DNA of 44,481 bases from a bacterium (GTDB taxonomy: Bacteria; Hydrothermota; Tepidihabitantia; SM23-42; JAOAFX01): the NCBI GenBank assembly GCA_036382775.1, contig DASVHD010000019.1, forward strand, positions 1 through 44,481, read 5' to 3'. Each line of letters starts with the position of its first letter. Position 1 is the stretch's first letter. Position numbers and translations under genes: made by a program. Below, piece after piece: positions 1 to 44,481 of the stretch. The notes under the pieces are model-generated. The model was not told the origin of the DNA, made no database searches, and worked only from the letters and a program-made list of their open reading frames with translations.

Positions 1-1012
1 GGGACGGTATCGCCCCCTCTTCCACCTGTAAAGCCGGGAAGCGGGGATCGAATTCGTCACCCATGATCGCCGCGGTCTTAAGGAAAGCCACTTCCGCAGA
101 TGACAGTCTTTCAAGTCGTTCCCGGATCATGTCGCCAATCCGGTCCGGCACCTTTATGCGCGGATACGATTCTATGACACGCCATTTTTCGTGCTCGCTA
201 TCATAAAAAATAACGCCTTTTTCGAATAATGCAAACAAAAATTCTTTTAGAAACAACGGCAGGCCGCCGGTTTTATCCGCGATCCATTCGAAAAAATCGT
301 AGTCAAGCGAATTCTGGAACAAGAGCTGGTTGACCTGGGATATTTCCTCTTCGTTCAACCGGTTCAGCGATCGCTTTTCTATCGGGGCTGGCCTAACTTG
401 ATCGAGCCATTGCTGCACTTCCGGTTGTTCCTGCCCGGCAAGTATCAAAAGCAACGGCATTGTCGAAATGTTCGGCAGCACATATTCAATTAAGGCACAC
501 CCATCCTCTCCTGAACGATCGAAATTGTCTATGATCAAAACAACCGGTGCAAGAGATGACAGATTATTGAGGAACTGGTAAAACATTTCTTTGATATCAG
601 GCCGTTCGGCAGTAAGGTCCGCCGATTCCATATCAAACGGATAATAGATATCCAGCTCTGGGATCGACCGTTTGAATTCACGGTACATCGCCGGATCAAT
701 GATCCTGGTTATGATCCTCGAAGAATGGATGGCTCCGCGCAGGTAAACCCTTATCACTTCTGCTGCAATATCTCGTTGTTTTGATATGCCCGACTCGATA
801 TTTATCCGCAACGCGGTCATACCCTTTTTCAAATGCGCAAGGAATTCGCTGATCAGCCGCGATTTGCCGATCCCGGGTTCACCGGTGATCAACAGGCAGC
901 ACCCTTTATTGGAAAATGCCGAATCGGTTTTTTCGCCAAGTAAATCGATTGCCTTTTTTCTTCCGATAAAAGGCAAATCAATAGGGCTAGTGTTCTTCAT
1001 GTCATTTATCAT
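1..1012 (-). CDS. AAA ATPase (AAA_16-like signalling/regulatory ATPase), C-terminus beyond window
   Basis: Read leftward from the ATG at 1012, this frame stays open to the window edge, giving about 337 residues with the C-terminus missing. The start reads MINDMKNTSPIDLPFIGRKK; the second ATG at 1000 is an alternative, and neither has a good ribosome site. A P-loop GEPGIGKS lies near residue 45, a Walker B-like VVLIIDNFDRSG near residue 170, and a winged-helix-like stretch (FLKTAAIMGDEFDPRF) near the cut end. This order fits the AAA_16/ORC-like ATPase module found in MalT-type regulators and in large cyclase or kinase fusions. The effector domain would lie outside the window, so its output is unknown. 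It is divergent from cstA, with a 357-bp repeat-rich gap between them. Confidence 0.8.
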   Translation of the reverse strand, partial: MINDMKNTSPIDLPFIGRKKAIDLLGEKTDSAFSNKGCCLLITGEPGIGKSRLISEFLAHLKKGMTALRINIESGISKQRDIAAEVIRVYLRGAIHSSRIITRIIDPAMYREFKRSIPELDIYYPFDMESADLTAERPDIKEMFYQFLNNLSSLAPVVLIIDNFDRSGEDGCALIEYVLPNISTMPLLLILAGQEQPEVQQWLDQVRPAPIEKRSLNRLNEEEISQVNQLLFQNSLDYDFFEWIADKTGGLPLFLKEFLFALFEKGVIFYDSEHEKWRVIESYPRIKVPDRIGDMIRERLERLSSAEVAFLKTAAIMGDEFDPRFPALQVEEGAIPS

Positions 1013-1087
1013 GAGGATATGACATCTTGCGAAATAACATGGTAAATTATCCTCTGTTTCAGTAAAAAATCAAGTACAATACGCGCA

Positions 1088-1145
1088 TGTAGCCGCAGGC
1101 TTTAGCCTGCGATTACAAACGCGCACCTTAAAAGGTGCGGCTACA
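1088..1145. repeat. REPIN-like inverted pair of GTAG-headed palindromes
   Basis: Two short hairpins face each other. The left one begins TGTAGCCGCA followed by a self-complementary stem GGCTTTAGCC. The right one has stem ACCTTAAAAGGT and ends TGCGGCTACA, so the outer ends are perfect inverted repeats. A 5' GTAG followed by a palindrome is the known signature of REP elements mobilised by RAYT transposases. No RAYT gene is in this window. Confidence 0.8.
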
Positions 1146-1204
1146 GTTTGATGGCTTTTCGTCAAGACGCAATTAAAAACATATCGCAACTTCTTCGGCG
1201 GAGT

Positions 1205-1280
1205 TGTAGCCGCAGGCTTTAGCCTGCGTAAAATTTAATATGATTGCTAAACATCGCGCAACCTGAAGGTTGCGACTACA
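1205..1280. repeat. REPIN-like inverted pair, second copy
   Basis: This copy has the same layout as the element 60 bp to its left. The left half starts TGTAGCCGCA with the GGCTTTAGCC stem. The right half has stem CAACCTGAAGGTTG and ends GCGACTACA. The inner spacer is longer and AT-rich. Together the two elements fill most of the 1013-1369 gap; the rest holds the cstA promoter and no gene that I can support. Confidence 0.75.
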
Positions 1281-1320
1281 TGTACCCGATCAAATTTTGA
1301 ACAATAAAAAAGTCGAGCGG

Positions 1321-1348
1321 TTGACACACCGGTAAAACTGACTAAAAT
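1321..1348 (+). promoter_or_regulatory. promoter for cstA-rtcB
   Basis: TTGACA at 1321-1326 and TAAAAT at 1343-1348 are separated by 16 bp. The predicted transcript start near 1355 leaves a leader of about 15 nt that contains the Shine-Dalgarno AAAGGAG (1354-1360), 9 nt before the ATG at 1370. Confidence 0.65.
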
Positions 1349-1369
1349 ATTTTAAAGGAGTCAACGCAT

Positions 1370-3067
1370 ATGATAGGAATTCTCGTCTTGATCGTATTCG
1401 CGATATTTATTATAGGATACAAATTTTACGGTGCATTCTTATCAAAACAAGCGCGTTTAACTAATGATAATCCAACCCCGGCGTGCCAGATGAACGACGG
1501 TATCGATTATGTTCCAGCAAAACCGCAGCTTTTATTGGGCCAGCATTTTTCGGCAATCGCCGCGGCTGGTCCGATCGTCGGCCCGATCCTCGCTTGCATA
1601 TGGTTCGGATGGCTGCCCACCTTGCTCTGGATCGTGGTCGGCGCGATCTTCATCGGCGGCGTGCACGATTTCTCGAGCCTTGTCGCCTCGATCCGGCACA
1701 AGGCATCGTCCATCGGCGAGATCGTCAAATTGCATATGTCGCCGACATCCCATATCCTGTTTTTGATATTTGTCTGGTTCGCCCTGGTGTACGTGATCAT
1801 CGCTTTCACTGACATCACCGCAAACACCTTCAAGACCATCAGCGACGGCCAGGCATTTGGCTCCGGTGTTGCCGCTTCTTCAATTTTATACCTGCTCGCC
1901 GCAGTGGCTATGGGTGTGCTGCTTTACCGGCTCAAGCTTAAACTGTGGATCGCGACCGTGGTCTTCCTGCCGATCGTGCTCTTCATTGTCTGGATCGGAC
2001 CCCATTTACCTGTATCTATCCTTAATGCGTTCGGCTCTTTGTCGGTTAAACAATGGGACATCGTAATCCTGATCTACTGCTTTATCGCTTCGGTCATACC
2101 AATGTGGCTCCTTTTGCAGCCCCGCGGCTACTTAGGCGGCTGGTTCTTATACCTTGTAATCGCGATCGGTTTTATTGGCGCACTAGTTGGTGGTTTCCGT
2201 ATAAATTATCCCGCGCTCAATGTCACGGGATTGAAAAGCGTGGTAACGGGTAAGCTCATCTTCCCGATCCTGTTCATCACGGTCGCGTGCGGCGCGTGTT
2301 CGGGATTCCACGGCATCGTCAGCTCGGGCACGACGTCAAAACAGCTGGCAAAGGAAAAAGACGCGGTACCGATCGGCTACGGCGCGATGCTATTGGAAGG
2401 AGTCGTGGCGGTCCTGGCGATGGCAACGGTCATGATGCTGGTACGAGGCGATCCCCTGCTTAAAAACGATCCGAACCTTATCTACGCGCATGGGATCGCT
2501 CGCTATCTGAAACTGGTCGGGCTCAATTTCAACATCGCCTTCCCGTTCGCCCTGCTGGCTTTTTCCACCTTTGTCTATGACACGCTGGACGTATGTACCC
2601 GGCTTGCCCGGTATATCATGCAGGAAATCCTCGGCCTGAGATCGACGGCCGGAGGTCTTATCGCGGCCGTGATCAGCCTGATCCTGCCGGTAGTTTTCCT
2701 TATGGCGACAAAAGAGAAAGGTTATCTAGTCGCCTGGCCGATCTTCGGGACAAGCAACCAGTTGCTCGCGAGCCTGACCTTGCTCGCCGTGTCAGTATGG
2801 CTCATTAGGACCGGGCGCAACGCTATCTACGCGATCCTGCCGATGATCTTCATGCTGGTCATGACCTTGTGGTCATTGATCACCTTTATCCAGCCTTTCA
2901 TTAAAAATATTATCGGGGGCATAGCGTTAAAACCGGACATGACGATTTCCGGTATCACCAGTATCATTCTATTGGCTCTGAGCATTATGCTCATTGTTGA
3001 AGCGATACGCGTGTTCTTCTTTACCCCTCGCGAAACTACTTCAGCTCGCGACGCAAAGGGATCATAA
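1370..3067 (+). CDS. cstA: CstA-family carbon starvation protein / pyruvate-peptide transporter
   Basis: This 565-residue, strongly hydrophobic protein has many predicted membrane segments throughout. It matches the CstA/BtsT family in its N-terminal YGAFLSKQARL-type segment, the GQHFSAIAAAGPIVGPILA stretch (residues about 57-75), and GACSGFHGIVSSGTTSKQ (about 306-323). Family members import pyruvate or peptides across the inner membrane, mostly under nutrient limitation; the substrate here cannot be told from sequence. The length fits the shorter form of the family (E. coli CstA is about 700 residues). The start is set by AAAGGAG 9 nt upstream. Its TAA stop overlaps the rtcB ATG (TAATG), so the two are probably translationally coupled. 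Confidence 0.93.
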   Translation: MIGILVLIVFAIFIIGYKFYGAFLSKQARLTNDNPTPACQMNDGIDYVPAKPQLLLGQHFSAIAAAGPIVGPILACIWFGWLPTLLWIVVGAIFIGGVHDFSSLVASIRHKASSIGEIVKLHMSPTSHILFLIFVWFALVYVIIAFTDITANTFKTISDGQAFGSGVAASSILYLLAAVAMGVLLYRLKLKLWIATVVFLPIVLFIVWIGPHLPVSILNAFGSLSVKQWDIVILIYCFIASVIPMWLLLQPRGYLGGWFLYLVIAIGFIGALVGGFRINYPALNVTGLKSVVTGKLIFPILFITVACGACSGFHGIVSSGTTSKQLAKEKDAVPIGYGAMLLEGVVAVLAMATVMMLVRGDPLLKNDPNLIYAHGIARYLKLVGLNFNIAFPFALLAFSTFVYDTLDVCTRLARYIMQEILGLRSTAGGLIAAVISLILPVVFLMATKEKGYLVAWPIFGTSNQLLASLTLLAVSVWLIRTGRNAIYAILPMIFMLVMTLWSLITFIQPFIKNIIGGIALKPDMTISGITSIILLALSIMLIVEAIRVFFFTPRETTSARDAKGS

Positions 3068-4524
3068 TGACGGCCTGGCGCGGCACGCTGACAAAAATCG
3101 ACCGATACCGTTACCTGATCCCGAGATCTTACAAGGACGGCATGAGAACGGACGGGCTTATCTACGCGTCAGAGAAGATGGTCGACAAACTTACGGGTGA
3201 CGATGCGCCGGAACAGGTGGCGAACGTAGCGACCCTGCCCGGGATCATGGGCTATTCGCTGGCTATGCCCGATATTCACTGGGGTTATGGATTCCCGATC
3301 GGCGGCGTCGCAGCGTTCGATATCAAGACCGGTATCATCTCACCGGGTGGCGTTGGCTATGATATCAACTGCGGGGTTCGGATGTTGAGTAGCAACCTTT
3401 CGTATAACGACATCCAATCCAAGATCAAGGAACTTATTAAGGTGATCTTCAACAATGTCCCTTCGGGTGTGGGCTCGACCGGCAAGATCAGGATCGACAA
3501 CAAGGAAGTTAAACAGGTGCTGATCCAAGGTGCCGGCTGGGCATTAAAAAAAGGTTACGGCTGGGATGAAGATATTGAATTTATCGAAGAGCACGGTGCG
3601 CTTGAGGGCGCAAACCCGGACAAATTATCAAAAAGGGCGCTGGAGAGGGGCCGGCCGCAGCTCGGTACTCTGGGCGCCGGCAATCATTTTCTTGAAATAC
3701 AGGTGGTGGAAGATATCTATGACGCTGAGGCAGCAAAGATCATGGGCATCACGGAGGAAGGACAGGTGACGGTCATGATCCATACCGGTTCACGCGGATT
3801 AGGCTACCAGGTATGCGACGACGCCGTCAAGATCCTGGGCAGCGTCACGCAAAAATACGGCATAAGCATCCCGGATCGGCAGCTTGCCTGCGCGCCCATT
3901 GAGTCGCCAGAAGGCAGGTCCTATTTCGAGCAAATGGCTTGCGCGGCGAATTACGCGTGGGCGAACCGCCAGTGTATCATGCACTGGGTGCGCGAAGCGT
4001 TCGAAAAGGTCCTGGGTAAAAGTGCGGAAGCGTTAGGACTGCACCTGATCTACGACGTGGCGCACAACATCGCAAAATTCGAAGAGCACGTTGTCAACGA
4101 CAAGAAGGTTAAGGTCTGCGTGCACCGCAAGGGTGCGACCCGCGCTTTTGTCGCCGGTCATCCGGATGTGCCCCACAAGTACAAAAGCGTCGGCCAGCCC
4201 GTGCTGATACCAGGCGACATGGGGACGCATTCGTACCTGCTACTGGGTACGGAAAAGGCAATGGCTGAAACTTTCGGCTCTACCTGCCACGGCGCCGGCC
4301 GCTTGATGTCGCGCACTGCCGCCATTCGGAAGACCAAGGGCAGGAGTATAGAAAAGGAACTCATGAACCAGGGGATCTTCGTGATGTGCGCAAGTGACGA
4401 AGTGCTGCATGAGGAAGTACCCGAAGCTTACAAGGACATTGATATGGTCGTGGAGGCGGTCCACGGCGCCGGCATATCAAAGAAAGTTTGCCGCGTAAGG
4501 CCGGTGGGAGTAGTGAAAGGTTGA
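3067..4524 (+). CDS. rtcB: RNA-splicing ligase RtcB (3'-phosphate/5'-OH RNA ligase)
   Basis: RtcB seals RNA ends bearing 2',3'-cyclic or 3'-phosphate to 5'-OH ends, using GTP and Mn2+, in tRNA splicing or RNA repair. All key residues are visible in the 485-residue protein: D99 and C102 in GYDINCGVRM, N206/H207 in GAGNHFLE, H239 in HTGSRGLG, H333 in YDVAHNIAK, and H408 in TCHGAGR, the histidine that is guanylylated. It should be an active ligase. It overlaps the last base of cstA and shares its promoter, an unusual partner. No archease or RtcA gene is nearby. A REP pair with terminator-like structure follows at 4535-4593. Confidence 0.96.
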   Translation: MTAWRGTLTKIDRYRYLIPRSYKDGMRTDGLIYASEKMVDKLTGDDAPEQVANVATLPGIMGYSLAMPDIHWGYGFPIGGVAAFDIKTGIISPGGVGYDINCGVRMLSSNLSYNDIQSKIKELIKVIFNNVPSGVGSTGKIRIDNKEVKQVLIQGAGWALKKGYGWDEDIEFIEEHGALEGANPDKLSKRALERGRPQLGTLGAGNHFLEIQVVEDIYDAEAAKIMGITEEGQVTVMIHTGSRGLGYQVCDDAVKILGSVTQKYGISIPDRQLACAPIESPEGRSYFEQMACAANYAWANRQCIMHWVREAFEKVLGKSAEALGLHLIYDVAHNIAKFEEHVVNDKKVKVCVHRKGATRAFVAGHPDVPHKYKSVGQPVLIPGDMGTHSYLLLGTEKAMAETFGSTCHGAGRLMSRTAAIRKTKGRSIEKELMNQGIFVMCASDEVLHEEVPEAYKDIDMVVEAVHGAGISKKVCRVRPVGVVKG

Positions 4525-4534
4525 ACAAATCGCC

Positions 4535-4593
4535 TGTAGACGCACCCTTCAGGGTGCGCGTTTTTTCTTCGCAGGCTAAAGCCTGCGGCTACA
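4535..4593. repeat. REPIN-like inverted pair between rtcB and uvrC
   Basis: The left half starts TGTAGACGCA with stem ACCCTTCAGGGT. The right half is the reverse complement of the 1088 element's left half (stem GGCTAAAGCC) and ends TGCGGCTACA. The element starts 10 nt after the rtcB stop and ends 7 nt before the uvrC ATG, so it fills almost the whole gap. Confidence 0.8.
4541..4566 (+). terminator. Rho-independent-type terminator made from half a REP pair
   Basis: Stem CGCACCCT/AGGGTGCG (8 bp) with a 2-nt loop is followed by CG and six T residues (4561-4566). It has the form of an intrinsic terminator for cstA-rtcB and is embedded in the REPIN. Confidence 0.65.
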
Positions 4594-4600
4594 ACGATTT

Positions 4601-6373
4601 ATGAAAAAGACTGTACGGACCAAGATCACGCAGGCGCCGTCGTCGCCTGGCGTTTATATTTTCAAAGACGCTGAAAACAAGCCGATATACATCGGCAAGG
4701 CGTCCAGCCTGAAAAATCGCTTGGCTTCATACGTCGCGAAAGACGATCTGAAGCTTTCGCCGCTTCAGAATAATGCTCAGGATATTGATTTTATTGTTAC
4801 GAACTCGGATGTCGAGGCACTCACGCTCGAAGAATCGCTGATAAAACTCCATAAGCCGAAATATAATATCAGACTAAAGGATGACAAGAAATTTCCCTAT
4901 CTCAAGATCACGGTCAAGGAAGCGTTCCCCCGCGTGCTGTTCACACGCGACCTGACCGAGAATGGATCAATCATCTTCGGTCCTTACACGAACGCTCGGG
5001 CTTTAAGGCAGACCCGCGACGCTCTTAGCCGGATCTTTAAGATCGCTACCTGCAAAAAAGACCTGGCTAAATCCTTAAAACGCGTTTGCCTTGAGTACAG
5101 TATCGGACGGTGCAGCGGACCGTGCGTCGGTAAGATCAACAAAGATGACTATGAAAAATTAGTTGATAAGACAATCCAGTTCTTGAAGGGCAATTCTGAT
5201 GAGCTGTCCAGGATATTGGAAAAACAGATGTGGGACCTCGCGCAGAATGAAAATTTCGAAGCAGCCACCGCTCTCCGCAACCAGCTGCTGGCGATCCGGC
5301 GCATTACCCAACGCCAGCAGACCGTTACCAGCGACATGATAAGCCGCGATGTCATCGGTATGTCACGTGCCGGTACCGGCTGCGCCGCGTGCTTGATGAG
5401 GATCCGCGAAGGCCGTCTTTTATCCAAAGAAACGTACCATCTCAGCATCCACCCTGCCGACACGGACCGGGAGATCGTAAGCGCGTTTATCCGCCTGATT
5501 TATACGCATATCACATTCTTACCAGAGATCATCCTCGTGCCCGATGACCCTGACCAAAAAGATATCCAGCTCGAATGGTTCAGGAACAAAAATCGGGAGA
5601 CCAGGATCCAGCGCGCACGCGGCAAACAGGAACTCCAACTTATAAAATGGACTACACGCAACGCCGAGATCGAACTCGCGGGTTGGGTATCTTCTCGCGG
5701 CCGCATCTCACCATCGCTGATCGACCTGCAAAGCGCGTTAAAGCTCGATACACCACCCCGTCTGATCGAAGCATTTGATATCTCGAACTTGCAAGAAAAA
5801 TATGCGGTCGGGTCATCGGTAGCCTTTAAGGACGGCAGGCCGTTCAAGCAGATGTACCGTCACTACCGGATCAAGCGCGTGCAGGGGCAGAATGATTTTG
5901 CCATGATGCAGGAGATCGTGTCGCGCCGTTTCCGGCACCGGGATGCGGTCCTTCCCGACCTTTTGCTCATCGACGGCGGCAAGGGCCAACAGAGCGCGGT
6001 CATCGAGGTGATAAGGATCCTCCAACTCGGGATCCCGGTCTTCGCGCTCGCCAAAAGAACCGATGAACTGTTTTATCCGGACGGCAGCATGTTAAATATC
6101 CCGTCAATGTCGCGCAGCGTCATTCTGCTTAAAAAACTGCGCGATGAAGCGCACCGGTTCGCCATCGGGTATCACCGGAAGGTCCGGGGAAAAGAGTTTA
6201 TAACCTCGGCGTTAGATAAAATTTCCGGAATCGGCAAGTTACGGCGCGTGAACCTGCTGAAATATTTCGGCAGTTTTGAAGCGTTAAAAAAAGCGTCTGA
6301 AGAAGAGATCGCAAAAGCGCCCGGGATCGGTCTTAAGACCGCCCGGGTGATATACGAATCACTGCACTCGTGA
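4601..6373 (+). CDS. uvrC: UvrABC excinuclease subunit C
   Basis: UvrC makes both incisions flanking a DNA lesion during nucleotide excision repair. The 590 residues show the standard order. The N-terminal GIY-YIG nuclease has SPGVYIF (15-21) and IYIGKA (29-34). A Cys-containing stretch CLEYSIGRCSGPC and a UVR domain (EKQMWDLAQNENFEAA) for UvrB binding follow near residues 165-220. The RNase H-like nuclease carries EAFDISN, LLIDGGKGQ and FAIGYHRK. The C-terminal tandem helix-hairpin-helix includes ISGIGKLRRVNLLKYFGS and APGIGLKTARVIYESL. Length is normal for the family. The ATG lies only 7 nt after a REP element and no Shine-Dalgarno is visible; the conserved N-terminus supports this start. 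Confidence 0.96.
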   Translation: MKKTVRTKITQAPSSPGVYIFKDAENKPIYIGKASSLKNRLASYVAKDDLKLSPLQNNAQDIDFIVTNSDVEALTLEESLIKLHKPKYNIRLKDDKKFPYLKITVKEAFPRVLFTRDLTENGSIIFGPYTNARALRQTRDALSRIFKIATCKKDLAKSLKRVCLEYSIGRCSGPCVGKINKDDYEKLVDKTIQFLKGNSDELSRILEKQMWDLAQNENFEAATALRNQLLAIRRITQRQQTVTSDMISRDVIGMSRAGTGCAACLMRIREGRLLSKETYHLSIHPADTDREIVSAFIRLIYTHITFLPEIILVPDDPDQKDIQLEWFRNKNRETRIQRARGKQELQLIKWTTRNAEIELAGWVSSRGRISPSLIDLQSALKLDTPPRLIEAFDISNLQEKYAVGSSVAFKDGRPFKQMYRHYRIKRVQGQNDFAMMQEIVSRRFRHRDAVLPDLLLIDGGKGQQSAVIEVIRILQLGIPVFALAKRTDELFYPDGSMLNIPSMSRSVILLKKLRDEAHRFAIGYHRKVRGKEFITSALDKISGIGKLRRVNLLKYFGSFEALKKASEEEIAKAPGIGLKTARVIYESLHS

Positions 6374-6434
6374 TCCGACACTTAAACAGATTAACAATTG
6401 ATACACGATACATGATCCATGATAAATTGTGTAA

Positions 6435-6470
6435 ACTAGAAAGACTAAATAGACTAGAAAGACCAGATAG
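6435..6470. repeat. two 18-bp imperfect tandem repeats
   Basis: ACTAGAAAGACTAAATAG (6435-6452) is followed directly by ACTAGAAAGACCAGATAG (6453-6470), with two differences. They lie between the converging uvrC and lipoprotein genes, in a purine-rich gap that also contains near-repeats of GATACA/GATAAA type. Confidence 0.7.
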
Positions 6471-6478
6471 ACAAAAAT

Positions 6479-6778
6479 CTATTTCTTCTTTATACTGATT
6501 ACTTCTACTATCTTTCCCCACATATGAAAGCTTACCTGGTTTTCCGCTGGTCTAACGACGAATTGCACCTTAAGCCCGTCGATTTTGAAATCATCGCTAA
6601 GATTCAAGGGGTCATAGTTGTTCCCGTCATCGCCCACGATCCCGTAAAAACCGCCTTCCAGTCCCAGTAATTTCACCGTGCCCGTACCCTGGACCGCGCC
6701 CGGAGGCAGTTTATGGCAGGCGCAGGATATGGTTAAACAGAATAATAATGCAATGCTAAAGCCAAGAACTATTTTCAT
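6479..6778 (-). CDS. small lipoprotein with a GLEGGFYGI-type domain, function unknown
   Basis: I place the start at the ATG at 6778, not the one at 6793, because GAAAGGAGAT ends 4 nt before it. The 99-residue product begins MKIVLGFSIALLFCLTISC, a signal peptide with a poor but plausible lipobox (TISC), then CHKLPPGAVQGTG. The rest is a compact domain with LLGLEGGFYGIVGDDG and MWGKIVEVISIKK that looks like a small beta-barrel (OB-like) fold; this is a judgement from pattern, not a match I can verify. It would be anchored in a membrane facing the periplasm. It lies downstream of the alpha-2-macroglobulin gene on the same strand, across a repeat-filled gap of about 200 bp, so co-transcription is doubtful. 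Confidence 0.7.
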   Translation of the reverse strand: MKIVLGFSIALLFCLTISCACHKLPPGAVQGTGTVKLLGLEGGFYGIVGDDGNNYDPLNLSDDFKIDGLKVQFVVRPAENQVSFHMWGKIVEVISIKKK

Positions 6779-6811
6779 AAGATCTCCTTTCATTTATTCT
6801 GTGCAACCAAA

Positions 6812-6902
6812 TGTAGTGGTCGAGCTTGCTCGACTTAATGCCAGATGTGCAGAGTAAATTCTGCCACTACAGTTTCAGCGCACCCTAAAGGGTGCGGCTA
6901 CA
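6812..6902. repeat. REP pair with a different stem plus a solo inverted REP
   Basis: 6812-6871 is an inverted pair with ends TGTAGTGG/CCACTACA and inner stems TCGAGCTTGCTCGA and GCAGAGTAAATTCTGC. 6878-6902 is a single REP in reverse orientation, stem ACCCTAAAGGGT, ending TGCGGCTACA. The same GTAG head is used with unrelated palindromes. Confidence 0.7.
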
Positions 6903-6915
6903 TACCTTTGGTAAT

Positions 6916-6964
6916 CCCTCACCCTTTCCCTCTCCCTTTAAAAGGGAGAGGATTAAGGTGAGGG
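6916..6964. repeat. C/G-rich interspersed palindrome
   Basis: The outer arms CCCTCACC (6916-6923) and GGTGAGGG (6957-6964) enclose CTCTCCCTTT/AAAAGGGAGAG. It forms a long imperfect hairpin just after the stop of the alpha-2-macroglobulin gene. Related C/G-rich palindromes recur at 36576, 40576 and 44451. Confidence 0.65.
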
Positions 6965-6976
6965 TTGAGCTTACTA

Positions 6977-9900
6977 TTACTCTACCGTTACAAACTTCTG
7001 CGTCGTCGACCCGAACACCTCGGGCTCGTACATCTCTTCGGCCTTGGTCGCGGGTGCAAGGAAAATACCCCCAGTTCCCGCCCTTACGTAATAGATCTGG
7101 GTATGCTCGCCCGGGAACAGCTCCTGCGCGAAGAAAAGCATCTTGTCGTCGTACTGCTCCTCATGGTCGAACGAACCCCACCAATGACCAGCTTCCTCGT
7201 ACTGGTCATCCCAGTACTTTTCCCGGACCTCCCGCGATTCGGTAGCGAAGAAAGTCTGCACCGGTTCGAACCCGGCCGGTAATGGGTCATCAACGACCGC
7301 GAAAATTCTGGTTTCAGGGACCACGATATGCAGGACGACCTTATAAACGTCTCCTCTTTTGAATTTTTTGACTTCGCGTCCTTCCAGCGTAAGGATCTCT
7401 TTCCATACGTAGAATCCTTCGTCAAAAGCGATCGGGTTCTCTTTGAAGGCGTAGAACATTCGCAGGGTGTAGTAAAGGCGCCCGGTCCCGGTTTTTGAGA
7501 TCCGGATCGGCAACAGTTCGTTCTTTTTGACATCATCCAGCGGTACGCTGAAATACTTGGGCGGCTCGTTGGTCCTGCCTTTAAAGCTCTGCTTGATTAT
7601 TTCCTTTTCGCCGAGCAGAACTTTCGCGACAAAATCAGGTTCATCCTTTTCATATTTCATATAATATGTCTGGAACGCGTCAAAAACAAAAGCGTTCTCG
7701 TGGGTCGTCGGTCTGGTTTTCTTGCCCCGTTCGGAAACGAGCCAGCGGATGACCTGGTCCTTGTACGGAAAATCGATATCAAGTTCAGTAAAGGTCTGAA
7801 TGACAAATGCGGTAACCTTTGCCGGCGACGGGAATGTCCAGCCACCCCGGTTCTCGCTCTCTTCGAAATGCGCCGTGGTCGGAGACATCTTGATCTTGTT
7901 CGTGATAATACGAGCCAGTTCGCTCTCGAAGCGCTGACCCATCCCGCAATTTCTACCCGCTTTCATCAAAAGCGTTTTCCCGAAGATCGGGATCTGGTCA
8001 CGGCGTTCGAATAGTTTGGACGCGTATGACGCTTCCTGCTTGCCCCAGAGGCTTAGGGAATAAACGCAGAACGACAGCGTGGTCAGCCGCGCATCCTCAT
8101 TATACGGGTATGTCCAGTCATAGTCACCCCACCTGAGAACGAGTTCGAGAAAATCAATGCCGCGGTCGATCATTGTCTGGTTCACGTTATAACCGGCGTC
8201 ACGGGCTCTTTTTAGCACGTACATGGTATACGCAGAAAGGTAGGGACAGGGATAAAAGCTTTCCTTGAAGTATAGGAAACCACCGCTATATGCCTGGTAT
8301 AAGGGGACATCGTCGATGACCTTCTGGACGGTGTCGCGCAGCGCCTTGCCGGTTACGGGCGCGAGTTTAAACTGGTTGATGATGCCTTCACCGACGATAA
8401 GCGGCAGGATTCTTGACAGTCGTTGTTCCAGGCAGCCGTACGGATAATCGAGCAGGTGATCAATGCCCCTTTTCATGCCGGCAAGGATTGACGAAGACAG
8501 GTAGATATCAAGCCTACCGAGCGAATCGAAAATGTTATCCGGCACAACGATGCCTTCGAGGGCGGAATCAGGGGTCGAGGAAAAGGTCGCGACCGCTTCA
8601 ACGAACGGCGGCAGCTTTACCGGGATCGTCAATTGCAGCGCGTCCTGTTCCTTGCCCATTGCCGCTTTGAACTTGAACACGGCATTGCCGATCTCTTCGG
8701 CAGTGAACGGGAACAGCACTTCGGCGCTGCCATTAGGTTTTAAAACCACTTCTCGGCTGGATTTGTCGGTCGACAGTTTGATACCCTGTGCCATACATTC
8801 AACGCGCGCCCTGTTCTCCGTATTAGTACGGTTATGCAGCACAACCCCGGCGTTGAACGCATCGCCCACTCTGGCAAACCGTGGGATCGATCCGGTCACG
8901 ATGAACGGCAGGTTCACGGTGAACGTCGATTCGGCGGATCCGAAGCCGCTTGATCTTGTCTGCGCCACTAGCATGATACGGAACTTTGTAAGGTTGTCGG
9001 GCAGGGTGAAACCAATCTTCCCTTTACCTTGTTTATTGGTTCTGAGATCCGCTTTGTAGAAAACTGTCGCGAGGAACTTTTGCCGGTAAGGGATACCTTC
9101 GGTCGGTGCGGCCTCCAGACCTCCCCCGCCCCGTTCCTCGCCTTTTTCACCATAGTTCCTTTCACCGAGGATATTTACTCTTGATTCTATGGTCCGGACC
9201 GACAAAGAACGCGGACCGTAGAAGTATTCAAACGGATCGGGTGTGGAATAATCAATAAGATTAAGAACGCCCAGATCGACTACGAACAAACTGACCTCGC
9301 ATTCGGCGACAGGCCTGCCTTCGTGGTCCTTGACGTCGAAGGACACATTGACGCTGTCGCGTGGTCGGTATTCAACCCGGTCGGAAAAGGCTTTTACTGA
9401 CAGGTGTTTCTCCTTGGTGTCGACCGCGAGGTTCACATATCCCATCTTGAACTGCGGTTTGCCCAGGTCTTCCTGCTTTTCCTCATCCCAGGTCTGGTCT
9501 TCGACGCGGCCCCGCAACATGGTGACGCAAACATAGATGTTGGGAAGGTCGATCGATCTGATCGGAACTTCGATATAATCGGCGTTGCCGCGCAGTTTCT
9601 TCGTGAATTTTCGCATCACAAGTTCGCGCTCGACCGTTACCAAAGCTTCCGCGGAATCATACGGGGATTTTACCAGGATCCGGGCTGTATCGCCCACCTG
9701 GTATTTGTCCCGGTCTGGAACGAGTTCAATGATATCATCGTCACGCATCGCCCATCCGGCATAGCCGCTTCCCGCAATATAGTAGTATATCTTAGTTGCG
9801 GTACGCCGGCCCTTATCGTCACGGGACTGGGCGTCCACGTAATAGTAACCGGGCGCGTCGGGTATTAAACGGATCAAGGTTGAATCCAGGCGGCTGACAG

Positions 9901-12712
9901 CCTTTTCCTTCTTCACTTCCTTGTCGACCATTTCGGACACCCATTCGTATCGGCCGCCCAGCCTTGCCTTTTTGATCGACTGCCATTCTCTTTTCACGAT
10001 GCTGATATCGATCTTCTTGTTTGCGAGTTTAATGCCGGCCTGGTTGATCGCGATCGCGCTCAGTTTTACGGTATCTCCCAGCACGTACAAAAACGAAGAT
10101 GTTTTGAGACCCACGAGAAGGTTCGACGGAAAAGCGATCCAATTTTGCCGGCCTGACAATGACTGCTTGTTGGGTGCGGTGACGGTACCTTCGAGCGTCA
10201 GGGTAACCGGCGACGCGATATCCTTGGCGGACAGTTTGACTTTGACCGGACATAATCCTTTATCATTTAGCTTGCCGCGGCCAGAACCCAACACACCCCG
10301 GCTGATCTCTTCGTAATAGCCTCCGAACGAATAGTCCTTGTGCATGGGGTAGCTTACGTACCGGTAATCCTGGTACAGGTCCCAGTTCACCTGGGCGTCC
10401 CGCATGGGCATGCCGAAGAGATACCGACCTGCGACATTGCCATTGAACGTTTCGCCAGCGAAGAAAGTGTCCCTTTCCGCGTAGGTCTTCACTTCGAACT
10501 CGGCGGGCCGGTACGCTTCCACGCGGAACGAACCGTATGCCGAATATTCGGTCCCTTCAAGTTCGGTCCGTATCGAATATGGACCGGTAGCAGCATCATC
10601 GGTTAGATCGAGATCCAGCGCGAAAGATCCGAAAGAACCCAGCGCCATGGTTTCATTGAGGATCTCTTCATCGCGTGAATTACGGATAATACAGGTTGCC
10701 TTGCTGGTCGGCGGCAGTATCCATTCGCCTTTTCTTTTCTTCCGGAAAATTCCCTTTATATGGACCGTCTCGCCGCTCTTGTACAGACCTTTTTCAGTGA
10801 AGATGAAACCGTCATACTCCTCAGCCTGAACGTTCCAATTATACGATATATTGAAACGCCAGGGATCGATCCCGAAATACCACTGGTTGGAATAGACGGC
10901 GTTATCATCACCCCTGGATACGGTCAGCCAGAATTTTGGCTCGTAATAAGAGGTATAGGAATCAAGCTCATACTCGTTTTCATATTCGTAAGTGCGGCTG
11001 TAGCTCTTCATCCTGAGTTCAGCCCAGCCAGGGAATTCGCAGAGGCCTTTGGCGTCGCTATAGCCCTGCCACAGCACGTTGTTCTGGTTGTCGCGGAACT
11101 GCACGCGGGCGCTGCTGATCGGCCGTGTGTCGGATAATGATGTGATCCACACGATATTGTTTTCCGGCGCGTATTTCCATGTCACCCCGATATCACCCGT
11201 TTCGACGAATGCCTTTAAGTACCGGTACTCGGGATAATTGCCGTATTGACCGAGATTATCGAACTCAATGTATACCAGACCAGCCTGCCTTATCTTGAGC
11301 ACATCTTTGAGCAGGATCGGATATCGCACTTTTTTGTTCCGCTCTTTTTCAAAAGTATTGACCGCCCAGGACCGGTTGACGCTGAATATTTCAGGCGCAT
11401 CGTACGCAGCATAGGCGTTGAAGACATCCGGCTGATTCAGGAACGGAACCGCGTTATCAAGATCGATAATACCCATGGCCAGGTCAACGGTATCGACGTT
11501 CACGAAGGTCGCAGGGTACTTAAGATCATTCCGCGACTCGACGATATTGACTCCGGTCGGTATCTCGGCGAACGGGAGATAATCGCCGATATGTATGCGG
11601 AAGTCGTAGTCGCGGTCAAGATTGTTCCCGAACTGATCTTTCAGTTTCTTGCTTATCCTTACCCCGTAATCACGGTTAAGTTTAAACGGAAGATACAAGC
11701 GCGGTTCGGTCGTCGTGTATGTTTCGTCAATGTAATATTGGGGGATCGAATCGATCGGCGGGTTGAATTCGATGAACTTCACAAGTTCGTTGACCGCCAC
11801 GGGATTGGAAAAACAGAGCTCAAGGGGATAACCGCCCGTGATCTCTTCTGATTCGCCGATGAGCGCAAAAATATTGTAGGTATTGAAAGACATCGTGCGT
11901 TCGTCGCCGGTCCCCAGGTTCCCGAATTTTGCCATTAAACCGGTCTGCATCATCACTTCGATCTGCGACTCTACAGGGAACGGTTTGGTCGGGACAAGGA
12001 CAAGCGCGTTTTCGTTTATCCAGTCTTTCAAAGGCCAGTCTTTCTTTTCATTGTCGCGGAGCGTTCTGACGCTGAACGGGATAACCTCCTGATAAGGGGG
12101 AAATGATGGCTCCTTGTTGCCGCAATAGACGTATGACGGCATGGCGTGATTGGCGGTAATGGATATCTTACCTTTGACGTTTTCGGGCGCCATTGGCATA
12201 TTGAACTGCAGGTAGATAGCGCCGTTGATATCGATAAAGGTCGAACCATAGTATGGCAGTGAGTTCAAGAGGTACGGTCTGACCGATTCAAAATTCCAGG
12301 TCGTGTCATGGTCCAGCCGCATGCCCGTGAGAGACTGGATCTTGTCTTTCTTCAGCGTGACCGTATATGCCGTGGCCGGCTGCAGTGTATCCGCAGGGAT
12401 AAATGCCAGGGTTCGCGAGCCCATCCACCGGTATTTACCTTTGATCGGTGGGTTGAATTCCAGCGGCCCTCTTGTTTCGTCGCGCGGTATCGCCTTTAAA
12501 GGCGTCATGGTCTGATTAAAGCCCACGAGGATCTTGAATGTCTCCCGTTCGCCTTCAACCGAACCGCTGGGCGACGCTAGCGTCACTCGCAATGGGATCT
12601 TTTCACCGGCAAGCGTCTGCTGGGCTGTTATATCCAGGTAACTTTTGGGTCTTTTTTTGCAGGACACCGTAACCAATAATAAGATCATGCCGCATATAAA
12701 TAACTTCTTCAT
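6977..12712 (-). CDS. bacterial alpha-2-macroglobulin family lipoprotein with thioester motif
   Basis: Alpha-2-macroglobulins trap proteases: cleavage of a bait region exposes an internal thioester that binds the attacker. The 1911-residue protein starts MKKLFICGMILLLVTVSCKK, a signal peptide with the lipid-attachment Cys at residue 18, so it should sit in the periplasm on a membrane. Beta-sandwich (MG) repeats fill the N-terminal two thirds. The family region GIPYRQKFLATVFYKADLRT precedes the central domain. The thioester motif CLEQ is intact at residues 1427-1430 within YPYGCLEQ, followed by the alpha-toroid helices and a C-terminal receptor-like domain. AGGGAGG precedes the ATG. The usual partner PbpC is absent; instead a zinc-ribbon gene lies 34 bp upstream on the same strand. 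With intact CLEQ, it is probably functional. Confidence 0.93.
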   Translation of the reverse strand: MKKLFICGMILLLVTVSCKKRPKSYLDITAQQTLAGEKIPLRVTLASPSGSVEGERETFKILVGFNQTMTPLKAIPRDETRGPLEFNPPIKGKYRWMGSRTLAFIPADTLQPATAYTVTLKKDKIQSLTGMRLDHDTTWNFESVRPYLLNSLPYYGSTFIDINGAIYLQFNMPMAPENVKGKISITANHAMPSYVYCGNKEPSFPPYQEVIPFSVRTLRDNEKKDWPLKDWINENALVLVPTKPFPVESQIEVMMQTGLMAKFGNLGTGDERTMSFNTYNIFALIGESEEITGGYPLELCFSNPVAVNELVKFIEFNPPIDSIPQYYIDETYTTTEPRLYLPFKLNRDYGVRISKKLKDQFGNNLDRDYDFRIHIGDYLPFAEIPTGVNIVESRNDLKYPATFVNVDTVDLAMGIIDLDNAVPFLNQPDVFNAYAAYDAPEIFSVNRSWAVNTFEKERNKKVRYPILLKDVLKIRQAGLVYIEFDNLGQYGNYPEYRYLKAFVETGDIGVTWKYAPENNIVWITSLSDTRPISSARVQFRDNQNNVLWQGYSDAKGLCEFPGWAELRMKSYSRTYEYENEYELDSYTSYYEPKFWLTVSRGDDNAVYSNQWYFGIDPWRFNISYNWNVQAEEYDGFIFTEKGLYKSGETVHIKGIFRKKRKGEWILPPTSKATCIIRNSRDEEILNETMALGSFGSFALDLDLTDDAATGPYSIRTELEGTEYSAYGSFRVEAYRPAEFEVKTYAERDTFFAGETFNGNVAGRYLFGMPMRDAQVNWDLYQDYRYVSYPMHKDYSFGGYYEEISRGVLGSGRGKLNDKGLCPVKVKLSAKDIASPVTLTLEGTVTAPNKQSLSGRQNWIAFPSNLLVGLKTSSFLYVLGDTVKLSAIAINQAGIKLANKKIDISIVKREWQSIKKARLGGRYEWVSEMVDKEVKKEKAVSRLDSTLIRLIPDAPGYYYVDAQSRDDKGRRTATKIYYYIAGSGYAGWAMRDDDIIELVPDRDKYQVGDTARILVKSPYDSAEALVTVERELVMRKFTKKLRGNADYIEVPIRSIDLPNIYVCVTMLRGRVEDQTWDEEKQEDLGKPQFKMGYVNLAVDTKEKHLSVKAFSDRVEYRPRDSVNVSFDVKDHEGRPVAECEVSLFVVDLGVLNLIDYSTPDPFEYFYGPRSLSVRTIESRVNILGERNYGEKGEERGGGGLEAAPTEGIPYRQKFLATVFYKADLRTNKQGKGKIGFTLPDNLTKFRIMLVAQTRSSGFGSAESTFTVNLPFIVTGSIPRFARVGDAFNAGVVLHNRTNTENRARVECMAQGIKLSTDKSSREVVLKPNGSAEVLFPFTAEEIGNAVFKFKAAMGKEQDALQLTIPVKLPPFVEAVATFSSTPDSALEGIVVPDNIFDSLGRLDIYLSSSILAGMKRGIDHLLDYPYGCLEQRLSRILPLIVGEGIINQFKLAPVTGKALRDTVQKVIDDVPLYQAYSGGFLYFKESFYPCPYLSAYTMYVLKRARDAGYNVNQTMIDRGIDFLELVLRWGDYDWTYPYNEDARLTTLSFCVYSLSLWGKQEASYASKLFERRDQIPIFGKTLLMKAGRNCGMGQRFESELARIITNKIKMSPTTAHFEESENRGGWTFPSPAKVTAFVIQTFTELDIDFPYKDQVIRWLVSERGKKTRPTTHENAFVFDAFQTYYMKYEKDEPDFVAKVLLGEKEIIKQSFKGRTNEPPKYFSVPLDDVKKNELLPIRISKTGTGRLYYTLRMFYAFKENPIAFDEGFYVWKEILTLEGREVKKFKRGDVYKVVLHIVVPETRIFAVVDDPLPAGFEPVQTFFATESREVREKYWDDQYEEAGHWWGSFDHEEQYDDKMLFFAQELFPGEHTQIYYVRAGTGGIFLAPATKAEEMYEPEVFGSTTQKFVTVE

Positions 12713-12746
12713 TACCGCCTCCCTATGTTATTGCATTATGTGACGA

Positions 12747-13259
12747 CTATTTAAAACTAAAAATATTTCGGATCAGGCCCGGCAACCGATGGAAAAACAT
12801 CACGGCTTCAATATCACGGTGATCAGGCGTCCATATATAGCGCGCCAGCCCGAATTGCGCTAATCCGTACCAACCCAGGACAAGCTGTCCGATCGCGATA
12901 TAACCGGTCGCCAGCTGACCCAAGCCGAACACCGTACCGATCGCGACCTGTGCGATGGCAGTCAATCCGATAATCATCTGGCCAAAACCAAATAATATGC
13001 CGATCCCAAACTGGGCAAAGGTAATAATCCCTATGCCAAATTGACCGATGGCGATCACGCCCTTGGCGACGCGCAGCCGGCCTTTTTCATCCCTTCCAAC
13101 AGCGATGTTTATCAGGGGGAAACCATAAAAAACGGGTCCGATCTTGATATCGACACCTCTGCTTTTAGCGGGTTTGACGTCAGGATTTACTGAACCGCAA
13201 TACGGGCAAAATTTGAATTCGGGATTGATGTCTTTCCGGCAAGCCGGGCATTTGGTCAT
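12747..13259 (-). CDS. zinc-ribbon protein with ten-residue Gly/Gln repeats
   Basis: I set the start at the ATG at 13259 because AGGAT lies 6 nt upstream; the ATG at 13283 would add eight unlikely residues. The 170-residue product begins MTKCPACRKDINPEFKFCPYCGS, a four-cysteine zinc ribbon of the zinc-ribbon_2 kind. After a linker, residues about 75-145 form a tandem repeat of roughly 10-11 residues ending in GQ or AQ, with units such as FGIGIITFAQ, FGIGILFGFGQ, MIIGLTAIAQ, VAIGTVFGLGQ, LATGYIAIGQ and LVLGWYGLAQ. The repeat is uncharged and very hydrophobic: either a membrane-embedded or a solenoid-like structure. I do not recognise a function. The gene is the probable first gene of an operon with the alpha-2-macroglobulin gene 34 bp downstream. 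Confidence 0.75.
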   Translation of the reverse strand: MTKCPACRKDINPEFKFCPYCGSVNPDVKPAKSRGVDIKIGPVFYGFPLINIAVGRDEKGRLRVAKGVIAIGQFGIGIITFAQFGIGILFGFGQMIIGLTAIAQVAIGTVFGLGQLATGYIAIGQLVLGWYGLAQFGLARYIWTPDHRDIEAVMFFHRLPGLIRNIFSFK

Positions 13260-13295
13260 TGGTATCCTAGATCCAGTATACATAAATTACTTACA

Positions 13296-13323
13296 ATATT
13301 AGTCAAATAAGAATTAGTGTCAA
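13296..13323 (-). promoter_or_regulatory. promoter for zinc-ribbon/alpha-2-macroglobulin genes
   Basis: On the minus strand, TTGACA (13323-13318) and TAATAT (13301-13296) are 16 bp apart, 37 nt upstream of the ATG at 13259. A second, weaker pair, TTGACT (13306-13301) with TATGTA (13284-13279), also has 16-bp spacing, so the exact start is uncertain. Confidence 0.5.
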
Positions 13324-13337
13324 TGATAATATATCAC

Positions 13338-13437
13338 CGCTGACTTTTGCGTACCGCTTATCATTATGGAATCATATTGAAAAACGGCGCTGACTTTTGC
13401 GTACCGCTTATCATTATGGAATCATATTGAAAAACGG
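13338..13437. repeat. perfect 50-bp tandem duplication
   Basis: 13338-13387 and 13388-13437 are identical over all 50 bases (each begins CGCTGACTTTTGCGTACCGC and ends GAAAAACGG). The pair lies between the EamA stop codon and the -35 box of the zinc-ribbon promoter, 15 bp upstream of that box, so it could carry duplicated regulatory sites. Perfect identity implies a recent event, or an assembly artefact. Confidence 0.95.
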
Positions 13438-13442
13438 TATTA

Positions 13443-14342
13443 TCAGAGCTCCCCGTGCGGTTCGGGGATCTCCTTTTTGGATAATAATAATATACCGATG
13501 ACCAGCAGAAGAAGGCCGATGCCCTGCATTAGTGTTATGTATTCCCGCAGGACCAAAATACCCAAGACCGTGGCGAAAAACGGCGTTGATAATTCCAGAG
13601 CGGCGACTTGAGCCGCCTTGATGCGCTTCAGCCCTTCGTAGTAGAACACCGTACCAATGCCGATAACGATCCCCAGCATGACCTGGTAAGGATTGACGAT
13701 CCTGAGACCGCGCATTAAAATGATATATAATATGAACAAAACACCTGCGAATAAAAAACGATAAAACGCCACTACACCGGCATCTAATTCTCTCAGGTAT
13801 TTGCGTGTCGCGATCGCGGTGGTCGCCCATGCGACGGTCGCGGCGAGAACAAAAGCATCACCGACCGAACCAAACTTTAGGGCCAGCAAGTTAGGAATGC
13901 TTTTAGTGGTCACTAGGACACCCGCACAGATCATGGCCGCGATGCCGGCATAATCATACACCGTCAATCGGTCTGACCGCAAGACAATGAACCCCATTAC
14001 GACAATGAATAGCGGTTGCATATGGCCGATCAGGACAGCGTTGATCACCGGTACCCTGGTCAAGGCATAGGTGTACATAAGATCGGCAAAAAGCGTGGCA
14101 GCAAGCGACAGGTAAACCAGCCAGGGGAATTGGCGCCGGGATATCACAAAAGGATTTTTCCCCCTTAATAAAAGATACACGGTCACGACGCTGAAACAGA
14201 ATATGATCCTGGTAGCGAACGTTCCGAGATAATCCGTGGTCTGGTACGAGAGCTTTGCCAGGATCGGTTCAATCCCCCACATGACGCTGGCAGCGAGGAT
14301 CGATAACACACCAGCAGTTTTGTTCTTCAGGGTTATGGTCAT
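13443..14342 (-). CDS. EamA/DMT-family permease
   Basis: Drug/metabolite transporter superfamily members of this type have ten membrane helices in two EamA halves and export or import small metabolites. The 299-residue product starts at the ATG at 14342 (AAGG 8 nt upstream); the frame extends further upstream, but that extension is charged and arginine-rich and unlike the family. The N-half includes GVLSILAASVMWGIEPILAK and the C-half LVLAATVAWATTAIATRKYL, both typical EamA openings. Substrate cannot be assigned. It is divergent from the parvulin gene, with a 156-bp gap holding both promoters. Confidence 0.88.
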   Translation of the reverse strand: MTITLKNKTAGVLSILAASVMWGIEPILAKLSYQTTDYLGTFATRIIFCFSVVTVYLLLRGKNPFVISRRQFPWLVYLSLAATLFADLMYTYALTRVPVINAVLIGHMQPLFIVVMGFIVLRSDRLTVYDYAGIAAMICAGVLVTTKSIPNLLALKFGSVGDAFVLAATVAWATTAIATRKYLRELDAGVVAFYRFLFAGVLFILYIILMRGLRIVNPYQVMLGIVIGIGTVFYYEGLKRIKAAQVAALELSTPFFATVLGILVLREYITLMQGIGLLLLVIGILLLSKKEIPEPHGEL

Positions 14343-14358
14343 GGCTCCGGCCTTTTGA

Positions 14359-14386
14359 AGTATATATAAAAGCGCCACTGATACAA
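14359..14386 (-). promoter_or_regulatory. promoter for the EamA gene
   Basis: On the minus strand, TTGTAT (14386-14381) and TATACT (14364-14359) are 16 bp apart. The predicted start near 14352 leaves a leader of about 10 nt before the ATG at 14342. Confidence 0.5.
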
Positions 14387-14447
14387 GGTATGAACACCTG
14401 ACTCCGTTATGACCATGACGACGACCACGATGCCCATTTTGAATAGA

Positions 14448-14475
14448 TTGACATCGCACGCTTTTTGATTATAAT
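14448..14475 (+). promoter_or_regulatory. promoter for parvulin-galT operon
   Basis: Full-consensus TTGACA (14448-14453) and TATAAT (14470-14475) have a 16-bp spacer. The Shine-Dalgarno AAGGAGG (14488-14494) is 4 nt before the ATG. Confidence 0.8.
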
Positions 14476-14498
14476 TTTTATTCAATGAAGGAGGTATC

Positions 14499-16523
14499 AT
14501 GGCATTAATCCTAATGCTATTGGCATTGTTGCCGCAAGACTACATCAATCTTGTCGTTGACGGCAATTACGAAGCAGCTGTGAATTATTGCGAAAAAATG
14601 ATTCAACAGACAAATTCTGTTGAATGGAAGACCGCGCTCGGCGATCTGTACTTGTACGAGATCGACGATCCGGGCAAAGCGGAAACGATATACCGCGATA
14701 TTTTGAATACGGCCAAGCAGACGGACGGTGCTGTCCATTACCGCCTGGCTGAGGCGCTTGAACTTAAAGAAAATTATCTTGATGCAGCGCGGGAATACGA
14801 GATCGTCGCTACGCGTTTTAGAAAATTCCCGTTGGATTCCTTCGCCTTATCCGGCGTCGAACGTTGTTTTAAAAAGAACTACCAGGATTATGTCGCGGTC
14901 ATTGACAGCTACAATATCACCCGTCTGGAGCTTGATGAGCGCATGGCTAAGTCTTCCCCCTTTGGTAAAAAAGACGAAAAATCGACTCTCGACCAGATGA
15001 TCCTGGAACGGCTGCTGTATGTCAGCGCCGTGAAAAATAACGTCAAGGACATGGACCCGTACAAATCAACCATCGCTATTGCTAAGAAGCAGGCTCTGCT
15101 CGATGAGATAACAAGCGTTGACATCGTTGCCAAAGCTGCCCCGTCGGGAAAAGAGACCAGAGCATACTACAAGAAGAACAAATCAACCTATAAGCTCAAC
15201 GAGGAAGTACGAGGCAAGGAGATCGTTGTCGAAACCGAGAGTCTGGCGGTTTTTCTTCGCGACACGTTATTGAAGGACCCGGCAAGCTTCGACTCGCTCG
15301 CAAAGACGTACTCGGTCCAGCCGAACAAAACAAGCGGCGGAAATTTCGGTATAATCAACCGCGGTACCAGGCCCAAAGCGACAGAAGACGTGCTTTTTTT
15401 AATAAAACCCAATAAGGTAAGTGCGGTAACGCCGGTTGAAGGAAAATTCGCGATATATCTTGTCACCGACCATAAACCCGAACGTTATCGTAGTTTTGAT
15501 GAAATGAAACCTCAGATCGAAGCGACGCTCAGAGCTGAGAGAACCAAGGAAATAGAACTTCAATTCATGAAAAAACTGAAGGACAAAGCAGTTATCATGA
15601 TATTTAAAGACAGTTTGTCAAAAACCGAACCTAATACTGTCCTGGCATTGATAAACGGCCGGAAAGTAACGCGACAGAACCTGGAGGATAAGAATAGCAC
15701 TCAACCGCAATTTGGACAGGTTGACCTGAGCAAACCAGAAGAATGCGAAAAACTCCTGGGGATCCTGATCGACGATAACCTGAAACTTGAATACGCACTG
15801 GTGAAAAAATATTACCTGAACGAAGGATATTTCACGAAAATGCTTGAAGCGGTTAAGAAGTCGCTCGACCAAGGGCTTTATACGAAGATCGTGATCGAAG
15901 CGGTCACCGTCGACTCTAGCGAGGTTATTAACATGTTCAAGGAACGCCGGGAAGATATGAAGATCCCGGAAACCGTCAAATGCCGCGAGATCGTGACCTA
16001 CTCAAGAGCCCAGGCTTATCAAATACACAAAGAACTGCTGTCCTTGTACGGCGGAAAATCCTGCTTTATTCCTTTTTTCAGTAAAGAAGCAAAAGTCACG
16101 GACATCGCCAAGTTCGATTCGATGGCAAAGGCTTACTCGGTATCCTCGTCAAAAGAACGGGGCGGCGATATTGGCACGCTCAGGTTCGGAATGCGTCCTA
16201 AAGAGTTTGACGAAGTGGCATTCAAGCTAAAGCCGGGCACGATCAGCAAGGTTTTCGTCCCCAATGATTCAAACTACACGATAATTACCGTATCCGAACA
16301 TACACCGGCTGCGTACCGGACACCCGAAGAAGTCTGGACATCGCTTGAGATGGCAATAAAACGCGAAAAGCAAAAGACGATCGTTGATGAATTCCTGGCA
16401 AAAATCAGGCAGGATGCCCAGATCCAGATACTCCTGCCGGAGCCGGAGAAAGAGGAAAAACCCGAGGACAAATCTGACATTCCCAATCCATCCGTTGTGC
16501 CGGGAACAGAAAAGAAAGACTAA
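14499..16523 (+). CDS. PpiC-type peptidyl-prolyl isomerase with TPR-like N-terminus and two parvulin domains
   Basis: Parvulins speed cis-trans isomerisation of prolyl bonds; exported ones (SurA, PrsA, PpiD) act as chaperones for secreted or outer-membrane proteins. This 674-residue protein begins with a short hydrophobic stretch (MALILMLLALLPQ) that lacks the usual positive residues, then helix-turn-helix TPR-like units to about residue 130. Parvulin domain 1 lies near 231-324 (SGGNFGIINRGTRP), and domain 2 near 491-604 (RGGDIGTLRFGMRPKEFDEVAF). The tail is charged (EPEKEEKPEDK). The promoter and AAGGAGG are strong. The stop overlaps the galT start (TAATG). I infer a periplasmic folding factor; catalytic activity of each domain is not certain. 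Confidence 0.85.
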   Translation: MALILMLLALLPQDYINLVVDGNYEAAVNYCEKMIQQTNSVEWKTALGDLYLYEIDDPGKAETIYRDILNTAKQTDGAVHYRLAEALELKENYLDAAREYEIVATRFRKFPLDSFALSGVERCFKKNYQDYVAVIDSYNITRLELDERMAKSSPFGKKDEKSTLDQMILERLLYVSAVKNNVKDMDPYKSTIAIAKKQALLDEITSVDIVAKAAPSGKETRAYYKKNKSTYKLNEEVRGKEIVVETESLAVFLRDTLLKDPASFDSLAKTYSVQPNKTSGGNFGIINRGTRPKATEDVLFLIKPNKVSAVTPVEGKFAIYLVTDHKPERYRSFDEMKPQIEATLRAERTKEIELQFMKKLKDKAVIMIFKDSLSKTEPNTVLALINGRKVTRQNLEDKNSTQPQFGQVDLSKPEECEKLLGILIDDNLKLEYALVKKYYLNEGYFTKMLEAVKKSLDQGLYTKIVIEAVTVDSSEVINMFKERREDMKIPETVKCREIVTYSRAQAYQIHKELLSLYGGKSCFIPFFSKEAKVTDIAKFDSMAKAYSVSSSKERGGDIGTLRFGMRPKEFDEVAFKLKPGTISKVFVPNDSNYTIITVSEHTPAAYRTPEEVWTSLEMAIKREKQKTIVDEFLAKIRQDAQIQILLPEPEKEEKPEDKSDIPNPSVVPGTEKKD

Positions 16524-17524
16524 TGCCGGAGCTGCGTAAAGACCCGGTTCTCGGTCGCTGGGTAATAATATCCACGGAACGGGCGAAGCGGCCGAAAGAC
16601 TTTAAATTCGAGCCTGAAGAAAAAAAGATATCGCCAGCCGAGTGCCCGTTCTGCCCCGGCAACGAAGCCGCCACACCACCGGAAATATTCGCACTGCGCG
16701 ATAACAATTCCCAACCCAATGCACCGGGATGGTCATTAAGGGTTATCCCCAATAAATTCCCGGCGTTACGCATTGAAGGTGAACTGAACCGCCGCGGCGA
16801 AGGTATTTATGACCGTATAAACGGTATTGGCGCTCATGAGGTAATAATAGAAACTAACGACCACCAATCTGACCTGGCTGATCTCGCTCCCGAAGCCTTC
16901 ACCAGCGTGGTGCAGTCATACCAGAGAAGGATCATGGACCTCAAAAATGATACGAGATTCAGATATGTCATGATCTTCAAAAACTTTGGAGCGGTTGCCG
17001 GCGCTTCGCTTGAGCATAGTCATTCACAGCTTATTGCCACGCCCATTATTCCAAAACGGGTAATCGAAGAAATGGACGGCGCCAAACGATACTATGAATA
17101 CCGCGAACGGTGCATCTTCTGTGACATCATTGCCCAGGAAATAAAGGTGAGGAAAAGGCTTATCAATGAAAATAACACTTTTATAGCAATGTGCCCGTTC
17201 GCACCCAGATTTCCCTTTGAAACCTGGATCCTACCCCGCACTCACCTGTCCAATTTTGAGGATACTGACGATGCGTCCATCAAAGACCTTGCCATGATCC
17301 TTAAGGATGTGCTGCTAAGGCTGAAAAAAGCGTTGAATTCTCCGCCCTATAACTTTATCATCCACACGGCGCCGATAACGCTTAAGGGCATTGAGTTTTA
17401 TCACTATCATATCGAGATCATACCGGTTCTTACCAGGATAGCCGGTTTTGAATGGGGCACGGGCTTTTATATCAACCCAACACCCCCGGAAGAATCAGCC
17501 ACATACCTTAAAAACATAGTGTGA
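16523..17524 (+). CDS. galT: galactose-1-phosphate uridylyltransferase
   Basis: GalT swaps UMP between UDP-glucose and galactose 1-phosphate in the Leloir pathway. The 333-residue protein has the HIT-superfamily active site SLEHSHSQ, with H165 and H167, H167 being the expected uridylylated nucleophile. Zinc ligands C41 and C44 are in CPFC. A second CIFC pair lies near residue 194, and a C-terminal HYHIEIIPVL motif is typical. It is slightly shorter than E. coli GalT (348). The ATG overlaps the previous stop by one base, implying coupled translation. The neighbouring glycogen synthase gene suggests a role in feeding sugars into storage glucan; related nucleotidyltransferases with other sugar specificity cannot be excluded. 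Confidence 0.9.
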   Translation: MPELRKDPVLGRWVIISTERAKRPKDFKFEPEEKKISPAECPFCPGNEAATPPEIFALRDNNSQPNAPGWSLRVIPNKFPALRIEGELNRRGEGIYDRINGIGAHEVIIETNDHQSDLADLAPEAFTSVVQSYQRRIMDLKNDTRFRYVMIFKNFGAVAGASLEHSHSQLIATPIIPKRVIEEMDGAKRYYEYRERCIFCDIIAQEIKVRKRLINENNTFIAMCPFAPRFPFETWILPRTHLSNFEDTDDASIKDLAMILKDVLLRLKKALNSPPYNFIIHTAPITLKGIEFYHYHIEIIPVLTRIAGFEWGTGFYINPTPPEESATYLKNIV

Positions 17525-17549
17525 CATGCAAACAAATAAGGACCAAAAA

Positions 17550-17585
17550 TTGGTTATATGGTTAAATGGTTAAATATTTAACCAA
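17550..17585. promoter_or_regulatory. AT-rich inverted repeats upstream of glgA, possible operator
   Basis: A perfect 16-bp palindrome GGTTAAATATTTAACC (17568-17583) is nested in a wider pairing of TTGGTTA (17550-17556) with TAACCAA (17579-17585). Direct copies of ATGGTTAAAT precede it. The site lies 32-66 bp upstream of the glgA ATG. It could be a repressor operator or a weak hairpin; no regulator is recognised. Confidence 0.4.
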
Positions 17586-17615
17586 TTACTAATCACCATT
17601 TAACTAATTCTGAGC

Positions 17616-18995
17616 ATGAAGGTTGCCTTCATCGCATCTGAAGCTCTCCCCTTTGCAAAAACCGGCGGTCTTGCCGATGTTGTTGGAGCACTGCCCGCAT
17701 ATCTCGATGGACTGGGATGTGAAACTTATATTATTATGCCCAAATACCGGGGTATCCAAGCAGAATTCGACAGGGAACTGCAGGTGCAGTCCGGAAATTC
17801 AGTCTACGATGTCAGGATATGCAAGAAAGACCGCACTTTTTTTGTCGACTACCCTCCTTTTTTTGACCGGGAAAATCTGTACGGAACACCCGTTGGCGAT
17901 TATGAGGACAATTGCGAACGGTTTACTCTATTCTGCCGTGCGGCAGTCCAGGTTTTACAAGACCGCGATTTTGATATAATCCACTGCCATGACTGGCAAT
18001 CCGCCCTTGTTCCGGTATTTTCCCGCCTGGCAAAGTGCCGGGCGAAAAGCGTTTTTACGATCCACAACCTCGGGTATCAGGGCCGTTTCCCTGGTTCAAA
18101 ATACGATATTCTTGGTCTTGACCGCGGATTTTTCACGCCGGATGGCATTGAATTCTATGGTGAAATCAACCTTTTGAAATCAGGCCTTCTCTATTCAGAT
18201 TGGATCACTACCGTATCCCAAAACTACGCCCGGGAAATCCAAACCCCAGAATTCGGGTGCGGCCTGGACGGCGTACTGAGGATGCGCGCGTCTCATCTCA
18301 ACGGTATTATCAATGGCATTGACTATAACACCTGGGATCCGCGAATAGACCAGTATATTTTTGCGCGATACCAGGATCTCGTCGGAAAACAACTGAACAA
18401 GAAGGAACTCGCCAATGAATACGGTCTTGATGCAAACCGGCCGTTGATCGGTATGGTATCTCGCGTGGCCGGCCAAAAAGGATTCGATCTCCTGGCCAAG
18501 ACATTAGACGAGATCATATTGATGGGGTTCAATTTCATCCTCTTGGGCGTCGGCGAGAAACCATACCATGATAAATTCAAAAAATTTGAAGAAATTTTTC
18601 CGGGTAACGTGTCGGTCAACCTGAAGTTTGACGATACGCTGGCTCACCGCATCTATGCGAGCAGCGATTTTTTTCTGATGCCCAGCCGTTATGAACCGTG
18701 CGGCCTGGGTCAGCTGATCGGCATGAAATACGGGGCCGTCCCGGTTGTTCACAAGGTAGGCGGCCTTGTCGATACGGTCCAGGAGTATGATGCCGGAACC
18801 CAGAATGGCAATGGCATAGTGTTCGATCATTACACCGGAGAAGACCTGCTGGCTGCGGTCGAAAGAGCTTCTTTTTTATACCGCGACCCTGAAACCATGA
18901 ATAGCGTCGCAGCAAAGTGCATGAATCTCGATTTTTCCTGGACTGCGTCCGCCCGCAAGTATATGGCACTTTATGAAAAGCTTCTCGCCTCTTGA
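17616..18995 (+). CDS. glgA: glycogen (starch) synthase, GT5 family
   Basis: GlgA elongates alpha-1,4-glucan from ADP-glucose (some relatives use UDP-glucose). The 459-residue protein has the GT5 N-terminal motif KTGGLADVVGALP at residues 15-27, HDWQSA near 127, IHNLGYQG near 148, and the C-terminal GT1-like half with SRVAGQKGFDLL and PSRYEPCGLGQ, containing the family glutamate. Length is typical (E. coli 477). The start ATG gives the canonical MKVAFIASEALPFAKTGG; no Shine-Dalgarno is obvious. It lies 91 bp after galT in the same direction, behind palindromic DNA. No glgB or glgC is in the window. Confidence 0.95.
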   Translation: MKVAFIASEALPFAKTGGLADVVGALPAYLDGLGCETYIIMPKYRGIQAEFDRELQVQSGNSVYDVRICKKDRTFFVDYPPFFDRENLYGTPVGDYEDNCERFTLFCRAAVQVLQDRDFDIIHCHDWQSALVPVFSRLAKCRAKSVFTIHNLGYQGRFPGSKYDILGLDRGFFTPDGIEFYGEINLLKSGLLYSDWITTVSQNYAREIQTPEFGCGLDGVLRMRASHLNGIINGIDYNTWDPRIDQYIFARYQDLVGKQLNKKELANEYGLDANRPLIGMVSRVAGQKGFDLLAKTLDEIILMGFNFILLGVGEKPYHDKFKKFEEIFPGNVSVNLKFDDTLAHRIYASSDFFLMPSRYEPCGLGQLIGMKYGAVPVVHKVGGLVDTVQEYDAGTQNGNGIVFDHYTGEDLLAAVERASFLYRDPETMNSVAAKCMNLDFSWTASARKYMALYEKLLAS

Positions 18996-19008
18996 CCTCT
19001 GCCGTTTA

Positions 19009-19036
19009 TTGACTTTACGCAGAAACTTTGTATAGT
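19009..19036 (+). promoter_or_regulatory. promoter for rpiB
   Basis: TTGACT (19009-19014) and TATAGT (19031-19036) have a 16-bp spacer. The predicted start near 19043 is 28 nt before the ATG, and GAAAGGA (19053-19059) is the ribosome site. Confidence 0.65.
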
Positions 19037-19070
19037 AATGTATCGTTGATATGAAAGGATAGAGCACATC

Positions 19071-19517
19071 ATGACCATTGCTGTCGGTTCTGACCATCGC
19101 GGGATTGAGCTCAAGAATAAAATTGCTACTTTTTTAAAAGAAAAAGGGATCCGGGTCCAGGATCAGGGCGCTTTTACGACTGACACGTCTGATTATCCAA
19201 CCTACGCATTAAAGGTCGCGATGAAAGTGAAGAACAAAAAAGCCCGTTTTGGCATTCTTGTCTGTTATAGCGGTCAAGGCATGGCGATCGCGGCGAACAA
19301 AGTAAAGGGCATAAGAGCGGCGGTCGCTTGGGAACCGGAGATCGGCCGCTTGGCTCGCGCTCATAACAATGCCAATATCATCGTATTGCCTGCTGGGTTT
19401 ATTAAGACCGCGAAACAATGGCGCGGATCGATCCAGCGCTTTCTTAATACGAAATTCGAAGGCAACCGGCATCAGAAAAGACTGGATATCATAAATAAAT
19501 ATGAAAACATGCATTAA
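19071..19517 (+). CDS. rpiB: RpiB/LacAB-family sugar-phosphate isomerase
   Basis: RpiB interconverts ribose 5-phosphate and ribulose 5-phosphate; relatives (LacAB, allose-6-phosphate isomerase) act on other aldose phosphates. The 148-residue protein starts MTIAVGSDHRGIELK, with the SDHRG (usually SDHAG) phosphate/ring-opening motif. The catalytic base C65 is in GILVCYSGQGMAIAANK, where most RpiB have CGTGIG, so the anion-hole loop is altered. EPEIGRLARAHNNANI matches the conserved region with the R..HN pair. The C-terminus is normal. Because of the changed loop, the substrate may not be ribose 5-phosphate. It has its own promoter and is followed 16 bp later by the metallohydrolase gene, probably co-transcribed. 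Confidence 0.85.
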   Translation: MTIAVGSDHRGIELKNKIATFLKEKGIRVQDQGAFTTDTSDYPTYALKVAMKVKNKKARFGILVCYSGQGMAIAANKVKGIRAAVAWEPEIGRLARAHNNANIIVLPAGFIKTAKQWRGSIQRFLNTKFEGNRHQKRLDIINKYENMH

Positions 19518-19533
19518 CTAATGATCATCTGAT

Positions 19534-20415
19534 ATGAAGATCCTTCCCGTGGCTTTTGATTCGCTCGGTGTCAGGAGCATGGCGACCTATGTGGAGACCG
19601 CCGATATAAAAATATTCATTGATCCGGGTGTGTCGGTTTCGCCTGACCGTTACTCGCTGCCGCCCCATAAGCTCGAACTGGACCGGCATCATAAAATGTG
19701 GGAAGAAATAAAGCAATGGGTTAGCTCCTCTGATATTATCATCGTTACCCATTATCATTATGATCATCACAACCCGGATGAACCCGAAATTTACGACAAA
19801 AAGGATGTTTTTGTCAAACATCCGCGCGAATTCATCAATGATGGGCAAAGGAACCGAGCCACCTATTTCCTGAGCCGTATCGAAAAGTACGCAAAAAGCA
19901 TTCAGATCGCCGATAATGCCACGTTCAACTTCGGCAAGACAAAAGTCGTCTTTTCGCCGCCGGTATTCCATGGCGCATCTCAGCAACTGGGATATGTCAT
20001 CCAGGTCATGATCGAGGACTGTGGCAACGAACGTTTTATTTTCAGCTCTGATGTTCAAGGTCCATTGAATTCGGATGCGACAGAATTCATTATCCAGAAC
20101 GATCCGGGTAAGATCATCATTGACGGACCGGCTACTTACCTCGTTGGTACTCATTATAAGAAATCCGATATCGACAATTGTCTTGAGAATCTGAGCAAGA
20201 TCATTTCCAAATCATCGGTAAACACGATCATTATTGACCATCACCTGCTCAGGGATATGAATTGGAGCGATTATATTTTAAAGCTTAAGGACATCCGCGA
20301 TAATTTAATGCTTTGCTCGGCCGCATGTTACCGCGGTGGAAAAGAAGAATTACTGGAAGCAAAACGTCAGGAAATATACGAAGGAAAGCTGTCAAATGTG
20401 GATAATTATGGATAA
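19534..20415 (+). CDS. UPF0282-type metallo-beta-lactamase-fold hydrolase
   Basis: The 293-residue protein has the metallo-beta-lactamase metal motif THYHYDHHNP (H73, H75, D77, H78, H79), a second metal-site candidate at PPVFHGA near residue 145, SSDVQGP near 175, and a C-terminal IIIDHHLLRD. The N-terminal sequence MKILPVAFDSLGVRSMATYVETADIKIFIDPG closely resembles UPF0282 (COG2248), proteins of unknown substrate found mostly in archaea and a few bacteria. It therefore binds two metals and hydrolyses something, perhaps a phosphodiester; I do not assign more. It follows rpiB by 16 bp. Its last codons overlap two DnaA-box-like sequences. Confidence 0.82.
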   Translation: MKILPVAFDSLGVRSMATYVETADIKIFIDPGVSVSPDRYSLPPHKLELDRHHKMWEEIKQWVSSSDIIIVTHYHYDHHNPDEPEIYDKKDVFVKHPREFINDGQRNRATYFLSRIEKYAKSIQIADNATFNFGKTKVVFSPPVFHGASQQLGYVIQVMIEDCGNERFIFSSDVQGPLNSDATEFIIQNDPGKIIIDGPATYLVGTHYKKSDIDNCLENLSKIISKSSVNTIIIDHHLLRDMNWSDYILKLKDIRDNLMLCSAACYRGGKEELLEAKRQEIYEGKLSNVDNYG

Positions 20416-20494
20416 CTTGTGGATAATGCATGAACTGCCGTAATATCATGACTTTTTGCCTATTGAATATATTATATATTAACAGTTATCCACA
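20397..20494. promoter_or_regulatory. DnaA-box cluster with AT-rich stretch (candidate replication origin or DnaA-controlled promoter)
   Basis: Perfect DnaA boxes TTATCCACA or its complement occur at 20397-20405, 20418-20426 and 20486-20494. A one-mismatch copy, TATGGATAA, is at 20407-20415. The first three share one orientation with starts 10 and 11 bp apart, about one helical turn, and the last is inverted. Between them, 20461-20482 is almost pure A/T. A possible -35/-10 pair for moxR (ATGACT 20448-20453, TATTAT 20470-20475, 16-bp spacer) lies inside. Confidence 0.6.
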
Positions 20495-20516
20495 ACCGGC
20501 GCAGTAATACGACATA

Positions 20517-21500
20517 ATGCAAAATACCGATCTGGAAAAAATAAAAAGGCTGCAGGAAAATCGACAACGCATCACTGACGAGATCCATAAGATCATCATC
20601 GGGCAGGATTTTGTCATTGAACAGGTGCTACTGGCTCTTTTTTGTAATGGCCACTCTCTCATCACGGGCGTTCCTGGTCTGGCAAAGACCCTGCTCGTGA
20701 ACACGATCGCGGATATCCTCGATCTTTCCTTCAACCGGATACAATTCACGCCGGATCTCATGCCATCAGATATCACCGGCACTGAAGTAATCGAAGAGGA
20801 TCAGTCAACCGGTAAAAGAAACTTCAGGTTCATCAAGGGCCCGATATTTTCCAACGTGATCCTGGCTGACGAGGTCAACCGCGCGCCGCCAAAAACTCAA
20901 TCGGCATTGCTCCAGGCAATGCAGGAATACAAGGTGACGCACGGCGGCGAAACCCGTGAGCTTGACCTGCCGTTTTTTGTGCTGGCGACCCAGAATCCGA
21001 TCGAACAGGAAGGGACTTACCCATTACCTGAAGCTCAACTGGACCGGTTCATGTTCAGCATATATATTGATTATCCAGGACCCGGAGAAGAAACCGAGAT
21101 CGTGAAGACAACGACTTCAGCGTATGAAGTAACGCTTGAAAAAGTGATTGATGCAAAAGAATTCATCATGTTGCAGAAAATAATAAGAAAAATGCCCGTC
21201 GCTGATGACGTTGTCGAGCAAACCGTGAGATTGGTCGGTCTTACCAGACCAAAAAGTAATGATTGCCCAGACACGGTCAAAAAATACGTGGCGTGGGGTG
21301 CCGGGCCCAGGGCGTCACAGTACCTGATCCTGGGCGCCAAAGCGCACGCCGCGCTTGACGGCCGTTACTCGCCGAACATGAACGACGTGAACTATGTCGC
21401 GCATCCGGTCTTACGTCACCGAGTCATCACCAATTTCGCGGCTGAAGCCGAGGGAATGACAACGGATGACATTATAAACGGCATTTTCGAAATACCCTAA
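20517..21500 (+). CDS. MoxR-family AAA+ ATPase
   Basis: MoxR ATPases are chaperone-like AAA+ proteins that load cofactors or assemble complexes, usually with VWA/DUF58 partners. The 327-residue protein has Walker A GVPGLAKT (51-58), Walker B VILADEVNRAPPKTQSALL, sensor LPFFVLATQNPIEQEGTYPLPEAQLDRF (near 155-182) and a C-terminal lid with VAHPVLRHRV, all typical of the MRP subgroup. No DUF58, VWA or transglutaminase partner follows; instead a hairpin array and terminator close the gene. No ribosome site is visible before the ATG. The DnaA-box cluster directly upstream is the main oddity. Confidence 0.92.
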   Translation: MQNTDLEKIKRLQENRQRITDEIHKIIIGQDFVIEQVLLALFCNGHSLITGVPGLAKTLLVNTIADILDLSFNRIQFTPDLMPSDITGTEVIEEDQSTGKRNFRFIKGPIFSNVILADEVNRAPPKTQSALLQAMQEYKVTHGGETRELDLPFFVLATQNPIEQEGTYPLPEAQLDRFMFSIYIDYPGPGEETEIVKTTTSAYEVTLEKVIDAKEFIMLQKIIRKMPVADDVVEQTVRLVGLTRPKSNDCPDTVKKYVAWGAGPRASQYLILGAKAHAALDGRYSPNMNDVNYVAHPVLRHRVITNFAAEAEGMTTDDIINGIFEIP

Positions 21501-21525
21501 TATTCGGCTATTATGATAAGAATAA

Positions 21526-21640
21526 ATCCCGTTAGAGAACTCCGTCCTCTAACGGGAATGCGCGACGGCGGTATTAAACCGCCGTCTGCTTTATTCGGAA
21601 ATAACCACCGATTTAAATCGGTGGTTTTCTCTAACGGGAT
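21526..21640. repeat. nested hairpin element with 14-bp terminal inverted repeats
   Basis: Ends ATCCCGTTAGAGAA (21526-21539) and TTCTCTAACGGGAT (21627-21640) are perfectly complementary. Inside are a third copy, CTCTAACGGG (21547-21556), able to pair with the left end, a stem GACGGCGG/CCGCCGTC (21564-21586) and a perfect 24-bp palindrome at 21603-21626 centred on ATTTAAAT. The left end can therefore pair with either of two partners, giving alternative folds. Confidence 0.8.
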
Positions 21641-21644
21641 AAAT

Positions 21645-21676
21645 AAAAAAGCCCCCGTTGATTTGGGGGCTTTTTT
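21645..21676. terminator. bidirectional intrinsic terminator
   Basis: Stem GCCCCC/GGGGGC with an 8-nt loop is flanked by six A on the left and six T on the right. It works in both directions, serving moxR and the convergent secreted-protein gene whose stop is at 21690. Confidence 0.92.
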
Positions 21677-21689
21677 ATTGTAAAAATGA

Positions 21690-23729
21690 TTATTTCACAA
21701 CCACCAGGGATTTGCCCATTACACCATCGGGCGTTATGACCCGCACGAAATACACACCATTCGGAAGGTTGATTTCAAATCGATCGGCATACGTACCTAT
21801 CCCTCGGTTTTCAGTTTCGAGCTTTTCCATCACTTGGCCGGCTGCGTCATATATAACGATCGTTGCTGAACCGGCGTTGGCGATTGAGTACTTCAGCAAT
21901 ATTGAGCTCTGTGCAGGATTCGGCTGCAAAACAAGTCGATTATTGAGCTTGGAAGAACCATACTCAGCAACACCATACACAGGGTCGGGCTTAGACAGAC
22001 GGCAATCAGCATCCGTGTCTGAATAATAACGGATCCAGGCAATCCCTGGTGACCACTGTCCTGCGCCAGTTTCATAAAGCGTAGTCATGTCTATCTGGTA
22101 AAATCCCATGGGAGTACCAAAATCATAAATGGACGCTATTGAATCAACTGGCAGTCCGTTTATCGATTCCAGATATCCGCTGTTATTGCTCCACCCGTCA
22201 AGAGATGCTGAATCATTAAGGCAGCGCCATCCATAAGGATAATAGTATGTATCTGCATTAAGATCCTTGTAATATCCGAGATGGTAGAAGTCAGGACCCG
22301 CATGATTGAGGGCGTACTCGGCATCGCACGATATTACGGGTGATTTTGTCATCAGACCATCACCATCAATAAGCTGGGAAATGAATGGCTGGGTTTGACT
22401 GGGTCGGAACAGGACCCTGATATTGTAATCGGTACCTGTCCACTGATAACCGAAACTAACAGCCGCGCTCATGTCATTGTAGTTATGTGATGCTGAAACA
22501 TCAAACCCATCAACAGCATATGAGTGTACATAGTCAGTCTCAATAAAAGAACCTGCCATACCGCTTACGCTTTCGAATATCGTTATCGTGTTGGCGGTTT
22601 TCCGAGCGACAAAGTAATTCCTGTCGGTGGACGCACTGGCTGCTCCCTGTGCCGCTTTGGGTGTAGGCCAGACATATGGATCCCATGTCGTCGTGTGAAC
22701 CGTGGCCCAGGTCTGCCCATTATCCGTAGATTGCGCGATAACCATGGCAGTGGCCGTGTTATTGTAATACATACAGCATATCCGGTGGTCTGTGTATTCA
22801 TGCTCGATCGTGATATGAGGCTGCCAGCACCCATCTGTTGTTTGTTCGATATTATGGATAGTGGATGTTCCCGAGTTGTTAAAATCAGTGAACCGGCGCA
22901 CCCATATATCCCCGGAGATTGATCCGGTGACATAGGTGTAGGCCAGGAACAGGTAGTGATTTGCGATGTCAATGGTCAAATCAAAGGCGTATCGTTGGTA
23001 TGGCGAGCCACTAGTTGTTGTATACCACAAAGACCAGCTCTCTCCGCGATCCACCGAACGGTATACATACAGCGTTTCATATGACTGGTCGTTACAGGAC
23101 ACAAATACCGTGTCACCTAAGGCAGCAACGCAGGGGTTTACATCATCACTATAGTTACCGTTAACATAACCCAAATACCATCCGGTTCCTTGCAGGATTT
23201 GCCCTTCGTCCTTGTAATTCAGAAGATTGGTATTGTTGTCGTTTTGCTGCACATCGGGTGGATTTCTGGGTAGAGTCCGCTCGCGCTCGATATACGACAG
23301 ATAATAGTCAGCCTCTTTAAGGATCGACGCAAATTCGGAATAATTATCCGCATTAGGGTTGGATTTGAAAGCAGCGCAAGCCTCGGCTAAGCGTGCACGA
23401 TAGCCCACATATTTACTATCTTCCGCTGAATATTTATCTGCCGGTAAACGTGACTCCAGCCCAGCCCATTCCTGAAGTATAGCCTTGGTGGCGTTTTGTC
23501 TTTCTACCGATGCCATTTCAACCCATTCTGATATCAACTGCGCTTTTTCAATCGTCCACCCGGTCATCACTGTGGATGTCTGCGGGTTGGATTCTTCAGT
23601 AACCGTGTTGCCGCCAGCCAGAGCCGTACCCTGGTCAGGAATGACTGTACCTGAACCATGGTCATCCTGGTTAGCAGCAAAAGATACTGCAACTAAAGCA
23701 CATATAGCAAACCCGATTATTTTTTTCAT
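21690..23729 (-). CDS. secreted BNR/sialidase-like beta-propeller protein with C-terminal sorting domain
   Basis: The 679-residue product begins MKKIIGFAICALVAVSFAA, a clear signal peptide, and AAAAGGAGAT precedes the ATG. Residues about 170-560 contain Asp-box (BNR) motifs SVDRGESW and STDNGQTW, the mark of sialidase-like six-bladed propellers, but I see no full set of sialidase arginines, so catalytic activity is not claimed. The last 85 residues (QPNPAQSSILLKYSI, then IVIYDAAGQV, then LPNGVYFVRVITPDG) form a type IX secretion type-A sorting domain. The protein should therefore be moved through the outer membrane and either attached to the surface or released. Codon and base use are more AT-rich than in the housekeeping neighbours. 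Confidence 0.85.
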   Translation of the reverse strand: MKKIIGFAICALVAVSFAANQDDHGSGTVIPDQGTALAGGNTVTEESNPQTSTVMTGWTIEKAQLISEWVEMASVERQNATKAILQEWAGLESRLPADKYSAEDSKYVGYRARLAEACAAFKSNPNADNYSEFASILKEADYYLSYIERERTLPRNPPDVQQNDNNTNLLNYKDEGQILQGTGWYLGYVNGNYSDDVNPCVAALGDTVFVSCNDQSYETLYVYRSVDRGESWSLWYTTTSGSPYQRYAFDLTIDIANHYLFLAYTYVTGSISGDIWVRRFTDFNNSGTSTIHNIEQTTDGCWQPHITIEHEYTDHRICCMYYNNTATAMVIAQSTDNGQTWATVHTTTWDPYVWPTPKAAQGAASASTDRNYFVARKTANTITIFESVSGMAGSFIETDYVHSYAVDGFDVSASHNYNDMSAAVSFGYQWTGTDYNIRVLFRPSQTQPFISQLIDGDGLMTKSPVISCDAEYALNHAGPDFYHLGYYKDLNADTYYYPYGWRCLNDSASLDGWSNNSGYLESINGLPVDSIASIYDFGTPMGFYQIDMTTLYETGAGQWSPGIAWIRYYSDTDADCRLSKPDPVYGVAEYGSSKLNNRLVLQPNPAQSSILLKYSIANAGSATIVIYDAAGQVMEKLETENRGIGTYADRFEINLPNGVYFVRVITPDGVMGKSLVVVK

Positions 23730-23841
23730 TTCATCTCCTTTTTATTGATTTCTTTTGCCTAAACTTGCTTTCTGTAACTCACGCGATACCGGTCAGGATC
23801 TGTCTATTATATCGTCACCCCCTTTTACAGCTACTTGTTCC

Positions 23842-23869
23842 ATCATAATCACAATTGAAGTAATGTCAA
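23842..23869 (-). promoter_or_regulatory. promoter for the secreted BNR protein
   Basis: On the minus strand, TTGACA (23869-23864) and TATGAT (23847-23842) have a 16-bp spacer. The leader to the ATG at 23729 would be about 105 nt. Confidence 0.65.
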
Positions 23870-23879
23870 TAAAAATCGA

Positions 23880-24947
23880 TCACAGCTTCAGTATTTCGTC
23901 AATATTCTTCAAAACTTCCTTGATCTCATCCAGGGTCAGATCACCCATGTGAGCTATCCTGAACGTTTTCTCTTTCAAATCGCCGTATCCGTTGGAGATC
24001 TGGAAACCTCTCTTTCCCAGTTCAGAATTCAGGTCAGCGACCGTTATTTTGCGGGTATTATCGATGCAGCTGACCGTTACTGAATGGTACCCTTCCTCTG
24101 AAAACATGGCAAAATGCTTCTTTGCCCAGGCTCTTACATACTCAGCCATAGCTATATGCCTTTTATAACGATTTTCCATGCCTTCCGCCAGGATCTTATC
24201 CATCTGCAAGTTCAGGGCGTTGAACAAAGAAATGGCTGGTGTTGTTGGTGTTTGCTTGTCTTTTTCGTAGCGTTTCTGCATTGCGTCAAAATCAAAATAA
24301 TATCCTCGATCTGTGACCGTACGCGTCTTATCAAGAGCTTTCTGGCTTACGGTGCAAACTGCAAGCCCGGGCGGCAAAGCGAAGCACTTCTGACTGCTGG
24401 TGATGCATACATCGATCCCGAGTTTGTCCACGTCCACGATATCACCCATAAGCGAGCTGACCATGTCAACCAGCCAGATCACGTCCGGATACTTTTTCAT
24501 GACTTCGGCGATCTGCTCCACTGGCGCTCTCACGCCCGTGGATGTCTCGTTCTGAGCCAGCGCGATCGCCTCGTATTTCTTGGTCTTGAGCTTTTCTTCG
24601 ATCATTTCAGGCTTTATCGCCTTACCCCAGGGCACGGTGATCGCGTCGGCGCTTTTACCGCATGCCTTGCTGATCTTGAACCAACGGTCGCTGAACGCGC
24701 CGTTGACGGCGTGGAGGATGTCTTTTTTAACGCAATTGCGAATAGCGCCTTCCATAACACCGGTACCTGATGATGTAAATACATAGGTATAGTTCTTCGT
24801 GTTCAGCGCTTTTTTAATCTTATTTATTACTCCATCATTTATCGCGGCAAAATCCTTTGACCGGTGCCCGATCATAGGCTTAGCCTGAGCATCGAGGATG
24901 TCTTGCCTGACTTCAGTCGGTCCTGGTATAAACAGTTTTTTGTGCAT
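23880..24947 (-). CDS. class V PLP-dependent aminotransferase (alanine/serine-glyoxylate type)
   Basis: Class V aminotransferases of COG0075 move amino groups between Ala or Ser and glyoxylate or pyruvate using pyridoxal phosphate. The 355-residue protein opens MHKKLFIPGPTEVRQDILDA, has the phosphate-binding SSGTGVMEGA (59-68), the PLP-ring aspartate D161 in LVDMVSSLMGD, and the Schiff-base lysine K187 in TSSQKCFALPPGLAV. Length is typical (350-390). Ala-glyoxylate, Ser-glyoxylate, Ser-pyruvate and phosphoserine relatives cannot be separated by eye, and it may serve serine/glycine metabolism. AAGGAGG precedes the ATG, and a full-consensus promoter lies upstream, divergent from the GGDEF gene. 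Confidence 0.9.
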   Translation of the reverse strand: MHKKLFIPGPTEVRQDILDAQAKPMIGHRSKDFAAINDGVINKIKKALNTKNYTYVFTSSGTGVMEGAIRNCVKKDILHAVNGAFSDRWFKISKACGKSADAITVPWGKAIKPEMIEEKLKTKKYEAIALAQNETSTGVRAPVEQIAEVMKKYPDVIWLVDMVSSLMGDIVDVDKLGIDVCITSSQKCFALPPGLAVCTVSQKALDKTRTVTDRGYYFDFDAMQKRYEKDKQTPTTPAISLFNALNLQMDKILAEGMENRYKRHIAMAEYVRAWAKKHFAMFSEEGYHSVTVSCIDNTRKITVADLNSELGKRGFQISNGYGDLKEKTFRIAHMGDLTLDEIKEVLKNIDEILKL

Positions 24948-24994
24948 TCAAACCTCCTTAATAATTATTTTCAAAAGACAAAATCTGATGGTCA

Positions 24995-25022
24995 ATTATA
25001 CCCGGTTTTTCCTCATTGTCAA
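24995..25022 (-). promoter_or_regulatory. promoter for the aminotransferase gene
   Basis: On the minus strand, TTGACA (25022-25017) and TATAAT (25000-24995) are a perfect consensus pair with a 16-bp spacer. Its -35 box is 14 bp from the divergent -35 box of the GGDEF promoter. Confidence 0.82.
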
Positions 25023-25036
25023 CCCATACGGAATCC

Positions 25037-25064
25037 TTGACACCATCCTCTTATCATATATAAT
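25037..25064 (+). promoter_or_regulatory. promoter for the GGDEF gene, apparently leaderless
   Basis: TTGACA (25037-25042) and TATAAT (25059-25064) are a perfect consensus pair with a 16-bp spacer. The -10 box ends 9 nt before the ATG at 25074, so transcription should start within about 3 nt of the start codon, leaving no room for a ribosome site. Confidence 0.82.
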
Positions 25065-25073
25065 TGGTAAAGA

Positions 25074-27077
25074 ATGGATAGAACTATCGACGCGAAGCGT
25101 CTTGAACTCCTGAAGAGGATCGATAATATCCTTGGTTCATCATACGACCCTCACAAGGTCATCAGACGGATATATCTGGAAATTTCAAAAGTCTACGATA
25201 CGCGCAATTTTTATATCGCAATCTATAATCGGCTCGAAAACACGATAAGTTTTGAAGTCTACACGATCAAAGGTAAGCATTTTAACATGTTGACGCGAAA
25301 ATTGTCAGGTGGCATGACCGAATATGTCATAAAATCAAAAAAAACACTAAGAATTGATCGTAATCTCAAGGGTTTCTGCCGGAAACACGGCATAAAAATA
25401 ATCGGTCGGCTGGCTAAAAGCTGGCTGGGCGTGCCGATGATATACAAAGACAATGTCGAAGGTGTCATGAATATCCAGGATTATAACCATGAAAACGCAT
25501 ATTCTAACATGGATGAATCTTTTCTCATGAGCATTGCTTCGCGTGCGGCCGTGGTGATCGCCAATACCCGTCTTTTCGAAGAAGAGGTCATAAGGGCGAA
25601 AGAGCTTGCGCTCATGAACCAGATCGCGCACCGTTTGACAAAGAGCCTCGATCTCGCGACCATTTGTGAAAGCGTAACGGATTCGATCATTGAAAATTTC
25701 AGGAATTTCAACGTTGCAGTGTTCCTGTTGAAAGACAAAGCTCTCGAACTACAAAAGCTGTCGCGGGGTTTTGTCGACGACGTACCGCGGAACTTGCGGA
25801 TAAAACCTGGTCACGGCATTGTCGGTACAATCCTGCACACGTCGAGAACGATCGTCTCGAACGATATCACCCGGAACCGGCACTATGTCGCGTACGGTCA
25901 AACCTGCACAAAATCCGAGATCGCTCTGCCTTTAAAAATATCAAGAAAACTGGTGGGTGTCCTGGACATTCAATGCAACGAGGTGAATGCCTTCAACCAA
26001 AACTCGGTCAGAACTCTGGAACTGATCGCCGACCGGCTCAGCGTGGCGATCCACAACGCACGGCTTTACGAAGATGCCACGAACCATGCCAAGGAACTCG
26101 CCGTATCCTTCACCATCGCCCAGTCCGTGATCTCCACGCTGGACCTTGATGACGTGCTGATAAAGATACTCGGTGTCATCAGGCAAACTTTCGGTTACAC
26201 GAACTGCGCGATCCTGCTGATCGATAAGGATAAAAAAGAGCTCTATATCAGGGCGGCTCACGGATATTCCGAATACGTGATTAAACATTCCCGTCTCAAG
26301 ATCGGTCGGCATGAGGGCATTACCGGTTATGTCGCAGCCAACAGTAAAATGTTCTACGCGCCGGATGTTTCCAAAGTGCCTTTCTATGTCCAGGGTAAAA
26401 AAACCATTAAATCGGAAGCCGCCCTGCCGCTCATGATAAAAGGCGAGATCATCGGTGTCCTCGACCTGGAGAGTGACCGCCTGGACGCGTTTTCCGAAAA
26501 AGACCTGCGGGTATTTTCCATCTTTGCCTCCCAAGCCGCGATCGCGATCGAGAACGCCCGTTTGTATGACGAAACCAAGAAGCTGTCTTTAACCGACTCG
26601 CTCACCCATATCGCCAACCGCCGTCATTTTGATCTGATGCTTGATTCTGAAATGAGGAAAGCCCGCGGTTATTCAAGACCACTGAGTCTGGCAATGGTCG
26701 ACCTTGATAATTTCAAATCGTTCAATGACCGAAATGGACACCAAGCAGGAGACTTGACGCTGGTTGCCCTTGCCAGAACACTTAAGGACAACGTGCGTGA
26801 CACCGATTTTGTGGCGCGGTACGGCGGAGAAGAATTCGTAATAATTTTCCCGGAAACATCCCTGAGCGCGGCATTAAAAGTATCGGAAAGGGTCAGGAGC
26901 GCGGTCGAGAGAACAAAAATCTCATTCAAAAACGTTGGCAAGGGGAACATAACCATCTCTATCGGATTAGCGGCATTCCCTCTCAACGCGCGGGACGCGG
27001 TCGATCTGATCAGTAACGCCGATAAGGCGCTTTACCGCTCGAAATCACTCGGCAAGAACCGGGTAGAATCACTGTAA
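25074..27077 (+). CDS. triple-GAF diguanylate cyclase (GGDEF)
   Basis: Makes cyclic di-GMP from two GTP. The 667-residue cytoplasmic protein has three tandem GAF sensor domains at roughly residues 15-170, 180-340 and 345-500 (each ends in an (A/V)xIxNARL(F/Y)(E/D)-type helix), then a GGDEF domain (505-667) opening DSLTHIANRRHFD. The catalytic motif is GGEEF at 584-588, a form known to be active, and an inhibitory-site RxxD (RDTD) lies five residues before it, so product inhibition is likely. No transmembrane segment is visible. The mRNA appears leaderless. The HD-GYP gene about 5 kb downstream could break down the product. GAF ligands are unknown. Confidence 0.93.
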   Translation: MDRTIDAKRLELLKRIDNILGSSYDPHKVIRRIYLEISKVYDTRNFYIAIYNRLENTISFEVYTIKGKHFNMLTRKLSGGMTEYVIKSKKTLRIDRNLKGFCRKHGIKIIGRLAKSWLGVPMIYKDNVEGVMNIQDYNHENAYSNMDESFLMSIASRAAVVIANTRLFEEEVIRAKELALMNQIAHRLTKSLDLATICESVTDSIIENFRNFNVAVFLLKDKALELQKLSRGFVDDVPRNLRIKPGHGIVGTILHTSRTIVSNDITRNRHYVAYGQTCTKSEIALPLKISRKLVGVLDIQCNEVNAFNQNSVRTLELIADRLSVAIHNARLYEDATNHAKELAVSFTIAQSVISTLDLDDVLIKILGVIRQTFGYTNCAILLIDKDKKELYIRAAHGYSEYVIKHSRLKIGRHEGITGYVAANSKMFYAPDVSKVPFYVQGKKTIKSEAALPLMIKGEIIGVLDLESDRLDAFSEKDLRVFSIFASQAAIAIENARLYDETKKLSLTDSLTHIANRRHFDLMLDSEMRKARGYSRPLSLAMVDLDNFKSFNDRNGHQAGDLTLVALARTLKDNVRDTDFVARYGGEEFVIIFPETSLSAALKVSERVRSAVERTKISFKNVGKGNITISIGLAAFPLNARDAVDLISNADKALYRSKSLGKNRVESL

Positions 27078-27123
27078 AATTCTTCCTTTTTCAGCATTGT
27101 TTCGTTTACCATAAAACCAAATC

Positions 27124-27197
27124 TAGATTCTTCGCTTCGCTCAGAATGACAGGAAGATGTGTCATTCTGAAGGTTTCGCAGAAACCTGAAGAATCTA
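27124..27197. repeat. nested inverted repeat between converging genes
   Basis: Outer arms TAGATTCTTC (27124-27133) and GAAGAATCTA (27188-27197) enclose TCAGAATGACA (27141-27151) and TGTCATTCTGA (27160-27170), plus a small GGTTTC/GAAACC hairpin. It belongs to the same kind of interspersed palindrome as 41876-42094 (shared CTCAGAATGACAG). The rest of 27078-27279 holds no gene. Confidence 0.75.
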
Positions 27198-27279
27198 TGT
27201 TTGTCTGATCATTATATCGAAATCAATTGAACATACACTGGTCTGCCAATGATATTATCTTAGTAAGAGTGGCGGTTTT

Positions 27280-29592
27280 CTAATCCGGGTAACGGTTCAG
27301 GATATCGTCCAAAACTTCCTGCCGTTCGACCAGCACTTTGCGTGATTTGCTGCCCTGGAAAGGCTCCACGATCCCGGCGGCCTCAAGCTGGTCGACGATC
27401 CTCCCGGCCCGCGCATATCCGAGGTTAAGCCGGCGCTGCAGCAGTGAAACGGACGCGATCTGGTGCCGAAAAACAAGCCGGGCCGCGTCCTTGAACATCG
27501 GATCCACCTCGCCCTCTTCGACCGAGGTCGTGGATTCTTCCTCGGTCACGACTTCGCCTAGCTGCGGATAGTATCCGGTCAGTATTATCTCATCGATCTT
27601 TTCGTTCGGTATTACGTTGGATAGCGCTTTTCTTTTTTCGCCGAACGCCGGGTCGTCCTGGTCCACGAAAACAGTCCACAGTTCTTCATCGAGGATCGCG
27701 TTTATTATCTCTTCCTGGTCGGCTTCGACATCCTTCATAAGCTCGGCCAGGTGCTGCTGGGCAATCAGGCGGCTGATCGCGCAAACCTCTTCGGTGGAAA
27801 TATAAGCGCCGTGAAGACGGATGGGCGTGCCCTTACCCGGAGGTAGAAAGAGCATGTCGCCGCGGCCCAATAGTGATTCAGCACCGTTCATATCCAGGAT
27901 GGTCCGGGAATCGGTCTTGGAAGCCACCTGGAATGCGATGCGGCATGGGAAATTTGCTTTTATCAGACCGGTAATGACGTCGACCGACGGCCGCTGCGTC
28001 GCGAGCACGAGGTGAATACCAACGGCCCGGGACATCTGGGCTAAGCGTGTGATATTCTCTTCTATTTCGCTGGGCGCCGTCAGCATAAGGTCGGCAAGTT
28101 CGTCAACGATTATCACGATGTAGGGTTTGACCCTCCCATCCTTTTTGCGCATTTTCTCATTATACCCGTCGATGTCGCGGACATTTTCGCGCGCGAAATC
28201 CCGGTACCGCGATTCCATGATAGCCACACACTGCTCCAGCTCCTCTACTGCGTCTTTGGGTTCGATCACCGCCCGCCTTAAAAGATGAGGAATGGCGTTG
28301 TACATTGGGAGTTCCAGGCGTTTCGGATCAATCATAAGGAACCTGAGGTCCTTATAAGAAGCGTGATACAACAGGCTGGCAATTATCGCGTTGATGCACA
28401 CGCTTTTACCGGATCCCGTGGTACCCGCGATTAGCATGTGCGGCATCGCCGAGATGTCATCGCTTACCGGCTTACCGGTGATGTCCTCGCCCAGCGCGAT
28501 AGCGAGCGGCGACGGATTGTTCTCGAAATCGGGGTCCATGATACAGCCTTTCATAAAGACAAGGCTGCGTTCCCGGTTCGGTACTTCAATTCCGACCGCT
28601 GATTTACCGGGGATCGGCGCGACGATGCGGATGCGTGTCGCCTTCAGCGCCAGTGCCAGATCATTGTCGAGATTGGCGATGCGGTTGACCTTTATGCCCG
28701 GCGCGGGCTCAAATTCAAAGCGCGATATGACCGGTCCCGACTCGATACCGGTGACTTTTCCCTGGACATCAAATTCCTCAAGACGGCGTGTCAGGATTTC
28801 TGCTTCCTTTTTCAACGTATCCTCGTTGACGCCGCGTTTGGCTTGCGTTTCAACCAGGATCTTCAGGAATTCAGCCTTAAAATCGATCCTGGGTAACGTC
28901 TTCTTTTTCCCTGGCGTATCACCGTTTGCATCTCCTTTTTTCTCCCCGGGTTCAGCCGGTGGTTCTTCTTTCGGCACTTTTGCTCTTTCTTTCTTCAATT
29001 TTTCCACGGGCGGCATGATTTTGATGACCGGTTCTTTGAGTCGCTGCGGGATAATGATCTTTTTCATCATCATGAAGAGCATGATTATTATGCCAAAACC
29101 GATGATCATGAACGTGCCCACGCGTCCGAAATATTGAAGCAGGAACTCGGTTACTACTACTCCGAGACGACCGCTCACCGGCATGCCGTTGAATGCCAGT
29201 ATGACAAACAATGCCAGCAGACTGTCGACAATGAGACCGACCGGTACCGCGTATAACAAGTGATAACCATCCTGCTGTTCACTTCTGAATACATAAATAT
29301 GACTTAAATAGATAAGGATCAGGGGAATGCAGAAGAAGTAAAGTCCGATCAGGAAAAAAACGGCATATGACGTGTAATAGCCTAATAAGCCCCCGAAATT
29401 ATTACCCGGCAGCGCCGGGAAGATTAAAAACGATATCTGGGATATCAGGAACAGCACGGCCACAAGGAACATCACGATCCCGAGAAGCCTGCGCTGCTTT
29501 GACTCATCAAGCCGCTGGGCGATAACGATCAGCACACCGCAGGCGATCAGCAACAGCAACACCGATATGACGGTATTCAAGATCACTGACAT
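27280..29592 (-). CDS. ftsK: DNA translocase FtsK/SpoIIIE
   Basis: FtsK pumps DNA at the division septum to finish chromosome segregation. The product of about 770 residues has four or five N-terminal membrane segments (within residues 1-180), a charged linker (KKERAKVPKEEPPAEPGEKK), the alpha/beta motor with Walker A GTTGSGKS (about 393) and Walker B IVIIVDELADLM, LATQRPSVDVITGLIKANFP, and a C-terminal gamma winged helix (ARLVFRHQIASVSLLQRRLNLGY) that reads KOPS-like orientation signals. I chose the ATG at 29592; a GTG at 29598 is equally possible. A promoter lies so close that the leader would be at most about 9 nt. Length is typical of short FtsK forms. Confidence 0.95.
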   Translation of the reverse strand: MSVILNTVISVLLLLIACGVLIVIAQRLDESKQRRLLGIVMFLVAVLFLISQISFLIFPALPGNNFGGLLGYYTSYAVFFLIGLYFFCIPLILIYLSHIYVFRSEQQDGYHLLYAVPVGLIVDSLLALFVILAFNGMPVSGRLGVVVTEFLLQYFGRVGTFMIIGFGIIIMLFMMMKKIIIPQRLKEPVIKIMPPVEKLKKERAKVPKEEPPAEPGEKKGDANGDTPGKKKTLPRIDFKAEFLKILVETQAKRGVNEDTLKKEAEILTRRLEEFDVQGKVTGIESGPVISRFEFEPAPGIKVNRIANLDNDLALALKATRIRIVAPIPGKSAVGIEVPNRERSLVFMKGCIMDPDFENNPSPLAIALGEDITGKPVSDDISAMPHMLIAGTTGSGKSVCINAIIASLLYHASYKDLRFLMIDPKRLELPMYNAIPHLLRRAVIEPKDAVEELEQCVAIMESRYRDFARENVRDIDGYNEKMRKKDGRVKPYIVIIVDELADLMLTAPSEIEENITRLAQMSRAVGIHLVLATQRPSVDVITGLIKANFPCRIAFQVASKTDSRTILDMNGAESLLGRGDMLFLPPGKGTPIRLHGAYISTEEVCAISRLIAQQHLAELMKDVEADQEEIINAILDEELWTVFVDQDDPAFGEKRKALSNVIPNEKIDEIILTGYYPQLGEVVTEEESTTSVEEGEVDPMFKDAARLVFRHQIASVSLLQRRLNLGYARAGRIVDQLEAAGIVEPFQGSKSRKVLVERQEVLDDILNRYPD

Positions 29593-29607
29593 GATCACGC
29601 TCAGCCT

Positions 29608-29635
29608 ATTGTATATAGAAACTTATTATTGTCAA
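29608..29635 (-). promoter_or_regulatory. promoter for ftsK, leaderless or nearly so
   Basis: On the minus strand, TTGACA (29635-29630) and TACAAT (29613-29608) have a 16-bp spacer. The -10 box ends 9 nt before the GTG at 29598 and 15 nt before the ATG at 29592. No Shine-Dalgarno is visible. Confidence 0.65.
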
Positions 29636-29662
29636 TGCAATGACCAGGATGATCCAACGAGA

Positions 29663-30574
29663 TCACAAAGCCGGCCGGAACCCGAAAGAGCCCATATGCT
29701 CGACGGGCCACGAGGAATCGCGGTTTGCGGTCCGTACTCCATCGCCATCATTGGTCCATGAGCCGCCCCGCATGACCCGATCAGTGCCATTTTCCGGACC
29801 CTGGGGATCCGCATTTTGTTTCCACGCGTAGTAATCGGCAAGGTACCAGTCGGCGCACCACTCCCAGACATTGCCGGCCATCGCATAACAACCGAAAGGC
29901 GAGATCCCGCTGTCGAACACGTTGACCGGGCTCGTATACTGATACCCGTCAAGTTTTGCCTCAAAAGGGCTGCTCCCGAAAAGATTGCAGCGGTAAGTGC
30001 CTCCGGCATTAGGTTCATCATTACCCCAGGGATATTTGCGGCGGTCATTGCCGCGCGCGGCCATTTCCCACTCGGCCTCTGTAGGCAGACGAAGCTGCGC
30101 CCAATCGCAGAACGACCTGGCGTCTTCCCATGTCACATTAGCGACCGGGTAATCCGGGTATTTTAAGAAATAATCGTCCATTCCCTTAAAGTTGGGTGAT
30201 TTGGGATAGGAATGTCCCGTGGAATCGCAAAAAATCTTATATTGTTCGTTAGAAACCTCATACTTGCCGATGAAAAATCCGTTGACAAGAACATTATGCA
30301 TGGGCTTTTCATCCGCGTCGCCTTTATCCGAGCCCATGATAAATGAATCAGAGGATATCTTGATCAAAATAATACCGCTTTTTTCATGACGGAACTCCAC
30401 ATGACCTTGGGTATTTTTGCCCAAAGGGATCAGACCCTTCAGGGAACCTTGATTCGCCGGCTTCGGCTTGTTCTGATTTTCAGGTCCGCCCTTGCCGCAA
30501 TAAAGCGCGATAAGGCAGATCATCAGTAACGGCCACATTGAAAAAAAGCATATGCTCCGTATCCATTCTTTCAT
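29663..30574 (-). CDS. formylglycine-generating-enzyme (SUMF1) family lipoprotein
   Basis: I place the start at the ATG at 30574, since TTTAGGAGG is 5 nt upstream; the longer frame adds an unlikely Met-rich leader. The 303-residue protein begins MKEWIRSICFFSMWPLLMIC and has a lipobox-like ALYC, then a low-complexity Asn/Lys/Pro linker and a SUMF1/FGE-sulfatase domain (about 70-303): FIGKYEVSNEQYKIFCDSTG, VTWEDARSFCDWAQLRLPTEAEWE, GNVWEWCADW, RVMRGGSW. True FGE oxidises a sulfatase cysteine to formylglycine, but many bacterial relatives are non-enzymatic binding or EgtB-like domains. No sulfatase is nearby, so the function is open. It probably faces the periplasm. Its promoter is at 30606-30633. 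Confidence 0.87.
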   Translation of the reverse strand: MKEWIRSICFFSMWPLLMICLIALYCGKGGPENQNKPKPANQGSLKGLIPLGKNTQGHVEFRHEKSGIILIKISSDSFIMGSDKGDADEKPMHNVLVNGFFIGKYEVSNEQYKIFCDSTGHSYPKSPNFKGMDDYFLKYPDYPVANVTWEDARSFCDWAQLRLPTEAEWEMAARGNDRRKYPWGNDEPNAGGTYRCNLFGSSPFEAKLDGYQYTSPVNVFDSGISPFGCYAMAGNVWEWCADWYLADYYAWKQNADPQGPENGTDRVMRGGSWTNDGDGVRTANRDSSWPVEHMGSFGFRPAL

Positions 30575-30605
30575 AATACCTCCTAAACTAACCATTATCA
30601 TCATC

Positions 30606-30633
30606 ATCATATCAGACGTATCATCATTGTCAA
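30606..30633 (-). promoter_or_regulatory. promoter for the SUMF1-like gene
   Basis: On the minus strand, TTGACA (30633-30628) and TATGAT (30611-30606) have a 16-bp spacer. The -10 box lies inside a short ATC/GAT triplet run (about 30596-30611). Confidence 0.65.
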
Positions 30634-30644
30634 GACAGCAGTGC

Positions 30645-30801
30645 GTCATTGCGGGCGATCCCTGTGTCTGTCATTCCGTGCTTGCCTGTCCTCTGACATG
30701 ATCAGGGGGAGACGGAATCCAGATATTGCTGGTCCTGGATTCCCGCTCCCCGCTTTTGCGGGGACAAGTTTACCCCTGCGAAGGCAGGGGCGGGAATGAC
30801 A
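30645..30801. repeat. composite interspersed palindromic DNA
   Basis: The run opens GTCATTGCGGGCGATCC and ends GGGAATGACA, with internal hairpins such as CCCCGCTTTTGCGGGG and CCCCTGCGAAGGCAGGGG. The same vocabulary recurs at 36543-36765 and 41876-42094. It fills most of the gap between the SUMF1-like and DUF362 genes and encodes nothing that I can support. Confidence 0.65.
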
Positions 30802-30836
30802 GAGGAGGAGGTCATGGCTATTAATTTTCTATATCC

Positions 30837-30864
30837 TTGATTTTTATGTACGATTGAATATAAT
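30837..30864 (+). promoter_or_regulatory. promoter for the DUF362/HD-GYP/cyclase operon, leaderless
   Basis: TTGATT (30837-30842) and TATAAT (30859-30864) have a 16-bp spacer. Only 5 nt separate the -10 box from the ATG at 30870, so transcription should start at the A of the start codon. Confidence 0.78.
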
Positions 30865-30869
30865 TTTTC

Positions 30870-31880
30870 ATGGCTGTACTCCATTTCCTCGACCTGACTA
30901 AGAGCCATAAAGACAACCATTTAAAACTCTTTGAAAGACTGATAACCGCCGCCGACGGCATGAAGATCACGGCAAAAAATGAACCCTGCGCCATCAAAAC
31001 CCATTTTGGCGAAGACGGAAATATAAACTTTCTACATCCCCTTTTTGTCAAGCGGCTGGTTTCTATGATCGGCAAATCCGGAGCCAGTCCTTTTCTCGCG
31101 GAAACGACCACGCTGTATTCAGGCCGGCGTTTCCATGCTGACACTCATATTGCACTAGCCCGTGAACATGGTTTTGATTTCGCGCCCGTTATCATAACTG
31201 ACGGTCTTTATGGCGACGAGTATGACGACGTAAACGGCTCTAAGATCGCACGCGGATTCAAGCGGGTCGCCTCGATTATCGCGGCCAGTCATTTCAAAGG
31301 TCATATGCTGACCGGATTCGGAGGGGCGATAAAAAATATCGGGATGGGCTGCGCTTCCAAGGGTGGTAAACTCGACATGCATTCGCAGTCTAAACCGTAC
31401 GTGGTTGCAGTTAAGTGCACGGGTTGTCTCAAGTGTCACGACTACTGCGCTTTCAAAGCGGTCAAAAAAACCGGCAAGACAGTTGAGATAGACAAAGCCA
31501 TATGCACGGGCTGCTGCGGCTGCATGTCGGTCTGCCCCGAGCGCGCTATAAAATTTTCCTGGAGCGCAGGTGCTTCTGATGTCCAGAAAGGCATCGCGCG
31601 CTACACCGCCAATTTCATAAAGGGACGCAAAGTTTTTTACATCAACTTTCTGTTGAAAATATCGCCGGAATGCGACTGTTTTCACTCGAACGAACCACTG
31701 CTCTGCCCCGATATCGGTATTCTCGCAGGATTTGACCCGGTCGCCATTGACCAGGCTTCCTACGACATGACACGCACTGCGCTCGAAAAGATCCACCCGG
31801 ACGTTGATCCTCAGGAACAGCTGCTCTTTGCCGAAAAACTCGGCGCGGGAGAAAGAAAATATGAAATTAAAACCATCTAA
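30870..31880 (+). CDS. DUF362 protein with two [4Fe-4S] ferredoxin motifs
   Basis: The 336-residue protein joins an N-terminal DUF362 domain (MAVLHFLDLT, then KTHFGEDGNINFLHP, then GHMLTGFGGAIKNIGMGCAS) to a ferredoxin insert with two full clusters: C183, C186, C189, C193 (CTGCLKCHDYC) and C212, C215, C218, C222 (CTGCCGCMSVC). The C-terminal part returns to DUF362 (DIGILAGFDPVAIDQASYD). DUF362 proteins are cytoplasmic iron-sulfur proteins of unsettled function, presumably electron carriers. It is the first gene of an operon: the HD-GYP start lies inside its last 20 bases. The pairing with second-messenger enzymes suggests a redox input, which is inference only. Confidence 0.88.
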   Translation: MAVLHFLDLTKSHKDNHLKLFERLITAADGMKITAKNEPCAIKTHFGEDGNINFLHPLFVKRLVSMIGKSGASPFLAETTTLYSGRRFHADTHIALAREHGFDFAPVIITDGLYGDEYDDVNGSKIARGFKRVASIIAASHFKGHMLTGFGGAIKNIGMGCASKGGKLDMHSQSKPYVVAVKCTGCLKCHDYCAFKAVKKTGKTVEIDKAICTGCCGCMSVCPERAIKFSWSAGASDVQKGIARYTANFIKGRKVFYINFLLKISPECDCFHSNEPLLCPDIGILAGFDPVAIDQASYDMTRTALEKIHPDVDPQEQLLFAEKLGAGERKYEIKTI

Positions 31881-32964
31881 GTTAAACCTTAAGGACAGGA
31901 TCAAAAGGCTGGAAAAGCTTATTGACGCATCATTGGCTCTTTCTTCGACCCTCAATATCGACGATCTGCTCAACCTTATCCTGCAGAAAGCCGAGGATGT
32001 CATGGAAGCGGAGGCGTCATCGGTCTTCAAGATCGACCCCGAGAAAAATGTCCTGTACTTCCTCACGGCCCGCGGCGTGAAGGGGAAAGAAGCCAAAAAT
32101 ATACAGATCCCCATGGGTAAAGGCATTGTCGGCTGGGTAGCCGAGCACGGAAAACCTCTTCTTGTCGCCGATGTCACGAAAGACAAGCGCTGGTTCAGCG
32201 TCGTCGACAAAAAAACGAAGTTCATCACTCGTTCCATTCTAGCTGTTCCCCTTTTCGTAAAGGGCAGGATCATCGGTGTCGCCGAAGTATTGAACAAACG
32301 CGGCAACCGCCAGTTCAACAAGGACGACCTGGAAATGTTCATGTCGCTGGGCAATCAGATCGCGATCGCGGTCGAAAACGCGTCGCTGTACAAGGAGCTC
32401 GATGAGCTGTTTCTTTCTTCGATCCGAGCGATCGTGGAAGCGGTCGATGCCAAGGACCCTTATACGCGCGGTCATTCTGCCCGCGTTGTCGAATTCTCTC
32501 TGCTGATCGGCAAACAGGCGCGCTTAAACAAAAAGAGAATGAAAGACCTGGAAGTCTCGGCCATATTGCACGACGTGGGCAAGATCGGTATCCCTGACCG
32601 GATCCTGGGAAAACCGGGGAAACTCACCTTTGATGAATTCGCCTACATGAAGAACCATCCGAAGTTCGGCGCTGAGATCATCGAACCGATCGCGGAGCTC
32701 AAACGGCTCTCCCCCAATATCCTGCATCATCATGAACGCTTTGACGGCAACGGTTATCCGGACGGATTGAAGGGCGATTCCATACCGCTCTATGCCCGGA
32801 TCATAGCTATTGCCGACACTCTCGACGCCATGACCTCGGACCGGCCTTACCGCCAGCGCATGGAGAACAATGCGGCGATACTGGAGATCGAAAGGTGCGC
32901 CGGTTCGCAGTTCGACCCGCAGCTGGTAAAGATATTCATGAACGCTTATGGCAAAACAACTTAA
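31861..32964 (+). CDS. GAF-HD-GYP cyclic-di-GMP phosphodiesterase
   Basis: Hydrolyses c-di-GMP (some relatives act on cGAMP). I take the ATG at 31861 (MKLKPSKLNLKDRIKRLEKL), 20 bp inside the previous gene, with GGAGAAAG upstream. The 367 residues hold a coiled N-terminus, a GAF domain (about 15-175; IPMGKGIVGWVAEHGKPLLV), and an HD-GYP domain (190-360) with the metal pair H237-D238 in ILHDVGKIGIPD, the HHERFDGNGYPDGL region and GYP at 298-300. Catalytic residues look intact. The GAF ligand is unknown. It overlaps the downstream cyclase gene by 17 bp, so the operon is tightly coupled. It may counter the GGDEF protein encoded 5 kb upstream. Confidence 0.93.
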   Translation: MKLKPSKLNLKDRIKRLEKLIDASLALSSTLNIDDLLNLILQKAEDVMEAEASSVFKIDPEKNVLYFLTARGVKGKEAKNIQIPMGKGIVGWVAEHGKPLLVADVTKDKRWFSVVDKKTKFITRSILAVPLFVKGRIIGVAEVLNKRGNRQFNKDDLEMFMSLGNQIAIAVENASLYKELDELFLSSIRAIVEAVDAKDPYTRGHSARVVEFSLLIGKQARLNKKRMKDLEVSAILHDVGKIGIPDRILGKPGKLTFDEFAYMKNHPKFGAEIIEPIAELKRLSPNILHHHERFDGNGYPDGLKGDSIPLYARIIAIADTLDAMTSDRPYRQRMENNAAILEIERCAGSQFDPQLVKIFMNAYGKTT

Positions 32965-34609
32965 AGGCACGCTGGTCATCGCCATCGCCGCACTGGCGCT
33001 GGTCAATGTCATCGCGCTGTACAAGCCGGTCTGGCAGCCGTTCGAAAAAAAGATCTATGACCTTAAATACCAAATAATGCTGCGCAGTGAACCTCAGGAA
33101 AGTATCGTGATAATTGATATCGATGAAGCCAGTCTGGCAAAACTCGGCCGGTATCAGAACTGGCCCCGGGCGTATTTCGCCGAGGTCATTGATTACCTTA
33201 AGCCGGCGGCAGCGGTCGGCATAGATATTTTCTTCGCGGAACCCGACACATTGCCCGTGATCGCGCGGCAATATTACCAGAAACCTGATTTTGATTCCAT
33301 GACCGGCAGTGCGATCCGCAGCAGCGGCAATGTGACGCTTATCTCCACGCTCGAGCAGGAACCCGTTTTTGCCGGTTTGTGTTCGACCGGGCTGGGCGAG
33401 ATAATCGCCGATAATGATGGCGTGGTTCGCCGTGGTTACTTCGCGCTCAACGGCAAAAAAACTTTTGCGGCGGTCCTTGCCGGCATCACAAAAGAGACCA
33501 AAGCTGGATCATTCCTCATAATTTACCACAGTCTGGGCTCCTTTCGTTTTATATCGTTCGTCGATGTGTATTTGAAACGTGTGCCGCAGGAATATTTTGC
33601 TGGCAAGACCATTCTTATCGGCGGTTCCGCACCCGGGCTTTTTGACTACCACGCAACGCCGTTCGCGCGGCACTTTCCTGGTATCGCGATCCAGGCCAAT
33701 CTCGTTTTGAACATGCGAAGCGGCGACCGGATCCATGAGGTGCCGTATGGTTTTGTGCTGCTTTTCACGCTGGTCGCGGTTTTGATCATTGTCTTTCTCG
33801 TGATCCGCGCTAAATATTATCTTTATATCTCCGCCATCGTAGTTATCGTGCTGCTCACGATCATCCTGTCGCTGGTGCTGTTCACTTCAAAAATGGACGC
33901 AGGCGTAGTCAGGCTATTCTATACTTTCGTCGCTGCGGTGATCGGAGCGCTGATCTACAGGTACCAGGTCGAGGAAAAAGAAAAGAAAAAGATAAAATCG
34001 ATCTTCGCCCGATATTACTCCAAGGAGCTGGTCGAGAAGGTCATCGCCAAACCGCCGAAACTGGGCGGCGAAAAGGTCGAATGCACGATACTGTTCGCGG
34101 ATATCCGCAATTTCACGCCCTACGCCGAGAAATCGTCGCCGGAAGAGGTCGGCGCTAAACTGAACCGGTTCCTGACCGAAATGGTCATAATCGTTTTCAA
34201 ATACCAGGGACGGATCGACAAATTCATCGGTGACTGCGTGATGGCGGTCTTTGGGTCTCCGGTCCAGGTAAAGAATTCAGCCTTCAACGCGTGCCAGGCA
34301 GCCCGTGAAATGGTCAAGCGGGCAAAAGAACTCGGATTCTCGATCGGTGCCGGCATAAACACCGGCGAAGTCATCAGCGGCAATTTCGGCTCGCCCATGC
34401 GCATGGAATACACTGTTATCGGCGACGCGGTCAACCTCGCGGCCCGGTTGGAAAGCCTGACCAAGGAATTCGGCGTTCAGATCATTGTCAGCGAGACTAC
34501 TTCTGCGATGGCGAAAAAGAACGAAATGGTCGAACTTCCTTTCCGCGCCCTTGGTAAAGCACGGGTGAAGGGCAAGGCTGATGAGATATCCGTGTATGAA
34601 TTGCAATAA
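32948..34609 (+). CDS. CHASE2-domain class III adenylate cyclase
   Basis: Makes cAMP from ATP in response to an extracytoplasmic signal. The 553 residues contain an N-terminal membrane anchor (about 8-26), a periplasmic CHASE2 sensor (to about 265; IVIIDIDEASLAKLG, AAAVGIDIFFAEPD), three membrane helices (268-338), then a catalytic domain with metal aspartates D385 (FADIRNF) and D429 (DKFIGDC), adenine-specifying K425 and a Thr seven residues before the catalytic Asn in YTVIGDAVNLAARLE. Lys/Thr is the pair seen in CyaC-type adenylate cyclases, so ATP rather than GTP is likely. It is the last gene of the operon, and its TAA is 5 nt before an inverted repeat that starts the next cassette. Confidence 0.93.
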   Translation: MAKQLKGTLVIAIAALALVNVIALYKPVWQPFEKKIYDLKYQIMLRSEPQESIVIIDIDEASLAKLGRYQNWPRAYFAEVIDYLKPAAAVGIDIFFAEPDTLPVIARQYYQKPDFDSMTGSAIRSSGNVTLISTLEQEPVFAGLCSTGLGEIIADNDGVVRRGYFALNGKKTFAAVLAGITKETKAGSFLIIYHSLGSFRFISFVDVYLKRVPQEYFAGKTILIGGSAPGLFDYHATPFARHFPGIAIQANLVLNMRSGDRIHEVPYGFVLLFTLVAVLIIVFLVIRAKYYLYISAIVVIVLLTIILSLVLFTSKMDAGVVRLFYTFVAAVIGALIYRYQVEEKEKKKIKSIFARYYSKELVEKVIAKPPKLGGEKVECTILFADIRNFTPYAEKSSPEEVGAKLNRFLTEMVIIVFKYQGRIDKFIGDCVMAVFGSPVQVKNSAFNACQAAREMVKRAKELGFSIGAGINTGEVISGNFGSPMRMEYTVIGDAVNLAARLESLTKEFGVQIIVSETTSAMAKKNEMVELPFRALGKARVKGKADEISVYELQ

Positions 34610-34614
34610 GGAAT

Positions 34615-34635
34615 GAAGTTAAGAGGTTATGAAGA
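34615..34635. repeat. left 21-bp terminal inverted repeat of the four-helix-bundle cassette
   Basis: The 21 bases from GAAGTTAAGAGG to ATGAAGA are the exact reverse complement of 35175-35195. The repeat itself carries an AAGAGG ribosome site and the first ATG of the enclosed gene. Confidence 0.92.
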
Positions 34636-35036
34636 TGGGAGGCTATGATAAAATGGATGCCGGTAAAAAGATTAGACATTACAGAGAGCTTGACGTTTAT
34701 AGACTGGCTTTTGATGCAGCTATGGCAATTTTTGATGCATCTAAAAAATTCCCCACAGGCGAAAAATTTTCACTATCAAGCCAAATTGTGCGTTCTTCCA
34801 GGTCGGTATGTTCAAATATTGCTGAAGCCTGGCGTAAACGCAAATACAAAGCGTTCTTTATAAATAAGTTAACAGACTCTATGTCAGAAGCTTCTGAAAC
34901 TCAAACATGGCTTGAATTCTGCCATGCCTGCAAGTATATCGATGAAAACTTTTTTAAAAAACTGGATTCTACATATGAAGTCATCATCGCGAAGCTTAAC
35001 ACAATGGAGCGTAAAGCTGATACATTTTGCTTCTAG
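34629..35036 (+). CDS. four-helix-bundle protein (23S rRNA intervening-sequence protein family)
   Basis: The 135-residue protein matches the S23/IVP family, first found encoded in intervening sequences of 23S rRNA genes in Leptospira and others: HYRELDVYRLAFDAAMAIFD, FPTGEKFSLSSQIVRSSRSVCSNIAEAWRKRK, and ASETQTWLEFCHACKYI, forming four helices. These proteins make pentamers, and no function is established. Three ATGs (34629, 34635, 34653) could serve; the first two lie in or at the end of the left inverted repeat behind AAGAGG, the third behind GGGAGG. The gene sits alone between 21-bp inverted repeats with a long purine/pyrimidine-biased tract at its 3' side, unlike its neighbours, which suggests insertion. 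Confidence 0.88.
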   Translation: MKMGGYDKMDAGKKIRHYRELDVYRLAFDAAMAIFDASKKFPTGEKFSLSSQIVRSSRSVCSNIAEAWRKRKYKAFFINKLTDSMSEASETQTWLEFCHACKYIDENFFKKLDSTYEVIIAKLNTMERKADTFCF

Positions 35037-35085
35037 CGCAAATGTGTATAATAAAAGATATTTATTTGATGCGCTCAGTTCTTTT

Positions 35086-35205
35086 TTAAAGCTTCAAATC
35101 TTCATATCCTCCCCTCTTCTGTCTCTCCCCGCTCTTCAAATCTTCCGATCTTCTCATCTTCAATCTTTTTCCGCTCTTCATAACCTCTTAACTTCGTAAC
35201 TTCAA
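35086..35205. repeat. polypyrimidine tract of degenerate CTTC/TCTTC units
   Basis: For about 120 bp the plus strand is largely C and T, with recurring CTTCAAATCTTC, CGCTCTTC and CTTCTCATCTTC units, ending in the right inverted repeat. The complement reads as GAAGAT/GAAGAG units like those beside the left repeat. No gene is visible in it. Confidence 0.75.
35175..35195. repeat. right 21-bp terminal inverted repeat of the four-helix-bundle cassette
   Basis: TCTTCATAACC to TTAACTTC is an exact 21-bp inverted match to 34615-34635. It ends 16 bp before the MFS start codon. A partial second copy, GTAACTTCAAT, follows it. Confidence 0.92.
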
Positions 35206-35210
35206 TCATT

Positions 35211-36533
35211 ATGAAAAATGGCGGTAAAATCTCGATCATCGAAGGCGCGTTCGCGCAATTTCACATCACTCTTACCGGCGGTATGTTCCTCACGGCATTC
35301 GCCCTATATATCGGCGTCAATGCTTTTCAAATGGGTTTACTCGCCGCGATCCCTTCGATCATGGCAAGCGTGGGGTTTGTATCCGCGTATCTCGCCTATA
35401 CGTTCGGCAAGCGAAAATTGCTATGCGTCTACACGTCAGGAATTGGCCGGGGTTTATTCATTGCTTTTATTGTCGCGCTAGCTTTTAACTTCAGAATATC
35501 GATACAATTATTCTTTCTGGTAATATTTTTATTTAACTTCTTTTTGTCCTTTTCAGGCAACCTTTGGACATCATGGATGAGCGATCTTATTCCCAGAGAA
35601 GCCAGAGGTAAATATTTCGGTATCCGCAACACGATCATAAGCGGAATAGGTATGATCGTTAATTATACAGGCGGGATACTCCTTGACCGCTTCACTCAGA
35701 ATACAGCATTCTTGATGATATTTTCAGTTAGTGTCATGTGTTCCACGATCGCCGCGCTAATCCTTTCATCACAACCAGAACCTGTCTTTGAGAAAAAAGT
35801 GATCAAACTTGAAACAGTTTTTCTGACACCTCTGCGCGATAAAAATTTCGTTTCCCTTGTAACCTTTGTTTCTTTCTGGTATCTTTTTGCCGGTATTGCC
35901 GCGCCTTTCTGGGTCGTGCATATGATAAAATTCCTGAAGATGTCTTACTCCACGATCGCCATCTATTCGATCATTGCCGGTATATCCAGTCTCGGCTTTC
36001 AGTTATTATGGGGCAAAATGATCGACAAAACAAGATCCAAACCCGTACTGACGATCAATTTCATCGGTGTTATATTCCTGCCCTTAATCTGGCTTTTTGC
36101 CAGGCCAAATTTCACACTGCCGATCTGGATCGATGCCTTTTTCAGCGGCGGTTTCTGGAGCGGTATAAACCTTAGTTTGTTCAATATCCTGCTGAGCCTG
36201 ACCGAGGACAAGGAAATCAAGGAATCTTATTTCGCTGTTTTCTCGACGATCACCGGCATCTGCGGATTCCTGTCTTCACTATTAGGCGGTCTGATCGCGC
36301 AGGTCTTGTCGAGATTTGAGTGGCAGTTCCTGGGCCAAACATTTATTAACTTCCATGTTCTGTTCCTGGGCACGACGCTGTTCAGGGCGATAAGTCTTGG
36401 CTTCCTCCGTCAGGTCCATGAAAAAGAAGCGTATCCCACGTTGTATACGCTGCAGATGATCGGCGACTACACGGTCCGCAGGTTGAACGAATATAAGGAC
36501 CTGGTCCTCAACGCCCTCCGGTTCACCAAGTAA
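35211..36533 (+). CDS. major facilitator superfamily transporter
   Basis: The 440-residue, mostly hydrophobic protein has about twelve predicted membrane helices in two halves. The first starts FHITLTGGMFLTAFALYIGV, with a YTFGKRK loop after helix two like the MFS motif A region. The second half starts FVSLVTFVSFWYLFAGIAAPFW, with GKMIDKTRSKPV in the matching loop. It would move a small solute across the inner membrane, but substrate and direction cannot be read from sequence. The ATG has no clear ribosome site and lies just after the inserted cassette, so it may have lost its original leader or promoter. No partner gene points to a substrate. Confidence 0.88.
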   Translation: MKNGGKISIIEGAFAQFHITLTGGMFLTAFALYIGVNAFQMGLLAAIPSIMASVGFVSAYLAYTFGKRKLLCVYTSGIGRGLFIAFIVALAFNFRISIQLFFLVIFLFNFFLSFSGNLWTSWMSDLIPREARGKYFGIRNTIISGIGMIVNYTGGILLDRFTQNTAFLMIFSVSVMCSTIAALILSSQPEPVFEKKVIKLETVFLTPLRDKNFVSLVTFVSFWYLFAGIAAPFWVVHMIKFLKMSYSTIAIYSIIAGISSLGFQLLWGKMIDKTRSKPVLTINFIGVIFLPLIWLFARPNFTLPIWIDAFFSGGFWSGINLSLFNILLSLTEDKEIKESYFAVFSTITGICGFLSSLLGGLIAQVLSRFEWQFLGQTFINFHVLFLGTTLFRAISLGFLRQVHEKEAYPTLYTLQMIGDYTVRRLNEYKDLVLNALRFTK

Positions 36534-36542
36534 ATCCTTTTC

Positions 36543-36765
36543 GTCATTGCGAGCGATCCTTGTGCGCAACATTACACCCTCTCCTTTTTCCTCCCCCCTC
36601 GAGGCAACGTGGAAAAAATAGATGAATTGCAATGAATGGTATCCCTGTGGGAGGGAGGGTAAGGGTGGGGGGGATAACTGGAGTCCCGAGGGGCGAGGGG
36701 CGGCAATCTCAGCCGTGTTTTTCCCTTTTCCGCGATTGCTTCGTTGCTTCGCTCCTCGCAATGAC
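36543..36765. repeat. composite palindromic repeat between converging genes
   Basis: Ends GTCATTGCGAG (36543-36553) and CTCGCAATGAC (36755-36765) are perfect inverted repeats. They enclose a C/T-rich arm (36576-36600) and a matching G-rich arm (about 36648-36710). The whole gap between the MFS gene and the leftward secreted-protein gene is built from such elements; no gene is supported. Confidence 0.75.
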
Positions 36766-36788
36766 AGAAGTGGAAGTTTGATAGGATA

Positions 36789-39560
36789 TCAATATATAAA
36801 TACTATCTTTTCTGTAGCGATGCGGCTGCCCGCATCTGTCTCCAGCCGGCAATAATACACTCCCGCCGACGCTTTACGGCCAAAGGTATCATCACCATTC
36901 CATGAGATCGAATATTCGCCATTACCCGGTTCAAATTTAACCGCATACGTCTTCAAAAGCCTGCCTAAGACGTCGTAAATCTTGAGCTTTAATTTTTGCT
37001 GGACTGTCCCCATGATGATCGTGAACTGTACCGGCTTTCTTGCGCTGAACGGGTTGCTCGTGACCTGAAGGCGACATTTATCGTACGCAACAGCAGCCCT
37101 GTGATCTTCTTCAACCCCCACGAACGGATACAGCTTGCCCCAGATCCGTTCCACCCGGATCCCGCGATTGCCCAGGTTCGTTGTCTTGCTGGTATATGTG
37201 ACCAGGGTCTGGTCGCCGTTGCCTCGGCACAAAGAAGGTTCGATCTGGTCATAGGCGTGCGAGGCGACCAAGTATGTGTTAAGCACATTTCCCGCAGAAT
37301 TGACCTTGGCGCCGTACAGGTCATAAGTACCGTCGTCCGTATATTGTTCCCAGACAACCAGATAGTTAGTGCCGTCAAAACAAACCTGTGGTGAAGTGGC
37401 AACTTTGTCCAACGCGGAGATCATGATGCCCTGCGTATCCAGCACTATACCGGATTGCGTTACCCGGCTGCAATAGATGACGCTTGAATCAAGAGGCCAT
37501 CCTCCACCGTCATTTCTCTCATCCTGCCATACGACAAGAAAGTTCGCTCCGTCGAAGGCAGCTACCGGTGCATACTGACCCCGTACTGCTTGCGATATAG
37601 GAACGCTTATCGAATCAAGCATGTTGCCTGCGGTATCAACACGTGCTCCGTAAATATCTTTATATCCATATCTCCAATCTTCCCAAACCACCATATACAA
37701 TCCACCACCGAATGCGAGTTTTGGACAATGTAGTTCGCTGTAGTAACCGATGTTGAATCCCAATGTATCAATGACTGTTCCGTTCAACCCGATGCGCGCC
37801 CCATATATTTGACCGAATGCGGTTTGGCGAAAATCCTGCCATACTGCCATAAAATTTCTGCCGTCAAACGTCACTGCGGGGTCGGAACAGGTTACAGGTA
37901 TGCCTCCCAGAGAAATTTGAAATCCCAGACTGTCTAAAACTTCACCGGTTGTGCGCACTCTCGCGCCGTAGACATCAGCATTCGTTATCCAACCACTCAG
38001 CAACCGGATTTCTTCAAGCCAGACAACCAGATATATACTATCACCGAAAGCGATGCAGGGTGAAATCGCACCGCCGCGATAATCCGTCAATCCTGCGGGC
38101 CTGAAATTACAGATTGGAATGGCATTTGTATCAATTATCGTGCCGGCGGAATTCACGCGAAGTCCATATAGACTTGAATAACTTGCAGACAGGGTGTCAT
38201 AATGCTTGTCCTGCCAGCATACAAAATAGTTTGTACCGTCGAATCCTGAGGCTGACATCGTTTGTCGACCGGGGATCTTTACTCTTCCGGCATTAAATGG
38301 TAGACCGATAATATGCAGCGTGGAATCGATAATAGCCGCTCCAATAGAAAAAGATTCGATTTTACATTCACCTGATGCATCACTCCCGTGCCTTCGTTGC
38401 CAAACGAGTAATGATTTGCTATTTCCTTTAACGAAATGACTGTTATACTCGCTGAAAACTGCAGACGCGTTTACTATAATATCATTGGTGTCCAGGTCAA
38501 CACCGTTTAGCGTTACCCTGGAACCAGCAAGGGCAAACAGTACAGAATTAGACGTCCAGCTATGCCAGGTAACCAGGTATTTGGTTTCATCATACATAAC
38601 CTCCGGTGTAAAAGCAGAATATACTGACATCGGCACCGTAGTGTCTGACAAACATATTTCCGTTGTATCAATGACGATACCCGATTGCGTAATGCGTTTT
38701 CCGGCTATGTATTGAATCCAATTTTGAGGTTTGCACTGATAAACGACAAAAAAATTCGTTCCATCAAATGCGACTGCCGCATTGCGCTCCCTGACGTCTG
38801 ATCCTACAGCAACCGGAATACCCGCCGTGTCAATAACAGCTCCTGAAGGAGAAACGCGGGCCGCAAAAATGTCACCAGTTTGTCCACTACCAAACCCCAT
38901 ATAATGCCAGACAACCAGGTATGCGGAATCGCCGTATGCCAATCTTGGTAAATCACCTCCTAGCCAAATGGGCGATATCCTGATCGATGGAACATCAAGC
39001 ACCATTCCGGATGGGGATACCCTTGCACCCCGGATGCCACCTGAATATTGACCATAAGTGTTATTCCAAACCACGAGGTAATTCGTGCCGTCAAATGCGA
39101 TTTCAGGGCAGGCAGGGCAGCCAATACTCCCTGAATCGATCGTAATGCTCGTGGTATCCAGCAAAGTTCCGCCGGTGCTTACCCGTGCGCCGGCAACGGC
39201 GTTGACCACAAATTCCTGATAGTCGCAATATGGAAGGTATTCCCTCCATACTACGAAATAATTTGTGCCGTCAAATGCGACAGCTGGATCCTGCGCCCAG
39301 CGATCCGTTTTGATCGCGATGCCGAAGGTGTCAAGGATAACCCAGCTTTCACTCACCCTCGTTCCATAGATCGCCGGGAACCCGTTTCGATAATCGGTCC
39401 AGACGATCATATAATTCGTGCCGTCGAATGCAGGATCCGGGCAGAACTTGTTGCCCACGCCGGGGAATGAAACGTAATTGGTGTCAATGATGAATTCGCC
39501 CTCACCAAAAAGCAGGGATAACGAACAAATACAGATCAACGAAACAAATAATTGCTTCAT
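36789..39560 (-). CDS. secreted repeat protein with 13-14 FDGTNYLVVW units and FlgD-like sorting tail
   Basis: The 923-residue product starts MKQLFVSLICICSLSLLFGEG, a signal peptide, behind GGGAGGAATT. The body is 13-14 repeats of about 55-65 residues with the core (A/T)FDGTNY(L/F/M)VVW-D-R, then IYGARV, then G-(V/T)-LDT. Such units fit beta-propeller blades, and 14 would make two seven-bladed rings, which is inference. The C-terminus (KLKIYDVLGRLLKTY, then SWNGDDTFGRKASAGVYYCRL) is a FlgD-Ig-like/type IX sorting domain, so surface display or secretion is expected. Target and function are unknown. No cysteine- or metal-based active site is evident. Confidence 0.85.
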   Translation of the reverse strand: MKQLFVSLICICSLSLLFGEGEFIIDTNYVSFPGVGNKFCPDPAFDGTNYMIVWTDYRNGFPAIYGTRVSESWVILDTFGIAIKTDRWAQDPAVAFDGTNYFVVWREYLPYCDYQEFVVNAVAGARVSTGGTLLDTTSITIDSGSIGCPACPEIAFDGTNYLVVWNNTYGQYSGGIRGARVSPSGMVLDVPSIRISPIWLGGDLPRLAYGDSAYLVVWHYMGFGSGQTGDIFAARVSPSGAVIDTAGIPVAVGSDVRERNAAVAFDGTNFFVVYQCKPQNWIQYIAGKRITQSGIVIDTTEICLSDTTVPMSVYSAFTPEVMYDETKYLVTWHSWTSNSVLFALAGSRVTLNGVDLDTNDIIVNASAVFSEYNSHFVKGNSKSLLVWQRRHGSDASGECKIESFSIGAAIIDSTLHIIGLPFNAGRVKIPGRQTMSASGFDGTNYFVCWQDKHYDTLSASYSSLYGLRVNSAGTIIDTNAIPICNFRPAGLTDYRGGAISPCIAFGDSIYLVVWLEEIRLLSGWITNADVYGARVRTTGEVLDSLGFQISLGGIPVTCSDPAVTFDGRNFMAVWQDFRQTAFGQIYGARIGLNGTVIDTLGFNIGYYSELHCPKLAFGGGLYMVVWEDWRYGYKDIYGARVDTAGNMLDSISVPISQAVRGQYAPVAAFDGANFLVVWQDERNDGGGWPLDSSVIYCSRVTQSGIVLDTQGIMISALDKVATSPQVCFDGTNYLVVWEQYTDDGTYDLYGAKVNSAGNVLNTYLVASHAYDQIEPSLCRGNGDQTLVTYTSKTTNLGNRGIRVERIWGKLYPFVGVEEDHRAAVAYDKCRLQVTSNPFSARKPVQFTIIMGTVQQKLKLKIYDVLGRLLKTYAVKFEPGNGEYSISWNGDDTFGRKASAGVYYCRLETDAGSRIATEKIVFIY

Positions 39561-39721
39561 AATTCCTCCCTAAAAGACATATTTTCAAATCTTTATATAT
39601 TAATATTATGCATAATCCATGCCTGTTCCAAGGCATTAATATATTGTATTTTCATCGTAAAACATACGCCGCCTGTCTCATATTACAGGACTGTATCAAA
39701 ATAATACAATTTTATCCTACC

Positions 39722-39749
39722 TTGACAGGCACTGCTTTATAATTACACT
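39722..39749 (+). promoter_or_regulatory. possible promoter for scpA
   Basis: TTGACA (39722-39727) with TACACT (39744-39749) at 16-bp spacing. A perfect TATAAT at 39749-39754 lacks a good -35 box. The leader would be about 90 nt and crosses the CTCTGCGG repeats. Confidence 0.4.
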
Positions 39750-39768
39750 ATAATCCATGCTTTTTATT

Positions 39769-39844
39769 CTCTGCGGTCTCAGCGTTCCCTTCTCTTTCTC
39801 TGCGGCCTTTGCGGTCTTTTGTGTTCTCAGCGGTCTCCGCGTCA
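39769..39844. repeat. degenerate CTCTGCGGTCTCAGCG repeats upstream of scpA
   Basis: Short imperfect units such as CTCTGCGGTCTCAGCG, CTCTGCGGCCTTTGCGG and CTCAGCGGTCTCCGCG follow one another up to the scpA ATG. The start codon directly abuts the last unit, and no ribosome site is visible. Confidence 0.6.
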
Positions 39845-40525
39845 ATGAAGATTGACATTGGCATCTACTACGGTCCCATCGATCTCCTCGTGTACCTGGT
39901 GCGGAAAAAGGAGGTTGATATCTTCGATATCCCCATCGCGCAGGTTGCCGAGGAATACCTGGATTACATACGCAAGATCGAACGCGATGACCTCGAGGAT
40001 GCCGCGGATTTTCTTCTAATGGCGGCGATACTGATCCGGCTGAAGGTCAAATCCCTTCTCCCCCGCACGCCCGAAGACGAGGAGGCTAACAAGCCGATCA
40101 CGTTGATGCAGATCATCGAGGAATTCAAGAAATACAGGGAGATCGCCAAGGCGTTCGGCGTGATGGAAGCCGAGCACAGCAAACAATTCCCCAGAATATC
40201 AAAGGACGAGCCGGTGACAGTTCTGGAAGAAGGCGACCTGGCAAGCCTGGTGCTGGCGTTCCGGCGGCTTAAGCCGCCCGAAGTGGAAAAGCTTTTTTTG
40301 AAAAGACAGGAAGTTCCGATCGAGACGATCATTACCGACATAAAGAACATCCTAAGTACCCGGGAGCGGATCAACTTCCTTGAATTCCTTAAAACTAAAG
40401 ACGACATTCCGCTTGCCGTGGGATATTTTTTCGGAATGCTCGAGCTTGTGAAAGAAGGCATCGCCAAGGTCATGCAGGATACGACGTTCGGGGATATCTA
40501 CCTGTACAATAATGCAAAATCCTGA
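39845..40525 (+). CDS. scpA: segregation and condensation protein A
   Basis: ScpA is the kleisin that bridges SMC dimers and, with ScpB, forms the bacterial condensin. I start at the ATG at 39845 (MKIDIGIYYGPIDLLVYLVRKKEVDIFDIPI), which gives the conserved kleisin N-terminus; the frame from 39809 would translate the CT repeat. The 226 residues contain the helical N-domain (to about 85, RLKVKSLLPR), a variable middle, and the C-terminal winged helix (NFLEFLKTKDDIPLAVGYFFGMLELVKEG). scpB, often the next gene, is not here: a palindromic gap and a barrel-like gene follow. Confidence 0.92.
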   Translation: MKIDIGIYYGPIDLLVYLVRKKEVDIFDIPIAQVAEEYLDYIRKIERDDLEDAADFLLMAAILIRLKVKSLLPRTPEDEEANKPITLMQIIEEFKKYREIAKAFGVMEAEHSKQFPRISKDEPVTVLEEGDLASLVLAFRRLKPPEVEKLFLKRQEVPIETIITDIKNILSTRERINFLEFLKTKDDIPLAVGYFFGMLELVKEGIAKVMQDTTFGDIYLYNNAKS

Positions 40526-40575
40526 TTTCGAAATCCGAAATCCTAAACAATATCGAATGACCAAAATCTTTAATT

Positions 40576-40626
40576 CCCCCCCACCTCAATCCTCCCCCTC
40601 GAGGGGGGAGGGAAGGGGAGGGGGTG
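40576..40626. repeat. C-run/G-run palindrome
   Basis: A C-rich arm (CCCCCCCACCTCAATCC) faces a G-rich arm ending GGGGAGGGGGTG around a CCCCCTCGAGGGGG centre. It lies after scpA and may act as a transcript-end hairpin, but it lacks a T run. Confidence 0.7.
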
Positions 40627-40717
40627 TGTTTGGGATTTAGAATTTAGAATTTGTTTATGTTTCATGCTGAGGATTCGACACGAAGCGGGATTTAGATATT
40701 AGTATTTAGGATTTACA

Positions 40718-41872
40718 ATGCTTTTATTCTTAATTTTATCATATATCGCCCGCGAGGACTCAAACTGCCAGTATTTACTGGATAAACAACTCGCTCATTA
40801 TTTCCCGGCATGGGAATGCTATTTTGATTCATCATACAACGGCATGCGGACTTCGCAGGGATGCCTGGACCTGCTGAATTGGTACATCGACCTTCAGACG
40901 CGTTATGAAGTTTTGCTGTCAAGAAGAATTGGTCTCAGATACCGCAATCACTACCGCGGCGATTATAACGATCACATTAACAATCACTATTTTGATCCTT
41001 TATTGAAACTTAACGAAAATTTTAAACTTATACTGTCAATTACCACACACTATTATAAGGGTGAAAATGAAATAGGAGTGGGATATCAATGGGGCAAGGA
41101 TTACATGAATTTCATGGAAACGTTCATCAGTGTTGAAAATTTCGATCGGAATTTTTCATTGAAGGCCTCCCCTGAAGGACCGGATAAATTCACCTACTCG
41201 GGCCTTGCATACCCGATAAAACTCATCACCACGATAAACAAAACATGGACCCATGGCCGGCTGAATTTAGACTGTGATCTGAGCACAAAGTACAAGATGC
41301 ATTCAACAATCTTGACAGAAGAAGGCTGGAACAGAAAAGCAAACCTGCGCGTGTGGCATGACATAAAACAATGGCAATTTGGCATAATCTCGAACCTTCA
41401 ATTATCCGATATTGAGAAACATGTAAATGACTATGCTGAGACTACGTCCGTCTACGAATTAAGATCCTTTGAGATGATCAACGAACCCATGATCGCCTGG
41501 CAAATAAACGCGAAATGGAAACCCGTGGTATACTTCACTTACGATTTCAAAACAGTTGAAGAAGAATCACTTAGTGTAGACCAGTCTTATGAAAGAAACA
41601 TTTTTGCCTACCTTGTTGACCTAGAGTTCTCACCGGGTGGAAGGTTTATCTGGCATCTGGGCACCCAACGCCAGTTCTATGAAAGTAATTGTACGGATTT
41701 AAGCATAGGCGAAACAAATCACCGTGAATTCAAAGAAAGACGGATAAATGTAGGGCTTGAATACCGCTATAACAATTTTTGGTTCTACCTTGTCGAAGCC
41801 ATGGAGGGGGATTTTCCCACGGAAAAATATCTGCACAACCATACCTACCTGCAGATGATGCTGAAGTTCTAA
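40718..41872 (+). CDS. putative outer-membrane beta-barrel protein, function unknown
   Basis: The 384-residue product starts MLLFLILSYIAREDSNCQY, a short export-like segment, after TTAGGA. The remainder is rich in Tyr, Trp, Asn and Asp and shows alternating polar/apolar strands (IGLRYRNHYRG, FKLILSITTHYYKG, WQFGIISNLQLSDIE, RRINVGLEYRYNNFWFYLVEA), and it ends in Phe (YLQMMLKF), as outer-membrane barrels do. I recognise no named family; relatives may be the many lineage-specific hypothetical barrels. Base composition is visibly more AT-rich than in scpA or dtd. It stands alone between repeat-rich gaps. Confidence 0.65.
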   Translation: MLLFLILSYIAREDSNCQYLLDKQLAHYFPAWECYFDSSYNGMRTSQGCLDLLNWYIDLQTRYEVLLSRRIGLRYRNHYRGDYNDHINNHYFDPLLKLNENFKLILSITTHYYKGENEIGVGYQWGKDYMNFMETFISVENFDRNFSLKASPEGPDKFTYSGLAYPIKLITTINKTWTHGRLNLDCDLSTKYKMHSTILTEEGWNRKANLRVWHDIKQWQFGIISNLQLSDIEKHVNDYAETTSVYELRSFEMINEPMIAWQINAKWKPVVYFTYDFKTVEEESLSVDQSYERNIFAYLVDLEFSPGGRFIWHLGTQRQFYESNCTDLSIGETNHREFKERRINVGLEYRYNNFWFYLVEAMEGDFPTEKYLHNHTYLQMMLKF

Positions 41873-41875
41873 GCT

Positions 41876-42094
41876 GTCATTGCGAGTGATCTTTGTACGA
41901 AGCAATCTCAGTTATTGTCATCCTGAGTCCGCCAAGCGGTATCGCGCACGAAGGATCTCAGATTCTTCATTTCGCTTCGCGAAACTCAGAATGACAGAAG
42001 AAAAGAAAAATTGCTTCGCGGTTTCTGTCACTCCTGCGTATGCAGGAGTCCAGTATTCAAGAAATCTGGATTCCGTGTCAAGCACGGAATGACA
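41876..42094. repeat. composite interspersed palindromic DNA
   Basis: It opens GTCATTGCGAG (41876-41886), as at 36543, then has ATCCTGAG/CTCAGAATGACAG units like 27124-27197, CTCCTGCGTATGCAGGAG, and TTCCGTG/CACGGAA hairpins. It fills the gap between the barrel gene and the tRNA promoter; I see no gene in it. Confidence 0.65.
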
Positions 42095-42138
42095 AATGAA
42101 AAGCCACTTCATAGTATTAAATATATCATAAAAACATA

Positions 42139-42166
42139 TTGACATTGCGTGTGCATATTATATACT
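42139..42166 (+). promoter_or_regulatory. promoter for tRNA-Gly
   Basis: TTGACA (42139-42144) and TATACT (42161-42166) have a 16-bp spacer. The -10 box ends 8 nt before the first tRNA base, so the primary transcript would have a 5' leader of about 0-3 nt. Confidence 0.78.
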
Positions 42167-42174
42167 ATGGAAAC

Positions 42175-42246
42175 GCGGGAGTAGCTCAATGGTAGAGTCA
42201 CAGCCTTCCAAGCTGTTTGTTGCGGGTTCGAATCCCGTCTCCCGCT
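42175..42246 (+). tRNA. tRNA-Gly (anticodon TCC)
   Basis: A complete 72-nt cloverleaf: acceptor GCGGGAG/CTCCCGC, D stem GCTC/GAGT, anticodon stem ACAGC/GCTGT with loop CTTCCAA (anticodon TCC at 42207-42209), a five-base variable loop, T stem GCGGG/CCCGT with loop TTCGAAT, and discriminator T at 42246. CCA is not encoded. A 9-bp hairpin TGTCTCGCC/GGCGAGACA (42248-42268) follows at once, without a T run. Confidence 0.97.
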
Positions 42247-42327
42247 GTGTCTCGCCTGCGGCGAGACAGCAGATAGCGTATGGCTGATGGTTTATAGTAA
42301 ACAAAAATACTGAGCGCAAATGGTGTT

Positions 42328-42387
42328 TGTAGGGCAAGGCTTTAGCCTTGCGAAGAAATAATTGCAAACCTGAAGGTTTGCCCTACG
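42328..42387. repeat. REPIN-like inverted pair with GTAGGGCAA head
   Basis: The left half is TGTAGGGCAAGG with stem AAGGCTTTAGCCTT. The right half has stem AAACCTGAAGGTTT and ends TTGCCCTACG. It belongs to the family at 1088, 1205 and 4535 but has a different base next to the GTAG. It fills the gap between the tRNA and dtd. Confidence 0.75.
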
Positions 42388-42432
42388 TGTGAATAAAAAA
42401 TTTATAATTGATAAAAACTAAAAAAATAAAAC

Positions 42433-42870
42433 ATGAAAGCGGTTATCCAGCGGGTTAATAAAGCGAGCGTGACGGTTGATGGCTCACGTATCGCTGAAAT
42501 ACAAAAAGGTCTGCTTGTGCTTTTGGGTGTCAGGAAAGGCGACACCGACGAAAAAACAAAGGAACTGGCAGACCGCTGCGCGAACTTAAGGATCTTCGAG
42601 GATGACAAAGGCAAGTTCAACCTTTCGCTAATTGATACTAAAGGCGAAGCGCTGGTTGTTTCCCAATTCACGCTTCTGGCCGATGTAGCAAAAGGCAGGA
42701 GGCCGTCATTTTCTGACGCCGAAGAACCCGAACATGCGAAAAAACTCTATGAATCCTTCATTACTTATCTGCGGGAACTAGGGATCCCGGCAAAAGGCGG
42801 CGTATTTGGCGCCCGGATGCTGGTTTCGCTCGATAACAATGGCCCCGTAACACTCATTTTGGAGGTGTAA
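42433..42870 (+). CDS. dtd: D-aminoacyl-tRNA deacylase
   Basis: DTD removes D-amino acids (and mischarged Gly) from tRNA. The 145-residue protein is full length and starts MKAVIQRVNKASVTVDG; it has the active-site SQFTLLAD near residue 77-84 and the C-terminal NNGPVTLILEV with the GPVT motif that binds the D-amino acid across the dimer. No strong ribosome site precedes the ATG. The stop is followed directly by the yicC ATG (TAAATG), and GGAGGT in its last codons serves as the yicC ribosome site. Its position next to tRNA-Gly is notable because DTD also edits Gly-tRNA(Ala), but this is likely chance. Confidence 0.95.
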   Translation: MKAVIQRVNKASVTVDGSRIAEIQKGLLVLLGVRKGDTDEKTKELADRCANLRIFEDDKGKFNLSLIDTKGEALVVSQFTLLADVAKGRRPSFSDAEEPEHAKKLYESFITYLRELGIPAKGGVFGARMLVSLDNNGPVTLILEV

Positions 42871-43746
42871 ATGGCATTCAGCATGACCGGTATCGGAAGG
42901 GCAAGTGGTGAGGTAAGTAAACCTTCAATCAAATTTGATGTCGAAATAAAATCTTATAACCACCGTTTTTTGGATATTTCATTGAAAGTACCAACATGTT
43001 TTTTACCGTACGAGAATGAAATAAGGAAAATGCTGCAGGGCGTGATAACTCGTGGGCATGTCATCGTTGTCATCCAGATGGACCGTGAACTATTGGGGAC
43101 AAAATTTGAGATCGACAACACACTCTTGAGCGCGTATCTTTCACTGGCCAAGGAATTGAAAAAACGAAAGCAAGCCAAGGGAACCATCGATGCTAACACA
43201 CTGCTCTCGGTCCCGGGGCTGATAAAGATGAGTCAAAGCCAGATCGATACTTATAAGATTTTCGAAAATCTCAAGCCGATCTTGAAAAAAGCTCTCGATG
43301 AACTGATGCTCATGAAAGAAAAAGAAGGCGGCAGTACTGTCAAGGATATAAAGAAGTCGCTCAAAATCATCGAAAAGCTGATCACCGATATCAAAGAAAT
43401 GATACCGGTCCGCAACGAATTTTATAAAAACAGGCTGAGCGAGATTCAAAAAGATTTCAAAACGAATCTCGACAAGGACCGTTTCTACCAGGAACTGCTG
43501 TACGTTTCGGACCGGACTGACGTTACCGAAGAAAGCGAGCGGCTCCAGGGGCACCTTGCGATGTTCAATGAATCGCTTGTCAAAGATCCTCATCCTGGTC
43601 GAAGAATGAATTTTATACTGCAGGAGATGCAGCGCGAAGCAAACACCCTGAGCGTGAAAGCAAACTATCTCAAGATCAGCGAAGCGGTCGTGGTCGTCAA
43701 GGAAGAGATCGAAAAAATAAGGGAGCAGGTGCAAAACATTGAATAA
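42871..43746 (+). CDS. yicC: YicC/YloC family endoribonuclease
   Basis: Members of this family are RNases linked to small-RNA turnover and stationary-phase survival. The 291-residue product begins MAFSMTGIGRASGEV, the family hallmark, continues with SYNHRFLDISLKVP, and ends with the DUF1732 region (DRTDVTEESERLQGHL, RRMNFILQEMQREANTLSVKA) and a helical tail. Length is typical. It is translationally coupled to dtd, with GGAGGT just before its ATG, and is followed after 127 bp by gmk, the usual yicC-gmk order, here split by two REP copies. Confidence 0.94.
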   Translation: MAFSMTGIGRASGEVSKPSIKFDVEIKSYNHRFLDISLKVPTCFLPYENEIRKMLQGVITRGHVIVVIQMDRELLGTKFEIDNTLLSAYLSLAKELKKRKQAKGTIDANTLLSVPGLIKMSQSQIDTYKIFENLKPILKKALDELMLMKEKEGGSTVKDIKKSLKIIEKLITDIKEMIPVRNEFYKNRLSEIQKDFKTNLDKDRFYQELLYVSDRTDVTEESERLQGHLAMFNESLVKDPHPGRRMNFILQEMQREANTLSVKANYLKISEAVVVVKEEIEKIREQVQNIE

Positions 43747-43789
43747 ACAAAAGACGCTGCCTTCCACGAGCCTGAAAGTTCTGCTCCAG

Positions 43790-43850
43790 CCTGGAGTAGG
43801 GCGTTTACGCCCGTTTCTTTGGTCTCCTGGAGTAGGGCGTTTACGCCCGT
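43790..43850. repeat. two direct copies of a GTAG-headed REP
   Basis: The same 25-bp unit (CCTGGAGTAGGGCG, TTTA, CGCCCGT) occurs at 43790-43814 and 43826-43850, separated by 11 bp. The hairpin is GGGCG-TTTA-CGCCC. Unlike the other sites in the window, both copies point the same way. Confidence 0.85.
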
Positions 43851-43873
43851 CGTCATAAAGAAGGATATTAATA

Positions 43874-44467
43874 TTGAAAGTGCCGGGCAAACTCATCGTT
43901 CTTTCCGGGCCCTCCGGAGTGGGTAAAACGTCGTTATGCGAGCGCATCTTGAAAAACAATTCACGCATGCGATACTCGGTATCAGCTACTTCCCGGCCGC
44001 GGCGAAAAGGCGAGAGGAACGGACGCGAGTATATTTTCCTGACCGAGCGGACCTTTGAAAAATGGATCGCCCAGAATAAATTCATTGAACACGCACGGGT
44101 GCATGGCAACCTGTACGGCACGCCGCGGAAATTTCTGATCGACAGCCTGAACAAGGGCCGCGATGTGCTGATGGACGTTGACGTTCAGGGCGGGAAATCC
44201 TTGATGAAGGAATTCCCCGATGGGATAATGATATTCATATTGCCGCCGAACTATGCCGAACTCAGAAAACGCCTGATCAACCGAAGAACCGATCACCTCC
44301 ACATCATCAAGAGCCGCTTGAGAAGAGCTCGGCAGGAACTGCGTTATAAAAAGGATTATGATTATACGGTCGTGAACCGCGATCTGAACCGGACCGTGCG
44401 GCAGATCATAAAAATAATCAATTCAGAAAAAATGAAGTCACAGTGCCCCTTATTACCTCCCCCTTGA
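43874..44467 (+). CDS. gmk: guanylate kinase, TTG start
   Basis: Guanylate kinase turns GMP into GDP with ATP. The 197-residue protein has the P-loop GPSGVGKT (12-19), the GMP-binding SATSRPRRKGERNGREYIFL, DVDVQGGKSL, and the lid region NRRTDHLHIIKSRLRRARQEL. I use the TTG at 43874 because AAGGA lies 8 nt upstream and the protein then starts MKVPGKLIVLSG; a GTG at 43880 is possible. The last residues (CPLLPPP) are encoded by a CCCCCTTGATGGGGG palindrome that supplies the stop, so the natural C-terminus was probably altered by repeat insertion. rpoZ, a common next gene, is not visible. Confidence 0.94.
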   Translation: MKVPGKLIVLSGPSGVGKTSLCERILKNNSRMRYSVSATSRPRRKGERNGREYIFLTERTFEKWIAQNKFIEHARVHGNLYGTPRKFLIDSLNKGRDVLMDVDVQGGKSLMKEFPDGIMIFILPPNYAELRKRLINRRTDHLHIIKSRLRRARQELRYKKDYDYTVVNRDLNRTVRQIIKIINSEKMKSQCPLLPPP

Positions 44468-44475
44468 TGGGGGAG
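44451..44475. repeat. C-run/G-run palindrome overlapping the gmk stop
   Basis: TACCTCCCCCTTGATGGGGG and the following AGG form a short hairpin of the kind seen at 40576. It contains the TGA that ends gmk, and the element may continue past the window. Confidence 0.65.
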
Positions 44476-44481
44476 GACTAA

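Follow-up and report, generated by a model that had tools for sequence, protein, structure and literature searches.

A probable minimal mobile DNA element composed of a single Avd-fold IVP gene between inverted arrays of degenerate 7–8-nt units

Proteins of the family PF05635/TIGR02436 (23S_rRNA_IVP), here referred to as IVP, are annotated in very many genomes without function. A member of the same family (S23p) is encoded in the IVS of the 23S rRNA of Coxiella burnetii, an element of about 430–600 bp in which the gene is placed between inverted repeats, and which has been termed selfish, contains a 28-bp terminal stem cut by RNase III and carries tandem GACAGAT heptamers directly before the gene (PMC4990558). 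A different system, the REPIN/RAYT dyads, combines a Y1 (HUH) tyrosine transposase, which acts on short palindromes, with a cognate repeat that flanks its gene, co-varies with the protein and is found in dispersed gene-less inverted pairs in intergenic regions (PMC3116915). Degenerate 7-nt arrays dispersed between genes have been described with the units GGGAATC in Xanthomonas and GGGGA(C/T)T in Nostoc, including 70 close inverted pairs in Xcc, and their role was left open (PMC4692102). Finally, an association between IVP and CRISPR has been reported (PMC10910872). The literature compared in this study consists of open-licence papers, and an association of IVP genes with arrays may have been noticed earlier in subscription journals, preprints or curators' notes.

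We have analysed a contiguous stretch of 44,481 nucleotides of bacterial DNA (the window), which contains an IVP gene together with the following features:

17545–17605, no strand assigned: gene-less palindromic array of the L005 family, unit GGTTAAAT, both termini as in the L005 IVP gene of the same genome
32948–34609, + strand: upstream neighbour, CHASE2 and adenylate/guanylate cyclase gene
34608–34652, + strand: left inverted array, degenerate 8-nt units GAAGTTAA GAGGTTAT GAAGATGG GAGGCTAT
34615–34635, + strand: 21-bp core of the left arm, with its perfect inverse at 35175–35195
34629–35036, + strand: IVP gene (PF05635/TIGR02436), 135 amino acids counted from the first ATG
35092–35204, − strand: right inverted array, CTTCATAACCTCTTAACTTC and degenerate units, the 8-nt unit of the left array on the − strand
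35175–35195, − strand: 21-bp core of the right arm
35211–36533, + strand: downstream neighbour, MFS transporter gene

The assignment of the IVP gene is secure, with matches to PF05635 (E 4e-29) and TIGR02436 (E 1e-27) that score above the respective curated cut-offs (101.5 bits vs 33.8 and 96.5 vs 24). As described in the initial annotation of this DNA, the gene is bracketed by a perfect 21-bp inverted repeat (GAAGTTAAGAGGTTATGAAGA), which is exact at both positions, and the cassette fills the whole gap between the cyclase stop (34609) and the MFS ATG (35211). The 21-bp core is contained in a 33-nt pair of 85% complementarity, which no other inverted pair within 2 kb exceeds in length anywhere in the 44-kb window. 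Rather than a single TIR, it constitutes the best-matching portion of two inverted arrays of the degenerate 8-nt unit GARGNTAN, with a left arm of about 45 bp, which starts directly after the cyclase stop and reaches into the beginning of the IVP gene, and a right arm of about 110 bp, which ends 6 bp upstream of the MFS ATG. The commonest units of this array family in the window's genome are GAGGTTAT, GAAGTTAT and GAAGTTAA. The left repeat was also said to supply an AAGAGG ribosome site and the first ATG, and both are present, but translation probably initiates further in, at the in-frame ATGs at 34635 (spaced by 8 nt from AAGAGG) or 34653 (following GGGAGG), because just 2 nt separate AAGAGG and the first ATG at 34629. 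Placed between the cyclase and MFS genes, the cassette is not located in 23S rRNA, and the Rfam matches of the window are confined to a distant tRNA. Repeats of other kinds in the window include 50 bp of intergenic sequence that are perfectly duplicated in tandem (13338–13437) and REP-like palindromes such as TGTAGCCGCAGGCTTTAGCCTGCG (1088–1228, 6916–6964, 27128–27183 and 42329–42386).

The neighbouring genes of the cassette are found in the same order in three genomes of the same family (G001, G002 and G003), at 60% identity for the cyclase and 69–71% for the MFS transporter, with 46–53 bp between the matched segments and neither an IVP gene nor an array between them in any of the three. The comparison shows the window cassette to be an insertion, with loss in G001–G003 formally possible since all three represent one genus. 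It is consistent with the earlier proposal of a free-standing cassette that moves separately from rRNA, and no ortholog carrying the gene at the same site without the repeats was found among the relatives. By eye, an apparent decayed IVP gene between hairpin-type arrays follows the cyclase ortholog of G013 (L127:3427–3900), where it adjoins a long AAGTTCCAAGAACC array.

A clearer case of insertion is provided by a second IVP element (L014, unit GATTGGAAG), whose site is filled in G028, G034 and G036 and empty in G030 and G032, where the stop of the upstream gene and the start of the downstream gene overlap. G032 contains the L014 gene elsewhere, at 78% DNA identity and with two internal stops; its arms there are those of the L014 element, and its neighbours are tRNA-Ser and gltX (both read by eye). 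Thus, for the window cassette and L014, occupied and empty orthologous sites coexist in the manner of an insertion sequence or transposon, and neither of the two empty sites contains an array. Comparisons of G028 with G030/G032 and of the window's genome (G000) with G001–G003 revealed neither a target-site duplication nor a definable exact insertion boundary at these sites, which are diverged or have overlapping frames. From this comparative genomics, we infer that IVP elements are mobile. Two further elements of the window's genome interrupt what we take, from the reading frames and the usual organization of these operons, to be linked genes, with L005 presumably splitting sucC from sucD and L002 presumably splitting hdrA from the following mvhD-like gene. 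The L014 site itself looks like a hot spot, since it is occupied in G044 by a short GATT palindrome and, judged by eye, a nucleotidyltransferase/HEPN-like gene pair (L249:2360–3250), and in G038 by a DUF559-like gene.

The relationship between array and protein becomes apparent when IVP genes at different sites are compared. Of 17 non-syntenic pairs whose proteins are at least 60% identical, 14 have a common arm unit, in each case with matching and never with opposite orientation, compared to 0.3–0.6% of pairs below 50% identity. Relatives of the window IVP with about 59–72% identity are encoded in G013, G019, G017 and G012, at unrelated sites and with related arms. The expectation of the initial annotation that other IVP copies would have the same termini is thus borne out by these relatives (L083, L091, L093 and L079) and by about 50 gene-less arm matches elsewhere in the window's genome. 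Together, the comparisons show that each IVP subfamily appears to possess its own array unit, common to related IVPs at unrelated sites.

Arrays also occur without a gene. With up to three mismatches allowed, 26 matches to the 21-mer are found in the window's genome, whereas the reversed control yields none, and several of the 26 form short inverted pairs in intergenic gaps that lack an IVP gene. A related 20-mer finds 52 matches in the window's genome, none in its sisters G001–G003 and 37, 37 and 23 in G013, G019 and G017, all of which contain cognate IVP genes. There are just two in G012 despite a cognate IVP at 59% identity, 17–18 in G015 and G023, which belong to the genus of the holders G013 and G017 and lack an intact cognate IVP (with a 60%-identical fragment in G015), and 0–8 in the remaining genomes. 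Compared between the five genomes with a cognate IVP of at least 59% identity and the others, match numbers differ with p 1.5e-5 (Mann-Whitney, uncorrected for kinship). By these counts, genomes that possess a cognate IVP gene tend to contain more arrays. The array at 17545–17605, judged from its termini, is a putative MITE-like gene-less derivative of the L005 family; the GGTTAAAT array family is nearly confined to the window's genome, and its short copies have in common with the full element a terminal string that is in part non-repetitive (CACCAGTTACCATTTAACCAA for copy L163). In the same genomes, arrays without a gene are frequent, with 20% of 370 intergenic gaps containing one, and array density is low in small samples of IVP-free genomes, some of which are AT-rich. 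A short degenerate array (ACTAGAAAGACCAAATAG) at 6435–6472 of the window has relatives elsewhere in the genome and no IVP gene nearby, and a palindromic array without a gene (L004:2177–2410) displays a second arm type with TGGAAGT and variable mini-hairpin units.

The described architecture extends well beyond a single locus. PF05635 is present in 45 of the 61 related genomes searched, with up to 31 copies per genome. When the left flank was compared with the inverted right flank for 100 IVP genes of related genomes, the scores had a median of 28.5 and those of mismatched pairs a median of 18; 43 genes exceeded the 99th percentile of the mismatched pairs, which excludes chance. A scan of GTDB genomes with an alignment of three fairly close IVPs provided 80 loci (76 of them usable) from Flavobacteriia, Rhizobiales, Cyanobacteria, Planctomycetes, Acidobacteria, Geobacter, CPR and others, of which 33 exceeded the same kind of cut-off (median 32.5 vs 18). 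Scores of at least 24 were reached by 7 of 14 IVP genes and by 13 of 357 other genes below 1 kb in about 0.8 Mb of two genomes. A period of 7 or 8 dominates in 148 of the 169 flanks scored as periodic, with 2 of 136 shuffled flanks passing. In cyanobacteria, inverted arrays were recognized by eye in all 10 plasmid IVP copies, some of them short or degenerate, and the IVP genes of Nostoc, Calothrix, Anabaena and Phormidium have heptamer arms, several of which are G-rich. An origin of the arms in chance or low complexity is ruled out by the mismatched-arm, shuffled and reversed-pattern controls. About half of the IVP genes fall below the strict arm-score cut-off and some have no arms, such as L043, L046 and L055, which are located beside tRNA-like sequence and possibly represent vertically kept copies. 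None of 20 loci scanned was located within rRNA. A phage origin was rejected, as one tblastn query, the Xcc0516 homologue, had no match among 50,697 phage records. These surveys show that inverted arrays around IVP genes are apparently widespread in bacteria.

The window IVP is predicted with high confidence to form a four-helix bundle (AlphaFold pLDDT 92.8), with 2GSC and 2RLD as best PDB matches and the same fold as Avd (4DWL). Its invariant polar residues encompass Q52, R55, S59, N63, E66 and E90. 2GSC is XCC0516 of Xanthomonas campestris, and the solved Xanthomonas homologue forms a ring of five. The protein contains no recognizable transposase, catalytic or nuclease domain, with PF05635 as its sole Pfam match. 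A retroelement or DGR was considered and rejected, as no match for a reverse transcriptase (RVT_1) was obtained in the window's genome or in 51 of the 61 genomes searched. We consider the feature to be a minimal mobile DNA element, consisting of one Avd-fold IVP gene between inverted degenerate arrays of 7–8-nt units, with a probability of roughly 0.8. On the basis of the sequence relationships, the IVP protein most likely recognizes its own array and, as suggested by the co-variation of unit and protein, would drive the spread of the element. In a possible mechanism, the protein, as a pentameric ring like that of its Xanthomonas homologue, would bind several units of its own array and thereby bring the two ends of the element together, which could allow the full element and its gene-less derivatives to be copied or moved into intergenic sites. 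With no reverse transcriptase detectable, strand transfer might be carried out by host replication or repair, by an unlinked transposase or by an unrecognized activity of the invariant polar residues.

The inverted arms could also be viewed from the perspective of the transcript. In a free-standing IVS-like RNA element, the gene would reside in the loop of a stem that is excised by RNase III, as in 23S rRNA, and maintained by selection, a reading favored by the terminal stem of the Coxiella IVS and its heptamers before the same gene. Such a loop was part of the initial annotation, and the long stem is indeed predicted (23 bp, z −3.2), but it does not appear to be the object of selection. G-U-compatible mismatches are not in excess (112 vs 104 in 68 arm pairs), an arm is matched nearly as well by those of other family members as by its own partner (median 31 vs 35.5; 32 vs 32), and many arrays are single or degenerate. 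Since there is no G-U polarity and cross-locus arms match nearly equally, the preserved entity would be the motif and not a register-specific duplex; selection on an RNA duplex was thus rejected, and we regard this explanation as very doubtful. Still less credible are ordinary tandem repeats made by slippage, into which IVP genes have inserted by happenstance. The frequent gene-less arrays might be understood in this way, and polymerase slippage has been considered for the heptamer repeats of Xanthomonas and Nostoc (PMC4692102). However, the arrays are inverted around the gene with fixed orientation, track the IVP subfamily and are missing from empty orthologous sites, which makes this origin highly improbable.

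Two further explanations concern the role of the protein. IVP lacks a known catalytic domain, and relatives carry genes with Y1-transposase-like, RAYT-type N-termini and their own inverted flanks (L108:18818–19715 and L117:3095–4073 in G016), so that the palindromic arrays could be moved in trans by an unlinked transposase, for example of the Y1/RAYT type, with IVP as cargo. An unrelated transposase would, however, predict neither the tracking of the IVP protein by the unit (14/17 vs <1%) nor the tendency of array number to follow the cognate IVP across genomes, and we find it unlikely that IVP is a mere passenger. Arrays extend across the beginning of the IVP gene and occupy many intergenic gaps near genes, as might be expected if IVP were a DNA- or RNA-binding regulator that controls itself and many other genes via array sites, with movement being incidental. 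Yet, these sites show no obvious tie to conserved target genes and occur in both orientations, whereas the IVP gene is found with its arms at differing sites and empty orthologous sites exist, and regulation as the primary role is quite improbable.

If IVP genes and their arrays constitute a mobile element, as we favor, a first testable explanation would be at hand for the puzzling short-repeat arrays of cyanobacteria, Xanthomonas and others. The subfamily-specific unit, the dispersed gene-less copies and the tendency of array number to track the gene make the roles of IVP and array amenable to testing. With odds slightly better than even, we propose that IVP genes and their subfamily-specific 7–8-nt arrays represent a mobile DNA class of their own throughout the bacteria. 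In this class, a four-helix bundle that is not a transposase would read tandem arrays by sequence, and its visible traces would include the cyanobacterial STRR, the Xanthomonas GGGAATC arrays and the rRNA IVS. STRR in rnpB are reportedly the subject of Vioque 1997. The IVP architecture observed in cyanobacteria may explain their orphan heptamer repeats. The rRNA IVS might also have originated from IVP elements, which could likewise account for the presence of IVP genes within operons and CRISPR loci. On a plasmid of Anabaena sp. 90, an IVP element with AGGTGAC arrays (L348:977–1345) separates cas6 from cas4 in a type I-D CRISPR locus, and this element may account for the reported IVP-CRISPR association.

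Among known systems, the fold of IVP is shared with Avd of DGRs (PDB 4DWL; TM 0.71 normalized to the query and 0.88 to the target), a similarity that is also detectable in sequence (phrog_3206, E 1.3e-6), although DGRs differ by their reverse transcriptase, for which the window's genome and 51 of the 61 genomes searched gave no match. Functionally, IVP elements resemble REPIN/RAYT dyads in that the gene is flanked by its cognate repeat, repeat and protein co-vary, and gene-less inverted pairs are dispersed in intergenic regions. In place of the Y1 transposase, however, they encode a four-helix bundle for which a nuclease motif is not known, and they terminate in tandem 7–8-nt arrays. As in the 23S rRNA IVS, the terminal inverted repeats of the window element can form a stem around the gene; the 28-bp stem and the heptamers give the Coxiella IVS what looks like the same architecture. 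Unlike the IVS, however, the window cassette is located between protein-coding genes, it terminates in degenerate arrays characteristic of the particular IVP subfamily, it has gene-less dispersed derivatives and it bears no sign of a selected RNA stem. The heptamer arrays of Xanthomonas and Nostoc resemble the arms of IVP elements but were tied to no gene in their description (PMC4692102), and by analogy these orphan arrays would fit as traces of IVP elements.
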